DNA of 64,000 nt. Origin: Humisphaera borealis (lineage in GTDB: Bacteria; Planctomycetota; Phycisphaerae; Tepidisphaerales; Tepidisphaeraceae). The stretch lies in contig NZ_CP063458.1 of assembly GCF_015169395.1 (NCBI RefSeq), forward strand, positions 1,984,001 through 2,048,000, given 5' to 3'. A program made the translations under genes and the position numbers. The notes beneath the pieces were generated by a model, which had not been told where the DNA came from, ran no database searches, and worked only from the letters and a program-made list of their open reading frames with translations. The first letter of the stretch is position 1, and every line of letters begins with the position of its first letter. Positions 1 to 64,000 of this stretch are shown in pieces.

Positions 1-1
1 C

Positions 2-478
2 GCGTTGACCGCACACTTTCAAGGGGACTACATTCGTTCCGAACAGTTCTGGCGTGCGCTGCGAAAAACTCAGAACTCGCCGGAAGTAGCGAACAACCTC
101 GCGTATGTGCTGCTCCTGTCGGGCCGGTCGCAGGTGCTTGCCGAGGCGCACCAGCTGGCTGTCGAAGCAACCACCGCCGACCCGGAGAATCCGGTGTACC
201 TCGGTACGCTCGCCCGTTCGCACGCACGTCAGGGGGCTCGGGCGGCGGCGATCGAGGCATTCCGAAAGGTCCTGGCGCGCGACAGCCAGAATGTCGAATC
301 GATGCTCGGCCTGGCCGAGCAGATTGCCGGCTCGACGCCGGCCGAGCGTTCGGAAGCGCGGAAGTTGTTGAGCGAGGCGAGGACGATCATGGCGACGAAC
401 CCGCAAATGTCCGACCCCGAACTCAAGCGGCAGGCCGACAGTCTTGGGGCGCTGGTCGAGCCTGGCGGCAGTCGCTGA
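2..478 (+). CDS. TPR-repeat protein, C-terminal part (cut by window edge)
   Basis: The reading frame is open to the left edge, so this is the last 158 or so residues of a longer protein; the TTG at position 5 is probably not the real start. The visible part is alpha-helical with TPR-like units: the segment containing NNLAYVLLLSGR, then the one with ADPENPVYLGTLARSHARQG and AAIEAFRKVLARDSQNVESM, which have the alternating small and aromatic residues and the acidic-Pro-x-Asn turn usual for TPRs. It ends with an acidic/basic helix and a short Gly-rich tail. TPR proteins are protein-interaction scaffolds; no catalytic part is visible here, and the missing N-terminal part may carry the functional domain. 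Confidence 0.75.
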   Translation, partial: ALTAHFQGDYIRSEQFWRALRKTQNSPEVANNLAYVLLLSGRSQVLAEAHQLAVEATTADPENPVYLGTLARSHARQGARAAAIEAFRKVLARDSQNVESMLGLAEQIAGSTPAERSEARKLLSEARTIMATNPQMSDPELKRQADSLGALVEPGGSR

Positions 479-1025
479 AATGGGCCTGTCGTTTTCCCCC
501 GCAATGCCCGATTGGTGCTTACCGGACGGCAAAATACCCGGTTTCCGCCCAGTTCCTACGCTCGCGCGAGCCTAACGCAACTAGGCGATGGCCATCAGGC
601 GGGCGTTAATTCCCTGTAAAAGCGACAGTAACGCGGTTTTTCGCATTCCCGCAAGATTCATTCAAGCCGGCACCCGATTTGCTCCCCGTCTAATGCAAAG
701 ATTTCGTGACCGACGAACATTACGTGTGGCAACGGATGCAAACTTGGTTTACGATTATCGGGACATCTGAAGTTTTAAGGTTGTCGCGAAAGCAGGTCGG
801 CATATTGCAATGACGTGGGTCGCAGTGATGCTCGGACGCAAAACTGCGTAAGTCGTTGCCGGATTCTGACACGAAAGGGTGCGAGCAATCCAGCATTTTG
901 CGATGCGTGGTGGTTCGCCAACGTGTTTCTTGTGTGAACTCGACAACAGTCGATTGCCGTCGACCTATGTCGATTTTTGTTGTACGGCCCTCTCGGGCCT
1001 ATTCGGAAGGGAGTTGATCGACGCG
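479..1025. other. Intergenic stretch without a convincing gene
   Basis: About 550 bases, lower in GC than its surroundings between roughly 590 and 870. Short open frames exist on both strands but their predicted peptides are basic, low in hydrophobic residues and lack ribosome binding sites. A small hairpin (GGCCC-TCTC-GGGCC, near 984-997) sits just before the purine-rich GGAAGGGAG that precedes the next gene. The stretch probably holds the promoter and leader of that gene; no RNA gene was recognised. Confidence 0.5.
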
Positions 1026-1421
1026 ATGGTGCGCCTGATCGACAAGAAAATGGACGTTTCTTACTCCACTAGATTCGCGATTGTCATCGCGTGGCTCGTT
1101 CTCCTATTCGTTGTTCCTGCCGTCGCTGTTGCCGACGCCGCTCCTTCGATCTCGCCTCTTAACGATGAGCCTGCTTCCCTCGTAGACCCGGTGATCGCCC
1201 CGATCGATGAAACGCCTGTCGTCGTCGACGGTACACTTCTGGACGACCTGGCACTTCAGACCGCGTTCCTGCCGGATACGCAGGCGGGCGAATCGATCAC
1301 CCCAGTACTCCAAACCACCTCGGCCCCGGTACTGATCGCCGCCCGACCGGCTTTCTGGTCGGCCCTGCCGCTGCTGTTTGTCGTGCTGCTGCTCCCCAAA
1401 CTCCGTCGCATCCTCGCCTGA
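1026..1421 (+). CDS. Small secreted protein with C-terminal membrane anchor, unknown function
   Basis: A 131-residue protein. The start at 1026 is chosen because GGAAGGGAG lies about 12 bases upstream; an alternative ATG lies at 1050. Residues about 15-40 form a hydrophobic signal peptide (AIVIAWLVLLFVVPAVAVADA). The middle is acidic and rich in Pro, Val, Asp and Thr with no recognisable fold. The end has a second hydrophobic segment, SALPLLFVVLLLP, followed by the basic tail KLRRILA. That three-part ending resembles PEP-CTERM-type sorting signals but lacks the Pro-Glu-Pro motif. It is monocistronic and converges on mnmE. Function is unknown; a cell-surface or periplasmic anchored peptide is the most that can be inferred. 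Confidence 0.6.
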   Translation: MVRLIDKKMDVSYSTRFAIVIAWLVLLFVVPAVAVADAAPSISPLNDEPASLVDPVIAPIDETPVVVDGTLLDDLALQTAFLPDTQAGESITPVLQTTSAPVLIAARPAFWSALPLLFVVLLLPKLRRILA

Positions 1422-1520
1422 TCCGTCGAGACGGTCGCGACTCCGGTAAAGCTCCGACTGCACGACGTCGAGTTGTCGTTTCCTCGCTGCAGAAAGTACG
1501 TCACCGTGCCCTCGGCGGAT

Positions 1521-2885
1521 TCACTTTCCTATGCAGAATCGCGAGAAAACCTCGTCCAGGATTTCATCGGGCGTGACCTGCCCCAGCACCCTGCCGGTCT
1601 GAGCAAGCACTTCCCACAGTTCCGCCGCCACGAGTTCGACCGCCCCACCGGCCTCGACCAGATCTCTCACCTGCACAAGGGCCTGATCGGCAGCCAGGAT
1701 CGCCGCTTCGTGCCGGGCGTTGAGGGTGAGCGTAGCAGCCTCATCGCGGCCGAAGGCCTGCTCGTCCAGCCGCCGGCGCAGCGCGTCCATCCCCTGACCG
1801 GTCAGTGCGCTGACGGCCACCGTCGGGATCGGGCCTGGCGGACTGGCCAGGCGCTGGCTCGCATCGGCCGCAACGGCCGGCACCGTGTCGCACTTGGTGC
1901 GGACGACCAGATCCGCCACCCGCCCGGCGTCCACCGGCAGAGCGGCGTCATCAACGGGAACCACCAGGATCACTCGATCGGCACGGGCAATCTCGTCCAG
2001 GGCACGCCGCGTCATCTGCGACTTGATGTCGTCCCCTACGACGGTAAGCCCCTCTTCCAACCCCGCCACATCAACCACCCGGACATAACCCCGCTCCAGG
2101 GCAATGCGTGCGGTTAGCGCATCGCGGGTGGTGCCGGCCGTCGCAGACGCCACGGCACGCTCGTAACCGGCCAGCGCATTGAGGAGCGTGCTTTTGCCGG
2201 CGTTGGGCCGGCCGACGAGTATGAGTGTCGGTTCGTATCCGAGGGGTTTGAAACGAGCGCTGTCAGACAGCAGGCTCGACAGCATGTTCCGGCACTGGTC
2301 GATACGCGACAAGAGGTCGTCAATCGGGAGGAACGTCACGTCTTCGTCGCTGAAGTCGATGCCGACTTCGACCAGCGCGAGGGTCGCCAGGATCAGGTCG
2401 GCGGGTTCCCTGATGCGCCGGGCCAGTTCACCCGCCATCAACCGCCGGCCGGCCTGCTCCTGCTGTTCGGACTGGGCGGCGACGACCGCGGCGACGCCTT
2501 CGGCCTGGGTGAGGTCCATGCGCCCGTTGAAGTAGGCGCGTGCGGTGAACTCGCCGGGCTCTGCGGCACGGATCTGCAGGTCGTGTCGTCCGCGCAGGTG
2601 CGACACGAACATCTCGACCAGGACCGGATTGCCGGGGAGGTGGTACTCGACCAGGTCTTCGCCGCTGTAGCTAGCCGGCGAACGGAACACGTAAACCCAA
2701 GCCGGGCAGAAGACGCCGGAGAACGCGAGGTGTGAAGGGAACGCCGAGCCCCCGTCGGCCGGAACCGGATCACGAACCAGATCCGCAAGGAGAGTCAGCG
2801 CCGCCGGCCCGCTGGTACGAACGATCATCCGCGCCGCCGACCCGACGGCACTGCTGACGGCGACGATCGTCTCGTCGGAGTTCAT
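1521..2885 (-). CDS. mnmE: tRNA uridine-5-carboxymethylaminomethyl modification GTPase MnmE
   Basis: 454 residues, the usual length for MnmE (TrmE). With MnmG it installs the cmnm5 group on the wobble uridine of several tRNAs, using GTP, folate and FAD. Seen in the sequence: the N-terminal folate-binding TrmE_N domain (with SPASYSGEDLVEYHLPGNP), a helical region, the GTPase G1 motif GRPNAGKST near residue 226, a G3 DVAG (usually DTAG), a G4 TKCD (usually NKxD), and the C-terminal FCIGK containing the conserved catalytic Cys. The altered G3 and G4 motifs are unusual but the family call is firm. It lies downstream of yidC on the same strand, the order found in many bacteria, although 189 bases of repeat-rich DNA separate the two. 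Confidence 0.95.
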   Translation of the reverse strand: MNSDETIVAVSSAVGSAARMIVRTSGPAALTLLADLVRDPVPADGGSAFPSHLAFSGVFCPAWVYVFRSPASYSGEDLVEYHLPGNPVLVEMFVSHLRGRHDLQIRAAEPGEFTARAYFNGRMDLTQAEGVAAVVAAQSEQQEQAGRRLMAGELARRIREPADLILATLALVEVGIDFSDEDVTFLPIDDLLSRIDQCRNMLSSLLSDSARFKPLGYEPTLILVGRPNAGKSTLLNALAGYERAVASATAGTTRDALTARIALERGYVRVVDVAGLEEGLTVVGDDIKSQMTRRALDEIARADRVILVVPVDDAALPVDAGRVADLVVRTKCDTVPAVAADASQRLASPPGPIPTVAVSALTGQGMDALRRRLDEQAFGRDEAATLTLNARHEAAILAADQALVQVRDLVEAGGAVELVAAELWEVLAQTGRVLGQVTPDEILDEVFSRFCIGK

Positions 2886-2985
2886 CTGGGAAAACCAGTC
2901 AGCAGGCGGCAGGCAGAAAAGATTGAAGTCAGAAGTCTAAAAGACTTTGAAGTTGCCAATACAGGCCGATCGGCATAGCGGTTCC

Positions 2986-5312
<2,327 letters not shown>

Positions 5313-5463
5313 CGAGGGCTTTCAGTCAGTCTCGGACAAAATAGATTCTTCGGCGGGCGGGCTTCATCCCCTCCTCCGGTACTCTAGTGGAGGGTCAGGG
5401 GGGCTGCTTCGATTGGCTCTCGTTCGCGGCAAAGGAACGCCAACGTCTGCAACCGGACTTCCA

Positions 5464-6213
5464 TCACCGCCCGTCTTCCAGCCGCGCCCCCAGGAAGTTG
5501 TCGAGGTCTTCGATCTGCTCGACCTTCTTCTTGGTCGTCTGCACGTCGTACGGGATGCGGACGAACTCCACATAGGTATCGCTGACGACCACGAAGCTCG
5601 CCCGCGGGTCGCGGTCGCGGGGCTGGCCAACACTCCCGACGTTCACGATCGCCTTTTCATCCGTCAGTTCGTACTTCGATTCAAGCTCGTCAGGGCTATA
5701 AAAGTCGGGCCCTTCCAGAAAGACACCCGGCACATGGGTGTGCCCGACAAAGCAGAGCCGGTTAAACCGCTCGAAAATGCTGACGAACTTACCCGGGTTC
5801 GTATAGATGTCGTCGGGGAAGATGTATTCATTCACCGGACGCCGCGGCGAGGCATGGACGGCGATGAAGTCGGGCGTACGAATGCGAACGGGCAACCCGC
5901 CAAGGTACTTCCACCGCTTGGCCTTGCGCTGCACATCGGGATCGTTCTCGAACTGCTTGCGGGTCCAGAAACAGGCGGACTCGGCGCCGGCGTTAAAATT
6001 GAACGGCTCGTAGAGGACGGCAAAGTCGTGATTGCCCATCAGCGTGGCACGGCTGCGGGTCATCACCAGGTCCATGCATTCGAGCGGATTCGGCCCGTAG
6101 CCGATGATGTCGCCGAGACACAGCACGTGCTGCAGTTGTCGGCGGTCCACTTCGGCCAAAACCGCCTGGAGCGCCTCCAGGTTTCCGTGAATGTCGCTGA
6201 TGATGGCAAACAT
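5464..6213 (-). CDS. Metallophosphoesterase (calcineurin-like, YfcE-type)
   Basis: 249 residues. The five metal-binding blocks of the calcineurin-like superfamily are visible: SDIHGNLEAL at residues 5-14, GDIIGYGPNPLE near 40, GNHDFAV near 60, a middle His in the VHASPRRP segment near 113, and GHTHVPG near 155. These ligate two metal ions for phosphoester hydrolysis. The length and the GDIIGYGP block match the small prokaryotic phosphodiesterase/protein-phosphatase-like group, which act on diverse phosphodiesters and sometimes phosphoproteins; the substrate here is unknown. No signal peptide is seen, so it is probably cytoplasmic. It lies between yidC and the sigma factor on the same strand but is separated from both by repeat-bearing gaps. 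Confidence 0.9.
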   Translation of the reverse strand: MFAIISDIHGNLEALQAVLAEVDRRQLQHVLCLGDIIGYGPNPLECMDLVMTRSRATLMGNHDFAVLYEPFNFNAGAESACFWTRKQFENDPDVQRKAKRWKYLGGLPVRIRTPDFIAVHASPRRPVNEYIFPDDIYTNPGKFVSIFERFNRLCFVGHTHVPGVFLEGPDFYSPDELESKYELTDEKAIVNVGSVGQPRDRDPRASFVVVSDTYVEFVRIPYDVQTTKKKVEQIEDLDNFLGARLEDGR

Positions 6214-6629
6214 GAGGGGCGCGGGCGCGAACTACGGGGCCGCGAGGCGATGCTAAATCAAGCATCCAACAGTGTTTCCGACCCGCCGCACCCACCGGAC
6301 ATCCGGGGAACTTTCCAGGACCGAAAGTGCGAGTCGGGAAATCGTAAGGTGTGAGGGGGAGACCGTCAAATCAGCGGTCGCCGATCGCGGACATCTAAGC
6401 GCGATACACGCTGAAAATCAGAATCACCACGGAGGCACGGAGACACGGAGGGCAACTTGAGGCTCCGGCGTTTGCTCCGATGCACAGGGATCCAGCTCAA
6501 ACGGACTAAGTAAAAATCTAGTTGAAGTAACTGAACGAAGTGTTTTGTGACGTCGGCCCTGGTGGGTCGCCGCAAACCCCTCCGTGACTCCGTGGTCGCT
6601 CTTTTGCCGGGTGGGGTCTACCGCGCAGA
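6214..6629. other. Repeat-bearing intergenic region
   Basis: A 416-base gap between the metallophosphoesterase and the sigma factor, both read leftwards. It carries a pair of inverted motifs built from CACGGAG: arm one at 6426-6452 has three tandem CACGGAG units and arm two at 6577-6596 is its reverse complement (16 of 17 core bases match). Between them the DNA is A+T-richer. No gene is supported. Confidence 0.6.
6426..6596. repeat. Inverted pair of CACGGAG motifs
   Basis: Left arm ACCACGGAGGCACGGAG starts at 6426; the right arm, ending at 6596, reads ACCACGGAGTCACGGAG on the complementary strand. The arms are 124 bases apart. The design (short tandem heptamers in both arms, opposite orientation, filling a gene gap) recurs elsewhere in the window with different motifs. 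Confidence 0.8.
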
Positions 6630-8333
6630 TCAACTCAGATTCGCCGCGCCGATTGCGGTTCGCAGCTTGGCGATCGCGTTCTTCTCGATTTGGCGGAGTT
6701 GCTGTGGCGTGACACCGAGCCTGCGGGTGAGGTCTTCGCGGGCGATCGTGACGTTCGCGCCGTTCTGGACGCCAAGGCCGGTCGCGTCAATGCCGTACTG
6801 CGACAGGACGACCGTGCGTTCGCGATCGTTGAGCTGTGACAGCAGCCGGCCGACTTCCTCGCGGGCGATGAAACGGTCGGAGATGGAACCAAGGCGATGG
6901 TCGGCGACTTCGGACATTGCCGAGACGTCCGACGCCCCGCCGCCGCGCTGGCCGGCGAGCATCTGGGGCACGCTGCGGGCAAAGCCCTTCATCAGCGCCA
7001 GGGTCGCGTAGGTGCTGAAGCGGTTGCCCTTGTGCAGGTCAAAACTTTCGACAGCCCGCATGAGCGTGACGTTGCCTTCGCTGATGAGTTCCATCAGCGA
7101 AAGGTTCGGCCGAAGGTGCTTGCGGGCGATGCTGACGACAAGGCGGAGGTTCGCCCGGATGATCTGGTTTTTGACATCCGTCGCGGCGCGAAGATGGTCT
7201 TCGAGCACGTCGATATCGCGGGCACGGGCAAACTGCGGTTCGAGCAGTCGTCGGGCCGACACGAACTCGAACTTGTGGAAGTGGAACTTCAGGAACAGCG
7301 CCCGCTCCTGCTGCGGCGTGAGCAGCGGCGTGCGATAGAGTTCCTGGAGATACGCCGGCAGATCGCGCGGCACGCGGGTGTCTTCCGGCTTGCCTTCGCC
7401 GCCCCGGCCGAGCGTGGCTTCCTTCGACGAACGGACAATCGTGTCGATCGCCTGGATGGCGTCGTCCTGGTGGTAGAGCTCATCGTCGATGAACTTCACC
7501 TTGCGCTTGTTCAGCTTCGCGATCCGCTCTTCGAGGATGACGCGGTACACCGCGGCCGTTGGCCGACAGGTGCGGCGAGCCAGGCTCTTGAGCGCCAGCC
7601 CCCGGCGATAGCCGCGGAGGATGGTCGTGCGTTCTTCGTCCGACACCGGCGAAGGCGCCAGTGCGAACACCGCCTGATCGGGGTGCTCCTGGTCGAACTT
7701 GCGGATGATGTGCTGGATCGTGAGCGGCGAGCGGTTGAGCTTCTTGGCAATGCGGCGGCAGATCTCGTGCACGCAGCAATGGCACATCACCGCGAGCTTA
7801 CGAGCCCGGCGAAGGATGTCGCCTTTCTCGTCTTCGCTCACCTGGGAGAAGTTCATCCCCCGCGTGACCTGATCCTTGTGCTCGGAGAAGAACCGCTCGA
7901 CCGACCCCAGCAGAAAACCCACCCGGCGTTTGCCATCGGCAAAGATAAACCGACGCCCGGGCAGACCCCGGCGACGCCATCGCTGAATCGTCTTGCTCGT
8001 GACATTGAACCGCGCCGTGACATCGTCGATCGTCAGCACCGGCTCTTCGGTCTGGTCGGTACGGATGTCGAGGCTGTCGCTGACGACTTCAATCAGCAGG
8101 CCCAGATCATGCTGAACGGCCTGACCGGCATAGAGGTCTTCGGTGTAGTCGCGCGGGCGATAGCCGGTGATCTTGTGAACGAGTAATTCGAGCGGGTAGG
8201 CCTTGTTGACGTCGAGCTCGTGTAGAAACTCCTCGGCGGCAGTGACTTGCGCCAGCCGCGTGTCGCGCGGGGCGAACGCCATCTGACGGGCAAGGTCGGC
8301 CAGGGGTTCTATACGGAACTTCGCCACATTCAC
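6630..8333 (-). CDS. Sigma-70 family RNA polymerase sigma factor with extra N-terminal HTH domain
   Basis: 567 residues from the GTG at 8333. The frame continues upstream to 8402, but those 23 residues look non-coding; a second GTG lies at 8327. Near residues 100-150 is a helix-turn-helix of the excisionase/MerR kind (DDVTARFNVTSKTIQRWRRRG). Then come sigma region 1.2 (LPAYLQELYRTPLLTPQQER), region 2 (NLRLVVSIARKH, LMELISEGNVTLMRAVESFD, NRFSTYATLALMKG) and region 4 (LNDRERTVVLSQYGID, LTRRLGVTPQQLRQIEKNA). Region 3 is not recognisable: the stretch between regions 2 and 4 is short and Gly/Ser-rich. The normally conserved WWIRQ of region 2.4 is replaced by LALMKG. It may be an alternative group 2/3 sigma factor with its own DNA reader. 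Confidence 0.88.
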   Translation of the reverse strand: MNVAKFRIEPLADLARQMAFAPRDTRLAQVTAAEEFLHELDVNKAYPLELLVHKITGYRPRDYTEDLYAGQAVQHDLGLLIEVVSDSLDIRTDQTEEPVLTIDDVTARFNVTSKTIQRWRRRGLPGRRFIFADGKRRVGFLLGSVERFFSEHKDQVTRGMNFSQVSEDEKGDILRRARKLAVMCHCCVHEICRRIAKKLNRSPLTIQHIIRKFDQEHPDQAVFALAPSPVSDEERTTILRGYRRGLALKSLARRTCRPTAAVYRVILEERIAKLNKRKVKFIDDELYHQDDAIQAIDTIVRSSKEATLGRGGEGKPEDTRVPRDLPAYLQELYRTPLLTPQQERALFLKFHFHKFEFVSARRLLEPQFARARDIDVLEDHLRAATDVKNQIIRANLRLVVSIARKHLRPNLSLMELISEGNVTLMRAVESFDLHKGNRFSTYATLALMKGFARSVPQMLAGQRGGGASDVSAMSEVADHRLGSISDRFIAREEVGRLLSQLNDRERTVVLSQYGIDATGLGVQNGANVTIAREDLTRRLGVTPQQLRQIEKNAIAKLRTAIGAANLS

Positions 8334-8502
8334 ATTATGCCCATGGCTTGATCGCAGGGTCAAGGGAAGAACTGGACGGGTACAGAATGTTATCGTGCGC
8401 AAACATCGCCTGGCCAGTGCAGGTCGCTCGGCAAGATGACGCGATTGTCGTTACTTGCTGGAACGGGACCCCGGCAGGTCCGAAAACGGGTCGCAAGTCG
8501 GT

Positions 8503-8925
8503 TCACGCTTCCAGATTCTCGACGAACCACTTCCCGTAATAGTTGATGAAGTAGCCTCCTTCGTCCTTCAGGACCTGCCGGGCACGCTCGCGACGGGCTT
8601 CGTCTTCGCCGTCAGCGGCGACCAGCACGTGCCCGGCTTCCAGTTCCTGCTCGTGGCGGGCCACATGCTTGGCATCGAGGTCGGCGAAGTTGGAGAAGAA
8701 TCGGGAGAGCTGCGCCAGAATGCCGTGCGCCTCACCGCTGGCGTCGAGCCGCCTGGCCCCTTTTGATCCGGCGAGCACGCCGATCTGCTCCCGTGTGAAC
8801 CCGTCGGCAGTCAGCCGGGCGATCGCGGCCTGTGCCTGCTCCCAGTTCGCGAACACGCCGATGACCTTGTTCGTCGGGTAGTCGAGAAACTCGCCGGATT
8901 GGCCCAGTTCGGTGTACGTATTCAT
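8503..8925 (-). CDS. General stress protein 17M-like domain protein
   Basis: 140 residues, cytoplasmic. The stretch NKVIGVFANWEQAQAAIARLTADGFTREQIGVLAG is the classic opening of the general stress protein 17M-like/YflT domain: a beta strand, a helix that pairs residues to a target, and a Gly-containing turn. After it comes a loop with FFSNFADLDAKHVARHEQELEAGHVLVAAD, which resembles the second half of DUF1269-like proteins. It ends with an aromatic-rich tail, GGYFINYYGKWFVENL. These proteins are induced by heat, salt or starvation in other bacteria; their biochemical role is unknown. It is read away from the DUF1549 gene at 9022, the two sharing a 96-base divergent control region. Confidence 0.75.
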   Translation of the reverse strand: MNTYTELGQSGEFLDYPTNKVIGVFANWEQAQAAIARLTADGFTREQIGVLAGSKGARRLDASGEAHGILAQLSRFFSNFADLDAKHVARHEQELEAGHVLVAADGEDEARRERARQVLKDEGGYFINYYGKWFVENLEA

Positions 8926-9021
8926 GAGTTCAGAAGTAACACTCGGCGCTTATCCGCGGAACGTTGAAAACGTCGGCTGGCGTCGGTTCCACGGCTGGTT
9001 GCGATCCGAGTACGTACTATC

Positions 9022-12000
9022 ATGGCGATGATGTTCCGCTCTAGTTTGCTTGTGGCCATGCTCATCCTGACGGCCGGTGCGCGCCCGGTGGTCGCCGCCG
9101 AACCGCCGGTGGATTTTTCCCGCGAAGTGCTGCCCCTGCTATCCGACAACTGCTTTCACTGCCACGGCCCCGACGAGAAAGGTCGCAAGGCCAAGCTACG
9201 GCTGGACACCAGGGAGGGCGCCTACCGCGTGAAGGAGGACGTGGCGGTCGTCGTCCCCGGAAACAGCGCCAAGAGCGAACTGGTCAAACGCATCTTCAGC
9301 GACGACCCCGACGACATGATGCCCCCGCCCGATGGCGTGCGAAAACTGACGCCGGCCCAGCGGCAGACGCTCAAACGTTGGGTGGACGAAGGCGCCAAAT
9401 GGGGCACCCACTGGGCGTTTGTGCCGCCGACGGCCAAGCCGGCTGAACCCACGGTGAAGAACCAGGCGTGGGTGAAGAACGGCATCGACCGGTTCATCCT
9501 CGCCCGGCTTGAAAAGGAAAGCATTCCCCCGCAGTCCGAGGCCGATAAGGCCAGGCTCCTCCGCCGGGTGAGCCTCGACCTGACCGGCCTGTCCCCGACG
9601 CCCGCCGAGATCGACGCGTTCCTCGCCGACAAGTCGGCCGACGCGTACGAAAAACTCGTCGATCGCCTGCTCGCCAGCCCCCGTTACGGCGAGCGCATGG
9701 CGAGCGATTGGCTCGACATCGCCCGATTCGCCGACACGCACGGCTACCAGATGGACCGCTTCCGGCCGATGCACGCCTACCGCGACTGGGTCATCAAGGC
9801 GTTTAATGAGAACCTGCCGTTCGACCAGTTCGCCACCTGGCAACTGGCCGGCGATCTGTTGCCGAATGCGACGAAAGACCAGCGCCTCGCGACGGCGTTC
9901 AACCGCTTGCACAGCCAGAACGAGGAAGGCGGCATCGTCGAGGAAGAGTTCCGCGTGGCGTACGTCGTCGATCGCGTAAACACCATGGGCACGGCGTTCC
10001 TCGGCATGACCTTCGAATGCACCCGCTGCCACGACCACAAGTACGACCCGATCACCCAGAAGGAGTTTTATTCGCTGTTCGCGTTCTTCCAGAACATCGA
10101 CGAGAGCGGGCAGACGCCGTACTTCACGGGATCGATGCCGGTGCCGACAATGCTGCTGAGCACCGACGAGCAGGATGCGAAGCTGAAGGAACTGGATGAA
10201 GCGATCCGAGCGAGGGAGAAGGATGTGGCGACGGCGAAGGGGCAAGCGACTGGAATGCCCCTGGCGAAGTGGCTGGAGGCCGGACCTCAACCGCCATCCG
10301 ATATTCCCGGGACCATCGCACACTTTACGTTCGACGAGATCGATAAGAATCAGATCACCAATCGGGTCGATCCCAAGTCTGTCGGTAAAGGGAGCGACAA
10401 TCCCGTCCTGGTGGACGGGCCCAACGGCAAAGCAGCGGCGCTCTCGGGGGAGAGCGGGTTCACCTTCCCGGCGATCGCCGACTTCTCACGGGTGGATCCG
10501 TTCTCGATGTCGATCAAGCTGCGTGCCGGCGAACTGGCCGAGCGCGCGGTGGTGGTCCATAAGAGCCGCGCACCCATCGACGCCGGCAGCCGGGGGTTTG
10601 AACTGCTGCTGGAATCCGGCCAGGTCGCGTTCGGCATGCACCACATGTGGCCGGGCAACAGCCTGAAGGTGCGAACCAAGGACCGCATCACGAAAGACGC
10701 CTGGACGACCGTCTCAGTGACCTACGACGGATCGAGCCGCGCGGGCGGCGTCCGCATCTATATCGAAGGCAAACCGGCCGAGTTGGAAGTCATCCAGGAC
10801 GACCTCTGGAAGGACATCACCTACGGCGGCGACGAACCCGACCTGGCGATCGGCTTCCGCTTCCGCGACAACGGCTTCCGCAACGGACAAGTGGACGACT
10901 TCTACGTCTTTAACCGCGAGATCACCGCACTCGAGGTCGAAGCAATCACCGGCAAGGCGAACACGCCAGTCGCTTCGCGGTTTCGCGCAGTCGATGGGAA
11001 ACCAATCGATTCTTCGCTGACTGATTATTACGTCAACACGATCGACCCCAAGGTCATCGAAGCTCGCAAGGCCCTGCACGCCGCCCGCAAAGCACAGTCT
11101 GACTTCATCAACCCCATCCCCGAAGCAATGGTGATGAAGGAGACCCGAACGCCCAAGCCCGCGTTCCTCCTCAAACGCGGCAACTACGATCAGCATGGCG
11201 ATCCCGTCTCGGCAACAACACCGGCGGTCATGCCGGCGTTTCCCGCCGACCAGCCGCACAACCGCCTGGGTCTGGCCCGCTGGCTGACCGACCCGCAGCA
11301 TCCGCTGACCGGCCGGGTGACGGTCAATCGCCTTTGGCAGCAGATGTTCGGCCGGGGCATCGTAGAGACCTCCGACAACTTCGGCTCGACCGGCGCGGTG
11401 CCGTCGCATCCGGAACTACTGGACTACCTGACGCGTGTCTTCATCGACGACTACAAGTGGGATCAGAAGCGGTTCCTGAAGTACATCGCGATGAGCGCAA
11501 CCTATCGGCAGTCATCGCAGCCGAGCGCCGAAGCCCGCGCAAAGGATCCGACCAACCTGCTGCTCTCGCACATGCCCCCAAGGCGACTGACCGCCGAGAT
11601 GCTTCGCGATCAGGCCCTGTCTTCCAGCGGACTGCTGGTCGAGAAGCTCGGCGGGCCGAGCGTGAAGCCCTATCAGCCCGCCGGCCTGTGGGATATCGCG
11701 ATGGGCCGCCCGAAGTACGACCAGGGCAAGGGCGAAGACCTGTATCGCCGCAGTTTGTACACGTACATCAAGCGCACGGTCGCCCCGCCGGCGATGCTGA
11801 CGTTCGACGCCGCCGACCGGAGCTACTGCACGATCAAGCGACAGACGACGAGCACGCCGTTGCAATCGCTGACGCTGCTGAACGATGTGCAGGTTGTCGA
11901 GGCGTCGCGGAAGGTGGCCGAGCGGATGATCGCCGAAGGCGGCCCGGATGACGCCAGCCGCGTGAAATATGCGTTCCGCCTGATCACCGGCCGGCAGGCG

Positions 12001-12201
12001 ACCGATCGCGAGACGACGGTGCTGGTGGCGATGCTGGCCGAGCAGCGGGCGCTATTCGCCGCCGACCGCAAATCGGCCGAGGCCCTGCTGAAAGTCGGTG
12101 AGAGCAAGACCGCCGCCAAGCTGGATGCCGCCGAAGTCGCCGCCGGCAGCGTGCTGGCGCAGGCGATCTTCAATCACGACGAAGCAGTGATGCGGCGGTA
12201 G
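9022..12201 (+). CDS. PSCyt1-DUF1549-LamG-DUF1553 secreted cytochrome-like protein
   Basis: 1059 residues. An N-terminal signal peptide ([22 protein letters not shown]) is followed by the planctomycete cytochrome C domain PSCyt1 with haem-binding CFHCHGPD near residue 47, then DUF1549/PSCyt2 ([33 protein letters not shown] near 333 is a second CxxCH). A LamG/concanavalin-like domain of about 200 residues is inserted from around 430 ([11 protein letters not shown] onward), and DUF1553/PSD1 follows ([49 protein letters not shown]-like end). The family is expanded in Planctomycetes and Verrucomicrobia and usually sits next to a DUF1501 gene, as here. It is probably a periplasmic redox or polysaccharide-processing protein; its substrate is unknown. 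Confidence 0.93.
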   Translation: [1059 protein letters not shown]

Positions 12202-12204
12202 CTC

Positions 12205-12289
12205 GTAGGGTCCGCCTTGGCGGACGCGTTGGGCTTTACGCGGAATCTCCTCTGACAACATCGATCGCGTCCGCCAAGGCGGACCCTAC
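12205..12289. repeat. Perfect 24-bp inverted repeat inside the DUF1553-DUF1501 pair
   Basis: Arms at 12205-12228 and 12266-12289 are perfect reverse complements, separated by 37 bases. Each arm also contains its own small palindrome, TCCGCC-TTGG-CGGA. The element fills almost the whole 99-base gap between two co-directional genes and is not followed by a T-run, so it is not a canonical terminator. In the transcript it would form a very stable stem and could set the ratio of the two products. Confidence 0.9.
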
Positions 12290-12300
12290 AAAGATACGAC

Positions 12301-13797
12301 ATGAGCCTCTTCTGTAACAATATCAATGTCAGCATGAACCGCCGGGATTTCTTCGCCCGCTCGGGGCTGGGCCTCGGCGGTGCGGCGCTGATGGGACTTC
12401 TCAACCGTGACGCGATTGCGGCGGAACCGGCGACGAAGCCGCAGGGCTCTCTCCCGGCGGACCGTGGGTTCAAGACATCGAAGGGCGTCCTCGACAAGCT
12501 CCACTTCCCCGTCCGCGCCAAGCGGGTCATCTACCTGTTCATGTCCGGCGGGCCGTCGCAGTTCGAACTGTTCGACCACAAGCCATTGCTCAACGAGATG
12601 CAGGGAAAAGACCTGCCGGCTTCGGTCCGCATGGGCCAGCGCCTCACCGGCATGAGCGGCAACCAGGCCACCCTGCCGCTGGCAGGGTCGATCTACAAGT
12701 TTGATAAGTACGGCAAATCCGGCGCGACCGTCAGCGAGCTCATGCCCTGGACCGCCAAGTGCGTGGACGACCTGTGCTTCATCCGGTCGATGCACACCGA
12801 CCACATCAACCACGACCCGGCGATGACCTTCTTTCAGACCGGCCATCAGTTGGCCGGCCGGCCCAGCATGGGATCGTGGATGAGCTACGGCCTGGGCTCG
12901 GGCAACGAGAACCTGCCGTCGTTCGTCGTGCTGATCTCGAAAGACCGCATCGACCAGCCGCTCTACAGCCGGCTCTGGGGCAATGGCTTCCTCGGCAGCG
13001 TTCACCAGGGCGTGCAGTTCCGCAGCGGCGGCGATCCGGTGCTGTATCTGCAGAACCCCGCCGGCATCAGCAGCGACAGCCGTCGCAAGATGCTCGACAA
13101 GCTCGGCGAACTCCACCGGCTGCAATTCGAAGACCTCGGCGATCCCGAGATCAACGCCCGCGTGAGCCAGTACGAGATGGCGTACCGCATGCAGACGAGC
13201 GTCCCCGAGGTGATGGATGTCGCCAACGAACCGGCGAGCACCTACGAACTGTACGGCGAAGAGGCTCGCCACCCCGGCACCTTCGCCGCCAACTGCCTGC
13301 TCGCCCGGCGGCTCGCCGAGCGCGACGTGCGGTTCATCCAGCTCTATCACCCCGGCTGGGATCAGCACGGCGGCCTGCCCGCCGGCATCAAACGCCAGGC
13401 GAAAGACGTCGACCAAGCCTGCTACGGCCTGGTGACCGACCTCAAGCAGCGCGGCCTGCTGGATGACACCCTCGTCGTCTGGGGCGGCGAGTTCGGCCGA
13501 ACCAACTATTCGCAGGGCAAGCTGACCGCGACCAACTACGGCCGCGACCACCACCCCCGCTGCTTCACCATCTGGATGGCCGGCGGCGGCATAAAACCCG
13601 GCATGTCGTACGGCACCACCGACGACTTCGGCTACAACGTCACGTCAAACCCGGTCGATGTGCACGACCTGCACGCGACGATCCTCCACCAGATGGGGAT
13701 TGATCATGAGAAGCTGACCTACAAGTTCCAGGGCCGGTATTACCGGCTGACGGATGTGCATGGGCATGTGGTGAAGGATGTACTGTCGTCGAGCTAG
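12301..13797 (+). CDS. DUF1501 domain protein with Tat signal
   Basis: 498 residues from 12301; an in-frame ATG at 12334 gives the more usual N-terminus MNRRDFFARSGLGLGGAALM, a twin-arginine signal. DUF1501 proteins have an alkaline-phosphatase-like (sulfatase-related) fold. Visible family marks are YLFMSGGPSQFELFDHKP near residue 78, MHTDHINHDPAM near 165, FIQLYHPGWDQHG near 343, TLVVWGGEFGRTNYSQ near 392, and GRDHHPRCFTIWMAGGGIKPG near 414. Paired with the upstream PSCyt1-DUF1549-DUF1553 gene, the standard planctomycete couple, so the two presumably act together in the periplasm. The pair is separated by a strong inverted repeat. Substrate unknown. Confidence 0.93.
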   Translation: MSLFCNNINVSMNRRDFFARSGLGLGGAALMGLLNRDAIAAEPATKPQGSLPADRGFKTSKGVLDKLHFPVRAKRVIYLFMSGGPSQFELFDHKPLLNEMQGKDLPASVRMGQRLTGMSGNQATLPLAGSIYKFDKYGKSGATVSELMPWTAKCVDDLCFIRSMHTDHINHDPAMTFFQTGHQLAGRPSMGSWMSYGLGSGNENLPSFVVLISKDRIDQPLYSRLWGNGFLGSVHQGVQFRSGGDPVLYLQNPAGISSDSRRKMLDKLGELHRLQFEDLGDPEINARVSQYEMAYRMQTSVPEVMDVANEPASTYELYGEEARHPGTFAANCLLARRLAERDVRFIQLYHPGWDQHGGLPAGIKRQAKDVDQACYGLVTDLKQRGLLDDTLVVWGGEFGRTNYSQGKLTATNYGRDHHPRCFTIWMAGGGIKPGMSYGTTDDFGYNVTSNPVDVHDLHATILHQMGIDHEKLTYKFQGRYYRLTDVHGHVVKDVLSSS

Positions 13798-13798
13798 A

Positions 13799-15712
13799 CT
13801 ATTCCGATTGTTCCAATCCAGCCCGCCACTTCTGCAGCTCGTATCGCAAAGAGGCGTCCAGGTTTGGCAATCGCAGCGCGTTGATGACCATCGCGTATTC
13901 GTAACAGCAATAGCCGGGGTTCGGACGGTTCTTCGCCAATTCCATCAGCATGTCGGTTGCCTCAGCGGCGATTTCGTCGGATCGCTCTTCGATCGCCAGT
14001 TGAACCATCGCGGTGTATCCGGCATTGGTGGTCCAGTCGACCGGCCCGCGGAGCAGCGAGTAGAGCGCCTTGCGTCGATGCGATTGCGACCAGCCGGCAT
14101 CCACCCGGGCGATGATAAACGCCGACGCGAACTGCTGCCGCTGCACCCAGTCCCACGCCGGCCAGCCTGTCGGAGGCGCAGCCGGATTCACCATCATCCC
14201 CAGCAGTGATGGAACTGACTTGGGGCCGAGTTCGGCGGCGATGCTGCCGGCCATGGCCCACCAAGACTCCGCGTCGTAAGGCCTCTCGGCGATCTCGAGC
14301 ACTTTCTTCACAACGTAGGCATGCGGCGCGGGCAATGCAGGCCTTGGCGCGGTGCCGTCATATCGCCACAGCAGATAATCCACTTCGCCGCGCGGTACCC
14401 TGGGATCAGGGTGAGGAATCTCAGTAATCTCGGGCGTGAAGCTTCCCCGCGGCCAACCGAGCGCCAACTCAATCGCCTGCCATGCGCTGGGTGCTTCCAT
14501 TGACGAGATAGTCATCTTGATCGCTCCCGGTGCGACGGGCTCTTCGCCGGGCTTGCGCGAATCCAGGAATTGCCGAATGCCGTCCAGTGATGCCTCGGTC
14601 GTGTGAGGCAGAAACCCGACGAAAGGTTTGAGCGAGTTAAGCCAATAGCGGGCTCGATCGCTGGACGGGTTCTGCTCGGCGTACCTCTCGAGGGCACCTT
14701 GCCAGTCTCCTTGCCGACCTAGAAGAGCCTTGAGGAAATAACTCATCGGCATGGCGGTGGTGTGAGCCGGGTCAACTCGAAGCGTATCCTCGGCCCATTT
14801 GAGCGCCTCTTCAAACCGCCGCTCGGAGAGGTGGATCTCAGCGATATCGGCCCGGGCGGCAGCGTCCTTCGGATCGATTTTGATCATCTCCTTGTAGACC
14901 TCGATCGCCTCGTCGGAGCGACCGGCACCACTCAGTGCCATCGCCAGCGCACACCCGGTCATGTAAGAGCGGTTCGCCCGGAATGCCGCTTCCGAGTGCT
15001 TGATCGCCTCGTCGATCCGACCGAGCTTGCGAATCACCGCCGCATAGAATCCGGCCAGAACGCCATCGGTGGGATGAAGCTGCGCCATGCGGAGGGCAAC
15101 CGGCTCAAGTTCGGAAAGGTCGGCGCGACCTTCGGCCGATTCCACGACGATCCCGGGATACATTTGCAGATAACCGGCGAAACAAGACGCGGCCTTGACC
15201 GGATCGACCTGCTCTGCGGCCCCGGCGCGACCCAGCCACCGAGTGCCCCACTTGAGAAACTCGCGGTGCGGCGCGGCCTTGTGCAGGTGCGGTAGGAGAT
15301 CGAACGCCTCGGCGTATCGGCCATTCGCTCCCAGCGCGAACACGCGGCAGGCCACCGTCCCGACGTAGTTATCATCTTTGAGCGGGAACAACTCGACGGC
15401 ATCCTCGGCGGCGTTCAGGGCACGTCCCAGGAGTTCGATCATGCGCGCGTCTGCAGGGTCGTTCATGACCGCATTGGCCAGATGATGGGCGGCATGCGGC
15501 AGATCGGCCTCGCCGATCGCGGACTCGGCGATGTCCAGTTCCTGGTCGTTCGTGAGTGACTTGTGATGCGCCCCGCAGGCGACGGGCTTTAGCTCCAATA
15601 CGGGTTCGTTCTGTGAACGCGCCGACTCACCAGCCCCTCTCGGGGAAGCCGCCGATTGAGACGCCCTTGCCTTGCCGCCGAACCAACGTTTCCACCAAGG
15701 TTGCCGACTCAT
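13799..15712 (-). CDS. TPR-repeat protein, unknown function
   Basis: 637 residues from the ATG at 15712, chosen because GGGAG precedes it by five bases; the open frame continues upstream but there it is a shadow of the S9 peptidase. The N-terminus (MSRQPWWKRWFGGKARAS) is basic and Trp-rich and shows no cleavable signal. Helical repeats follow; the clearest TPR units are around residues 240-325 (GCALAMALSGAGRSDEAIEVYKEMIKIDP, then ARADIAEIHLSERRFEEALKWAEDTLRVDP). The C-terminal 250 residues have no recognised domain. It ends one base after the convergent DUF1501 gene and starts 41 bases after the S9 peptidase stop, so it may be cotranscribed with the peptidase. Confidence 0.8.
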   Translation of the reverse strand: MSRQPWWKRWFGGKARASQSAASPRGAGESARSQNEPVLELKPVACGAHHKSLTNDQELDIAESAIGEADLPHAAHHLANAVMNDPADARMIELLGRALNAAEDAVELFPLKDDNYVGTVACRVFALGANGRYAEAFDLLPHLHKAAPHREFLKWGTRWLGRAGAAEQVDPVKAASCFAGYLQMYPGIVVESAEGRADLSELEPVALRMAQLHPTDGVLAGFYAAVIRKLGRIDEAIKHSEAAFRANRSYMTGCALAMALSGAGRSDEAIEVYKEMIKIDPKDAAARADIAEIHLSERRFEEALKWAEDTLRVDPAHTTAMPMSYFLKALLGRQGDWQGALERYAEQNPSSDRARYWLNSLKPFVGFLPHTTEASLDGIRQFLDSRKPGEEPVAPGAIKMTISSMEAPSAWQAIELALGWPRGSFTPEITEIPHPDPRVPRGEVDYLLWRYDGTAPRPALPAPHAYVVKKVLEIAERPYDAESWWAMAGSIAAELGPKSVPSLLGMMVNPAAPPTGWPAWDWVQRQQFASAFIIARVDAGWSQSHRRKALYSLLRGPVDWTTNAGYTAMVQLAIEERSDEIAAEATDMLMELAKNRPNPGYCCYEYAMVINALRLPNLDASLRYELQKWRAGLEQSE

Positions 15713-15753
15713 ATCACTCCCAATTTCGAAGCGGTTTCCGTTCCCACCCAGGT

Positions 15754-17862
15754 CTACATCCCCAGTTCCTTCACCAAAAACGCCATCGCGTCCGCCTGCT
15801 CTTCGATGATCTTCGCCGTCGGTTTGCCGCCGCCGTGGCCGGCTTTGACGTCGATGCGAATCAGGACCGGGTTGTCGCCGCCGTGGCACTCCTGTAACCG
15901 CGCGGCGAACTTGAAGCTGTGCGCGGGGACGACGCGGTCGTCGTGATCGGCCGTGGTCACCATCGTTGACGGGTACTTCACGCCGGGCTTGAGGTTGTGG
16001 TACGGCGAGTAGCCGTAGAGCACCTTGAACTCGGCCGCGTCGTCGGCCGATCCGTAGTCGCTCTTCCATGCCCAGCCGATGGTGAACTTGTGGAACCGCA
16101 GCATGTCCATCACGCCGACAGCGGGAACCGCGGCTTTGAACAGCTCCGGTCGCTGGGTCATGGCGGCCCCGACGAGCAGCCCGCCGTTGCTGCCGCCCTG
16201 GATCGCCAGCTTCTGGCTCGATGTGTATTTGTTCGCGATCAGCCACTCGGCGGACGCTATAAAATCGTCGAACACGTTCTGCTTTTTCAGCTTGGTGCCG
16301 GCTTCGTGCCATTCCTCGCCGTACTCACCGCCGCCGCGCAGGTTGGCCACGGCGTACACGCCGCCCATCTCCATCCAGGCGACGCGCGACACGCTAAAGC
16401 CCGGCGTCATGGGAATGTTGAACCCGCCGTAGCCGTACAAAATCGTAGGGTTGGTGCCGTCCAGCTTCAGGCCTTTCTTGTGCGAAATGAACATCGGCAC
16501 CTTCGTGCCGTCTTTGCTGGGGACGAAGACCTGTGTCGTTTCAAAGCCGTCGCGATCGAACTTCACGTTCGGGGCGCGAAAGGCCTCGCTCCGGCCGGTC
16601 TCAAAGTCGTAGCGGTAGACCACGCCGGGCGTGGTGAAGCTGGTGTATGAATAGAACGTCTCGCGATCGCCGCGCTTCCCGCCAAACCCGCCGGCCGAGC
16701 CGAGGCCGGGCAGTGCGATCTCCGCCAGCGGCTTGCCATCGATCGCGAACGTGCGGACGACACTGTGCGCGTCCTTCAGGTATTCGACCACAAACCGGTC
16801 GGCGACAATGTTCACGCCGTCCAGCGTCTCGGCCGACTGCGGGATCAGTTCCTTCCAGTTCTCACGCTGCGGCCTGGCGACATCAATCGCGATCACTCGC
16901 CCGCGCGGGGCGTCCAGGTCAGTCTTGAAGAAGAACACCGAACCTTCGTTGTCGATGAAGTCGTAAGAGGCATCGAATGCCATCAGCAGTTCGACCACCG
17001 GCGACTCGGGCCTGCTCAGGTCTTTGTACAGCACGCGGTTCTTCGGATCGGTCCCCTGCCCGCTGTGGATGACCAGATAGCGGCCGTCGTCGGTGACATG
17101 CCCGCTGAAGCTCCAGTCCTTCTGATCGGGCCGGTGGTAGACGAGCACATCGTCGCTCTGCGGCGTGCCGATCTTGTGAAAGTAGAGCTTCTGGAAGTAG
17201 TTCACCTTGGTCAGCTTCGCGCCCTCGGCCGGCTCGTCGTAACGGCTGTAGAAGAAGCCGCTGCCGTCCTTCAGCCAGCTTGCCCGGGAGAACTTCACCC
17301 ACTTGAGGTGGTCCGCCAGATCGTTCCCGGTGCGGATATCGCGAACCTTCCACTCCTGCCAGTCCGACCCGGCGGCGGACAAGCCATACGCCATCAGATG
17401 GCCGTCTTCGCTGACGGCCGTGCCCGACAGCGCCACGGTTCCGTCGGCCGACAGCTTGTTCGGGTCGATCAGCAGTTTCGGCTCGGCCGAGAGCGTATCC
17501 ATCGTGTAGAGGACGCTCTGGTTCTGCAGGCCGTCGTTGCGGCTGATGAAGTACCGCCCGCCATGCTTGCCGGGAACGCCCCACCGCTCGTAGTTCCAGA
17601 GTTCCGTCAGGCGGTCCTTGATCGCCTGCCGCTGGGGAATCTTCGCGAGGTAGTCGAAGGTGACCTTGTTCTGGGCTTCCACCCATGCCTTGGTGTCGGC
17701 GGCGTTGTCGTCTTCGAGCCAGCGGTAGGGGTCGGCGACGGCGACGCCGTGATAGACGTCGGACTGATCGACCTTGCGGGTTTGCGGGTAAGTCATCGGA
17801 GTAGCGGCGAACGTGAGCGAGGGCAGGAGCACAAACGCGGTAAGCAGTCGGATTCGCGACAT
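15754..17862 (-). CDS. Prolyl oligopeptidase family serine peptidase (S9A)
   Basis: 702 residues from the ATG at 17862, giving a signal peptide (MSRIRLLTAFVLLPSLTFAA); the open frame starts 12 codons earlier. The N-terminal part (YPQTRKVDQSDVYHGVAVADPYRWLED) and the seven-blade propeller are typical of prolyl endopeptidases. The alpha/beta-hydrolase part carries the catalytic Ser in GGSNGG (about residue 556), Asp in TTADHDDRVVPAHSFKF (about 642) and His in KAGHGGGKPT (about 675). These enzymes cleave short Pro-containing peptides; here it is probably exported to the periplasm. A TPR gene follows closely. Confidence 0.95.
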   Translation of the reverse strand: MSRIRLLTAFVLLPSLTFAATPMTYPQTRKVDQSDVYHGVAVADPYRWLEDDNAADTKAWVEAQNKVTFDYLAKIPQRQAIKDRLTELWNYERWGVPGKHGGRYFISRNDGLQNQSVLYTMDTLSAEPKLLIDPNKLSADGTVALSGTAVSEDGHLMAYGLSAAGSDWQEWKVRDIRTGNDLADHLKWVKFSRASWLKDGSGFFYSRYDEPAEGAKLTKVNYFQKLYFHKIGTPQSDDVLVYHRPDQKDWSFSGHVTDDGRYLVIHSGQGTDPKNRVLYKDLSRPESPVVELLMAFDASYDFIDNEGSVFFFKTDLDAPRGRVIAIDVARPQRENWKELIPQSAETLDGVNIVADRFVVEYLKDAHSVVRTFAIDGKPLAEIALPGLGSAGGFGGKRGDRETFYSYTSFTTPGVVYRYDFETGRSEAFRAPNVKFDRDGFETTQVFVPSKDGTKVPMFISHKKGLKLDGTNPTILYGYGGFNIPMTPGFSVSRVAWMEMGGVYAVANLRGGGEYGEEWHEAGTKLKKQNVFDDFIASAEWLIANKYTSSQKLAIQGGSNGGLLVGAAMTQRPELFKAAVPAVGVMDMLRFHKFTIGWAWKSDYGSADDAAEFKVLYGYSPYHNLKPGVKYPSTMVTTADHDDRVVPAHSFKFAARLQECHGGDNPVLIRIDVKAGHGGGKPTAKIIEEQADAMAFLVKELGM

Positions 17863-18068
17863 AGTGCCAAGGATGACGCAGGGGAACGTGCCGGTCAAAC
17901 GGAAAGGATCATGACGAACGCGGCGCGATCACTCGCACGGACCTGCGGATCGCCCCAGCCGATGGCGTGTGCATGCTTTACATCATGAAGCAGGAATTGA
18001 CGGAGGGGATACTGACAATTAGCCTACTCTTGTGGGCGACGGCTAAGGGTGGCGCGTGCCGCCGTGTT

Positions 18069-18371
18069 ATGCGAACGGCAACAGTGATGGGACAGTGGCG
18101 CACTTGGATAACGGTCGCGGGCCTCGTGTTGATGTGCGTTGCAGGAGCTACATTCGCTTACTGCCAGTTCGACGCCTCCGAGAAGCCAGACGTGGTCTAC
18201 ATCCTTGGTCACAGGTACGACCTGGCGTGGGAAGTTGCAGCACCCGCCGCCGTGTTAAGCGTAGTCCTGCTGGCCGTGCGGCTGTCGCTTAACCAGCCAT
18301 TGCAGCGGACCGGGGCCGCACAACGCGGGTTCGAAGTCCTTGACGTCCCAGATCGCGGCCCCGGCCGCTGA
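18069..18371 (+). CDS. Small two-helix membrane protein in cassette-like unit
   Basis: 100 residues. The start at 18069 lies inside GTTATGC, a heptamer like the right-hand core of integron attC sites; another ATG is at 18087. Two membrane helices are visible (WITVAGLVLMCVAGATFAY and VAAPAAVLSVVLLAVRLSL) with a short Asp/Glu-rich loop between them. The last 25 residues (from NQPLQRTGAA) are translated from the attC-like palindrome, so they are probably not under selection as protein. Such tails ending in LQRT are what reading through the conserved CTGCAGCGGAC box of attC sites would give. No homologue or function was recognised. Codon usage is less GC-biased than in flanking genes. Confidence 0.5.
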   Translation: MRTATVMGQWRTWITVAGLVLMCVAGATFAYCQFDASEKPDVVYILGHRYDLAWEVAAPAAVLSVVLLAVRLSLNQPLQRTGAAQRGFEVLDVPDRGPGR

Positions 18372-18388
18372 ACGTCAGTCCGTCATGC
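18287..18388 (+). repeat. attC-like palindromic site A
   Basis: Starts with GCTTAAC (18287-18293), a perfect fit to the attC R-double-prime consensus RYYYAAC, and ends with GTCATGC (18382-18388), one base from GTTATGC. Between them a long stem forms: CCGGGGCCGC at 18310-18319 pairs with 18355-18364, and CAGCG at 18303-18307 pairs with CGCTG at 18366-18370, with an asymmetric GA/C bulge. The length of 102 bases is within the attC range, and extrahelical bases are an attC feature. The outer heptamers match each other at 5 of 7 positions. No integrase is present in the window. Confidence 0.5.
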
Positions 18389-18394
18389 AGCGGG

Positions 18395-19252
18395 ATGCTC
18401 GCTATGCCCATCGACCTTTCCCCTTCGGAAAAGCTTGCCTTCACGACGGTTCGCATCGAATGCGACACGCCCGCAGGCAAATCCACTGGCACAGGCTTCT
18501 ACTTCGCGTTCTGCCGGAAGGGCGAACAGTTCGTGCCAGCGATCGTCACCAACAAACATGTCGTCGCCGGCAGCACAACGGGTCGCTTCCACCTTCATCT
18601 ATCCCAGAACCCGGACTCCGTTCCGACAACGCACACCGGATTCGAGGTACCGGACTTCGAGAAGCAGTGGATTGGACATCCGAACGCTGACGTCGACCTG
18701 TGTGTCATGCCCATAGCGCCGCTTCTGCGGTTCTCTGAGCAGCAGGGGAAGAAGCTCTTCTTCATTCCTATGGATGAGCAGTTGCTACCAACGGCCAACG
18801 ACTTAGGGAACCTTATGGCGATTGAGGAGGTTGTCATGGTCGGGTATACGAATGGGATCTGGGACCACGTGAACAACATGCCCGTATTCCGGCGCGGGGT
18901 CACTGCTACACACCCAAATGCGGACTACTGCGGCCGCAAGGAGTTCATGATCGACGCAGCCTGCTTCCCCGGATCCAGCGGTTCTCCAGTCCTGTTGTAC
19001 AACTTTGGGAACTACTCTGACCGTAAGGGGAACACAATCATCGGCTCACGCATCAAATTGCTTGGCATCCTTTATGCCGGCCCACAGCACACGGCGACTG
19101 GTGAAATAGCGATTCAGACAATCCAAACGGTTTCGAAGCCTGTCGCGATATCGCGAATCCCAAACAATTTGGGGGTCATCATCAAGGCCGAACGACTCAA
19201 GGATTTTGAGGCGATTCTCCAGCCGCCGGGCGGCGGTCCATCCTCTGCATAG
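18395..19252 (+). CDS. Trypsin-like serine peptidase
   Basis: 285 residues; ATG at 18395, with a second at 18404. The chymotrypsin-fold catalytic triad can be placed: His in VTNKHVVAG (about residue 54), Asp in DVDLCVMPI (about 100), Ser in PGSSGSPVLL (about 195). No signal peptide is visible, so it is probably cytoplasmic, unlike DegP-type proteases, and no PDZ or effector-binding domain is attached. Standalone cytoplasmic trypsin-like proteins occur in stress and phage-defence contexts, but nothing here proves that role. The start lies seven bases after one attC-like site and the stop codon falls at the edge of the next, which is the architecture of an integron gene cassette. Function beyond proteolysis is unknown. 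Confidence 0.8.
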   Translation: MLAMPIDLSPSEKLAFTTVRIECDTPAGKSTGTGFYFAFCRKGEQFVPAIVTNKHVVAGSTTGRFHLHLSQNPDSVPTTHTGFEVPDFEKQWIGHPNADVDLCVMPIAPLLRFSEQQGKKLFFIPMDEQLLPTANDLGNLMAIEEVVMVGYTNGIWDHVNNMPVFRRGVTATHPNADYCGRKEFMIDAACFPGSSGSPVLLYNFGNYSDRKGNTIIGSRIKLLGILYAGPQHTATGEIAIQTIQTVSKPVAISRIPNNLGVIIKAERLKDFEAILQPPGGGPSSA

Positions 19253-19345
19253 GGAAGTCCTGCAGCGGTCTGGGCGGCCATCACGGTCGAGTCGTCGAGG
19301 CCGCCTCCGGTGCCCGTCCGGCCGCGGAACGTCGTTCAGTTATAG
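19247..19345 (+). repeat. attC-like palindromic site B
   Basis: Aligned to site A from TGCAGCGG (19261) to the end: both have TGCAGCGG near the left, a GC-rich inner stem (GGCGGCC at 19273-19279 with GGCCGCC at 19299-19305), then CGGCCGC-x-GAACGTC near the right, followed by GTTCAG and GTTATAG where site A has AGTCC and GTCATGC. The left core is degenerate (GCATAGG) and includes the stop codon of the peptidase gene. Less convincing than site A but clearly related to it. Confidence 0.4.
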
Positions 19346-19352
19346 GTGTCTC

Positions 19353-19580
19353 GTGAGTTGGCGAACCGGCGGCAAGCTATTCATCGAAATCTTCCCACTC
19401 TTTTAGGCGAACACTTCCGATCGGGAGGAGCGGATCGAGTTTCTCAGTGATCTGCTTAAGGTATTTATGGAGGATGAGATCGACACCTGCGACGTCGAGG
19501 TAGTCCATCCCGAGATGCGCGCGATCGGCGCTGAGATTGCCGAGCTTGAGCGGTATAGGGACGACGGAGACCCGGCGTAA
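19353..19580 (+). pseudogene. Small ORF with in-frame TAG at codon 18
   Basis: A continuous frame from GTG 19353 to TAA 19578-19580 is interrupted only by TAG at 19404-19406. Before the stop it reads VSWRTGGKLFIEIFPLF; after it, ANTSDREERIEFLSDLLKVF and on to RAIGAEIAELERYRDDGDPA. Both halves look like one small acidic helical protein, and the second half lacks its own start until an internal ATG. The simplest reading is a nonsense-mutated gene; readthrough is an alternative. Its GTG begins seven bases after attC-like site B and its TAA overlaps GCGTAAC, a 6/7 match to the attC left core. Family not certain. Confidence 0.5.
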
Positions 19581-19766
19581 CCGCCGGAACTTATGATCCC
19601 GCCGCTCTTAGCGGCCGACAGAGGGGGCTGACTGAACAGTCACGGCCATCAAGGGAATGACACGCCGTTTGCGACGTCGCTGCTAACGCGTTTCTCCGTT
19701 ATCGGTATCATCCTTCGGGCACAGTCGCCGTCACACAGACGCCGAATGGCTTTGAAGGAGAAACGA
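19581..19766. other. Short intergenic region upstream of the haem-binding protein
   Basis: Contains a small hairpin GCCGCT-CTT-AGCGGC near 19602-19616, perhaps part of a third, decayed attC-like site. An AAGGAG ribosome binding site for the next gene lies near 19755-19760. Confidence 0.4.
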
Positions 19767-22733
19767 ATGGCTGTATCACGCTGGATGGGTCGCGGACTGG
19801 TCGCGTTGGTTGCGGTTGGGTTGTTGTCGGCGAGGTCTCCCGGTGCCGATGCGCCTGCACCCCAGCCGCCCGCCCCGGCCCCGCTCGCCGAGGCCGCGGG
19901 GCGAATGACCGTGCCGCCGGGGTTCAATGTGAGGCTGTTCGCCGGCGAGCCCGACGTGGTGCAGCCGATCGCGTTCACCTGGGACCATCGCGGGCGGATG
20001 TGGGTGGTGCAGTGCCTGAGCTATCCCAACTGGGCGATGGACGACAGTAAGCCCGGAACCGACAGCATCATCATCCTGGAAGACACCGACCACGACGGCA
20101 AGTTCGACAAGCGGACTGTCTTTGCCGACAAGCTGCGGAACGTCTCGGCGATCGAGGTCGGTTTCGGCGGCGTCTGGATCGGCGCGATTCCCTACCTTCA
20201 GTTCATCCCCGACCGTGACGGCGACGACAAGCCCGACGGCCCGCCGGAGAATCTGCTCGACGGCTGGAACGTCAAAGAGGTCAAGCACAACATCTTCTCG
20301 TCATTCACCTGGGGCCCGGACGGCTGGCTGTATGCCACCAACGGCATTCAGTCCAAGAGTGCCGTCGGCAAGCCCGGCACGCCGGCCGAGAAACGCGTGA
20401 AGTTCGATTGCGGCGTATGGCGCTATCACCCGACGAAGCACCTCTTCGAAGTCGTCTGTGTCGGCACGACCAACCCGTGGGGCCTGGACTTCGACGAGTA
20501 CGGGAACTGCTTCTTCACCAACTGCGTGATCGCGCACCTTTGGCATGCGATACCGGGTGCGCACTTCCAGCGCATGTACGGCCAGCACACCAACCCCTAC
20601 CACTACGGGTATATGCAGAGCTGCGCCGACCACCTGCACTGGGGCGGCGGAAGCTGGACCGAATCCCGCGGCGGACAAGGAAAACACTCCGAAGCCGGCG
20701 GCGGACACGCCCATATCGGCGCGATGGTTTACCAGGGCGACAACTGGCCAGACGAATACCGCGGCGGACTGTACACCTGCAATCTGCACGGCAATCGCGT
20801 GAACCACGACATCTTCGAGGCCAAAGGCTCCGGCGTCGTCGCGCACCACGGCAAGGATTTTCTGCTCGCCAACGACACCTGGTTCCGCGGGCTGGCGATC
20901 AAATCCGGACCCGACGGGGCGGTCTACATCTGCGACTGGACCGACACCGGCGAATGCCACAACTACGTCGTCGTTGACCGGATGAATGGCCGGCTCTATC
21001 GCGTGGCGTTCGGCACGCCATCGACCGTTCCCGCCGACCTGTCGAAGCTCGACGATACGGGACTGATCAAGCTGCTGGATCACAAGAACCAATGGTGGAC
21101 GCGAACGGCCCGCCGGCTGCTTCAGGAACGGACGGCGACGGGCAAGCTGGGCGGCGATACGGTGGCCTCGCTTCGCAAGGCGCTGGATGTCACGAACGAT
21201 CCGAAAGCCAAACTGCGGGCCCTGTGGCATCTCGTCGCCGTCGACGGCGTGACGCCGGAACTGCTGACCCAACTGACCGGCGATTCGCCGTACGTCGCCG
21301 GCTGGGCGATCCGACTGGCGGTGGACGGCGGCCGTCCGTCGGATGCCCTGCTGGCGCGATTTGCCGAGCTGGCCAGGTCGAGCGAATCGCCGGTGGTGCG
21401 TCTGAACCTCGCATCGGCGTTGCAACGCCTGCCGGTCGCCGACCGCTGGGCGATCGCCGAGGGCCTCGTTCAACACGACGACAACGAAGACGCCAACCTG
21501 CCGTTGATGGTTTGGTTTGGCGTGGAGCCGCTTGTCTCGGCGGACCTGTCCCGTGCGATGGCGCTGGCCGAGAAGAGCAAGCTGAAAATCGTCCAGCAAT
21601 ACATCGCCCGCCGGGCGGTGGACGGCGTCAGCAAACCCGGGATGGAAGCGGTCGTAGCGCTGCTCGATAAGACTAGCGATCAGGAGTTGCGCAAGTGGCT
21701 GCTGGTCGGGTTGAAGGAAGGATTGGCCGGCCTGCGGAAGGTGGACATGCCGGCCGCCTGGCCGCAGGTCTACCAGAAACTGCTGGCGAGCAATCGCGGC
21801 GAAGTGCGGGAAGGCGCGACGCAGGTGGGGCTGGTCTTTGGCGACACCCTGGCGCTCGGCGATCTGCGCAAGCAGGCGACCGACGCCACCGCCGACCCGC
21901 AGGCACGGCAGCGGGCGATCCAATCACTGGTGACGGCGAAGGACGCCGACCTGGCCCCCCTGCTGCACAAGCTGCTGGACGACCGCGACGTGCGAACGAC
22001 GGCGATCAAGGCGATCGCCGCCGTCGGGCATGCCGACTCGGCCAAGGAGATCATCAAGCGTTACGGCAAGCTGACCGTGTTCGAAAAGCCCGACGCCGTT
22101 CAGACGCTGGTGTCGCGGCCGGCGTATGCCTCGGCACTGCTCGACGCGATCGAGGCGGGCACCGTCGCGCGGGCGGATCTGACGGCCTATTCCGTTCGCC
22201 AGCTGGCCAACATCACCGATGCCGGCGTCAAGGCGAAGCTGGCCAAGGTGTGGGGCGACGTCCGCCCGACGGACAAGGACAAGCAGCAGAAGATCAAGGA
22301 CTACAAGAAGCTGTTTGCCGCCGACGTCCTTGCCAAGGCCGATCTTGCCAACGGAAAGGGCGTCTACGCCAAGACGTGCGCGGCTTGTCACACGCTGTTC
22401 AACGAAGGCGGCAAAGTCGGGCCCGACCTGACCGGCAGCCAGCGGACGAACCTCGACTACGTGCTGGAGAATGTGGTCGATCCCAGTGCGCAGGTGGCCA
22501 GGGAGTTCCGAGTCACGATCATTGATACAAAGGACGACCGAACAATCGACGGAATCGTGACGGCCGAGAACGACAAGAGCGTGACGATCCGCACGACCAA
22601 TGAGGAGATCACCGTTCCGGTGTCAGAGATCCGCAAACGCCGACAATCGCCGTTGAGCATGATGCCCGAAGGGCAACTCGACACGATGCCGGAGAAGGAT
22701 CGCGTGGACCTGATCGGGTACCTGATGAAGTGA
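19767..22733 (+). CDS. PVC-type haem-binding CxxCH protein (membrane-bound dehydrogenase-like, HEAT, cytochrome c)
   Basis: 988 residues from the ATG at 19767, preceded by GGAG at a good distance; the frame opens at 19746. After a signal peptide (GLVALVAVGLLSARSPGADA) comes a six-blade propeller of the putative membrane-bound dehydrogenase family (RMTVPPGFNVRLFAGEPDVVQPIAFTWDHRGRMWV is its typical start), then HEAT-like helices from about residue 450 to 840. The C-terminal cytochrome c domain has CAACH (about residue 871) and a distal SPLSMMPEGQLD with a Met that could be the sixth ligand. The family is characteristic of Planctomycetes and Verrucomicrobia and is thought to pass electrons from a periplasmic sugar or alcohol oxidation; substrate unknown. 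Confidence 0.93.
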   Translation: MAVSRWMGRGLVALVAVGLLSARSPGADAPAPQPPAPAPLAEAAGRMTVPPGFNVRLFAGEPDVVQPIAFTWDHRGRMWVVQCLSYPNWAMDDSKPGTDSIIILEDTDHDGKFDKRTVFADKLRNVSAIEVGFGGVWIGAIPYLQFIPDRDGDDKPDGPPENLLDGWNVKEVKHNIFSSFTWGPDGWLYATNGIQSKSAVGKPGTPAEKRVKFDCGVWRYHPTKHLFEVVCVGTTNPWGLDFDEYGNCFFTNCVIAHLWHAIPGAHFQRMYGQHTNPYHYGYMQSCADHLHWGGGSWTESRGGQGKHSEAGGGHAHIGAMVYQGDNWPDEYRGGLYTCNLHGNRVNHDIFEAKGSGVVAHHGKDFLLANDTWFRGLAIKSGPDGAVYICDWTDTGECHNYVVVDRMNGRLYRVAFGTPSTVPADLSKLDDTGLIKLLDHKNQWWTRTARRLLQERTATGKLGGDTVASLRKALDVTNDPKAKLRALWHLVAVDGVTPELLTQLTGDSPYVAGWAIRLAVDGGRPSDALLARFAELARSSESPVVRLNLASALQRLPVADRWAIAEGLVQHDDNEDANLPLMVWFGVEPLVSADLSRAMALAEKSKLKIVQQYIARRAVDGVSKPGMEAVVALLDKTSDQELRKWLLVGLKEGLAGLRKVDMPAAWPQVYQKLLASNRGEVREGATQVGLVFGDTLALGDLRKQATDATADPQARQRAIQSLVTAKDADLAPLLHKLLDDRDVRTTAIKAIAAVGHADSAKEIIKRYGKLTVFEKPDAVQTLVSRPAYASALLDAIEAGTVARADLTAYSVRQLANITDAGVKAKLAKVWGDVRPTDKDKQQKIKDYKKLFAADVLAKADLANGKGVYAKTCAACHTLFNEGGKVGPDLTGSQRTNLDYVLENVVDPSAQVAREFRVTIIDTKDDRTIDGIVTAENDKSVTIRTTNEEITVPVSEIRKRRQSPLSMMPEGQLDTMPEKDRVDLIGYLMK

Positions 22734-22760
22734 AGCGGCACCAATTGTTCCGGAAGTCGG

Positions 22761-22882
22761 TTTCAACACGAAGGGCACGAAGTCACGAAGGCCACGAAGA
22801 AAACGCGAAGGGCGTGCTGCTTTTCAACGGCTGTTCCAGGTACCTGATGTCTCCTCGTGTCCTTCGTGCCTTCGTGTTGAAA
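22761..22882. repeat. Inverted pair of CACGAAG motifs
   Basis: Left arm from TTTCAACACGAAGG at 22761 continues with CACGAAG units to about 22800; the right arm, ending at 22882, is TTTCAACACGAAGG followed by CACGAAGG units on the complementary strand. The arms are about 60 bases apart, between two convergent genes, so the pair could act as a two-way terminator, though no T-run follows. Confidence 0.8.
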
Positions 22883-22966
22883 TCGAACTTTAGATGGCAT
22901 CCCACGGACGTCGCCGAGATCGCCCCCGGCACTGCACACCAACTGGCAGCCCTCTGCGGGAGCTGA

Positions 22967-24271
22967 TCAAAACGGAAGCTCTTTGCCCAGCAGCCGAAAC
23001 CGCAGCATGGTGAGCGCCATTTTCGCGGCGCGGTCGCGGATCATCTCGCGGTCGCCGGTGAGGATAAATCGCCGGGCGGTGACGCCGTCGGTGTGAGCCA
23101 GGGCGATCCAGACGGTGCCGACCGGCTTTTCCGGGGTGCCGCCGTCGGGGCCGGCGATGCCGCTGAGGCTTAGGGCGTACGTCGCCCCGGCGCGGTCGCG
23201 GGCGCCCTTGGCCATCGCGAGCACCGTGGCCTCGCTGACCGCGCCGTGGTCGATGAGTGTTTGCGCCGGCACGCCGAGCAGATCTGTTTTTGCCTGATTC
23301 GCGTAGGTCACCCAACCATACTTGAAGTAGGCACTGGAACCGGGGATGTCGGTCAGCATCCTGGCGACCAGTCCGCCGGTGCAGCTTTCGGCGGTCGCGA
23401 CGGTGGGGTGCGATGGGTCTTGCAGCAGCAGCCTTGCAACGACCGTCGCCAGCGGAACATCATCCTGACCGTAGATCAGATCGCCCAGCTCCGCGTGGCA
23501 CCGGGCCGCGGTCTCTTCGAGCTTGGCGGTCGCTTCTTCGAGCGAGGGATACCGCGCATTCAGCCGCAGGGAGACGATGCCGCCGGAGACGGTGGTGCCC
23601 ACCGAAGGATTGCGCCCGCGGGTCATCAGTTCGCCGAGCTTTTCGGCGACGGCGCTTTCCCCCTGGCCGAAGGTGTGCAGGATGCGCGACAGGATGACCG
23701 CCCCGCCGGTCCGCTGCTTGAGCCAGGGGAGCACGTCGCGGGTGAACATCGCCTTCATTTCCTTGGGCACGCCGGGCGTGGCGAACAGCGGAACCTCGGT
23801 CGCGACGAGTTCTTCGTTGTCGTCCTCGCCTTCGACGTCGATCGACTTGATCATCGCCATCACGCCCGCGGCGGTGCCGCAGGTGTTCCAGAGCAACTGA
23901 GCGCCGGCGGGGATCATCGCCTGGATGCGGTTGGTTTCGGGCATCCGCCGGCCGAGCTTGCGGAAGAAGCCTTCGATCTCGGCGAGCCATTTCTCATCGA
24001 CGACCAGCTCGACTTCGTTCACCGCCGCGATCGCCTGGCGGGTGAGGTCGTCTTCGGTCGGTCCGATGCCGCCGGACACGATGATGACATCGGCGAGGGA
24101 TGCCGCCTCGGCGATCGCGATCTCGATCAGCGCCTGGTCGTCGCCGACGGTGCGATGGCCGATGATGTCGCACCCGATCGCCGCCAGTTGCTGGCTGATC
24201 CACGCGGAGTTGGTGTCAACCGTTTGACCCAGAACCAGTTCGTCACCGACGGATAGGATGATGGCGTTCAT
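22967..24271 (-). CDS. cinA: CinA family protein (nicotinamide-nucleotide amidohydrolase)
   Basis: 434 residues, the usual two-domain CinA length. The N-terminal MoCF-like/COG1058 domain shows SVGDELVLGQTVDTNSAWIS, VSGGIGPTEDDLTRQAIA and ATPGVPKEMKAMF. The C-terminal PncC domain shows ATAESCTGGLVARMLTDIPGSS and SLSGIAGPDGGTPEKPVGTVW. In other bacteria CinA acts as a pyrophosphatase and a deamidase in the pyridine nucleotide salvage cycle (NMN to nicotinate mononucleotide). An acidic insertion near residue 175 (VEGEDDNEELVATE) is not typical. It is probably monocistronic, 60 bases after the TgpA-like gene on the same strand. Confidence 0.93.
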   Translation of the reverse strand: MNAIILSVGDELVLGQTVDTNSAWISQQLAAIGCDIIGHRTVGDDQALIEIAIAEAASLADVIIVSGGIGPTEDDLTRQAIAAVNEVELVVDEKWLAEIEGFFRKLGRRMPETNRIQAMIPAGAQLLWNTCGTAAGVMAMIKSIDVEGEDDNEELVATEVPLFATPGVPKEMKAMFTRDVLPWLKQRTGGAVILSRILHTFGQGESAVAEKLGELMTRGRNPSVGTTVSGGIVSLRLNARYPSLEEATAKLEETAARCHAELGDLIYGQDDVPLATVVARLLLQDPSHPTVATAESCTGGLVARMLTDIPGSSAYFKYGWVTYANQAKTDLLGVPAQTLIDHGAVSEATVLAMAKGARDRAGATYALSLSGIAGPDGGTPEKPVGTVWIALAHTDGVTARRFILTGDREMIRDRAAKMALTMLRFRLLGKELPF

Positions 24272-24331
24272 GTCGTGCTTAGCGTAGGCGAGATCGGGGC
24301 AATGAGGTAGGTGGGCAGCAGCGATGTGCCG

Positions 24332-26950
24332 TCAGCCGGGTGTTGCGTCGAGATCCTGGTCGAGCCGCTGGATGACCTTCTGCAGCCGGCGCTGCAGGCC
24401 GGCGCTCAGGTCCTGCTGACCGTACCGAACCCGGTAGAAGACTTCCGTCAATCGCCGGATGCTGCGGTAGGCGCTGTGGGGCAGGAACAGCAGCGAGCGG
24501 GAAAACTCCAGCGGCGTCAGGTGTGCGGGGCGGTCGATCTTCCGGCGTTCCAGGATGCGAAGCAGGTCGTCGTAGAAGCCCAGTTGCCGCGCCAGCCGAA
24601 GCTGCTCGTCGTGCGGCAGCGCGGCCAGACCGATGCGGGCCGCCCTGCGCCGCAGCAGCCAGCGCCGGATCGCCCAGCGGAGCGCCATCGCGGCGGCGAT
24701 CAGTGCGACGACGATGATCACCCAGCGGACGAGTGCTGAATCGGGATCGGTGATCGCGCGGTACAGGGTGGAATCGCTCAGCTTCCGCGTGAGCCAACCT
24801 TCGTTCACGCCCCGGTACAGCGGGCGCGTCATCTCGGTCTCGATCGCCTGGATGAGGCCCTCGCGGCTGTCGTTGTCATACGCGATGACGTTGTTGGCGT
24901 ACGAGAACTCGAGCCAGTTCAGCATGTGCTTGATCTGCTGGTACAGGCCGTACTCGTGCGGCTGGTTGTCCACGTCTCGTGCGCTGGTGGGATCGAAGGT
25001 GACCCAGCCCGTCGGTGTGAGCACCTCGACCCAGGCGTGGGCGTGGGCCTGTCGGATGACAAACTGGTTGCTGTAGGGATTGAACTCGTCGCATTTGAAG
25101 CCCAGCGCCACCCTGGCGTTGACGCCCACCGACTGACACAGCAGCGACATCGCCGCGGCGAAGTACTCGCAGTGACCGCGTCGCCCGTCCTTGGAGAGGA
25201 ACCAGAGAATGGGATCGGCCTCGCGGCGCGATTCGGAATCGCTGATGTCCAGGGTGTAAGAGAACTCGTTGCGGAGATGACGAGCGATATTGGCGGCAAT
25301 CTCCTCGTCCACCGCCGACGGCCCGCCCAGCTTTTCGCGCTGCGCGGCCAGGGGGCGCCCGGCGTCGTCCACACCGGAGACATCGACCCGACGCGCGTAC
25401 GCCTCGATGTCGGGGTGGACGTAAGGAAGCGTGATCAAGCGGTTGCTCCGAACGGCAACGATCGGCTTGCCGGCCATGTAGGCATCGAGCAGAACGCTGA
25501 CCCGCTGGGTGGAAGCCACGTCGCCGAGCTTGACGCCCCCCGCTTCGATGATGTAGTCGCCGTCACGAAAGCCGAAGCAGCGCAGGTACATCGGTCCGTA
25601 GACGCGCGAGGTCGCCCGGAGCGACGGCACGATTTCGCTGGTCGTGGGATGGACGATGTCGGCCGGCTCCAGCAGGCTGAAGTCGGCGGGGAAACGGGTG
25701 GGAAAGCGTGCCTGGTTGAAGTCGCGCGGGTTGGCCGCGTCGTCGGACGTCACGTCGTATTCGATCGCACTGGACAACGGATCTTCCGTTTGCAGCGACA
25801 GATCGGTACCGGGCATGGTCGATACGTCACGGTGCGGGGTAAAGCTGCGGGCGGTGGACACCCGCTCGCCGGGCGTGCCACTGCCGGACACCACAAAGAT
25901 CGCCCGCGTGCCGGTTGGCGAGAGGGAGGTCTTCTGCTCGTAGGTCACAGCGGCGGCGGGCGGTGTCGAGGCGGTGAGAAATGTCACTTCGCGCGGGGCG
26001 TAGGCGGTGTACCGGCTGACGTTGGAGGGCGCGTAGTCGCGGGCGTCGCGGGCGAATCCACCCCGCCCCAGCGTCCGCCGCCCGATTCCGCCCAGCGGCT
26101 CGACCGCGGCGCCGCGATAGCGATCCATCGTCACGCCACGAAAGTAAATAGTGTCGCCGGGACCCATCGGCCGGCCATTTTTGGTGACCGACGTATATCC
26201 CATGATCCGGTCGTTCTGCTGGATGCGGGCGACCTGATTGAAGTTCAGTTCGTCGACGAAGCCGGTCATCGACTGCCCGGCCCGCGACTGGGAGGGCGCC
26301 AGGAACGACTGCCCGGAACCGCGCGGAAAGACCAGGAACACGACGACGGCGGTCAGGATCGAACCGGTCGCCGTGACCACCGATAGTCGCCGCATCGACC
26401 GGGCGAGGAACCGCTGGTCCTGCCGTAGCACCGCCGGGCTGACCTTCTCTTCGGGCAGCGGATAGGCGGCCATCGCCTTGTCAGTCTCGACCTTCAAATG
26501 GAACAGCAGGCAGCAGTACAGCGACAGGAACAGGTACAACAAGAGAAGAATGCCGAACAGCAGACTGCTGGTGTTGATGGAAGCGGCGACCATCAACAGC
26601 AGGCTGAGCACCAGGAGCTGGCCGTAATCCCGATTGGCGCGCTGTTCCCAGAGCTTGACGACCTGCAGGATGACCAGGAACTGGCCGATGGTCATGACCG
26701 GCGAGGCTGCCGGGCCGCCGATCGGGCTGAAAAACTGCCGCGCGACAAAAAACATCGACGCGAGCGTGATCAGATTCGCCAGCAGTCTCGGAAGCGGTTT
26801 AAACCGACCGGTGAGAACGAGCCACCCGTTAAGCCCCACCCCGCAGCACCCCAGGAGCCAGATGCCCGGCGACCGCGACGCAATGGAGAACCCCGTGATG
26901 CCCAGGAAAAGCAGCAGGAACAGTGCGGGCTTGAACTGGGTGATACGCAT
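24332..26950 (-). CDS. TgpA-like membrane transglutaminase (DUF3488 + transglutaminase core)
   Basis: 872 residues. N-terminal membrane helices (about 10-190) form the DUF3488/TgpA_N domain, with a Pro-rich loop. A large periplasmic part follows and includes the transglutaminase-like core: Cys in GHCEYFAAAMSLLCQS (about residue 595), His in QAHAHAWVEVLTP (about 637) and Asp in WVTFDPTSA (about 652). Near 755 is another membrane helix (LVRWVIIVVALIAAAMALRW) and then a DUF4129-like C-terminus. These proteins are usually encoded with MoxR and DUF58 genes; here those genes are 14 kb away (40662-42848), so the cluster is split. The natural substrate is unknown in most bacteria. Confidence 0.9.
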   Translation of the reverse strand: MRITQFKPALFLLLFLGITGFSIASRSPGIWLLGCCGVGLNGWLVLTGRFKPLPRLLANLITLASMFFVARQFFSPIGGPAASPVMTIGQFLVILQVVKLWEQRANRDYGQLLVLSLLLMVAASINTSSLLFGILLLLYLFLSLYCCLLFHLKVETDKAMAAYPLPEEKVSPAVLRQDQRFLARSMRRLSVVTATGSILTAVVVFLVFPRGSGQSFLAPSQSRAGQSMTGFVDELNFNQVARIQQNDRIMGYTSVTKNGRPMGPGDTIYFRGVTMDRYRGAAVEPLGGIGRRTLGRGGFARDARDYAPSNVSRYTAYAPREVTFLTASTPPAAAVTYEQKTSLSPTGTRAIFVVSGSGTPGERVSTARSFTPHRDVSTMPGTDLSLQTEDPLSSAIEYDVTSDDAANPRDFNQARFPTRFPADFSLLEPADIVHPTTSEIVPSLRATSRVYGPMYLRCFGFRDGDYIIEAGGVKLGDVASTQRVSVLLDAYMAGKPIVAVRSNRLITLPYVHPDIEAYARRVDVSGVDDAGRPLAAQREKLGGPSAVDEEIAANIARHLRNEFSYTLDISDSESRREADPILWFLSKDGRRGHCEYFAAAMSLLCQSVGVNARVALGFKCDEFNPYSNQFVIRQAHAHAWVEVLTPTGWVTFDPTSARDVDNQPHEYGLYQQIKHMLNWLEFSYANNVIAYDNDSREGLIQAIETEMTRPLYRGVNEGWLTRKLSDSTLYRAITDPDSALVRWVIIVVALIAAAMALRWAIRRWLLRRRAARIGLAALPHDEQLRLARQLGFYDDLLRILERRKIDRPAHLTPLEFSRSLLFLPHSAYRSIRRLTEVFYRVRYGQQDLSAGLQRRLQKVIQRLDQDLDATPG

Positions 26951-26980
26951 CGTTCGTCGCGGATTGTATCACGATAATAG

Positions 26981-27070
26981 GCAACAGGCAGAGGGCAGGA
27001 GCCGGTAACCAGAAAACGATGAGCCGCGAGTGTTCTTCTTCTCCGCTCTGCGTACTACCTACTGCCTACC
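26981..27070. repeat. Degenerate inverted pair related to the CTACTGC array
   Basis: GGCAACAGGCAGAGGGCAGG at 26981-27000 faces CTACCTACTGCCTACC at 27055-27070. The latter contains the stop codon of the ligase-like gene, exactly as the CTACTGC array contains the stop codon of yidC. Confidence 0.6.
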
Positions 27071-28548
27071 GCATCCACCCATCCTTTCACAATGTTCTCG
27101 GTCTTCATGATCTCGTAGAGCTTTTCGATCTGCTCCTGCGATTCGCTCACCCGGATCTCGCGCTCCAGCGGGGTTTTGCGGTTCGGGCTGAAGTCGGTGA
27201 AGTACGCGACGAACGCCGGCCACTCACCATTACCGGCATCGCCGTGCTTGTTGGTCTTCCAAAGCAGCAGCTTGCGGACCATCGTTTGTCCCTTAAGTTG
27301 CTTGGTGTAGACCTCCCGCTTCAGGATCGTGCTGCCGGGAAGCGTCAACTGCCGCGCATCGCGGTCGATCATCGGCACTTCGACGATATCCGCGACCTGC
27401 TGTAGCCGAAGGTCCTGCGGGTTGGGCGTCTTGTCCTGCCGCTTGCGGAGGAACTGCGGCGAGATCGGGCTGGCCAGCGGCAACCGGCGGACGGCGCCGT
27501 ACTTCGCCGCGCGGTTGTCCCAGTTCAGCACCATCCGGTCCACGCTGCCGCCGCGGGTGTTCTGGCTGATCAGGTCCAGGCAGCTGATCTCGATCACCCA
27601 CTCCGGCCGGACCATCTGGTAGGCGAGCTGCTCGTTGACCTCGGTGTATTCGCTTTCGGCGGGGATGTCCTTCAGATCGGAGAGAAACTCCCTCCGCTGG
27701 TCGTCGGTGAAGCCGCCGCCCACGCGCCCAAGCACCTGGTAGGTTTCGTCCGGCCGCATAAGGCCGATGAGCATGTCGTGCATCATGCCGGCGCGGTCGG
27801 GCTCGTTGCTTTCGGTGAACCCCAGCACGGCCACATCGAGCGTCGACCGCGGCTTGATCTTGTACAGCCCGGCGACGTCCGACCGGGCGACGATCCCCTC
27901 GGCGTTCTCCCCTTCGACCCAGGTCTCGTAGTGTTTCTCGACATCGGCCAGCGTTTTGACGTGGTGCGTCTCTACTGGATGGATGCCCTTGCCGCTTTTG
28001 AAGTACTTTTCGATCTGCTTCCAGTTGTCGGCGTAGCGGTGCGACAGCTTCTTCTGGTCGATCTCCAGGATGTCGAACACCGCAAACCGAAGCGTGCCGA
28101 CCTCGTCCGCATTGGCCGGCTGCCGGGCGACGCGCGACACGTCGTGGCACCGCGGCCGGCGATCGGTGCGGGCGACGTAAAGTTCACCGGCGAAGACGGC
28201 CGAATCGACCTTCGCGTCCTTCAACAGCTTGACCGCCTCGGCCATGAACGGAAGCCCGACGCGAACCGTCCCGCCGGGGTTGACGATGCAGCAGGAACCG
28301 GACTGAACAACCAGAAGGCTGAACTCGCCGTCCACCTTGCGGCTGACGAAGTAGTCGGATTCCGGCAGTTTGAGTTTCATCGTCGGCTTATCGAACGCCG
28401 CCATGTGCGACGCGAGCATCCGCCGATGCTCCTGGGCCATCAGGTGCCAGAAGGGATTGGTCAGCGCCCTCGCGTTGGCGACGCCGTAGTCGCCCATGAG
28501 AAGTTGGACGCGGGAGGTATCGACGAGGGGGTTGTTGGTGTTGGCCAT
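27055..28548 (-). CDS. ATP-dependent DNA ligase-like protein
   Basis: 497 residues. The nucleotidyltransferase motifs are visible in order: motif I VSRKVDGEFSL near residue 60-70 (Lys becomes adenylated), motif III FAGELYVARTD near 119, motif IIIa LRFAVFDILEID near 152, motif IV EGIVARS near 219 and motif V LYKIKPRSTLDVAVLGF near 229. An OB-fold-like part follows, then about 180 residues without clear assignment. It therefore has the adenylation machinery of an ATP-dependent ligase and is not the NAD-dependent LigA type. It lies downstream of, and on the same strand as, a SWIM-ligase-WGR fusion, with a small membrane-protein gene between them. The pair probably serves accessory DNA repair; substrate untested. 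The stop codon lies in a CTACTGC-like motif. Confidence 0.8.
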   Translation of the reverse strand: MANTNNPLVDTSRVQLLMGDYGVANARALTNPFWHLMAQEHRRMLASHMAAFDKPTMKLKLPESDYFVSRKVDGEFSLLVVQSGSCCIVNPGGTVRVGLPFMAEAVKLLKDAKVDSAVFAGELYVARTDRRPRCHDVSRVARQPANADEVGTLRFAVFDILEIDQKKLSHRYADNWKQIEKYFKSGKGIHPVETHHVKTLADVEKHYETWVEGENAEGIVARSDVAGLYKIKPRSTLDVAVLGFTESNEPDRAGMMHDMLIGLMRPDETYQVLGRVGGGFTDDQRREFLSDLKDIPAESEYTEVNEQLAYQMVRPEWVIEISCLDLISQNTRGGSVDRMVLNWDNRAAKYGAVRRLPLASPISPQFLRKRQDKTPNPQDLRLQQVADIVEVPMIDRDARQLTLPGSTILKREVYTKQLKGQTMVRKLLLWKTNKHGDAGNGEWPAFVAYFTDFSPNRKTPLEREIRVSESQEQIEKLYEIMKTENIVKGWVDAVGSR

Positions 28549-28605
28549 GATAGTGTCCGATCCTCATTCAAAGCCGTCGTGTCCAAATCCACTGGGCATT
28601 TCAGA

Positions 28606-28636
28606 TTGGAAGGGCTTCAACGTACCGCCCTTCCAA
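28606..28636. repeat. Hairpin upstream of the ligase-like gene
   Basis: TTGGAAGGGC at 28606-28615 and its perfect complement at 28627-28636 flank an 11-base loop. No T-run follows on either strand, so it may be a leader structure or a weak terminator for the small membrane gene upstream. Confidence 0.6.
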
Positions 28637-28691
28637 ACTTTCGCCCGGAGTTCCCAAGGAGGGGGACAAACGTTCCATCCGATGCTTGTGC

Positions 28692-28970
28692 CTAACCAGA
28701 TCTACTGCGTTTTCGCAACTCCGCGAGATGGACGATGGCAATAATCCACGGCAACAGGGTGAACGGAAGCAGGATTAGCAACATGACGGCGATTTGCCCA
28801 AGGTTGAGGCATGCCAACCAATTGAGCTTGCCTCCAACCTCGCTCGGAAATTCGATGATGACGAAGATCGCCGGAAGCATGCTCCCGAAAAGGGTGAAAA
28901 TGACTGCGCCAGCGACGAGTTCTCCTCGCGATTGTTCTTCAAGCGGCTTTGTATTTCCGGTGCTTGGCAC
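28692..28970 (-). CDS. Small membrane protein between the two ligase genes, hypothetical
   Basis: 92 residues from a GTG. Two hydrophobic segments are evident: residues about 17-40 (GELVAGAVIFTLFGSMLPAIFVIIEF) and 49-83 (WLACLNLGQIAVMLLILLPFTLLPWIIAIVHLA), followed by a basic tail LRKRSRSG. No family recognised. It lies in the same direction as both ligase genes, 54 bases after the SWIM-ligase-WGR stop, and could be cotranscribed. A longer overlapping frame (to 29062) is less convincing because its N-terminus is Arg-rich. Confidence 0.4.
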   Translation of the reverse strand: MPSTGNTKPLEEQSRGELVAGAVIFTLFGSMLPAIFVIIEFPSEVGGKLNWLACLNLGQIAVMLLILLPFTLLPWIIAIVHLAELRKRSRSG

Positions 28971-29024
28971 GGCAAATCTTTCCGTCGCAGTGTGTTGCCT
29001 GTCGTGGCGGCAAAAGAGTGTACT

Positions 29025-30434
29025 CTACACTTCGTCATAGCCCTCGCCCGTCTTCTCCTCAATCAACTTCTCCGCCTGCTTCTTCGCCGCATCTTCGTTC
29101 GCAAAGGTCTTGGACTTACTTTGTCCGGCCGAGCCGATGCGGCCCCACTTGGTGGTGACATCGCAACCCGACCGCCCGACCTCCCAGAACTTGCTGGACT
29201 TCTCGTCGTTGTATTCGAACCGCCGAAACGCTGGGGGCGCAACGTTGCTACCGGACTCACCCGTCTTCGAACTCGGGCCGTTCGTGCCGGGCTCGGTTTC
29301 TCCGGCGGGCAGTGCCCGCCCTACCTGTACGACGGTGCTGGACTTGGTCGCAGCTGCCTTGCCGGAAGTCGTCGCCGCCGGGCCCGACGGCACAACACCG
29401 CCGTTCGTCTTGCCGTCCGTCCGCACGCCGACATAACTCGGGAACCTCGGCACACCCGCTTCCGACAACTCCTGATAGCGGAAGGTAATTGTCGCGCCGA
29501 CGGCCGGCGGTGCGCCGCGTTCTTTGTCCGAAAACCCCGTGCCGACGGCGAACTGCGTCCCATCCGCCAACTTCACCAGCAGCGCACCGAGCCGACCCTT
29601 GTGCTTGCCCAGCCCGTCCTGATGACCGATCACCATTGCCTCGGCGTCGTGGAACGTCTTGACCTTCAGCAGTGTGCTCGACCGGCCGGCGGCATATTTG
29701 CTGCCGGGCTGGCGGAGCATCAGCCCTTCGCCGCCCAGCGCTTCGACACGCGACAGCTCAGTCCGCAACGACGCGATGTCCCTGCAAAGCTGCTGTGCGT
29801 GCGGCTCGGCATACTTTGCCTTGCTTCCGGCAAGGGTGTCGCGCAAAAGTGCGAGCCGATCCTCGAATCCACCGGCCGCCGCCGGCGCGTCGAACACCAG
29901 GTACTGAACTTCCTTCCAAAGTTCCGACTTGTCCTGCCGCCGGACCACGCTCACCGTCCGCTGGAACTTCTTACGGCCGATCCACAGTTCGCCGTCGAGA
30001 GGTGTATTCGGCAGGCCTTCGATGAACCAATCCGGTGCGTGATACAGGTTGCCCTGTCGCGACAGGAACTGCTTTCCATCCCAATAGGCCCGGACGCCGT
30101 CGAGTTTCTCGCTCATCCACCAGCCGGCGAGGTCGGCGGCGTTGTCCCAGCTTTCGGCGAGCAGGATCGGCGGACCGGCTACCTCGTTACCCTCTTCGTC
30201 GACCTTGGTCGCCTTCACCGGCTTCTGCGGAAGCGCACCGCCCAGGCGGGCCTCCTCGGCGGCATCGCCTCGCAGCTTGCGAAGGTGTTTACAGGTGCGA
30301 ACTTCGATCGCGGTGGACTGGTTCCGCCACGCCGGGCAGGTGCAGGAATAGACCCCGCCGCTGTTCCGCAGTACGTACGGCTTACTGCCGGAGCCCTGCA
30401 TTTCTGTCGATTCGCCGTCGGCAAGATCAGCCAT
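29025..30434 (-). CDS. SWIM zinc finger - ATP-dependent DNA ligase - WGR fusion protein
   Basis: 469 residues, three modules. (1) A SWIM zinc finger at about 29-52: CTCPAWRNQ, then CKHL, giving CxC...CxH. (2) An ATP-dependent ligase core with motif I MSEKLDGVRAYWDG (Lys about 109), motif III LDGELWIGR (about 146), motif IIIa VQYLVFDAP (about 177), motif IV GGEGLMLRQPGS (about 235), motif V LKVKTFHDAEAMVIGHQ (about 258), and an OB fold ending RFPSYVGVRTDG, which resembles LigE-type minimal ligases. (3) After a Gly/Ser/Thr linker (about 342-392), a WGR domain at about 394-462 (FWEVGRSG, TTKWGRIGSAGQ). SWIM and WGR are nucleic-acid-binding or damage-recognising modules, so this is likely a targeted repair ligase. 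It is divergent from recX. Confidence 0.85.
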   Translation of the reverse strand: MADLADGESTEMQGSGSKPYVLRNSGGVYSCTCPAWRNQSTAIEVRTCKHLRKLRGDAAEEARLGGALPQKPVKATKVDEEGNEVAGPPILLAESWDNAADLAGWWMSEKLDGVRAYWDGKQFLSRQGNLYHAPDWFIEGLPNTPLDGELWIGRKKFQRTVSVVRRQDKSELWKEVQYLVFDAPAAAGGFEDRLALLRDTLAGSKAKYAEPHAQQLCRDIASLRTELSRVEALGGEGLMLRQPGSKYAAGRSSTLLKVKTFHDAEAMVIGHQDGLGKHKGRLGALLVKLADGTQFAVGTGFSDKERGAPPAVGATITFRYQELSEAGVPRFPSYVGVRTDGKTNGGVVPSGPAATTSGKAAATKSSTVVQVGRALPAGETEPGTNGPSSKTGESGSNVAPPAFRRFEYNDEKSSKFWEVGRSGCDVTTKWGRIGSAGQSKSKTFANEDAAKKQAEKLIEEKTGEGYDEV

Positions 30435-30579
30435 AAGGTTCCCCGCGGAAATGTGTCATAATCGCGTCGTTGATTTTGCCTCGAATCAGCCGCGCGCTAT
30501 GATGACCACAGTGCTAACGTATACCGTACACAAACTTTGACGTCAACTTCTTGTTGCCCCTCGTTAAACTGAGCTAAAT
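30435..30579. promoter_or_regulatory. Divergent control region between the ligase fusion and recX
   Basis: 145 bases between two genes read in opposite directions. A possible -10-like TATGAT lies near 30498-30503. The segment GTATACCGTACAC at about 30519-30531 is an imperfect inverted repeat and could be an operator. Neither is proven. GGGGA before the ligase start is a plausible ribosome binding site. Confidence 0.3.
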
Positions 30580-31218
30580 GTGCCGACGATCACCCGCATC
30601 TCCGAGCAGCGCCGGCGGAAGAACCGCCGCAACGTGCATCTCGATGGCGCGTTTGCGTTCTCCTGTAATATCAATGTGATCGCCCGGTTTCGGCTCGTCG
30701 AAGGACAGCGTCTGACGCCCGACGAGGTGACGACTATCCTGCAAGGGGAAGTCCGCCAGGAGTGCTTTGACGATGCGATGAAATCGCTGCAGATGCGGCT
30801 CCACAGCAGGCGGGAACTGGCGGCGAAGCTGAAGCGGAAGGAGTATGGCGAAACGACCATTGCTGGCGTGCTCGACGATCTTGAGCGCATGGGCTATCTC
30901 GACGACGAACGATTCGCCAAGACCAAGGCGCTATCCGCCGCGCAGCACAAGCACCACGGCAAACGGCGGGCGAAGATCGAACTGATGAAGGCCGGTGTCC
31001 ACAGCAGCACGGCCGACGCCGCCCTCAATGACGTCTACAACCGCCACGACAGCGTCGCCGTCGCCCGGCAACTGGCGCAGAAGCAGGCGGCCCGGCTGTT
31101 GAAACTCGAACCCGCCGTCGCCCGGCGGCGACTGGTGGGCATGCTGCAGCGGCGCGGGTTTTCGTTCGAGGAAATCAAGCCGGTGGTGGATGAGGTGTTG
31201 GGGCAGGAAAGGGATTGA
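30580..31218 (+). CDS. recX: Regulatory protein RecX
   Basis: 212 residues, with a GTG start (CCGACGATCACC follows). RecX binds RecA and limits or reshapes RecA filaments in recombination and the SOS response. The three-helix RecX repeats are visible: ALKSLQ-like MKSLQMRLHSRRELAAKLKRKEY (about 67-90), IAGVLDDLERMGYLDDERFAKTKA (about 92-116) with the hallmark GYLDDERFA, then GKRRAKIELMKAGVHSSTADAALNDVY and the C-terminal RRRLVGMLQRRGFSFEEIKPVVDEV. The N-terminal 60 residues form a strand-rich extension (RRKNRRNVHLDGAFAFSCN). It is not next to recA here; it is divergent from a repair-type ligase gene, which makes a shared DNA-damage response plausible. Confidence 0.9.
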   Translation: MPTITRISEQRRRKNRRNVHLDGAFAFSCNINVIARFRLVEGQRLTPDEVTTILQGEVRQECFDDAMKSLQMRLHSRRELAAKLKRKEYGETTIAGVLDDLERMGYLDDERFAKTKALSAAQHKHHGKRRAKIELMKAGVHSSTADAALNDVYNRHDSVAVARQLAQKQAARLLKLEPAVARRRLVGMLQRRGFSFEEIKPVVDEVLGQERD

Positions 31219-31225
31219 GATTCGT

Positions 31226-31567
31226 TCAATCGTATTTCGCCCAATCAACTACCTCCTTCGGAGCGTACAGCGTTTCGTCGCTGACCCACTGCCTCAGTCG
31301 GTCGCCGTTGAGCCTGTACGGAACTCCCGGTTGATCCAGCTTGGCCACTTCAAAAGAAATCGGTTCAATGAACAGAGTCTCGTTGCAGGCGACGCACCGC
31401 ATAACGCGATAGGGATGCTTCTCCACGATGATGTCGCAGATTCGATGAAGACTTGGATATGCGTGAATGCACCTTTTGGCGTCCGACGCCGTCTGCAAGA
31501 GATGCAGCAATTGAGCAGCATTACCATCCGCCAGATATCGCTCCCAAGCTAACTTCAACTTGTTCAT
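31226..31567 (-). CDS. Hypothetical protein with CxxC motif, downstream of Mrp
   Basis: 113 residues from the ATG at 31567, which lies ten bases past the Mrp stop codon, so the two genes are almost certainly cotranscribed. N-terminal half is helical (KLKLAWERYLADGNAAQLLHLLQTA). Four Cys residues occur: CIHAYPSLHRIC and MRCVACNETLF. The CxxC with nearby Cys could bind a metal or an iron-sulfur cluster, but no family was recognised. It converges with recX, 7 bases apart. Confidence 0.6.
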   Translation of the reverse strand: MNKLKLAWERYLADGNAAQLLHLLQTASDAKRCIHAYPSLHRICDIIVEKHPYRVMRCVACNETLFIEPISFEVAKLDQPGVPYRLNGDRLRQWVSDETLYAPKEVVDWAKYD

Positions 31568-31577
31568 CTCGCATCCC

Positions 31578-32657
31578 TCACGACACATTCAGCGTCGGCG
31601 TCGGCACCGTGAGGTTCCGCAGGCTCACCTGCCCGGCAAGCGTCTTGACGATCGCCATCAGCGCGTCGGCGAGCTTGGGCTCGCCTTCGAAGTTGGCATT
31701 CGGCTTCCCCGAGTCGCTGTTGACCCGTAGTGCAGTGAACATCGGCAACGCGCCCAGGTAGTTCAGCCCCAGACGCTGGGCAGCCTTTTCCGTGCCGCCG
31801 CGACCGAAGATGTCGTGCTCGGTGCCATCCGGGCCGACGAAGTAGCTCATGTTCTCGACCAGCCCCAAGATTGGCGCTCCCAGTTGCTGGAACATCCGCA
31901 CCGCGCGAACGGCGTCATCCAGCGCCACCTGCTGCGGCGTCGCCACCACCACTGCGCCGGTCAGCGGCAACAACTGGCACAGCGTCAACGGCACGTCGCC
32001 GGTGCCCGGAGGCAGGTCAACGATCAGGTAATCCAGCGCCGGCCATTCGGTGTTGTCGGTCAGCAGTTGCTTGAACGCGCCGTGCGCCATCGGCCCGCGC
32101 CAGATGAGCGGCTTCTCTTCCTCCACCAGCGAGCCGATGGTGATCGCGTGAATACCGTGCACGAAAAACGGCACGATCTTGTTCCCCTTGACCTGCGGCG
32201 TTTTGCCCTTGATGCCCAGCATCGTCGGCATGCTCGGGCCGTAGATGTCGCCGTCCATCAGGCCGACCGTTGCGCCCGTGCGGGCCAGGCCGATCGCGAT
32301 ATTCGTCGCGATGGTGCTCTTGCCGACGCCGCCCTTGCCGGCACCGACGGCAATCACGTTCTTCACCTGCGGCAGGACGCTTCGCTTCTCGGCCGGCGCG
32401 TTCGCCGGGCCGCGGGTATTGGCGGTCATCTGCACATCGACGGTCGTCGCGCCGGCGGCGAGGATCGCACCGCGGACATCGCTCTCGACCTTTTCCTTCA
32501 TCGGGCAGGCGGGCGTCGTCAGTTCGATCGTGACGGCGACGTGGCCGCCATCGACTCGAACGTCCTTCACCATGTTCAGCGTGACGATGTCCTTGAACAG
32601 TTCCGGGTCCTGAACGCCGCGGAGTGCGGCGATGATGTGCTCGCGCGTAAGAGACAT
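31578..32657 (-). CDS. Mrp/NBP35 family P-loop ATPase (iron-sulfur carrier)
   Basis: 359 residues. An N-terminal DUF59/MIP18-like domain (EHIIAALRGVQDPELFKDIVTLNMVKDV; the CPMKE motif follows at about 51) is joined to a Mrp-type ATPase with Walker A VGAGKGGVGKSTIATNIA near residue 105, VDLPPGTGD near 222 and QQVALDDAVRAVRM near 252. Family members assemble or deliver Fe-S clusters. The segment that carries a CxxC in enzymes such as E. coli Mrp here reads ENMSYFVGPDGTEHDIFG, without cysteines, so direct cluster binding at that place is doubtful. It is followed by a small Cys-containing gene. Confidence 0.9.
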   Translation of the reverse strand: MSLTREHIIAALRGVQDPELFKDIVTLNMVKDVRVDGGHVAVTIELTTPACPMKEKVESDVRGAILAAGATTVDVQMTANTRGPANAPAEKRSVLPQVKNVIAVGAGKGGVGKSTIATNIAIGLARTGATVGLMDGDIYGPSMPTMLGIKGKTPQVKGNKIVPFFVHGIHAITIGSLVEEEKPLIWRGPMAHGAFKQLLTDNTEWPALDYLIVDLPPGTGDVPLTLCQLLPLTGAVVVATPQQVALDDAVRAVRMFQQLGAPILGLVENMSYFVGPDGTEHDIFGRGGTEKAAQRLGLNYLGALPMFTALRVNSDSGKPNANFEGEPKLADALMAIVKTLAGQVSLRNLTVPTPTLNVS

Positions 32658-32966
32658 GAGTGTGTCGAATCCTTCGTGAGTCGGGATTAATTCTCCCCGG
32701 CACGACGAGCCCGGAGTAGTCTGGCTAGTATAGCGGCAGCGGTCGCTTACGGTGAAGCGGCAAGCCAGAGATCACCTCGGAGACGCGGAGAGCGACCTTG
32801 CGTAAGGGACCGGATTGGTAAACAAGAACTCCGATGCAAATCATTCGAAGCAGATGTTTACCAGGTCCCCGTTGTGCGTGTTTCGTTTTCTTTCAGTCGT
32901 GTCTCGTGGCCAGGTTGCGTTTTGCGCCTTTTCGCTGGCGCACCTCTTTCCTGATTCGAGGAATCC

Positions 32967-34238
32967 ATGCTTAAGGCCGGATCGAAGGCCCCTTTTCGAA
33001 AGAAGGCGCCGTCGCCCGAGACGATGCCCGCGACCGCGGCGGGCTTTGCCGCGGGTGTGAACATCTGTCCCGGCTGCGACGACGACGGATGGATCGTTCC
33101 GCCGCCGGTACGGCTTTCCGACGGCACCATGCTCCAACTCTACAAGGACGGCGAAGCGCTGCATGCGGCTTACGAGGCGATCGCGAATGCGAAACGTCGG
33201 ATCTGCATCGAAATGTACATTTTCGCCGACGACGAAACCGGCAACGCGTTCGCCGATCTGCTGGCGAGGAAGTCGCGGGAAGGCATTCGAGTCTTCTGCA
33301 TCTATGACTGTTTCGCGTCCCGGCCGTGGGGCGGTTTCGGCCCGGAAACGGCGCCGCTGAAGCGCATGCGCGAGGCCGGTGTTCGGCTGGAAGTGTTTCA
33401 CCCCGTGGCCCCCTGGGAATGCAGGCACGCCTGGCACCCGTTCAACCGCAACCACCGCAAACTCGTCATCGTGGACGACGAGCTTGCCGGCCTCGGCGGT
33501 CTGAATATCGGGACCGAGTACGCAGGATCCTGGATCGTCAACGACGTCAAGGGGGAGTTCTGGCGCGACAACGGGATGAGCGTCCGCGGGCCCGGCGCGC
33601 GGATGTTCCTCAAGGCGTTTCGGACGACATGGGACTATGTTCGCCGTGGCCGGCGAATGCGGGCCCTCGCTTTCGACCAGAACCTGACCGGCGACGCCGA
33701 ACTGGGCGTAATGGCGTCGCCACCGACGATGGACAGCAAGCTCCGACCTTTCATCCGCCACCTTCTGCGATCGGCGTCGGACAGCATCACGATGACCATG
33801 GCCTACTTCGCGCCCGACGACGAACTGGTGAAGGAATTGTGCGCCGCCGGAGACCGCGGGGTGTCGATTCGGTTGATGTTCCCGGGAATCTCGGATGTGC
33901 CGGTCGTCCGCCTCGCCGGTCAGTCGTTCTACGAAACATTGATGGAATCGGGCGCGCTAATCTACGAGCGCCAGCACGTCGTACTGCACGCCAAGACGCT
34001 CTGCATCGACGGCAAGACCACCGTGATCGGCTCGGCGAACCTGGACTATCGCAGTATTGAGGTCAACTGCGAACTGTCGGCGATCGTTCGATCGGCGGAG
34101 TTTGGGCGGCAAATCGAAGATCTGTTCGACAACGACGTGAATTACGCGAAGCAGATCCACCGTAGCCATTGGCGACGCCGCCCCTGGGGCGACCGCTTCG
34201 TGCAGTGGGCGACAAGCCGGGCCCGATATGTGATGTGA
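32967..34238 (+). CDS. Cardiolipin synthase-like phospholipase D family protein
   Basis: 423 residues. Two HKD motifs define a PLD-family phosphatidyltransferase: NRNHRKLVIVDDELAGLGGLNIG (first His about residue 164) and VLHAKTLCIDGKTTVIGSANLDYRSIEVNCE (second His about 341). This spacing and the ending (DLFDNDVNYAKQIHRSHWRRRP) fit bacterial cardiolipin synthases that join two phosphatidylglycerols or use PE. The N-terminal hydrophobic helices of classical ClsA are absent, so it resembles the shorter ClsB-type and should be membrane-associated rather than integral. It is followed by a long inverted repeat and the P450 gene. Confidence 0.88.
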   Translation: MLKAGSKAPFRKKAPSPETMPATAAGFAAGVNICPGCDDDGWIVPPPVRLSDGTMLQLYKDGEALHAAYEAIANAKRRICIEMYIFADDETGNAFADLLARKSREGIRVFCIYDCFASRPWGGFGPETAPLKRMREAGVRLEVFHPVAPWECRHAWHPFNRNHRKLVIVDDELAGLGGLNIGTEYAGSWIVNDVKGEFWRDNGMSVRGPGARMFLKAFRTTWDYVRRGRRMRALAFDQNLTGDAELGVMASPPTMDSKLRPFIRHLLRSASDSITMTMAYFAPDDELVKELCAAGDRGVSIRLMFPGISDVPVVRLAGQSFYETLMESGALIYERQHVVLHAKTLCIDGKTTVIGSANLDYRSIEVNCELSAIVRSAEFGRQIEDLFDNDVNYAKQIHRSHWRRRPWGDRFVQWATSRARYVM

Positions 34239-34242
34239 TTCG

Positions 34243-34425
34243 CTCCCTCTCCCCTGTACTCAAGGGGAGAGGGTCGGGGTGAGGGGCCGAACGTACGGCG
34301 TCGAGAACTGCCTTGAAAGCCTGAACGACGGAAGCGCATATTGGTTAGGAACTGTCCGCGGACGACGACCCCGGTCGTTCGGCCCCTCACCCCTGCCCTC
34401 TCCCCCGAGTACAGGGGAGAGGGAG
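34243..34425. repeat. Long inverted repeat, MITE-like
   Basis: Arms of about 50 bases at 34243-34293 and 34376-34425 are reverse complements at roughly nine positions in ten; each arm carries CCCTCTCCCCTGTACT-type and CCCCTCACCCC-type strings. The 82-base centre has no motif. The whole element (183 bases) fills the gap between two co-directional genes and ends 13 bases before the P450 start codon. It could be a non-autonomous mobile element or a large transcript hairpin. Confidence 0.8.
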
Positions 34426-34438
34426 TAACCGCATCAAC

Positions 34439-35842
34439 ATGATCACCTCTGCCACCAACACACTCCCCGGACCGCGTGCCCGATTTCCCGGGCATCTGAT
34501 GTTCGCGTTCCGGTCCGATCCGCTTGGATTTCTCATCCGTATCGCGGCGAAGTTCGGCGACCGGTCTGCGTTTGGCATCGGCAGGATGAGGTTCGTACTC
34601 CTGAATGACCCGGATCTGATCCGCGAAGTGATCGTCGCCAAGGCCGACCAGTTTCAAAAAAGCCCCGCGCTGAGGCAGGCGAGGGTTTCGATCGGCGACG
34701 GACTTCTGACCAGCGAAGGGGATTTTCACAAGCGCCAGCGCAAGCTGTCGCAGCCCGCGTTTCACCCCAGCAGGGTCGCAGGGTACTCCGCCGCGATGGT
34801 TCGCCGGTCGCGGCAGATGGCAGTGGCATGGCGGGACGGCGAGCGTATCGATCTGCACGAGCAGATGATGAAGCTCACCTTACGCGTCGTCACCGAAACC
34901 CTCTTCAGCGCCAGCATCGAAGACGAGATCGACCAGATCGGCCAGGCGATGGACGTGATCGTTCGAATGTTCAGCCGGGCACGCAACCCGTTGGCCCCGA
35001 TTCTCAATCGGCTGCCCCTGCCGAGTAATCGCCGGTTCGTCAGGGCCCAGGCGGACGTGCGGCGGACGGTCGAGCACTTCGTGCTGCAGAATCGGATGGC
35101 CGGGGTCGACCGGGGCGATCTGCTCTCGACGCTCGTCCGCGCACGCGATACCGGCGGAGAGACGGCCGTCATGTCGGACGACCCTGGCGGCGCTCAGGAT
35201 GCGGCCTCCGCCCAGGCGATGAGCGACATTCAGCTTCGCGATGAGATTGTCACGCTTTTCATCGCCGGTCATGAGACGACCGCCAACGCACTGACGTTCG
35301 CGCTGTGGCTGCTGTCGCAGAACGAAGACGCGGCGGCAAAGCTTTATTCCGAAATCGACGCCGCGGGGGCCGGCCGCGACCTGTTGTCGGCCGATCTCGA
35401 CCACCTGCCGTTCACCCGCGCCGTGGTCGCCGAGGCAATGCGGCTGTACCCGCCGGCGTGGGTGCTCATGCGGCAGGCGAAGGAGGACGTGCGACTGGGA
35501 TCGGACTCGGTCCGAGTTCCGAAAATGGGAATCGTAATCATGAGCCAGTGGATCACCCACCGCGACCCGCGCTGGTGGCCGGAGCCGGAAACTTTCAAAC
35601 CGGAGCGCTGGCTGGACGACACGGCGAAGCAGAACCGGCCGAAGTACGCCTACTTCCCCTTCGGCGGCGGCCCGCGAAGCTGCATCGGCGAAGCGTTCGC
35701 CTGGACCGAAGCGGTGTTGATCATCGCCACGCTGCTGCGCGACTGGCGGCTGGAGGCCGAGTCGCCCAAACCCCTGCGGCTGACGCCGACCATCACGCTG
35801 CGACCGAAGGACCCGGTTTGGATGCGCCTGCGACGCAGGTAG
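34439..35842 (+). CDS. Cytochrome P450
   Basis: 467 residues. A haem-thiolate monooxygenase: the Cys ligand lies in FPFGGGPRSCIGEAFA (Cys about residue 415), the I-helix oxygen-binding motif is AGHETTAN (about 276), and the K-helix ExxR is EAMRLYPP (about 333). These are the signature of a CYP with an ERR triad. No N-terminal membrane anchor, so a soluble bacterial type. Redox partners are not encoded nearby, and the substrate cannot be deduced. Its start codon is preceded by the long inverted repeat at 34243-34425, and it ends in a strong hairpin with a T-run. Confidence 0.95.
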   Translation: MITSATNTLPGPRARFPGHLMFAFRSDPLGFLIRIAAKFGDRSAFGIGRMRFVLLNDPDLIREVIVAKADQFQKSPALRQARVSIGDGLLTSEGDFHKRQRKLSQPAFHPSRVAGYSAAMVRRSRQMAVAWRDGERIDLHEQMMKLTLRVVTETLFSASIEDEIDQIGQAMDVIVRMFSRARNPLAPILNRLPLPSNRRFVRAQADVRRTVEHFVLQNRMAGVDRGDLLSTLVRARDTGGETAVMSDDPGGAQDAASAQAMSDIQLRDEIVTLFIAGHETTANALTFALWLLSQNEDAAAKLYSEIDAAGAGRDLLSADLDHLPFTRAVVAEAMRLYPPAWVLMRQAKEDVRLGSDSVRVPKMGIVIMSQWITHRDPRWWPEPETFKPERWLDDTAKQNRPKYAYFPFGGGPRSCIGEAFAWTEAVLIIATLLRDWRLEAESPKPLRLTPTITLRPKDPVWMRLRRR

Positions 35843-35862
35843 GGTCAAGGCAGTGCTGAGTG

Positions 35863-35916
35863 AAAGTGCTGAGTGCTGAGAAGTGGCGTCTTCGCCTCAG
35901 CACTCAGCACTTTTTT
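35863..35916. terminator. Bidirectional terminator hairpin
   Basis: A perfect 18-base-pair stem (35863-35880 with 35896-35913) around a 15-base loop. The right arm runs into TTTTTT and the left arm begins after AAA, so it could stop transcription from both sides. It lies between the convergent P450 and DapA-family genes. The stem is made of a tandem duplicate of GTGCTGA. Confidence 0.9.
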
Positions 35917-35923
35917 CTAAGCG

Positions 35924-36844
35924 CTAAGCCTTGTCTGCCGCCAGCAGCTTGGTCGCCGCTTCGCGGATGCGGGCGTGATCGGCTTCGGGGGCGTTGGTGA
36001 GCAACGGCGTCAGCGGGCCCGTGTTGGCGATTCCGGCGAGGCGGACCGCCTCGTGAAGCACGCGGATCGGGTTGATCGCGTTGCGCAGATCTTCCAGCCC
36101 GCGGAAGATCCCGCGAATGCGATCAGCCTCGCCGATGTCACCGGCACGCAGCGCGACGAGCATCTTGCGGCTGAGGTTCGGTGCCACGCAAATGCAACCG
36201 CTGGTGAACCCGCCCAGCTTGAATCCGTCGACATGCACGATCGCCGGCTGTTCGCCGATACCGCTGATGACGATCTTCTTGTCGACGTAGCCAAGCAGCT
36301 TGTGCAGGTAAGGGTCGGCCTTGGTGTCGGCGTCATTGCGGACGGTCGCGTACTTGATGCCGCTGATGAGCTTCTTTTCCGCCAGGGGACCGACGTCTTC
36401 GGGCTCGATGTAGCCGTCGTGCTTGATGTACAGCAGTGCGGGCACGCCCGCCGCCTGCACAAATCGCTCTACGCCAGCGGCGACGCCTTTGCTGGTCGTG
36501 ATACCCACCTGCGGCAGCAGCATGACCGTGGGGAACTTGTGCTTGCGGATGATCTTCGCCTGGTCGATCGACAGCCCGTAAGCCGGGCCGGCCGACGGAA
36601 TGACCAGCGTATCGGGCCCCGCGGCCTGGCCGAGGTAGGCCAGCACCTGGTCATACTCGGACAGCGGGATGTGGTAGAAGTTGGCGTTTCCGCCGTAGAG
36701 CAGGGTGCGGATGCCGCCGGCTTCGATGTGCCGGATGATCTTGGTGTTCTCGGCATCGTTCAGCGAGTAGTCGGCGTTTCGTGCCAACGGCGGAACGGCC
36801 AGGACGGAAGCGACCAGTGCGTCTGGGGTAAGCGTGGTGAGCAT
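35924..36844 (-). CDS. Dihydrodipicolinate synthase/N-acetylneuraminate lyase family protein
   Basis: 306 residues, a class I aldolase-type (beta/alpha)8 barrel. LLYGGNANFYHIPLSEYDQVL resembles the substrate-binding GTTGE region, though altered, and the Schiff-base Lys is likely in LISGIKYATVRND near residue 164. The opening (LVASVLAVPPLARNADYSLN) and the later PAIVHVDGFKLGGFTSGCICVAPNLSRKML are typical of the family. DapA-type activity is possible, but without the classical YxxGTTGE the call stays at family level; related members act on sugar acids or hydroxyproline derivatives. It is convergent with the P450 gene and shares its terminator. Confidence 0.85.
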   Translation of the reverse strand: MLTTLTPDALVASVLAVPPLARNADYSLNDAENTKIIRHIEAGGIRTLLYGGNANFYHIPLSEYDQVLAYLGQAAGPDTLVIPSAGPAYGLSIDQAKIIRKHKFPTVMLLPQVGITTSKGVAAGVERFVQAAGVPALLYIKHDGYIEPEDVGPLAEKKLISGIKYATVRNDADTKADPYLHKLLGYVDKKIVISGIGEQPAIVHVDGFKLGGFTSGCICVAPNLSRKMLVALRAGDIGEADRIRGIFRGLEDLRNAINPIRVLHEAVRLAGIANTGPLTPLLTNAPEADHARIREAATKLLAADKA

Positions 36845-36954
36845 AGGGGTGCCGAGTTTGTACGGCGACTTCGCACGATTGGCAATCGCATGGAACGCCG
36901 AATGCGAAATCGGACCGCCTGGGAAACGGGGTTCAGAAACCGGCGGTCAGCACT

Positions 36955-38106
36955 TCACTTGAACACGATTGCCGGTTCCAACCGCAAAACCTTCAGCAGG
37001 CTCAGTGCCGATGCGGCCAGGCAGATCAGCAGGACCGCCCCGGCCGTACCGATCATCAACCACCAGGGCAGGAGAAAGCTAAGCTCGCTGTTGCGAGTCA
37101 GGTAGCCGAACACGCTGGCGACGCCAACACCGATCCCATAGCCAACGCCGCCGACAAGCCCGGCCTGGAGCAGGATCATCTTGAGCAGCTGTACGTTGCC
37201 GGCGCCCATCGCCTTGAGGGCGCCAAAGTGCTTGAGATTTTCGAGGGTGAACTGGTAGAAGGTCTGGCCGGCGATCGCGACGCCGACAAAGAAGCCGAGC
37301 GTCACGGATATACCGAAGTTGATCGGTATTCCCGTGTTCTCGAAGAAGTAGTTGTAGGTCTTGTCGATGAACTGCTTCTGGGTGTAAGCACCAAGCCCGG
37401 TATCTTCCCGAATCCGCTGACAGAGGTCGGCCGGGGTGATGCCCGGCTTGGCCTTGACCAGCACAAAGCTCAGGAGCTTGCGCTCGAACGGGGCAAAAGT
37501 GGTGGCACGGGTGTAGGTCGTGAAGATCGACGGCTGGCTGTTGAACGTCCGGCTGACGCGGCAGATGCCGACAACCTTGGCGCGATGGTCGTTAAGCTCG
37601 ATCACGTCGCCGATCTTCAGCGGGATCTTCTGGCCGTTGGGGCCGCGCTTGGCGAGCATCCCTGCCGCGCCCACATCGTTGACAATAATCGCATCGGCCT
37701 GCCGAAGGTCGGAGAGCTTGCCCTCGAGCATTTCCGGCGGGCCGCCGGTCAGGGTTTCGTCGTCAAGGCCGCTCACGAAGCAGGCCTGGTAATTGCCGTC
37801 GTCGAGGCGGGCTTTCAGCAGGCCGCGGTACAGCGGGACGGCCCATTCAACCCCCGCGACGCCACGCACACGGTAAAGCTCGGTGTCCGACATCGGTTTG
37901 ACGTCGTCGATGAACTGGACCTTCTCCTCCATCACCCAGATGTCGGGCTGGCCGGCGTCCTCGATCGCGCCGTAGGTGCGCGACATCAGGCCAACAAAGA
38001 TGCCTGCCTGCTGCGTAATGAGCAGCGAAGCAAATGCGACCCCGAATACAATGCCCAGGTACTTCGCCCGGTCGCCGGTGAGCATTTTGAACGCAACGTA
38101 GTTCAT
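36955..38106 (-). CDS. FtsX-like ABC transporter permease
   Basis: 383 residues. An N-terminal membrane helix (YLGIVFGVAFASLLITQQAGIFVGLMS) is followed by a periplasmic MacB-like core domain of about 220 residues and three helices near 265-380 (GFFVGVAIAGQTFYQF; LLQAGLVGGVGYGIGVGVASVF; WWLMIGTAGAVLLICLAASALSLL). This is the DevC/MacB type. The matching ATPase and the membrane-fusion protein are not seen in the window. It is preceded by a TetR regulator on the same strand, 78 bases away, which likely controls it. Transported substrate unknown. Confidence 0.85.
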   Translation of the reverse strand: MNYVAFKMLTGDRAKYLGIVFGVAFASLLITQQAGIFVGLMSRTYGAIEDAGQPDIWVMEEKVQFIDDVKPMSDTELYRVRGVAGVEWAVPLYRGLLKARLDDGNYQACFVSGLDDETLTGGPPEMLEGKLSDLRQADAIIVNDVGAAGMLAKRGPNGQKIPLKIGDVIELNDHRAKVVGICRVSRTFNSQPSIFTTYTRATTFAPFERKLLSFVLVKAKPGITPADLCQRIREDTGLGAYTQKQFIDKTYNYFFENTGIPINFGISVTLGFFVGVAIAGQTFYQFTLENLKHFGALKAMGAGNVQLLKMILLQAGLVGGVGYGIGVGVASVFGYLTRNSELSFLLPWWLMIGTAGAVLLICLAASALSLLKVLRLEPAIVFK

Positions 38107-38184
38107 CGGAGCTTTGCACGACGGACCGATCGGGATGGCACGAGAAACTCTGGCGGAGAGGCAAAAACGCCTCGAGAGGCTATG

Positions 38185-38847
38185 TCACGATTTTTTGGAT
38201 GCTGTCGCCGCGTGGATACCGGCGATGGAGAACCTCGTAATGTGATCCGCGGTCGTCTGGAGAAAATCCGCGCCATAGACGGCGTCGCCGAACAGTCGAG
38301 TGACCACCTCACGTGAATGCTTGTAGAAACAGCATTGGCCGATCACGCTCATCGCGCACGATCGGACGACCTGTTCGTTGACGTCCCCGCCGGCGATGTC
38401 GCGGACGATTCCGTGGAGCAGCTCCGACATCGGGCGGAGCGTTTCCTGGACCAGCTCGTCGAATGCCTCGGTCGGCTCGACCATCTCCCTCGCCATCAAC
38501 TGCCCGTGCCAGCCGGCCGAACCGGTGTCGAGCATGCGGCTGAGCGATCCCAGGACAAAACCACGCAGACGATCAGCCGCGGGCGCGTCGGCAGGGACGC
38601 CCATGAGCGGCGGAAACTTTTCCAGCGATACAACGATCCAATGCTTCAGCGTCGCGGAATACAGCCCGCATTTATCGCCGAAGTGGTAGTTCACGGCGGC
38701 GACATTCGCATCGGCCTTGCGGCAGATCTCCCGCACGGTGGCGTGGTGGAAGCCGTGGTCAGCGAACTCCTGTGCAGCGGCCTCAAGCAGGCGAGCGCAG
38801 GTCTGGGCCTGTCGAGAGATGTCGGGGGGAGTCGCCGTGGTGCTCAT
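38185..38847 (-). CDS. TetR/AcrR family transcriptional regulator
   Basis: 220 residues. The HTH is clear at residues 17-63: RLLEAAAQEFADHGFHHATVREICRKADANVAAVNYHFGDKCGLYSA. The C-terminal domain (about 90-205) fits the CerR/DUF1956 type, a ligand-binding dimerisation domain. It is upstream of an FtsX-like permease and is probably a repressor of it, since TetR-permease couples are common. Regulates its own operon in many such systems; the operator was not identified. A divergent GT87-like gene starts 133 bases upstream. Confidence 0.9.
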   Translation of the reverse strand: MSTTATPPDISRQAQTCARLLEAAAQEFADHGFHHATVREICRKADANVAAVNYHFGDKCGLYSATLKHWIVVSLEKFPPLMGVPADAPAADRLRGFVLGSLSRMLDTGSAGWHGQLMAREMVEPTEAFDELVQETLRPMSELLHGIVRDIAGGDVNEQVVRSCAMSVIGQCCFYKHSREVVTRLFGDAVYGADFLQTTADHITRFSIAGIHAATASKKS

Positions 38848-38980
38848 TCAAACAGTAGTTTAAAACGCCTTCCGCCGGCGGGTCAAATGGCAAACGGATT
38901 TTTGCGTTCAAGGCTGACGCTTCCCAGACCACCGTCGGACGACCTGTTATTCGACCTCTGTTCGTGACAATATCTATGCC

Positions 38981-40612
38981 ATGTCACGTTCCGAGCGGTT
39001 TACCGACGCCTGCCGCGCCACGCTCCTGATTCTGGCCGTCTTCGCCGTCGGGCAGGCGATTCACATTCGTGACGGCGAATACGACGGCATCGCCATTCGG
39101 TGGATCGGTGTCGCGCTGGCCGGAACGCTGGCGGCAATGCTGTTGCCAGGGCTTCCCGGCAGGGAAAAATTGCTGCGACCGGCGACACTCGGGGGCGCCG
39201 CGGCGATCACACTTGCCGCCGCCGCTTGCCTGATTCAACTCCTTCGCAGTCCCCCCTCCGGCTGGAACGAGTGGAGCAACGATCTCAAGCTGGACGACGA
39301 GCGGAACCTGCTGATCTTTCGCACGGGCCTCGGCTTCGCCGCTGCCGCCATCACGGCGCTATTCGCCGCCGACCTGAAGTGGTGGCAGAAAGGGATAGCG
39401 GTTCTCCTGGTTGGTGCAATGGTCGGCTTGGCCGTCGTGATTAGAGTTCCGGCGTTCTACGTTCTCCCCGGCGACAGGGGCATTGACTACGACGCGATGC
39501 CGTCGGCCGCCTTTCACGCCCTCTACACCGCCGCGACCACTTCACTCCTGATGCTGATTAGCCGGAAAGGCCGCTGGGCTATCTCTTTCGCCGCATTTCT
39601 CGTCCTTCACCTGTTGCTCGGAATCTGGATGGTGCGCTCGTGCCCCAATCCCCATATTGATGTCTACGTCTTTCAGCAGTTGGGCGCCAAGGCGTTGCTT
39701 GCCGGCGACAATCCGTACGCCGTCACCTATCCCGACATCTATGCCGCCACCGATCAGGCACAAGACCGGGAGGTCTATGGCAAAGGCCTCTCGAAGGACG
39801 GCCAATTGGCGTTCGGATTCCCCTACCCGCCGCTGAGTTTGCTCCTCTCTACCGCCGGATATTTCGTCGGCGGCGACCACCGGTATGCCCAGGCGGTGGC
39901 GATACCCCTCGCCGCACTGCTGTTGGCATTCGCCCGTCCCGGTCGATGGGGCGGATTGGCGGCGATCCTCCTGCTGCTGACGCCCAGGGCGTTCTTCATC
40001 ATCGGACGAGGTTGGACCGAACCGTTCGTCGTCCTCATGCTGGCGCTGGTGATCTTCACGGCGTACCGAAAGCCTCGGCTCCTGCCGATCGCGCTCGGGC
40101 TTTTCCTGGCGAGCAAGCAGTATCTGGTGTTCGCCGTGCCGCTCGCGTGGCTGCTTGTGCCAAACCCGCGCGACTGGAAAGCCGCCGTCCGCCTCATCGG
40201 CGGAGCCTTGCTCGTCGCGGCTGTGGTCACGCTTCCCCTGGCGCTCTGGGACCTCAAATCTTTCTGGCATTCCACGGTGACCGTTCAGCAGGTCGCCCCG
40301 TTCCGCGAAGACGCGCTGAGTTGGCTCGTCTGGTGGTACCAACGGTCCCCGATCAAGGACGTCAAGCCGGAAGCGTGGATCGCATTCGCCGTGGCGATAC
40401 CCGTATTGGTCCTCGCACTGGCGATCTGCCCGCGAAACCCGGCCGGCTTCTGCCTGGCGATCGCCGCCGTCTACCTGCCGTTCATCGCGTTTAATAAGCA
40501 GGCATTCGCCAACTACTACTTCTTTGTGATCGGAGCGATGGTCTGCGCCCTGTCGGCACTTCGCCCGCTGGTGGAAGAAGTGCAGCCCAGTCCAAAGAAC
40601 TGCTCACCGTAA
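38981..40612 (+). CDS. Polytopic membrane protein, probable GT87/DUF2029-type glycosyltransferase
   Basis: 543 residues with about ten to twelve hydrophobic segments, the first at residues 11-24 (TLLILAVFAVGQAI). It has the two features common in DUF2029/GT87 mannosyltransferases: a short periplasmic loop with NPHIDVYVFQQLGAKALLAGDNPY-like sequence after helix six (acidic pair near 225) and Phe/Trp-rich helices such as FIIGRGWTEPFVVLMLALVIF and LFLASKQYLVFAVPLAWLL. These transfer sugars from polyprenyl-phosphate donors. The call is by overall pattern, and other GT-C proteins are possible. It starts upstream of DUF58 on the same strand, 49 bases apart. Confidence 0.7.
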   Translation: MSRSERFTDACRATLLILAVFAVGQAIHIRDGEYDGIAIRWIGVALAGTLAAMLLPGLPGREKLLRPATLGGAAAITLAAAACLIQLLRSPPSGWNEWSNDLKLDDERNLLIFRTGLGFAAAAITALFAADLKWWQKGIAVLLVGAMVGLAVVIRVPAFYVLPGDRGIDYDAMPSAAFHALYTAATTSLLMLISRKGRWAISFAAFLVLHLLLGIWMVRSCPNPHIDVYVFQQLGAKALLAGDNPYAVTYPDIYAATDQAQDREVYGKGLSKDGQLAFGFPYPPLSLLLSTAGYFVGGDHRYAQAVAIPLAALLLAFARPGRWGGLAAILLLLTPRAFFIIGRGWTEPFVVLMLALVIFTAYRKPRLLPIALGLFLASKQYLVFAVPLAWLLVPNPRDWKAAVRLIGGALLVAAVVTLPLALWDLKSFWHSTVTVQQVAPFREDALSWLVWWYQRSPIKDVKPEAWIAFAVAIPVLVLALAICPRNPAGFCLAIAAVYLPFIAFNKQAFANYYFFVIGAMVCALSALRPLVEEVQPSPKNCSP

Positions 40613-40661
40613 ACGTTGGTTCCCGGTAAGATGATCGTGGTGTTGTAAGGTCCCGCCCGCG

Positions 40662-41888
40662 ATGCGATTGCCATTCACCGCCAAACCCGCCTACGCCCCG
40701 CCGCCGATCCGTCGGCGGCCCAGCCTCGACTTCTCCCTCGTCGGGCTCGTCTACTGCTGCATGATGATGTTCATGGGGCTCGCCGCGATTAACAGCGGCG
40801 CGAACCTGCTCTACGGCGTGTTCGGTCTGATGATCGGCGTGCTCATCCTGGCGGCGATCCTCAGCAAGCGCGTGCTGCGAAAGCTGACGGTCCACCGCGT
40901 GCTCCCCGACCATGCGATCGTCGGCGTGCCGTCCCGGATCGTTTACCAGTTCGCCAACGCCAAGCGATTCTACCCGAGCCTCTCGGTGACCGTTTCCGAG
41001 ATCGACGCCGCCGACGGTTTCACGAAGCAGCCGCAGGCCTACATGCTGCACGCGGCGGCCGGCATGACGGCATCCGTGCCAACCGAAGTCATTCCCCGCC
41101 GTCGCGGGCTTCATCAGCTCGACCGCTTTCAGATCAGCACGAGTTTCCCGTTCGGGTTCATCAAGCGGGCGCTAACCGACCGGCAGAAGGACCACCTGCT
41201 GGTTTATCCGACGATCGGTTCTGTCGATCGCGCCGTTCTCAACATGTGCCGCGCCGCCGACAAAACCGGCGCCATGATGCGGCCACGCCAGGGCGGGCAG
41301 GACGAGTTTTACGGCGTGAAGGAACATCGCCCCGGCGAAAGTCCGCGGCACATCTACTGGAAGCGGTCCGCCCGAACCGCTGCCACCGGCGTGCTCGTCG
41401 CCCGCGAGATGACGCAGGTCGCCCCACCGCGACTGCTGCTGCTGGTCGATACCTGGGTCAGCGACCAATCCGCCCCGAAAGTGGCAGGGGTCGAGCGATC
41501 AGTCGCGATGGCCGCCACGCTCGCCGACTGCGCGATCGAACAAGACCTCTCGGTCGGCATGCTCGCTTGGTCCGACGGCTGGAAATACCTTGAACCCAGC
41601 CGCGGCAAGCGGCATCGCGGCGACCTGCTCTCGGCGCTGGCTCGCCTTCCGCTTCAGACCATCGCGTCGACATCACAGCTCATGGACGAGGGCCTGCGCT
41701 ACATCCGCGACGGCGCGACGGCGGTTCTGCTCACGCCGCAAGCGCTCCCGGCCGGAATCGATACGCGTCAGCGCGGCGCGGTCGTCGTGCTCCCCTCCGA
41801 CGACCCGCAAATCCGCCGGTGGTTCACGTTCGAAGCGCGTGTCGATTTCATGACCTGTTCGCCGGCCGTGGAATCGAAGGTGAAATGA
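40662..41888 (+). CDS. DUF58 domain protein
   Basis: 408 residues. Two membrane helices near residues 25-70 (GLVYCCMMMFMGLAAINSGANLLYGVFGLMIGVLILAAILS) are followed by a beta-rich part and then the DUF58 core: DEFYGVKEHRPGESPRHIYWKRSARTA with the RxYRPGD-like motif, and a vWA-type remainder (PRLLLLVDTWVSDQS). DUF58 proteins act with MoxR ATPases and often TgpA transglutaminases. Here MoxR is the next gene but read in the opposite direction (stop to stop, 27 bases). Confidence 0.9.
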   Translation: MRLPFTAKPAYAPPPIRRRPSLDFSLVGLVYCCMMMFMGLAAINSGANLLYGVFGLMIGVLILAAILSKRVLRKLTVHRVLPDHAIVGVPSRIVYQFANAKRFYPSLSVTVSEIDAADGFTKQPQAYMLHAAAGMTASVPTEVIPRRRGLHQLDRFQISTSFPFGFIKRALTDRQKDHLLVYPTIGSVDRAVLNMCRAADKTGAMMRPRQGGQDEFYGVKEHRPGESPRHIYWKRSARTAATGVLVAREMTQVAPPRLLLLVDTWVSDQSAPKVAGVERSVAMAATLADCAIEQDLSVGMLAWSDGWKYLEPSRGKRHRGDLLSALARLPLQTIASTSQLMDEGLRYIRDGATAVLLTPQALPAGIDTRQRGAVVVLPSDDPQIRRWFTFEARVDFMTCSPAVESKVK

Positions 41889-41915
41889 GAGTGCCGAGTC
41901 GGAACTCTTGCTACA

Positions 41916-42848
41916 TCAGCGAGGCGTCGGTGTTCGGTCGAGAATCGCCTGCAGCACCGTCGCGACCGCCGTCCCGCTTCCGTTGCTCAGGTACGCCTTG
42001 CCGACGACACGATGGGCCGTCACCGCGATGAACAGCGTCTTGACGTCGTCCGGCGTGACATAGTTCCGTCCGCGGACCAGCGCCAACGCCTGACACGCCT
42101 GCGTCAGCGACAACGCCCCGCGCGGCGACACACCCAGGTGCAGTTCGTCGCTCTGGCGGGTCGCGGCGACCAGGTCTAGGATGTAGTCGATGATGCCGGG
42201 ATCGAGCTTCACGTGCGGGGATCGATCCTGCAGCTCGACCACCTCCGCCGCCGTCATCACCGGCTTGAGCTTATCGATGCCCGTCCGCCCCGGCTGCAGG
42301 GTCAGAATCTGGTGCTCGGATTTGCGGTCGGGGTAGCCCAGCGCCACCCGGAGAATGAAACGGTCGAGCTGGTTTTCCGGCAGGTGATACGTGCCCTCGA
42401 ACTCGATCGGGTTCTGCGTCGCGACCAGCATGAACGGCCGCTCCAGGATGATCGTCTTGTTCTCGACGCTCACCTGCTCTTCGCTCATCGCCTCCAGAAG
42501 GGCCGACTGCGTCCGCGGCGTCGTGCGGTTGATTTCGTCGGCAAGCACGATGTTGGCGAACACCGGACCGGGACGGAACTCAAACGCGTGTGTCTGCGTG
42601 TTGTAAACGCTCACCCCCAGCACATCGCCGGGCAGCAGATCGGGTGTGAGCTGAATCCGGCTGAAGCGGCAATCGACGCTCTTGGCCAGCGCCCGCGCCA
42701 GCACCGTCTTGCCGACGCCGGGCACGTCTTCAATCAATACATGGCCGCGCGCCACGAGCCCCACCAGAAGGAGGTCGACGGCATTCACGTCGCCGAGGAA
42801 GACGGTCTGGATATTGGCGCGGAGCCGGTCGATGAGCGGTTCGGACAC
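41916..42848 (-). CDS. MoxR-family AAA+ ATPase
   Basis: 310 residues, GTG start with GGTGG five bases upstream. Walker A GVPGVGKTVLARALAKS at about residue 42, Walker B VLADEINRTTPRTQSALLEAMSE near 101, sensor 1 ATQNPIEFEGTYHLPENQLDRF near 143 with the typical MoxR ENQLDRF, and the lid domain with a C-terminal helix (LALVRGRNYVTPDDVKTLF). MoxR proteins are AAA+ chaperones that remodel partner complexes, frequently with DUF58 proteins and vWA proteins. Its DUF58 partner faces it tail to tail. Confidence 0.94.
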   Translation of the reverse strand: MSEPLIDRLRANIQTVFLGDVNAVDLLLVGLVARGHVLIEDVPGVGKTVLARALAKSVDCRFSRIQLTPDLLPGDVLGVSVYNTQTHAFEFRPGPVFANIVLADEINRTTPRTQSALLEAMSEEQVSVENKTIILERPFMLVATQNPIEFEGTYHLPENQLDRFILRVALGYPDRKSEHQILTLQPGRTGIDKLKPVMTAAEVVELQDRSPHVKLDPGIIDYILDLVAATRQSDELHLGVSPRGALSLTQACQALALVRGRNYVTPDDVKTLFIAVTAHRVVGKAYLSNGSGTAVATVLQAILDRTPTPR

Positions 42849-43128
42849 GAAACCACCTGGCTATAAGGCAACAAATCGGGCCGCTGCCGGGGGTTGCAAC
42901 ACCCTCCTCCCGGATCGTTCTCGGCCGGCGGCATTCTATAGCGTTCGGTGGACTTGTATAGGCTTCATCGTTTCGCGACGCGGTTCCCGCCGCCATGTCA
43001 CCGCCGATGGCGACGAGTGCATCGATCGCCCTCTCCATGCGACGGCCGCCCCGGAAGGGCCGGCGCGGCCGATCGCCAGGGAGAGAATCAGAACCGTCAG
43101 CCGATGCTTACTCCGTCGTGTCCAGCGG

Positions 43129-44007
43129 TCACTCCGCCGTGCGATCGTAGAACGTCCATCCCTTGGAGTAACCTTCCATCGCCCCGAAGTCGTCCCGGTG
43201 CACGAAGCGGGCGCTACCGTCCGTATACGACATGCACATGCCTTCGACCTCGGCCGTCCTTTGGAACGGCTGACTCGAACCGGCCAGCCCCAGACCGCTG
43301 TACGACTTGCCGTAGTGAGGAAGCATCGTCCCGTAGACGACGCTGGCGTAGTTGTAGCAGGTCAGCAGCGTACGCGTGGTCGGTCTGTCGCCGACGGCGC
43401 GCGTGAGTGTGTACGGTTTTGCGGTCGGTGTGCCGTCGGGGTTGTATGTCGTCTTGTAAACGCGGTCCGGATTGCGGCCACCCCAATACACCCAGCCGGC
43501 CTGCACCCGCTGCCCCGTTCCGCCGTAGTAAGCCAGGTCGGCGATCTTCTCGCTCATGGGGGAGTCGTAGAGCCACGCGTTACAGGAGATGACGCCGAGC
43601 TTTTCGGCCGGCACCTTCACACCACCCTGCGCCGCGGATGTGGCATCGGGCGCCGAGCCGTTGAAGCGAATCAGCACGTCGAAGAAGCTCGAGTGCATCT
43701 GGCTCAGGTCGTCGCTGCCGATGCCGGTGCCGAAGCCATTGCCCCGCTCGCCACGAGGCCAGCGGCCACGACTCTCGCCGGCGTACGAGATACAGGCCAG
43801 CGCCGCCTGACGAATATTGCTCAGGTCCTGCGTCTTCATCGCCGCCATCCGCGCCCGCTGAAGGCTCGGCAGCAGAATGGAGATCAGCAGTGCGATAATG
43901 CCGATCACCACCAACAGTTCGACGAGCGTAAACGCCCCACGATTCATGAACGCTGACGGCCGAACGAGTTCGCCTGATCCGACGGGTACAACAATCGGGT
44001 CTTGCAT
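43129..44007 (-). CDS. Type IV pilin-like/DUF1559-type secreted protein
   Basis: 292 residues from the ATG at 44007, which is preceded by AAAGG; an internal ATG at 43947 gives a shorter leader. The N-terminal signal is MNRG-AFTLVELLVVIGIIALLISILLPSL, a prepilin peptidase site (cleavage after Gly, Glu at +5) followed by a membrane helix. The rest is Gly/Tyr-rich and ends with SYTDGSARFVHRDDFGA, which fits the C-terminal H-x-DG element of the DUF1559 type II secretion-like family, very abundant in planctomycetes. Probably a pseudopilin-like surface protein; function unknown. Confidence 0.82.
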   Translation of the reverse strand: MQDPIVVPVGSGELVRPSAFMNRGAFTLVELLVVIGIIALLISILLPSLQRARMAAMKTQDLSNIRQAALACISYAGESRGRWPRGERGNGFGTGIGSDDLSQMHSSFFDVLIRFNGSAPDATSAAQGGVKVPAEKLGVISCNAWLYDSPMSEKIADLAYYGGTGQRVQAGWVYWGGRNPDRVYKTTYNPDGTPTAKPYTLTRAVGDRPTTRTLLTCYNYASVVYGTMLPHYGKSYSGLGLAGSSQPFQRTAEVEGMCMSYTDGSARFVHRDDFGAMEGYSKGWTFYDRTAE

Positions 44008-44341
44008 GACAACCTTTGCTGGACTGCGGCCCGTCGGACCGTTCCAAGGCGCGACAGGACACAGAAGGACCGCTGCCGACACAGGTACGGCAACAGGGTT
44101 TCACCATAACGATATGGCGACAGCAATTATCACTGCAAAACGCGGGCCAGCCGCTCCTCAGCTCGAATACCGGGTAAACGTTATGACCAGCCCGCTTACG
44201 GGCGACGCAATCCGCACCCCACTGCCCATCAACGCGGCGTCTCGCGGCCCCGCTCACGCCATCTCACCGACCAGGATGCCCGCCTCCTCGATCGTCCAGT
44301 GTTGCACTCGCTTCAGCGCCGCACTCACTTCGGTGCTGCAT

Positions 44342-44908
44342 TCACTTCAGCGCCGCCAACACCTCGGTGCTCGTCGCTCGTCCGCCGTGACTCTTGCTCA
44401 CCTTCGCGAAGCAGACCACGTTCTTCTGGTCCACGACGAACGCCGACGGATACGCCGTCTCCTTCGCCGCGTTCCAACGCAGTCCGTAGGCGTTGGTAAA
44501 CGCATAGTCCGGATCGAGCACCAGCGTAAAGCCCTCCGGAAGGTTCTTCGCACCGGCGAACTCGGCCGCGTGCTGCTTCAGCTTCTCGGCAGGTCCGGGG
44601 TAGACCAGCAACACCTGCACGCCCGCCGACCGCAACGCGTCGGCCTCGGCGATAAACTCGGCGACCTGCTTCGTGCAGATCGGACACTGGTAGCCGGGCC
44701 AACCTCGAAGCACGATCAGGACCACTCTGCTCCTGGCGGTCAGCCCGTGCAGCGATGCCTTACCTTCGCCCGTCGCCAGCGGCAGCTCGAAGTTCTTCGC
44801 GGTATCGCCAACCGCCGGCGGCAACACCGATTTTTCCACCGCCAACACGAGCGCCGGAAACGACAACAACGCGATTGCCAGTGCGGCGTGGCAGAAGGAG
44901 CCAATCAT
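44342..44908 (-). CDS. Secreted redoxin/AhpC-TSA-like protein
   Basis: 188 residues from the ATG at 44908, with GGAGAG five bases upstream; the open frame continues further but with non-protein-like sequence. A signal peptide (FCHAALAIALLSFPALVLA) leads to a thioredoxin-like fold with WPGYQCPICTKQVAEFIAEAD: a CxxC redox pair placed where AhpC/TSA-family enzymes have their active site, and TVVLIVLRGWPGYQ as the strand before it. It probably reduces periplasmic peroxides or disulfides. The 3' end is partly duplicated just past the stop (44311-44338 repeats 44345-44372). Confidence 0.8.
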   Translation of the reverse strand: MIGSFCHAALAIALLSFPALVLAVEKSVLPPAVGDTAKNFELPLATGEGKASLHGLTARSRVVLIVLRGWPGYQCPICTKQVAEFIAEADALRSAGVQVLLVYPGPAEKLKQHAAEFAGAKNLPEGFTLVLDPDYAFTNAYGLRWNAAKETAYPSAFVVDQKNVVCFAKVSKSHGGRATSTEVLAALK

Positions 44909-45059
44909 GGGATCTCTCCGGGCCGGGCCAATCTGCCGGCGACACCCGCCGACCATCGCACTACGCGGCCGTCCCGAAGAGTTATTCCAATCTTTCGGCA
45001 AATCTCTCAAAACCTGTCAAAACGCATCGCGCCAAACAACTTAGACTCGCCGCTCAACT

Positions 45060-46402
45060 TCACTTCCCCGCCGCCGCGGCCATCTCCACGATCAATTCCT
45101 TCCCGAACGCCATCCGGTCCGCCGGCAGGGGCCGACGTCCCAGCTTCTTCACCGTGCTCGTGCGCAGTTCCATCAGCGCCACCGGAACGCCATGCGTCTG
45201 CCAGAGCGAATTGGTGCTGTCGCCCGGCGGCTGGACGACCGCCTTGGGGTTCGGCTTCTGGAACTTCTGGCTCGGCTCGAACTGCGTCCGCTCCACCAGC
45301 GCGTCGTACAGCTTGGCAAACCTTCCAAACGCCTGCTCGTCCGTCGCTGCCGTTTGCAGATATTCCCCCGTCTCGGTGTTGTGCAGGTTGACCATCAGGT
45401 CGATCTTCGGCCCCACGCTGTGCGCCGCCACGATCGCCTTCTTCCCATACCAGATCTCCGGCATTCGCTTCAGCATCTCCGGGTCGCGCAGATCGACGGC
45501 GAGCCAGTTGCGGTTCAGGTCGTACCCGTTGGCGTTAAACCGCACCTTGCCGGCGGCGCAGCCGTCGATATCGATCATCGGCGTAAACCGAAACAGCGTC
45601 GTCTTCCGCAGCTCGACCGCCTTGGGATCGTCCGAGATCACAAACCGCAGCGCCCCTTCCATCACATAACTCGTCCCGCTCTCCCACGCGTGCTGCCGGG
45701 CCTGCAGCCAGATGCACGCCTTCTTGTCGTCGGCGACCGAGAAATCAGTCACCGTCACCATCGGCAGATCATGCCCGCCGGCCGTCTTGCCGATCATCTC
45801 CACCCGCGCCGCCCGCGACCGGCCGACGTCTTCCAGCAGTCGCTCCAGATCACTCGGGGTGTATGGCGGTTGATGGGCGATCCACACCACATCCACATCC
45901 GGCGTAAACCGGATCGTCCCCTCTTTTGCCGTCGCGTCCCACGTGAATTGCTCGGGCGTGAAGTACGTCCACTGCTTGCCGTCGGTGCTCCAGGCCGGCC
46001 CGTTGTCCGGGCCGTGCGGCACCGCGCGGGGCGATAGTTGTATTCGCCGACGAGATCCGTCATCGTCAGCGCAAGCGACCTTCCGCGGACGTTTTCCATC
46101 CGGAAGTAGAACCAGCTCGTCTGGCGATTGCGTCCCTGCTCGTTGTGCTGGCCGGGGACGGCACATCGAAAGCTGCTCGCATCGGCCGCCGCACCGGCCC
46201 CCACCGACCCGACTGCCTCCACCTTGCCGAGCATGCCGCCCTGGAAGTTGGTCGAGAAGGTGATCGCCGGCCGAGTCGCCGGCCCCGTCGCCGGCCCAGC
46301 GACAACCGCGTCCCCCCGCCCCACCCCCGCCCAAAGCGCAGCCGACACCCCCACCAGGACAAACCAGCCACGCGCCACAAACAGTCCATGTCGTCCAGTC
46401 AT
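45060..46402 (-). CDS. M14 zinc carboxypeptidase-like protein, probable frameshift
   Basis: Read from the ATG at 46402 (GGAGG six bases upstream) with a signal peptide, then ITFSTNFQGGMLGKVE and WFYFRMENVRG up to EYNYRP. There the coding frame shifts by one base in a run of four G (46028-46031, CCCC in the coding sense) and continues as RAVPHGPDNGPAWSTDGKQW to the end. One more C would restore a single protein of about 447 residues. The peptidase part has zinc-binding QARQHAWESG (HxxE), NLHNTETGEYL (third His) and ALMELR, where the Glu may be catalytic. The family includes secreted peptidases. The shift may be a mutation, a sequencing error or programmed slippage. Confidence 0.75.
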
Positions 46403-46464
46403 CGCCACCTCCACTACATGCCCCCCACGCCTTCGTGCCTTCGTGCCCCCCGTGCCTTCCCGCC

Positions 46465-47259
46465 TCACTTCATCGATTCCCGCACCGCCTGGATCGCCTC
46501 ATCGGTCGAGTCGATCCGGATTAAACCGAATCTCGGGTACTCGAAGTCCATGATCACATAGACCGTCACGCCCAGCACCACCGAAAATACCAGCAGATGC
46601 ACCAACGACCGGCATCCGCGTTGCGCCATGCCGTACCCCGCGAGCAACCCGCCGAGCATGACCAGCCCGCACAACAGGACGATCAACAGCGTCGCGATAT
46701 GCGTCTTGGCCGCGATCGTCCGGGTGGTGGTGATGTCGAACATCTCGTTCAGCGCGGGCACAAGCAGCAGCGACGCCTGCGGCGAGGCCCCCGCCTTGCC
46801 CACCGCCGCGACCGCTTTCGACCAGATCACCGACTGCTGCGCCGCCGACCTGTCCTGCTCAGCCTGCACGGCGTCGAGGTCGCGCAGGCTTGCGTAAATC
46901 TTCAGCCGGGTGTCGACATACTCGCGGAACAGCGGCCGCAGCTCGTCGCGGTCGGCCGTCGGCAACAGATCCAGCCGCAGGTACGCGGTGCCGATCGCAT
47001 TGGCTTCCTCCACGATCAGTGCCCGTCGGTTCTCCAGTCGGGTGGACGACCCGCTGAACATAAACGCCATCAAAAGCCCGATGAGCCCGAAGACCGCCGC
47101 CTCGACCGCACCGGTGCCGCTGGCAAATGTTTTGATGCGCAGCGCATCGTGCTTGCCCAGGCGGTACCCCACTTCCTGAAACAGCGCGACACCGAGGACA
47201 AGAAAAGCCGACAGCAGGATGGCGGAAGTAATCGGGCTCATGGATGTAGGCAACCTCAT
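46465..47259 (-). CDS. DUF4239 (bestrophin-like) membrane protein
   Basis: 264 residues from the ATG at 47259; another start lies at 47241. Two membrane helices near residues 8-25 and 45-65 (AAVFGLIGLLMAFMF) and two near 185-235 (LLIVLLCGLVMLGGLLAGYGM; LVHLLVFSVVLGVTVYVIM). The family signature is in EEANAIGTAYLRLDLLP, where the conserved Asn and Leu-rich segment are typical, and the ending DFEYPRFGLIRID. DUF4239 proteins are related to bestrophin-type channels; transport is not proven. It is followed by a small gap and the carboxypeptidase, same strand. Confidence 0.8.
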   Translation of the reverse strand: MRLPTSMSPITSAILLSAFLVLGVALFQEVGYRLGKHDALRIKTFASGTGAVEAAVFGLIGLLMAFMFSGSSTRLENRRALIVEEANAIGTAYLRLDLLPTADRDELRPLFREYVDTRLKIYASLRDLDAVQAEQDRSAAQQSVIWSKAVAAVGKAGASPQASLLLVPALNEMFDITTTRTIAAKTHIATLLIVLLCGLVMLGGLLAGYGMAQRGCRSLVHLLVFSVVLGVTVYVIMDFEYPRFGLIRIDSTDEAIQAVRESMK

Positions 47260-48040
47260 CAGGACGGGAAAGACTCTGACGACCGCAAAGCGTCAATGGC
47301 ACGCGAACCGAGCTGATCATACCGCCCCACCGCCCGCCCGCATCGGCCCCCAGCCGCCAGCCGTGCCCCGGGAACGCCAAGCTCCAGCCCGGCACCGCCT
47401 TCTCACGAACGAACCCAAGACCAGATCGCCAAACGAACCCAAGCCGCCACCCGCCACCCGCGCCCCGGGAACGCCGAGCTCCAGCTCGGCTCCTTCCTCA
47501 TCCGTATTAAAGCCGCAATCCACAAAGAGCCGAGTTGGAGCTCGGCGTTCCCAGAGCCACCTCCGCCTGCCGTCATCCGCATGACCGCCTCCGCCGAACG
47601 AACCCAAGGCGACGTCGCCGAACGAACCCGAGATCGCGAACGACGCCACACCATCCCAACACCCCGCCGCACAAGTCGGCAGCGCACGACAACCCCGCGC
47701 CAGCGGACACAAGGCCCGGACGCCAGGAACCGCGATCAACCATCCGTTAGCATAATTTTAGGTTCAGCACCGATTTCGTCAATCGTTTTCATCCCCGGTT
47801 GAGCCGCGACGCCAGGCGGAGCGCGGGCCCCCGGGTCGCGGAGCCATGCCCCGTTAACGACGCCGCACACGATGCCGAGACCGCACGGCGTAACACCCCC
47901 ACGTCGCAACGCCCGCCGACCAGACCCGCGACCCCGCTCGCCGACCAATCGCACAATTTTCCGAAACCACCCGGAAACGCCCGTTCGACCGCGGTTGCGC
48001 CGTCAAAAACGCCGTCCAACCCCGTAACTGACAGGCATTT
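47260..48040. other. Long non-coding repeat-rich region left of the insertion sequence
   Basis: About 780 bases without a supported gene. Three copies of a GGGAACGCC-AGCTCCA motif occur at 47366-47393, 47463-47490 and, inverted, 47528-47552. Four CGAACCCAAG/CGAACCCGAG units are nearby between 47409 and 47630. Open frames here are rich in Arg and Pro and change strand freely, as expected for non-coding GC-rich DNA. Confidence 0.6.
47463..47552. repeat. Inverted pair of GGGAACGCCGAGCTCCA motifs
   Basis: Direct copy at 47463-47490 and inverted copy at 47528-47552, with 20 of 21 core bases matching. A third, weaker direct copy lies at 47366-47393. Confidence 0.75.
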
Positions 48041-49373
48041 GGCGTCAGCCGAGGGCAATCGCATCTCCTTTTGTCGATGGTTGTGTTTTGTACGGGTTGC
48101 GCTTTCTAACTTCTCTCGCTATCACTCCTTCACCGGTCGCGAAGCTTCGCTGGTAACAACTTTCATCTCCTGAAACGGAGCTTCGCCATGGATGGCCCTG
48201 CGACCAGTGGTACCCTGCGCGCGTTTTCCAACCTCCCCGATCCTCGCGGCTGCAACGTGATTCACAAACTCCACGACATCCTCGTCATCTCCGTCTGCGC
48301 CGTTATCTGCGGCGCCGACGGCTGGGTCGACGTTGAACTCTATGGCAAGAGCAAGCTCTCCTGGCTTCGAACCTTCCTGGATCTTCCCCACGGCATCCCC
48401 TCTCACGACACCTTCGGTCGCGTCTTCGCCAAGCTCCATCCCGACGCCTTCGAGCAGTGTTTCAACGCCTGGGTCGGCGCGATCGCACAGTCCGCCGGCG
48501 GACGACTGATCGCGATCGACGGCAAGGCCATCCGCCGGTCCTTCGAACACGCCTGGGCCAGGAACAACATGACCCACATGGTCAGCGCGTTCGTCGACGC
48601 CCACCGGATGGTCTTCGGCCAGGTCGCCGTGGATGACAAGAGCAATGAGATCGAGGCGATCCCGCGGCTTTTGGGCCTGTTAGACATTCAGGACGCGACG
48701 GTGACGATCGATGCCGCCGGCTGCCAGACGCAGATCGCCAGACAGATCGTCGATGCCGGCGGCAACTACGTGCTGTCGGTGAAGGAGAACCAGCCGAGGA
48801 CCAGGCTTCGCCTCGTCCGACGCTGCACGCGAAGGTCAGGAAGCTGCTGGACGAAGCGATCCTGGGCGGCATGAAGGACGTGAGCCACGGCGTCCACGAG
48901 GAGTTCGACGCCGACCACGGCCGGCTGGACACCCGCAAAGTGTGGGTGATGGACGAAGTGCACTGGCTCGGCGACCTATGTCAGCAGTGGCCGGGACTGG
49001 CCGGCGTGATCGCGGTCGAACGCAAGCGGGAGGTGCTTGCCGGCAAGAGCAGCGTCGAGCGGCATTACTTCATCAGCAGCGTCGCAGGGACCGACGCCAG
49101 GGCGATGGCGGCGGCGATCCGCGGCCACTGGGCCATCGAGAACAAGCTGCACTGGCAACTGGACGTGAGCTCCCGCGAGGACGAGCGGCGGATCCGCAAA
49201 GGCTATGGTGCGGAGAACTACTCCCGGTTGTGCCGGCTGACGCTCAATCTTCTCAAGCGGGACAAGAGCATCAAAAACGGGATCCACGGGAAACGGTTAA
49301 AGGCAGGTTGGGACGAGCACTACCTGCTCCGTCTGCTAACGACCTGAACATGCAATCGCCCTGGGCGTCAGCC
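48041..49373. mobile_element. ISAs1-family insertion sequence with target duplication
   Basis: The element proper is 48051-49363 (1313 bases). Left end GAGGGCAATCGCAT at 48051-48064 and right end, on the complement, CAGGGCGATTGCAT at 49350-49363 match at 11 of 14 positions. Both ends are flanked by the identical ten-base word GGCGTCAGCC (48041-48050 and 49364-49373), a target-site duplication of the size produced by this family. The transposase inside is interrupted by a 23-base insertion, so the copy is probably inactive. Confidence 0.9.
48188..49347 (+). pseudogene. ISAs1 family transposase, disrupted by 23-base insertion
   Basis: Starts at ATG 48188 and reads DDE features: AFSNLPDPRGCNVIHKLHDIL, LIAIDGKAIRRSFEH (first Asp), TVTIDAAGCQTQIARQIV (second Asp), then VLSVKENQP. 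Here a 23-base segment at 48797-48819, flanked by CCG, breaks the frame. Removing it joins VKENQP directly to TLHAKVRKLLDEAILGGMKDV and the rest, ending AIRGHWAIENKLHWQLDVSSREDERRIRKGYG (Glu of the triad) at 49347. The whole would be about 379 residues, normal for ISAs1. As it stands the C-terminal half would need its own start at 48871. Confidence 0.88.
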
Positions 49374-49430
49374 CGGCGACCCGCCGCCTTGACAGGGGCC
49401 GAATGGCACCTATAGTGGGGTCTCAGTGAT

Positions 49431-49504
<74 letters not shown>

Positions 49505-49512
49505 CTTCCATC

Positions 49513-49548
49513 AAAGAAGCCCTCGGAGTTCTCTCCGAGGGCTTCTTT
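49513..49548 (+). terminator. Terminator hairpin downstream of tRNA-Met
   Basis: A perfect 16-base-pair stem (49513-49528 with 49533-49548) around the loop TTCT, with TTT at its 3' end. It begins eight bases after the tRNA. A near-identical copy lies at 51483-51521. Confidence 0.9.
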
Positions 49549-49702
49549 GTTTGCGCACCGAGGCACCCAATGCAGCAAATATTCAAAGTTACCGTTTTGC
49601 CGATCCTGGAACATCCAAGATGAGCTTGCGTCCATATCCGTAGCCGTGCCGTTCAGGCGCGGCTTAAAGCGAGTTGGGTTACCTAACGCGGAGTCCACCA
49701 AG

Positions 49703-50512
49703 ATGAGGTTGATGCCCGTTCGAATACTGCTGGGGTTCATTACGATACTGGCCGTTTTGTCTCAACCAGACCTTCAAGCCGCTGCCACGCAACCGGCTGT
49801 CGGCCAGCCGCAGATTGTCACTGTCACGCTCACCGATGACGGCAAGACGATTCCCGTCGCCGTCGGCCAGGAGGTGCGCGTCGTCTTGAAAGGCGACCGC
49901 AAGCAGACCGGCTGGGAAGTCGGCCAGCCTCACGGCACGGCACTCACCCCCGTTGTGATCGGCGGCAGCTACGGCCAGGCCGCGATTCCGGCTGTGGAAT
50001 TCCGGGCAGACAATAAAGGCGTGGACGATATCGGCGATTACACCTTCCGCTACAACACCATCGCACCTGGCGTGAGCAAGCTGCGGTTTGTCTATCTTTA
50101 TCCCGGCGGGTCTAAACCGACCGCACGGACCGCTACCCGGTTGATTCGAGAGTTCAGTGTCATCGTGGAGGTGGGCGGGAAGGCCGCTACCCAGCCAGCG
50201 CCAGGTGTGGCGCTCGCTCCCAAGGTCGCGAACCAGCCGCAGATGACGGTTCTTCGCGGAACCGCCATCCCCCAGGTCGATCACAATGCAGTGGTCGATC
50301 GCACCAAGTACAACATGGTGGTGGAAGTTGTGGGTGAGCGGGACAATCTGACGCGCTACGCGGTCTGCATCAACCCCGTCAGCAGCGCGTTCATCGCTCG
50401 CGATCACGGCGCCAAGCCGGTCGTCGTGACAGGCGCAGTCGAGCGCGAAGGAGACCTGCACATCATCGTACCTGTCGAAATTGAGCGGCAACATATCCCC
50501 AAGGAACCGTGA
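49703..50512 (+). CDS. Secreted protein, unknown; weak resemblance to chagasin-type inhibitors
   Basis: 269 residues from ATG 49703 (another ATG at 49712). A signal peptide (VRILLGFITILAVLSQPDLQAA) is followed by a beta-rich domain in which VGQEVRVVLKGDRKQTGWEV, AIPAVEFRADNKGVDDIGDYTFRYNTIAPGVSKLRFVYLYPG has the strand order of chagasin-type (I42) peptidase inhibitors, but the NPTTGY motif is not present. The second half (residues about 165-269) is another beta-rich region without a name. It lies in the 2-kb segment bracketed by two copies of the tRNA terminator, together with two more small secreted proteins. Confidence 0.6.
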   Translation: MRLMPVRILLGFITILAVLSQPDLQAAATQPAVGQPQIVTVTLTDDGKTIPVAVGQEVRVVLKGDRKQTGWEVGQPHGTALTPVVIGGSYGQAAIPAVEFRADNKGVDDIGDYTFRYNTIAPGVSKLRFVYLYPGGSKPTARTATRLIREFSVIVEVGGKAATQPAPGVALAPKVANQPQMTVLRGTAIPQVDHNAVVDRTKYNMVVEVVGERDNLTRYAVCINPVSSAFIARDHGAKPVVVTGAVEREGDLHIIVPVEIERQHIPKEP

Positions 50513-50552
50513 CGCATTTTAAACTCGCACTGAACCTTCATTGACGACATCT

Positions 50553-50879
50553 ATGCGAACCAATCTGCTTTGTTTCATCCTCAGCGTCATCATCGCTATC
50601 GCACTGTCACAGAAGGCGATCGCGACGCCACCCTCCGGGTTCGCGGCTGATGGAGTCATCAAGTCGGTGGACGTGAAGAAGTCCGAGGTGACTTTCACCG
50701 TCAAGCACTCCGACGGCGCACGCGACTACACCGCGCCCATTCGGCCGGCGACGAAGATCGAAGTGGACGGCAAGCCGGCCGAACTAAAGGACCTGAAGGC
50801 TGGGATGGCGGCCTGGGCGCATATCATCTCCAAAGGCGATCGATACTTCGAAGCGATCAAGGCGCCGCCAAAGAAATGA
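50553..50879 (+). CDS. Small secreted protein, hypothetical
   Basis: 108 residues from ATG 50553. A signal peptide (LLCFILSVIIAIALSQKAIA) is followed by a compact beta-rich domain with FAADGVIKSVDVKKSEVTFTVKHSDGARDYTA and TKIEVDGKPAELKDLKAGMAAWAHI, a pattern seen in short DUF5666-like or copper-binding-like beta domains, though no firm family can be given. It starts 40 bases after the previous gene in the same direction and may share its transcript. Confidence 0.6.
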   Translation: MRTNLLCFILSVIIAIALSQKAIATPPSGFAADGVIKSVDVKKSEVTFTVKHSDGARDYTAPIRPATKIEVDGKPAELKDLKAGMAAWAHIISKGDRYFEAIKAPPKK

Positions 50880-50919
50880 TGCTCCACGTATGACGAGATT
50901 CGAGGCTCAAGGAATTGCC

Positions 50920-51363
50920 ATGGGCGTACTTCGTCGTTTGTTGATTGTATTTGCCGCAATCTGCACCTTCGCCGCGGCGGTCCCCGCGCCCGGGGACAAT
51001 CCGCCGACCGTCGCCGCGGAACTGGAAAAACTTCGCGGTGCCTGGGCAATCAAGAAGGTGACGATCAGCGGGGAGGAAGTTGCTGCCGAAAACCAGCCAA
51101 AGGCGTTCGTATTCAACGGTACGAAGCTCACACCTGACGACGACCCGGAAGACTTCGCCGTCGTCACGCTCGATCCCAAACAGGTGCCGCCGGCCATCGA
51201 TCTGGTGTCTAAAAAGCGGGAGAAGTCGCTGGGCATCTACGAGATCGATGGTGAGACGTTGAAGCTATGCTTTAATGAGCCAGGCGGGGCAAGACCCCAG
51301 ACGTTTGCGTCCGCCAAGGGCAGCCGCGTGTCGTACATCATCCTGAAGCGGATGAACAAGTAA
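50920..51363 (+). CDS. TIGR03067-like secreted protein
   Basis: 147 residues from ATG 50920, preceded by AAGGA at a good distance; an earlier in-frame ATG lies at 50890. After a signal peptide (RRLLIVFAAICTFAAAVPAPG) come LEKLRGAWAIKKVTISGEEV, DDDPEDFAVVTLDPKQVPPAIDL and LGIYEIDGETLKLCFNEPGGARPQTF, the strand pattern and motifs of TIGR03067, a planctomycete-rich family of short extracytoplasmic proteins of unknown function. Third of three small secreted genes in this segment. Confidence 0.75.
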   Translation: MGVLRRLLIVFAAICTFAAAVPAPGDNPPTVAAELEKLRGAWAIKKVTISGEEVAAENQPKAFVFNGTKLTPDDDPEDFAVVTLDPKQVPPAIDLVSKKREKSLGIYEIDGETLKLCFNEPGGARPQTFASAKGSRVSYIILKRMNK

Positions 51364-51624
51364 GCACCGACCTTTGGTCGAGGACAAACACCTTGCATCG
51401 TGCCCGGTCATGACTCATGTGACCAAGTCGCTTGGCGGAATCTTTCCCAATCCGCAGACGTTTGCATTGCATCTATTTCCATCAAAGAAGCCCTGCGGAG
51501 TTTTCTCCGAGGGCTTCTTTGTCTGCGCGCTGAAGTACCCGGCCCAAACCGGCCGCTCAGGTTGGACAGCACCCGGCCGACCGTGCCCGACGCCAGTCCC
51601 AGGCCCCTTACGGAGGTATCCGCC
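51364..51624. other. Gap carrying a duplicated tRNA terminator
   Basis: Contains at 51477-51540 a near copy of the sequence that follows the tRNA-Met at 49507-49570: TTCCATCAAAGAAGCCCT then CGGAG, CTCCGAGGGCTTCTTTG and TGCGC. The terminator part is 51483-51521. No further gene is apparent up to the zinc-finger gene, which has GGAGG near 51612. Confidence 0.7.
51483..51521 (+). terminator. Second copy of the tRNA-Met terminator
   Basis: AAAGAAGCCCT-GCGGAG and CTCCGAGGGCTTCTTT form almost the same stem as 49513-49548, with one extra G. It follows the TIGR03067-like gene and would end its transcript. Confidence 0.85.
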
Positions 51625-51867
51625 ATGGCCGACCACGCCACCAACCCGACCCGCCCCTGCGAGCGGTGCGGCACGATGATCCCGCCCGAGCGTATCGAGA
51701 TCCTGCCCGACACCCGGCTATGCGTCGCCTGCAGCCAGGCCGTCGGCGGCGAGTTCCAGATCAGCTTCGTCGCCGAGAACCTCGCCAAGAGCGGCACCAT
51801 GAAGAAGAACTACGGAGCGATCTCCATGAAAAAGACCCGCAAGCCGGTGCGGCGGGCACAGGGGTAG
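51625..51867 (+). CDS. Small DksA/TraR-like zinc-finger protein
   Basis: 80 residues from ATG 51625, with GGAGG eight bases upstream. The core is CERCGTMIPPERIEILPDTRLCVACSQAVGGE, a Cys4 zinc finger of the DksA/TraR C-terminal kind (CxxC...CxxC). The coiled-coil part of full DksA is absent, so it could be a stand-alone finger that binds RNA polymerase or another partner. The tail is basic (KKNYGAISMKKTRKPVRRAQG). Confidence 0.7.
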   Translation: MADHATNPTRPCERCGTMIPPERIEILPDTRLCVACSQAVGGEFQISFVAENLAKSGTMKKNYGAISMKKTRKPVRRAQG

Positions 51868-52277
51868 GCCCACCTTTGAAGCGTTTTGCCGGCTCCGTAA
51901 GCGAATCCACGACGGGTACGCGCACGCTTCGATAAGTGTTTCGCCTGCAACCGCCCCGTTTGTAAGTAAAAATCACGGCGTGTGAGCATTTTTCACGGCG
52001 GGAGCCGACCTGGCAAACCTCCGTCTTCCCCGATAAGAAACGCGGCGCGTTCCTGCTGCCCGTCAAGGCCGCCGTCCGAAAGGCGGAGCACCTGATCATC
52101 GGCGATCGACCGCTTGTGACGCTGATCGTCTGCCATGCGATCGGCGGATAAACGGTGGCGGAACGACTGCCGTTACCCGCCCTTCACGAGATAGGTGTAA
52201 CGCGTGTTGCCGGCCACTTCCGGAAGCCGGCATACGTGCTCGGCCGGCCGACATTTGGCTTACGAACGGCCATGTTG
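51868..52277. other. Gap with a decayed coding remnant
   Basis: About 410 bases. AT-richer near 51940-51990. From 51969 to 52151 the plus strand carries a frame without a start codon that reads like the end of a DUF1905 domain (see separate entry). The rest, up to the stop of the PEP-CTERM gene, shows nothing. Confidence 0.5.
51969..52151 (+). pseudogene. DUF1905-like domain remnant
   Basis: Frame opens after a TAA at 51966-51968 and runs to TAA at 52149-52151. It has no start codon in reach but reads PTWQTSVFPDKKRGAFLLPV then KAAVRKAEHLIIGDRPLVTLIVCHAIGG. The TSVFPDKK...GAFLLPVKAAVRKAE...GD...VTL order is the core of DUF1905 (YdeI-associated) proteins. Most likely the last part of a lost gene. 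Confidence 0.5.
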
Positions 52278-55124
52278 CTAACTCGCGGTGGGGAAGCGCC
52301 GTTTCCGGCGACCGATCCAAGTACCAACCGCCAGCGCACCGATCAGCCCCGTCGCCGGCTCGGGCACGGGGACGATCTCGTAGCTGGTGCCAAACTCGAT
52401 GACCCGAAAACCCGTGCCGTAGCCGGTGAAGAACACGTCGCTCTGGCTGTAGGCAGCGATGAAATTGCTGGACACATCGTCGAAGACCAATCGGTCATTG
52501 GCACCCTCCGTGCCGCCGGTAAGGCTACCGACCCAGTTGGTGATGGTGAGCCTGGAGCCTGCGGAGTGGGAGCCGAGGCCGGAGAAAAGGAACTCGTCGT
52601 TTCCACCGCTACCGGCGGAGCCGAAGTCGAGGGTGGAATTGGCGACGACGCTGAGCGCGCCAAAATTCTGGGCCTGATTGGCGGCGTTCCCGAAAGCGAG
52701 GATGCCGCCGGCGAGATTCACGACTGACGCGGTGTTGACGATGTCGTTGGAGGTGCCGTTCAAAAGCAGTGCCCCGGTGGAGTGCAGCGTCACCGCGGTG
52801 GTTCCGGCCAGGCCGCCACGATCCAGCTTGAGGGTGCCCTCGTTGATCGTGGTGACGCCGGTGTAGCTGTTGATACCCGAAAGCGTGATTGTGCCGGCAC
52901 CCTTTTTCGTCAGGGCAAAATTGTTACCGCCGGTCGAGCCTGGCATCGCCGACGCCGATGCCGACCCGGCCGCGCTGCCGCCGAGGGTGCCGGAGAACGC
53001 GTAGTCGTTGCTGTTGTTGATCGTGAGCGTTGCCGCAGTGGACACATTGCTGTTGACGATGCGTTGAATGCGGAAATCACGTGCGACGTTGGTGAGGCCG
53101 GCGATCTCCTGGCTGAATCCGTTCAGATTGACGTCCGCAAAGCGGCCCGTGCCGGCACCATTCTGACCGTCGATTGTCAATACGGTCGATACCGGAAGCG
53201 CGTTGGCGATACCGATGTGGAGGACGATCTGCGACGCGGTGCTCCCGCTGGTATCGAGCAGAGTATTTCCCGCATAACTGTTCTGTGCCTTCAGCGCGAC
53301 GGTGGACAAGGCGTTTTGATTCGCACTGCTGGTAAACTTGATATTACCGCTGCCACTGATCGTCCCGCCGAGTGTGAACGTGGAAACTGCACCCGCACCG
53401 GGCAGGTTCGTCGGCGCACTTATGGAGACCGTGGTGCCTGCCCCGCCGATGACGATGGGTTTGCTGATCGTCGCGCCGCCGATGAGCGGCTGCAGCAGCG
53501 TGGCGTCTGCCATCGAAATGCCCGAGGTGCTGCCGAACGGCGACGCGACATTAAATGCGAGAGTTCCCGCGCTGAGCGTGGTCGGGCCTGTATAACTGTT
53601 GGCGGCGGTAAGCGTCAGTTTGCCGGTGCCCGACTTTTTTAGCCCACCCGCACCGCTGATGGCCGCTCCGCTGAAGTCCGTACCCTGCACGATGTCGTCA
53701 CTGCGGTTGGTCTCATAAGTCGCCCCGCTGCCCACGGTGATAATGCTGTCAGTGCTGAGCGAGCCCGTCGTGCCGCCGTTGCCCATGCGCAGCGTGCCGC
53801 CGTTAATCGTGGTCGGGCCGGTGTACGTGTTGGCGCCCGTCAGGATCAGGGTGCCGCTGCCGCCGAGCGTGATGCCGCCGTAGCCGATCATGGAGTCGCT
53901 GAACGTCGCGCTGACCGACGAAGCGATCGTGCAAGGCTGCGTCACGCGAAGTTCAACGGGACAGTTCACCAGCAGGCTCCGCGTGGCCGAACTCATATCC
54001 ACACCAGATCGATCCAGGCCCAGAGTGGCGGTGCCGTTGATCGTCACCTGGGTCGCGGGGTTCGTGATTTTGATTCCGCTCCAGACCTGGTCGGCATTCA
54101 GGGTAGCGTTGCAGTTAGTCGCGTTGACCGAGCTGTTCCATTGCGCGATCTCGTAGAGTCCGGGGGCGACGTTCCCGGACCAGCTGCCCGAGGCGCTCAG
54201 GTTGAGCGCGTTATTGTTCGCTTTGGTGATGGTGGTGATGGGGGTGTTGAGGTCGCCGGTCCACGACTTCACCTGAGCCCCGCTGACAAGAATGACGGAT
54301 TGGGTCGAAGGCGCGGTCAGGATGCTGCTGCCCAGATACATGCCCCAGCGGAATTGAGTGCCGCCGGTGGGACGAGAATAGAAGTTGTCCGCATAGAGCA
54401 CGCCATCGATCCAGACCTTGTAATTCAGGCCGTCATCGTGAATTCGTACATCAAAGCCCTGACCGTCAAAATCCCTGGTGCTGCCATCAGGATTCGTGAG
54501 CGTCACGTCGCCGGCGTTGCGGCGGTTGTTGACCGTCAACGCGCCGCTGCTGCTGATGTTGAGCTGCACCGCCCAATCGTTGTCCGTGTTCTTGACCTGG
54601 AGAATCGCGGCACCCTGTTGCCGGGCCGCAATGGTATAGCGTCCAGTCCATTCGTAAGTCGCGCTATTCGCGGTAGACCACGTCGATTCGGTAAATGCTT
54701 CGCTACGGGTCGAGCCATCACGCGTCGTCGCCGTGTTCTCGTCATTGACAAACATTCGAAAGACTTCTGTGTTCCCATCGGTTTGATACCAACGGGTGAA
54801 GTTCGTTAAGTTCGTCGTGGACGTGTTGCAGGGGACATGAATTCGCAACGGGCTGACAGAAATCGGGCGATTTCCGTAGAGCCCGACCTCGGTTAGCGAG
54901 TTGTTGACATTAAGGACCGAGCCGGAGACCGGGCCGGGGTCTGCCGAGTTGTTGTTCAGTGTGGGGAGAATCGTGCTCCAGGCGGGATTCGCAGGGCTAC
55001 CCGTGTCGGTGAAATACTGGGCCTGCGCCATCGCGGGGAACAAAAATCCAAGCACCACCGCCGCAACGGCAGGGCGGGTTGAAAAGTCTTGTGCGCGAAC
55101 AAAATGCACCACCGAATGCTTCAT
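52278..55124 (-). CDS. PEP-CTERM protein with autotransporter-type beta-strand repeats
   Basis: 948 residues. Signal peptide near residues 15-36 (PAVAAVVLGFLFPAMAQAQ). An N-terminal part (about 40-300) resembles LamG or polysaccharide-binding folds. The middle has autotransporter-associated beta-strand repeats: GTLILTGANTYTGPTTINGGTLRMG (about 430), KLTLTAANSYTGPTTLSAGTLAF (about 511), TITLSGINSYTGVTTINEGTLKL (about 751). The end is PVPEPATGLIGALAVGTWIGRRKRR, a PEP-CTERM sorting signal: motif, membrane helix, Arg cluster. The protein is thus exported and anchored or released by an exosortase, encoded elsewhere. It is probably a surface adhesin or matrix protein. Confidence 0.92.
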   Translation of the reverse strand: MKHSVVHFVRAQDFSTRPAVAAVVLGFLFPAMAQAQYFTDTGSPANPAWSTILPTLNNNSADPGPVSGSVLNVNNSLTEVGLYGNRPISVSPLRIHVPCNTSTTNLTNFTRWYQTDGNTEVFRMFVNDENTATTRDGSTRSEAFTESTWSTANSATYEWTGRYTIAARQQGAAILQVKNTDNDWAVQLNISSSGALTVNNRRNAGDVTLTNPDGSTRDFDGQGFDVRIHDDGLNYKVWIDGVLYADNFYSRPTGGTQFRWGMYLGSSILTAPSTQSVILVSGAQVKSWTGDLNTPITTITKANNNALNLSASGSWSGNVAPGLYEIAQWNSSVNATNCNATLNADQVWSGIKITNPATQVTINGTATLGLDRSGVDMSSATRSLLVNCPVELRVTQPCTIASSVSATFSDSMIGYGGITLGGSGTLILTGANTYTGPTTINGGTLRMGNGGTTGSLSTDSIITVGSGATYETNRSDDIVQGTDFSGAAISGAGGLKKSGTGKLTLTAANSYTGPTTLSAGTLAFNVASPFGSTSGISMADATLLQPLIGGATISKPIVIGGAGTTVSISAPTNLPGAGAVSTFTLGGTISGSGNIKFTSSANQNALSTVALKAQNSYAGNTLLDTSGSTASQIVLHIGIANALPVSTVLTIDGQNGAGTGRFADVNLNGFSQEIAGLTNVARDFRIQRIVNSNVSTAATLTINNSNDYAFSGTLGGSAAGSASASAMPGSTGGNNFALTKKGAGTITLSGINSYTGVTTINEGTLKLDRGGLAGTTAVTLHSTGALLLNGTSNDIVNTASVVNLAGGILAFGNAANQAQNFGALSVVANSTLDFGSAGSGGNDEFLFSGLGSHSAGSRLTITNWVGSLTGGTEGANDRLVFDDVSSNFIAAYSQSDVFFTGYGTGFRVIEFGTSYEIVPVPEPATGLIGALAVGTWIGRRKRRFPTAS

Positions 55125-55453
55125 GTGGGGAACGTTTCATGTGATTATTCAGGAGACCTGGGAACGTCCCCAGGCGTTGCGGGTGCAAGATATCAACGGG
55201 CCCGGTGGAGACAACAACAATCCCCGGGTTCTCTTATTGGCAGTCGTCCAACGCCCTTGGCTTCCAGAGTTGGTCGTGTTTCTCAAAGTGATCAAGTTAG
55301 ATGTGTTCGATGACTTGCGGTCGGTGTCGAACGCAAACCCGGAATCGCGCTAGGGACCCCCGGGCTTTTGCGCTGTCTTCGCGTCGATCAGCGCCTCGCC
55401 GCGTAGACGTCGTAACCGGCGGCAGAGAGGTGAATGCGACGGCAGCGCGAAGG
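55125..55453. other. Leader and gap upstream of the PEP-CTERM gene
   Basis: Convergent on nothing: the left gene is read away and the right gene ends here. A small hairpin CCTGGG-aacgtc-CCCAGG near 55157-55174 lies in the leader of the PEP-CTERM gene. No coding frame is supported. Confidence 0.4.
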
Positions 55454-55870
55454 TCACTTCTTCTCGATCGGCTCTTTGCCGTCCCCCAGCGCTTTCAGAT
55501 CGTCGGCGGCTTGCTCACTCGACTTGGTGCGGTCACAAAGGTTGGTTCCAAGTGCGCCGCCTTTGTCCGCCGTTGCATAGATAATGTATTGCTTGCCTTT
55601 CTCGAAGGTTCGGCCGCAAGAATTGGTCGGCGTCACGACGACAATCTCCTTGGAGTCAACACCTTTCCACGTGCGCTCCACTGCGAACTTAATCGAGATG
55701 TTGCCTCCCTTGTTCTCGACGGACAGGGCACGGCCAAAGAAAACAGCCGCCGACTTCTCCATCGCCTCTTTGGGCGGCGGCGGCGGCAGGCATCGACATG
55801 CCTGTGCAGCGGAAGACAAAACCGGAGTCAGCAGTAAAACAACGGCCAGACGGCGCTTGGTACGGATCAT
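55454..55870 (-). CDS. Secreted TIMP/NTR-like protein
   Basis: 138 residues from the ATG at 55870 (the open frame continues upstream without protein-like sequence). Signal peptide RLAVVLLLTPVLSSAAQA ends just before CRCLPPPPP, so the mature protein would begin Cys-x-Cys as in tissue inhibitors of metalloproteinases, where the N-terminal Cys binds the protease zinc. The rest, AAVFFGRALSVE, IKFAVERTWKGVDSKEIVVVTPTNSCG, KGKQYIIYATADKG and LGTNLCDRTKSSEQA, follows the NTR beta-barrel pattern with paired cysteines. Family call is good; inhibitory activity is unproven. Confidence 0.72.
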   Translation of the reverse strand: MIRTKRRLAVVLLLTPVLSSAAQACRCLPPPPPKEAMEKSAAVFFGRALSVENKGGNISIKFAVERTWKGVDSKEIVVVTPTNSCGRTFEKGKQYIIYATADKGGALGTNLCDRTKSSEQAADDLKALGDGKEPIEKK

Positions 55871-56270
55871 GTCTCCATAGACGTTGATCTGGTCTGAGAG
55901 TTTCCGGTCTTCAATAACAATCTCGGTCAGTTGGAGGGTGACCTTCTGCCATGCGATTGGCGAGCAGACGGGGGCGGGCAAGAACGCGTCTCCCACCCTT
56001 CGCTAGTTGATTTTCCGGCATTTTGCTTTCGCTGTGCTCGGTGTGCCGATATGCTCGCGCGCGACCGTCACCCGCGATTTCCCCAGCGACTTGCCCGGCG
56101 ACTTCCCCCGCGACTTCGCTCGTTAGGTGGTTTTGCCCGGACTTCGATCGCCCCTGCATTGCTGAGGGGTTTCCAGCCGTCGCCGGCGCACCTGACTCAG
56201 GTGGTGCGGTGGCACGGGACGGGTCGGGGTGTCGGCCGTGTCGTCGTCCGCTTTTTACCGGTTTTGAAGA
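55871..56270. other. Divergent region upstream of the surface protein
   Basis: 400 bases between oppositely read genes. It contains four imperfect tandem 12-mers at 56074-56121 of the form GCGACTTnCCCn. Promoters for both neighbours must lie here but none could be defined. Confidence 0.5.
56074..56121. repeat. Four tandem 12-base repeats
   Basis: GCGATTTCCCCA, GCGACTTGCCCG, GCGACTTCCCCC, GCGACTTCGCTC in a row, 150 bases ahead of the surface-protein start codon. They could be binding sites for a regulator or simple slippage products. Confidence 0.8.
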
Positions 56271-59200
56271 ATGCACATGTTCAATCGAAATGCCTCGCAC
56301 GCGGCCAAATCCTTCCGGCAGCGCTCCTCCCGCCGCCCCGTCGCATCGGCGGTGCGGGCGATCATCGAGCAGGTCGAGTGCCGGCAGCTGTTTGCGGCCC
56401 TGGTGATCAACGGGACGGGCAATGCCGACACCATCGTGCTGAACAGCTCGAGTTTCACCCTCAACGGCGTGACGACGAGCATTGCGGCCACCACCACCAG
56501 CATCCAGATCAACGGCAATGCCGGCGCCGATACGATTACGGTCGCGGGGGTTGGCAGCGCGCGGACGTCGGTGACGGTCAACGGCAACGCCGGCACGGAT
56601 TCGATCACCATCGGCACGGGCAATCTTGACGGCGTGCAAAAGGACGTCCTCGTCAGCGGCGGCGCGCTCTCCGACAACGACCTGCTCACCGTCAACGACT
56701 CGGCCCGCCCGGTCACGGGGAGTGACGACCCGAACTCGCGCGTCCGCGTGTCGAGCATCGAGATCAACAACCGGGCGATCAACTTCGCCAACGTCGCGCG
56801 CGTCGTCGTGCAGCAGTCGGGGAACCCCAACTTCACCAACGTCAACGAGGTCGAGGCGGGAGTCTCCGTAACCCTCAACGGCAACGGCGGGAACGACTTT
56901 TACGAAGTCGGCGATAACGACCTGAACCCCACCGGCGGCGTGCTCGACAACATCCGCGGGCGGCTCACACTCAATGCCGGGGCAAACTCCGGCGGCATCG
57001 GCGACAGCTTCAGCTTCAATAACTTTCTCGCCAGTTCGCCATCGTCGTTCGTGATGAGCAATACGCAGGTGACGTCGCCGTCGTCATCGGCGTTCAGGAT
57101 CGATTACTCGGGCTTCGAGGGCACGAGCATCAACCTTTCCGCTGAGGCCGAACGGTTCGATGCCTCGACGCGCACGACGGCCGCGGACTGGTTGCTCGGC
57201 GGCGGCGCTGACGTGATCTTCGGCACCGCCGCCGCCGACACCCTCACCAACGATGGGACAGATCCCGTCGAGTTCCACGGCGGCGGAGGCAACGATACGC
57301 TCATCGGCGGCGATTCGGCCGACATCCTCTTCGGCGACGAAGGCTCGGACCTGCTCGACGGCGGCTTTGGCGATGATCGCTATGGATTTGCTAACGCCCT
57401 GGCGAGCCAGGTGGACACCATCTCGGATATCGACGGCATCAACGAACTCGATTTCAGTTCCATGTCGCAAGCGGTCACCGTGGACCTGGGCTCGACAGTT
57501 CTGGCGACCCACACCAACCGTACCGTGATCGCGGCACCCGGGACTTTGATGTCGAACGCCTTCGGTGGCTCGGGTAATGACACGATTTTCGGCAACGGCG
57601 ACGCCAACAGGCTTGTCGGCAACGGTGGGAGCGATAACGTCTCGGGGTTAGGCGGGGACGACGAGATCATCGGGACCAGTGTCCAGTCGAGCGTCGGCGA
57701 TTTGCTGTTCGGCGGGGATGGCGACGACACCCTGACCACCGCCGGCAGCCTTAGCAAGCTCTTCGGCGGACCAGGCACTGACGGACTGCTGGGCCCGGGT
57801 TCAGGCTTGTTCCCCAACGCCGACCCCGAGATCTTCGTCGAATCCGACGGTGGCACCGTGGACGACGGGTCAACCGTCCCCGAAGTTGCCAACTTCACCG
57901 ATTTCGGCACCATCGCGCCCGGCGGATCGGTCTCTAAAACGTTCACCGTCTTCAACGACGGCGACGCCCCCCTGATCACCGCCAGCCTGCGTGTCACCGA
58001 TGCTGCCGGTTCAGTGACCAACCGCTTCTCGGTCACCGAAGGGCTGAGCGGTGTCATCCAGCCCGGCCAGTGGGATTCGTTCACCATCACCTTCAGCACC
58101 ACCGTCGTCGGAGTGGCCGACCGGTTCGTGCATTTCAGCGACAACGACTCCACCGAAGCCCCCTTCGATTTCGCGATCCGCGGAACCGTGCAGAACGGCA
58201 GCCCGGAAGTGGAAGTGCGCGGGAACAACATCGTCATCGCCGACGGCGACGCCACCGCCTCCACGACCGACTTCACCGATTTCGGCAGCGTGAATACTGG
58301 CGTGCCCCTCACGCGGACGTTTACGGTGAAGAACACCGGCACCGCCGCACTGAGCACGAGCGGGCTGACCGTGCCGGCAGGGTTTTCGATCGACAGTACC
58401 GACACGCTGCTGGCGAGCATTCCCGCCGGCGGGAGCGACACGTTCAAGGTGAAGCTGAACGCAACGGCCGCCGGAACGTTCGCGGGCAACCTCTCGTTCG
58501 CCAACAACGACAGCAACGAGAACCCCTACAACTTCTCGATCAAGGGCATCGTGAACGCCGTGGCAGGTGGCGCGCCGGAAGTTGAAGTTCGCGGCAACAA
58601 CATCGTCATCCTCGACGGCGACACCACGGCATCCACGACCGACTTCACCGACTTCGGCAGCGTGAACGTCGGCTTGCCGGTCACGCGGACGTTTACCGTG
58701 AAGAACACCGGCACCAAGGCGCTGACCACCAGCGGCGTGACGGTGCCGGCCGGGTTTGTCATCGACGCCACCGATACGCTGCTGGCGAGCATTCCCGCCG
58801 GCGGGCAGGACACGTTTAAGGTCAAGTTCAGCGCGACTTCGGGCGGGACGTTCACGGGCAACATCTCGTTCGCCAATAACGACAGCAACGAGAACCCGTA
58901 CAACTTCGCGATCAAGGGGATCGCCAAAGGGCCGGAGATCGAGGTGCGGGGGAACAACGTCGTGATCAACGACGGCGATACATTGCCGAGCACGACCGAC
59001 TTCACCGATTTCGGATCGGCCGCGAAGAACATTTCGATCACCCGGAGCTTCACGGTCCGCAACACGGGAACCGTCGCGCTGACGCTGTCGAGCCTGAAGT
59101 TCGCCACGATCGCCGGGACGGCCTCCACAGCGCCATTCAGCCTGAGCGGATCGTTCCCCACGTCGGTCGCGGCCGGCGGAAGCGCGACGTTCAGCATCAA

Positions 59201-59306
59201 GTTCCTGAGCCTGACGGCCGGCACGTTCGACCGGATGCTGAGCTTCACGACGAACGACGCCAGCGAAGGAACGTTCAACTTCATCCTTCGCGGCAAAGCG
59301 GTGTGA
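56271..59306 (+). CDS. Large surface protein: LEPR-XLL-type signal, RTX repeats, choice-of-anchor D repeats
   Basis: 1011 residues. The N-terminus, basic and ending QVECRQLFAALV (residues 34-45), is the LEPR-XLL-type signal seen in planctomycete surface giants. Residues about 45-150 are strand-rich (VINGTGNADTIVLN, NGNAGADTITV). RTX-like Ca-binding nonapeptides lie at about 336-377 (GGGGNDTLIGGDSADILFGDEG) and 434-497 (GGSGNDTIFGNGDAN, GGDGDDTLT). Four choice-of-anchor D/ASH-like domains follow from about 519, 644, 768 and 887, each with TDFTDFG, a TFTVKNTGT strand and a closing NDSNENPYNF or similar. Units two and three are nearly identical. Probably a secreted adhesin. A strong terminator follows. 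Confidence 0.92.
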   Translation: MHMFNRNASHAAKSFRQRSSRRPVASAVRAIIEQVECRQLFAALVINGTGNADTIVLNSSSFTLNGVTTSIAATTTSIQINGNAGADTITVAGVGSARTSVTVNGNAGTDSITIGTGNLDGVQKDVLVSGGALSDNDLLTVNDSARPVTGSDDPNSRVRVSSIEINNRAINFANVARVVVQQSGNPNFTNVNEVEAGVSVTLNGNGGNDFYEVGDNDLNPTGGVLDNIRGRLTLNAGANSGGIGDSFSFNNFLASSPSSFVMSNTQVTSPSSSAFRIDYSGFEGTSINLSAEAERFDASTRTTAADWLLGGGADVIFGTAAADTLTNDGTDPVEFHGGGGNDTLIGGDSADILFGDEGSDLLDGGFGDDRYGFANALASQVDTISDIDGINELDFSSMSQAVTVDLGSTVLATHTNRTVIAAPGTLMSNAFGGSGNDTIFGNGDANRLVGNGGSDNVSGLGGDDEIIGTSVQSSVGDLLFGGDGDDTLTTAGSLSKLFGGPGTDGLLGPGSGLFPNADPEIFVESDGGTVDDGSTVPEVANFTDFGTIAPGGSVSKTFTVFNDGDAPLITASLRVTDAAGSVTNRFSVTEGLSGVIQPGQWDSFTITFSTTVVGVADRFVHFSDNDSTEAPFDFAIRGTVQNGSPEVEVRGNNIVIADGDATASTTDFTDFGSVNTGVPLTRTFTVKNTGTAALSTSGLTVPAGFSIDSTDTLLASIPAGGSDTFKVKLNATAAGTFAGNLSFANNDSNENPYNFSIKGIVNAVAGGAPEVEVRGNNIVILDGDTTASTTDFTDFGSVNVGLPVTRTFTVKNTGTKALTTSGVTVPAGFVIDATDTLLASIPAGGQDTFKVKFSATSGGTFTGNISFANNDSNENPYNFAIKGIAKGPEIEVRGNNVVINDGDTLPSTTDFTDFGSAAKNISITRSFTVRNTGTVALTLSSLKFATIAGTASTAPFSLSGSFPTSVAAGGSATFSIKFLSLTAGTFDRMLSFTTNDASEGTFNFILRGKAV

Positions 59307-59409
59307 CGCGCCGAAGGCGCTGGCGTGCGAATGGCGCTGGCATGCGAAACGCCGCACCGGGCATCTGCCCCAGGGGAATGGCGCGAACGGGGACCCGCTG
59401 GTTAAGACG

Positions 59410-59439
59410 AAACGCCGAGGTTGAATCGCCTCGGCGTTT
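59410..59439 (+). terminator. Rho-independent terminator of the surface-protein gene
   Basis: Stem AAACGCCGAGG / CCTCGGCGTTT (59410-59420 with 59429-59439), eight-base loop, then T-rich TCGTTTTC. It stands 104 bases after the stop codon. Confidence 0.9.
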
Positions 59440-59598
59440 TCGTTTTCAGCCGACAACCTGAAGGACGGCAGAGGGGTATACCATCTCGATGGTGGCAGGT
59501 GTCTGCCCGGGTACGGTTGTTCACGCGACACCGTGAATCGGGACGGGCCGCCGGCCGCGAGAAGGACCGTTACACGGCGTTAGGAGACTTGTCCTGGC

Positions 59599-61944
59599 AT
59601 GAACTTGAAACTTTCCTTCTTCGCATCTCTCGCAGCCTTCATCGCGATTGCTTTCGGTGGCCGGCCCGTCGCGGCTGCAGAGTCCACTCGCTTTGAGCGG
59701 GACATCCTCCCGGTGTTCTATCACCACTGTTTCGGCTGCCACAGCGAGAAGCAGGCCAAGCCCAAGGGGAAGCTCCGGCTCGACACAGCCGAGGCCATTC
59801 GCGGCAGCGAGGTGATCGTGCCGGGCAAGCCGGACGAGAGCGAACTGTTCAAGCGGGTGTCGCTGCCGCACGGGGATGAGGGGGTGATGCCGCCGCTCAA
59901 AGGGGGTGCACAGCCTCTGAATGACGCCGAGCGGGCGATGGTGCGGCGGTGGATCGCCGACGGGGCGAAACTGGATTCGTGGGTGAAGTTCGATCATCGC
60001 GGGCCGGCCATCCCGGCCGGGCAGGTGACGCCACCGCCGGGGGACGTGCGGCAGCTCAGTGCCGAGCTGCAAAAGCGTGTCGATCAGTTTCACGCCGCCA
60101 GGGGAACGAAGCTGAACCCGCCGGCGGACGATGAGGTCTTCCTGCGCCGTGTCTACGTGGATGTGATCGGCCGCATCCCGACGCTGGAGGAGAGCGGGCG
60201 GTTCCTGGCGAGCAAGGACGACGACAGGCGGGCGAAGCTGATTACGGAACTGCTCAACAGCGAGGGTTACGTCAGCCACATGTTCAACTGGAAGGCCGAC
60301 CTCCTGCGGGTCAACTCGCGCGGGCTCGCCGCCGGTCAGCCGGGCATGCTTTACGACGACTGGGTGAAGGACGCGATTCGTTCGCACATGCCATACGATC
60401 AGTTCGTGAGGGAGCTGATCACGGCCAAGGGCTACTTGTGGAAGAACGGCGCGGTCGGTTTCTACGTGCGCGACCTCGGCATGCCGCTGGACCACATGTC
60501 GAACATGACGCGGGTGTTCCTCGGCACGCGCATCGAGTGCGCGCAGTGCCATGACCATCCGCTGGAGCCGATCACGCAGCGGGATTTCTACCAGATGACG
60601 GCGTTCACGTTCGGCGTAAGCAATCTGGGAAAGCCCGGCGGCTACTCGCCGACCAATGTGAAGCAGTGGCCGGAACTCAAGGCCAGGCTGGCCGCCCTTC
60701 ACAGCGACAAGGAACTGGACGACAGCGTCAGCCAGACGATCGCACCGTTGAAACGGCTGACGGCGGACACCGAGATGCACCTGAAGTTCCCCGAGGCCTA
60801 CCCGTATGACGCGTCGCTCCGCGGGCGGATGGTGGAGCCGCGAACGCTGTTCGGCGACGAAGCGGTCGTCACCGACGGCGACCGCCGGAAGGCCTTTGCC
60901 GATTGGATGACGTCGCCACGCAACCCTCGCTTCGCCAGGAACATCGCCAATCGACTGTGGAAGCGGGTGATGGGCGCAGGGTTGATCGAACCGGTGGACA
61001 GCCTGTCAGCGCTTCCCAATCCGCAGCACGGCGAGCTGGTGGAGTTTCTGGGGCAAGCGATGGTTCGTCTTCGCTTCGACGAGCGGGCTTTCATCGAGAT
61101 GCTACTCAACACGCGCCTCTACCAGAGCCAGACCGTTCGCGAGACGCCGGAGCCGGGGGTGCCGTTCGCCCTGCTCGGGCCGCAACTGCGACGGCTCTCG
61201 GCGGAGCAGATCTGGGATTCTCACCTGGTGCTGCTCGCACCCGACATCGACCAGAGAAAGTCAACGTTCCGCTACGAAGGGCCGCTGGCCACGGAACACC
61301 TCAGGAAGCTGGCGGTGATGACGGCGGACGAGATCATCGCGCAGGCGCGCCTCGACCGCGCCGCGCACACACGCATGCGGGAGGCCAGCCTGCGCCGGGC
61401 GGAGCAGTTGAAGGAGTTGGCGGCAGCCAGGGATCGAGGGGACGAAAAGGAAGTCAAACGGCTGAACGCTGCATACGCCAAGGAGAAGAAGGAGCTCGCC
61501 GGCCCCGGGATGAAACCGGAAGCTGAGCCCGAAATGCAGGACGCCGACCCGCGATGGCGGTCGCTGCCGCCGAGTTTCATCCGCGCCTCCGAGACGCCGC
61601 TCCCGTTGCCGCTGGGGCACTTTCTGCGGCAGTTCGGCCAGTCGGATCGGCGGGAGATCGACGCGTTCAATCGAGATCCAAACACCACGCACTCGCTGGC
61701 GCTGATGAATGGCGACCTGACGAGCCAGATCTTGAAGGAAAGCTCGCTCCTGCGCCGCCAGCTGGCAGCGAGCAAGGCACAGGGCGATGCCCGGACCCAG
61801 CTCATCTTCCGGGCGATCCTCGTACGCTCGGCGACGGCGGACGATATCGCGAGGCTGAACGCCGCAAGCCCGGACGCCTCGGCCCGGGAGCAAGACACCA
61901 TCTGGGCGCTGTTGAACTCGCCGGAGTTCCTTTTCAATCAATAA
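59599..61944 (+). CDS. PSCyt1-DUF1549-DUF1553 secreted cytochrome-like protein
   Basis: 781 residues. Signal peptide LSFFASLAAFIAIAFGGRPVAAA, then PSCyt1 with CFGCHSEKQAKPKGKLRLD (haem CxxCH about residue 49), DUF1549/PSCyt2 (DEVFLRRVYVDVIGRIPTLEESGRFL; CAQCHDHPLEPITQRDFYQM about 315 is the second CxxCH) and DUF1553/PSD1 (ADWMTSPRNPRFARNIANRLWKRVMG; LRRLSAEQIWDSHLVL). Unlike its relative at 9022 it lacks a LamG insertion, and a Lys/Glu-rich coiled coil is present near 600-660. A DUF1501 gene follows 20 bases later, so they form an operon. Function is probably periplasmic and linked to the sulfatase next to it. Confidence 0.93.
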   Translation: MNLKLSFFASLAAFIAIAFGGRPVAAAESTRFERDILPVFYHHCFGCHSEKQAKPKGKLRLDTAEAIRGSEVIVPGKPDESELFKRVSLPHGDEGVMPPLKGGAQPLNDAERAMVRRWIADGAKLDSWVKFDHRGPAIPAGQVTPPPGDVRQLSAELQKRVDQFHAARGTKLNPPADDEVFLRRVYVDVIGRIPTLEESGRFLASKDDDRRAKLITELLNSEGYVSHMFNWKADLLRVNSRGLAAGQPGMLYDDWVKDAIRSHMPYDQFVRELITAKGYLWKNGAVGFYVRDLGMPLDHMSNMTRVFLGTRIECAQCHDHPLEPITQRDFYQMTAFTFGVSNLGKPGGYSPTNVKQWPELKARLAALHSDKELDDSVSQTIAPLKRLTADTEMHLKFPEAYPYDASLRGRMVEPRTLFGDEAVVTDGDRRKAFADWMTSPRNPRFARNIANRLWKRVMGAGLIEPVDSLSALPNPQHGELVEFLGQAMVRLRFDERAFIEMLLNTRLYQSQTVRETPEPGVPFALLGPQLRRLSAEQIWDSHLVLLAPDIDQRKSTFRYEGPLATEHLRKLAVMTADEIIAQARLDRAAHTRMREASLRRAEQLKELAAARDRGDEKEVKRLNAAYAKEKKELAGPGMKPEAEPEMQDADPRWRSLPPSFIRASETPLPLPLGHFLRQFGQSDRREIDAFNRDPNTTHSLALMNGDLTSQILKESSLLRRQLAASKAQGDARTQLIFRAILVRSATADDIARLNAASPDASAREQDTIWALLNSPEFLFNQ

Positions 61945-61964
61945 CCTTTCATTGCACCCACCCT

Positions 61965-63242
61965 ATGAACTCGCTTCGCACCGACATCAGCCGACGCACT
62001 TTCGTGGAGCGCTTCGCACAAGCCGCCTTTGGCGTGACATTGCTGCCTGCCTTCGGCGGGCTCCGGGCAGCGGAACCCGCGATCGGCGGCAAAGCCAAGA
62101 GTGTGATCTTCCTGTACATGCGGGGCGGCATCTCGCATATCGACACCTTCGATCCCAAGCCCGGAAAGCCGGAGATGGCCGGGGTAAACGCGATCAAGAC
62201 CAGTGCCGACGGCGTGCAGATTTCGGAGTGGTTTCCGCGGATGGCTCGGCAGATGCACCACGTTTCGCTGGTGCGGTCGATGACTTCCACGCAGGGCATT
62301 CATGATCGCGGGACCTATCTCGCGCACACCAGCTACTTCATGACGCCGACGATTACTCATCCGTCGCTGGGCTCGTGGGCCGTGAAGGTGCTCGGTTCGG
62401 CAAACGCCGTGCTGCCGGGAAACATCCTCATCAACGGCAGTCCGCAACACCCGCGGAGCGGCTACATGCCGACGCATCTGGCCCCCCTGCCGATCACCGA
62501 TCCCGGCGCCGGCCTGCAGAACGCCGCCCTGCCGTCGAAGACCACCGAGTCCGACTTTGCCCGGCGCACCGCGCTGGCCCGGGCCATAGGGGAGCGATTC
62601 GTGAATCAGACGCCGCATCGGGATGCCGCCGCCTACCTGAAGGTGCAGCAGGATGCCGCCACACTGATGAAAAGCGAGGACCTGAAGGTGTTCGACATTT
62701 CTCGCGAGGATAAGAAAACCCAGGCGGCCTACGGCACGCACACGTTCGGCAAAGGCTGCCTTCTGGCCCGGCGGCTGGTCGAGAGCGGCGTGCGGTTTGT
62801 GGAAGTCGAAGACGAACACAACTGGGATACGCACAACGACCAGGTCAAGTCGATGGAAAACATGACGCCGACCACCGACCAGACCATGGCCGTGCTGCTT
62901 GAAGACCTGCATCAGCGGGGCCTGCTCGCCAGCACGCTCGTCGTGATGGCGACCGAGTTCGGCCGTTCGCCGCAGATCAGCACCGTCACCAACGGCCGCG
63001 GGCATCATCCCGGCGTGTTCACCTGGTGGCTCGCGGGCGGCGGCGTGAAAGGCGGCTACGTCTATGGCAAGTCCGATGCAACCGGCGAACACGTCGCAGA
63101 GAAACCCGTCACCATGCAGGACTGCAATGCCACCATCGCGCAGGCGATGGGCATCGACCTGCAGCACGTCGAGCACTCCCCCTCCGGTCGTCCGTTTACC
63201 GTGGCAGACAAAGGAAAGGCAGTGACCGATCTGTTCGCATGA
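61965..63242 (+). CDS. DUF1501 domain protein
   Basis: 425 residues from ATG 61965. The N-terminus (ISRRTFVERFAQAAFGVTLLPAF) has the twin-arginine form. Family motifs: FLYMRGGISHIDTFDPKPG near 48, VRSMTSTQGIHDRGTYLAHT near 105, FVEVEDEHNWDTHNDQVKSM near 283, TLVVMATEFGRSPQIS near 324, GRGHHPGVFTWWLAGGGVKGGYVYG near 345. It shares the transcript of the DUF1549/1553 gene and is followed by a convergent sulfatase, a typical planctomycete neighbourhood. Enzymatic activity is not established; the fold is alkaline-phosphatase-like. Confidence 0.93.
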   Translation: MNSLRTDISRRTFVERFAQAAFGVTLLPAFGGLRAAEPAIGGKAKSVIFLYMRGGISHIDTFDPKPGKPEMAGVNAIKTSADGVQISEWFPRMARQMHHVSLVRSMTSTQGIHDRGTYLAHTSYFMTPTITHPSLGSWAVKVLGSANAVLPGNILINGSPQHPRSGYMPTHLAPLPITDPGAGLQNAALPSKTTESDFARRTALARAIGERFVNQTPHRDAAAYLKVQQDAATLMKSEDLKVFDISREDKKTQAAYGTHTFGKGCLLARRLVESGVRFVEVEDEHNWDTHNDQVKSMENMTPTTDQTMAVLLEDLHQRGLLASTLVVMATEFGRSPQISTVTNGRGHHPGVFTWWLAGGGVKGGYVYGKSDATGEHVAEKPVTMQDCNATIAQAMGIDLQHVEHSPSGRPFTVADKGKAVTDLFA

Positions 63243-63292
63243 TCGTGCGTCGATAAGCCCGCAGGCTCCAGGGGCCGGAGCTTTCTGCGCCG

Positions 63293-64000
63293 CTATTTGC
63301 CTTCCCTGGCCCACTGCTTCATCAGCGCGATGTTCTTCGCGACTTCGGGGTCCGGCTTGCGGCTTTGGTAGGCGGCCATGTCCGAGTCGTAGCGCGATTC
63401 GGGCTCGGGCGTGCGGCCCTGATCATTGGTCCGCTCGATCCATCGGTCGAGCATGGCGCGAAGCCCTTGGAGCGTTGCGGCCTGTGCGGGGTCGGCAGCG
63501 AGGTTGTGCACTTCCCATGGATCGGCGGCCAGGTCATAGAGTTCTTCGGGCGGCCGCGCTTTGGCAAAGAGCTGGCGTTGTACCTCATCAAGCAGACCGG
63601 CGGCTTCGGCGGCCCGCAATGCAATCAGGCACGGTTTGTGATCTTTGTAGGCATTGGGCTGAAGATACGGCCGCTGGGGCAGGAAGTTGCGAATGTATTT
63701 CCATCGCTCCGTGCGAACGCTGCGGATGCGATCCACGGTCTCGTCGGCGCGGTCGCGTGCGGCGAAGGTGGCCTCGCGTGCCTGATAATCCGGCGCGAGT
63801 GCATTGCGCGCCTGCATCGCCTTTGGCAACGGGATGCCCGCCAGCGCGAGCGACATCGCCGCCATGTCGATGTGTTCGATCAGGTCCTTGCGTCGCAGGC
63901 CTCTGGGCAAGCCGGGACCGATCACAACGAAGGGGATGTGCGTGCCTTCGTCGTAGAGGAACTGCTTGCCGCGGCCGTGGCTTACGCCGTGATCGGTCAC
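63293..64000 (-). CDS. Sulfatase, C-terminal part (cut by window edge)
   Basis: 235 residues visible; the frame is open at the right edge, so the N-terminal part with the formylglycine-forming Cys/Ser motif lies outside. [29 protein letters not shown] is the DHG...K...YDEG...P metal- and substrate-binding block of the alkaline-phosphatase/sulfatase superfamily, and [19 protein letters not shown] and [22 protein letters not shown] are the usual C-terminal sulfatase marks. The enzyme probably removes sulfate from polysaccharides or glycoconjugates in the periplasm; which one cannot be told from this part. Confidence 0.9.

Follow-up and report, generated by a model that had tools for sequence, protein, structure and literature searches.

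The window, that is, the whole stretch of 64,000 nucleotides of Humisphaera borealis DNA that was analysed, contained two predicted ATP-dependent ligase genes on the same strand (products P0001 and P0002, the latter called ligase 2 below), a small membrane-peptide gene between them and a divergent recX (Table 1). A sequence-only reading made earlier of this DNA had its coordinates, strands and domain calls all correct, and both its two-helix peptide between the ligases and its divergent recX were confirmed.

Table 1. Features of the ligase locus, by position in the window
Feature	Position	Strand	Remark
Second ATP-dependent ligase P0002 (ligase 2)	27055..28548	-	497 aa; Pfam A_M and A_C above cut-off
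Ligase 2 C-terminal domain, residues 408-497, unclassified, perhaps WGR-like	27058..27327	-	no Pfam match
Small two-helix membrane peptide	28692..28970	-	92-aa ORF; two hydrophobic stretches; between the ligases
SWIM-LigE-WGR ATP-dependent DNA ligase P0001	29025..30434	-	469 aa; Pfam and NCBIfam above cut-off
WGR domain, P0001 residues 402-469	29028..29231	-	PF05406, 65.4 bits
Disordered linker, P0001 residues 345-397	29244..29402	-	pLDDT <50
LigE catalytic core (nucleotidyltransferase and OB), P0001 residues 86-341	29412..30179	-	catalytic residues invariant
SWIM-type zinc motif CxC-x14-CxH, P0001 residues 31-50	30285..30344	-	ligands invariant
Divergent promoter region recX / SWIM-LigE-WGR	30435..30579	.	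no LexA-like repeat of the type in the lexA promoter
recX, neighbour, probably not a module member	30580..31218	+	Pfam RecX HTH1-3

The membrane peptide had no homologue in any of 80 relative loci (the best 80 of 199). A perfect 10-bp inverted repeat without a T run, TTGGAAGGGC-N11-GCCCTTCCAA, lay in the gap that separates the membrane peptide from ligase 2 (window 28606-28636). The recX product passed all three RecX HTH Pfam models and a gap of 145 bp separated its gene from the P0001 start, but recX was near SWIM-LigE in none of the 80 relative loci sampled (best 80 of 199), which argues against the module membership that had been proposed for it. The promoter of the lexA gene of H. borealis (L147) contained two GAAC-N7-GAAC direct repeats, a candidate LexA site; no repeat of this candidate type occurred in the divergent promoter region, and one-mismatch matches across the window were at chance level. 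With no site found, LexA control of the ligase locus is not supported, and neither is the earlier proposal of damage induction through the promoter shared with recX. In reverse complement, the repeat upstream of lexA resembles the alphaproteobacterial LexA site.

Domains and structure of the two ligases and of proteins A and B

P0001 scored 343 bits against the LigE equivalog model NF006592/PRK09125 (cut-off 200) and passed DNA_ligase_OB_2 (92.5 bits), DNA_ligase_A_M (33.3 bits) and WGR PF05406 (cut-off 22); it matched LigE 4d05 in the PDB (E 8e-66), and its WGR domain was 46% identical to that of E. coli YehF. The zinc ligands C31-x-C33-x14-C48-x-H50 were invariant in 54/54 aligned sequences, as were the core residues K110, D112, G113, R115, E149, F181, E236, K257 and K259. 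The domain search proposed in the sequence-only reading thus stood for DNA_ligase_A_M and WGR and failed for SWIM PF04434, which matched neither full P0001 nor its N-terminal segment; the name SWIM for P0001 therefore rests on the CxC..CxH motif. In sequence and alignment, P0001 had no periplasmic leader and began with the SWIM motif.

The AlphaFold2 model of P0001, made with the 54-sequence alignment, had a mean pLDDT of 84, with confident SWIM (about 90), ligase and WGR (about 89-98 by block) segments and a disordered linker. Residues 86-341 aligned with LigE 4d05 at Z 28.4 in VIA-align, and at Z 25-28 across solved LigE structures, the Foldseek and VIA lists being taken up by the ligase core and SWIM and WGR folds lying outside their reach. 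The fusion supports the idea of targeting built into the ligase, in which the two flanking parts may bind DNA.

Ligase 2 passed DNA_ligase_A_M (39.7 bits) and DNA_ligase_A_C (36.3 bits), its motifs KxDG, GEL, F..FD, EGxVxR and KxKP were invariant in 6 aligned sequences, and both the nucleotidyltransferase and the OB domain were present, together with motifs I, III, IV and V, in agreement with the second same-strand ligase of 497 residues described before. It is accordingly a predicted ATP-dependent DNA ligase, which by its domains and motifs would seal nicks. From its sequence alone, P0002 gave a fold of no informative value (pLDDT 37). The last 90 residues matched no known family in Pfam; in hhalign they matched WGR with a probability of 22.8 (E 9e-4) and a score above 39/39 column shuffles, and their assignment as a WGR domain, being suggestive only, was not adopted. 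In G170, a homologue of ligase 2 was fused to an AAA ATPase domain (PF00004, 137.6 bits; L129 2404-5535). Ligase 2 was rare (7/392 phylum genomes).

Two further, uncharacterised proteins, A of about 205 aa and B of some 235 aa or more, were encoded by adjacent genes, either close to ligase 2 or elsewhere in a genome that has it. Pairs were found in L126, L127, L130 and H. borealis, where A and B were adjacent at C1:4639945-4641747 (47% and 61% identical). Neither had a Pfam, NCBIfam or PDB relative, and homology of protein A to Ku was rejected, since hhalign gave a probability of 0.2 and a score no better than those of column shuffles.

Distribution and gene neighbourhoods

In 84,980 genomes scanned, P0001 had 199 relatives, and the best 80 were kept. 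All 80 (best 80 of 199) carried the SWIM motif and most carried WGR, contrary to the earlier impression that the fusion is uncommon. SWIM-LigE spanned at least six phyla (Planctomycetota, Verrucomicrobiota, Melainabacteria/Cyanobacteria, Myxococcota, Acidobacteriota and Riflebacteria). A tree of 96 LigE cores held at least 65 SWIM-LigE-WGR and 23 SWIM-LigE proteins, the WGR pattern used for the labels missing some cases such as L119. The SWIM-bearing clade was separated from LigE without SWIM (support 100/96) in a tree whose root is unsure, the outgroup branches being long; its sole 'LigE' member, L012, has a sequence that begins at a contig edge, and WGR was gained or lost many times within it. 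P0001 grouped with Verrucomicrobia (99/96), apart from the SWIM-LigE found in its family (G023), and this placement suggests horizontal transfer. Only 3/26 family genomes gave any match.

Several tandem WGR repeats were present in SWIM-LigE of Obscuribacterales (L089 5875-9492; L101 6001-8385). Gemmataceae-like genomes had a second SWIM gene near SWIM-LigE (L049 2714-3262; L064 3767-4636; L078 7935-8492), which seems to comprise SWIM and the LigE OB domain only, the catalytic domain being gone. In Thermoanaerobaculia, a single ORF of 964 aa (L119 6001-8895) encoded SWIM-LigE-WGR-PARP_reg-PARP catalytic.

A LigE survey limited to proteins of 250-370 aa, in its accessible parts, described a leaderless Myxococcales LigE cluster with no shared synteny, called LigE essentially proteobacterial and named no SWIM finger (PMC8455567). 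Myxococcus SWIM-LigE proteins (about 340 aa) carry SWIM at the place where the leader is missing, and the published cluster is therefore probably SWIM-LigE. No open-access paper found named a ligase of the SWIM-LigE-WGR type or placed any ligase in a YehLMPQ cluster; the combination is widespread, each of its domains is known, and it is apparently undescribed in the open-access literature searched.

In E. coli K-12, a single same-strand stretch comprises yehF (WGR), yehI (DUF4132), yehL (MoxR), yehM (DUF5682), yehP (vWA) and yehQ (SWIM). SWIM-LigE followed MoxR-DUF5682-vWA-SWIM on the same strand, in the yehL-M-P-Q order, after about 15 nt in a member of Verrucomicrobia (L050) and after about 44 nt in a planctomycete of the Isosphaeraceae (L116). 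It headed a SWIM-HEAT-MoxR-DUF5682 run in Myxococcales (L085) and had YehLMPQ-like genes nearby in Obscuribacterales (L097). A ligase gene lay inside a YehLMPQ-type operon in L050, L116, L085 and L127. Ligase 2 lay in G196 within a same-strand run, vWA-DUF5682-MoxR-DUF5691-SWIM-ligase 2-B-A, and adjoined B, A, vWA, DUF5682 and MoxR in G034. In G304, A-B-ligase 2 was followed by the first residues of SWIM-LigE at the contig end and preceded by DUF4132 and DUF5682-vWA genes; this row bears out the view that the two same-strand ligases belong together.

Within about 6 kb of SWIM-LigE, YehLMPQ-type genes were present in 7/80 loci (best 80 of 199); the other 73/80 had no YehLMPQ gene within reach, the flanks being short. 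DUF5682 genes number about one in several megabases, so that far fewer than one such locus would be expected by chance. The survey of neighbourhoods suggested in the sequence-only reading hence gave no linkage to recX and a conserved linkage in relatives to YehLMPQ-type MoxR/vWA/SWIM/WGR genes, which that reading had missed. DUF5682 occurred in 38/392 phylum genomes overall, in 4/6 further genomes with ligase 2 (Fisher p 9e-4) and in 5/8 further genomes with SWIM-LigE (Fisher p 3e-4), with the own genome excluded and with genome size, which may confound this co-occurrence, uncontrolled.

Every component of the G196 run was present in H. borealis, split over three sites at 2.01, 3.65 and 4.64 Mb. 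The 3.65 Mb cluster (C1:3648309-3656497) contained SWIM (448 aa), DUF5691, MoxR, DUF5682 and vWA genes that are clear homologues of the G196 set, and with them all the MoxR, DUF5682, vWA and SWIM genes of a YehLMPQ-type system. The ligase genes (C1:2.01 Mb) were not in an operon with these genes, and since the three groups are megabases apart, their cooperation in H. borealis is inferred from other genomes.

A protein with BRCT and pentapeptide repeats was encoded between a vWA gene and SWIM-LigE-WGR in L084 (1098-3545). Macro-domain or NUDIX genes near some SWIM-LigE genes (L043 1465-1989; L050 9905-10516; L042, L043, L048) hint at an ADP-ribose connection.

Explanations weighed for the locus

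The explanation that we hold to be moderately probable is that both ligases are cytosolic accessory ATP-dependent ligases and the strand-break-sealing arm of a YehLMPQ-type system. It starts from what was observed, namely the domains, the conservation of catalytic residues and of operons, the co-occurrence and a PARP fusion, and it supposes that WGR and SWIM bind DNA, that the proteins interact physically, that strand-break repair is their purpose and that stress induces the genes. Some 10 nt ahead of E. coli yehF, which belongs to the molR locus, stands a LexA-type box (CTG-N10-CAG with an AT-rich core); molR is on a list of LexA-regulated genes (PMC11039860), and Deinococcus DR2173 (WGR) and DRA0166 (DUF4132) are in the DdrO damage regulon (PMC8533742). 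Related genes are thus linked to damage in two unrelated lineages, which points to a WGR-guided, break-sealing arm of the system. The WGR of PARP2 bridges 5'-phosphorylated DNA ends, according to the accessible part of its description (PMC8190142), and this bridging, together with the PARP fusion in L119, suggests that WGR recruits the ligase to breaks.

In P0001, a leaderless minimal LigE core would be tethered by the flexible linker to a PARP-type WGR, which would hold 5'-phosphorylated nicks or ends, give the grip on DNA that minimal LigE lacks and bring the ligase to ligatable breaks. The N-terminal SWIM finger may either bind DNA or attach the ligase to the other components of the system. 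Ligase 2 would act with A, B and the MoxR AAA+, DUF5682, vWA and SWIM proteins, and the MoxR/vWA machine might load, remodel or clear protein at the break. As a possible and tentative extension, MoxR AAA+, vWA, DUF5682, DUF5691 and SWIM proteins, A, B and two WGR-recruited ligases could form a hitherto unrecognised Ku-independent machine for strand-break repair, with optional PARP signalling in the same polypeptide, of which E. coli yehF-yehQ would be the ligase-less form.

It is somewhat unlikely that the two ligases are independent, horizontally acquired chance neighbours, each sealing nicks in general, and that the MoxR linkage elsewhere is incidental. SWIM-LigE was found without ligase 2 in most genomes, the association between the two was not significant without the own genome (p 0.12), and both the clustering of P0001 with Verrucomicrobia rather than its own family and the few matches within the family agree with independence. 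Against it stand operons conserved across several phyla in the E. coli yehLMPQ order, the significant DUF5682 co-occurrence, the presence of A, B and the MoxR cluster in the H. borealis genome, and the row of A, B, ligase 2 and SWIM-LigE in G304.

A biological-conflict (defence) system, in which the ligases would mend the host's genome under nuclease attack or undo such an attack, is unlikely. MoxR-vWA ternary systems have been described as conflict systems frequent among multicellular bacteria, with planctomycetes as one example (PMC7159879), the distribution of the ligases is patchy, and PARP, macro and NUDIX genes occur in or near some loci. PADLOC gave no match, however, so that a known defence family was rejected; no nuclease or toxin effector was recognised in the operons, and a text search of the MoxR-vWA paper (PMC7159879) found neither SWIM nor WGR. 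Ligase 2 had no match in phages, plasmids or viral contigs either, and an origin of its gene from phages or plasmids was rejected.

Ligase 2 is quite unlikely to be an RNA ligase or some other kind of nucleotidyltransferase: it matched Pfam RNA_ligase at 24.3 bits, under the cut-off of 27, and scored far under the cut-offs of all NCBIfam ligase models, but it passed both DNA-ligase Pfam domains, including the DNA-ligase-type OB, and its nearest solved structures were archaeal DNA ligases.

Ku was missing from the near-complete H. borealis genome (PF02735 without a match at E<=1, and a Ku protein query likewise), which makes classical end-joining unlikely. The SOS-induced end-joining module controlled with recX that was first proposed is very improbable, for although a divergent recX, WGR and two ligases share one locus, there is no Ku in the genome, profile comparison showed no likeness of protein A to Ku, recX is not conserved nearby and no LexA-like site was found.

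Comparison with known systems

P0001 has the core and OB domain of LigE (PRK09125; PDB 4d05, 6gdr, 8u6x) at about 41-44% identity and retains the catalytic residues, but unlike canonical proteobacterial LigE it lacks a leader peptide and has an added N-terminal SWIM and C-terminal WGR. With it, cytosolic LigE enzymes now stand outside the periplasmic, proteobacterial picture of the searchable literature. WGR is common to P0001 and WGR-PARP enzymes, and in P0001 a ligase stands where the ADP-ribosyltransferase would be; L119 unites both in one polypeptide. Ligase 2 shares the A_M and A_C domain order of LigD/LigC/LigB-type ligases, but it is far below every equivalog cut-off and differs from them in its extra conserved C-terminal domain, its partners A and B and the lack of Ku.

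Like MoxR-vWA ternary conflict systems, the YehLMPQ-type set combines a MoxR AAA+ protein with a vWA partner. Its other partners are DUF5682, DUF5691, SWIM and WGR, whereas those of the ternary systems are VMAP, iSTAND, FtsH and beta-propeller (PMC7159879), and its MoxR scored below the bpMoxR cut-off.

Ligases with the WGR and SWIM domains of the yeh cluster share an operon with such genes in several phyla, and their presence there gives yehF-yehQ a concrete, testable role in break sealing. To our knowledge, no role is established for E. coli yehF-yehQ, including the SOS-linked molR locus, or for YehLMPQ. The MoxR-DUF5682-vWA-SWIM order of E. coli yehL-M-P-Q is that of L050 and L116, and YehP is 45-52% identical to its counterparts in L050, L097 and L116. 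The E. coli yehF-yehQ cluster has no ligase, whereas in H. borealis WGR and SWIM are fused to one, and the second ligase and proteins A and B are additions relative to the E. coli cluster.
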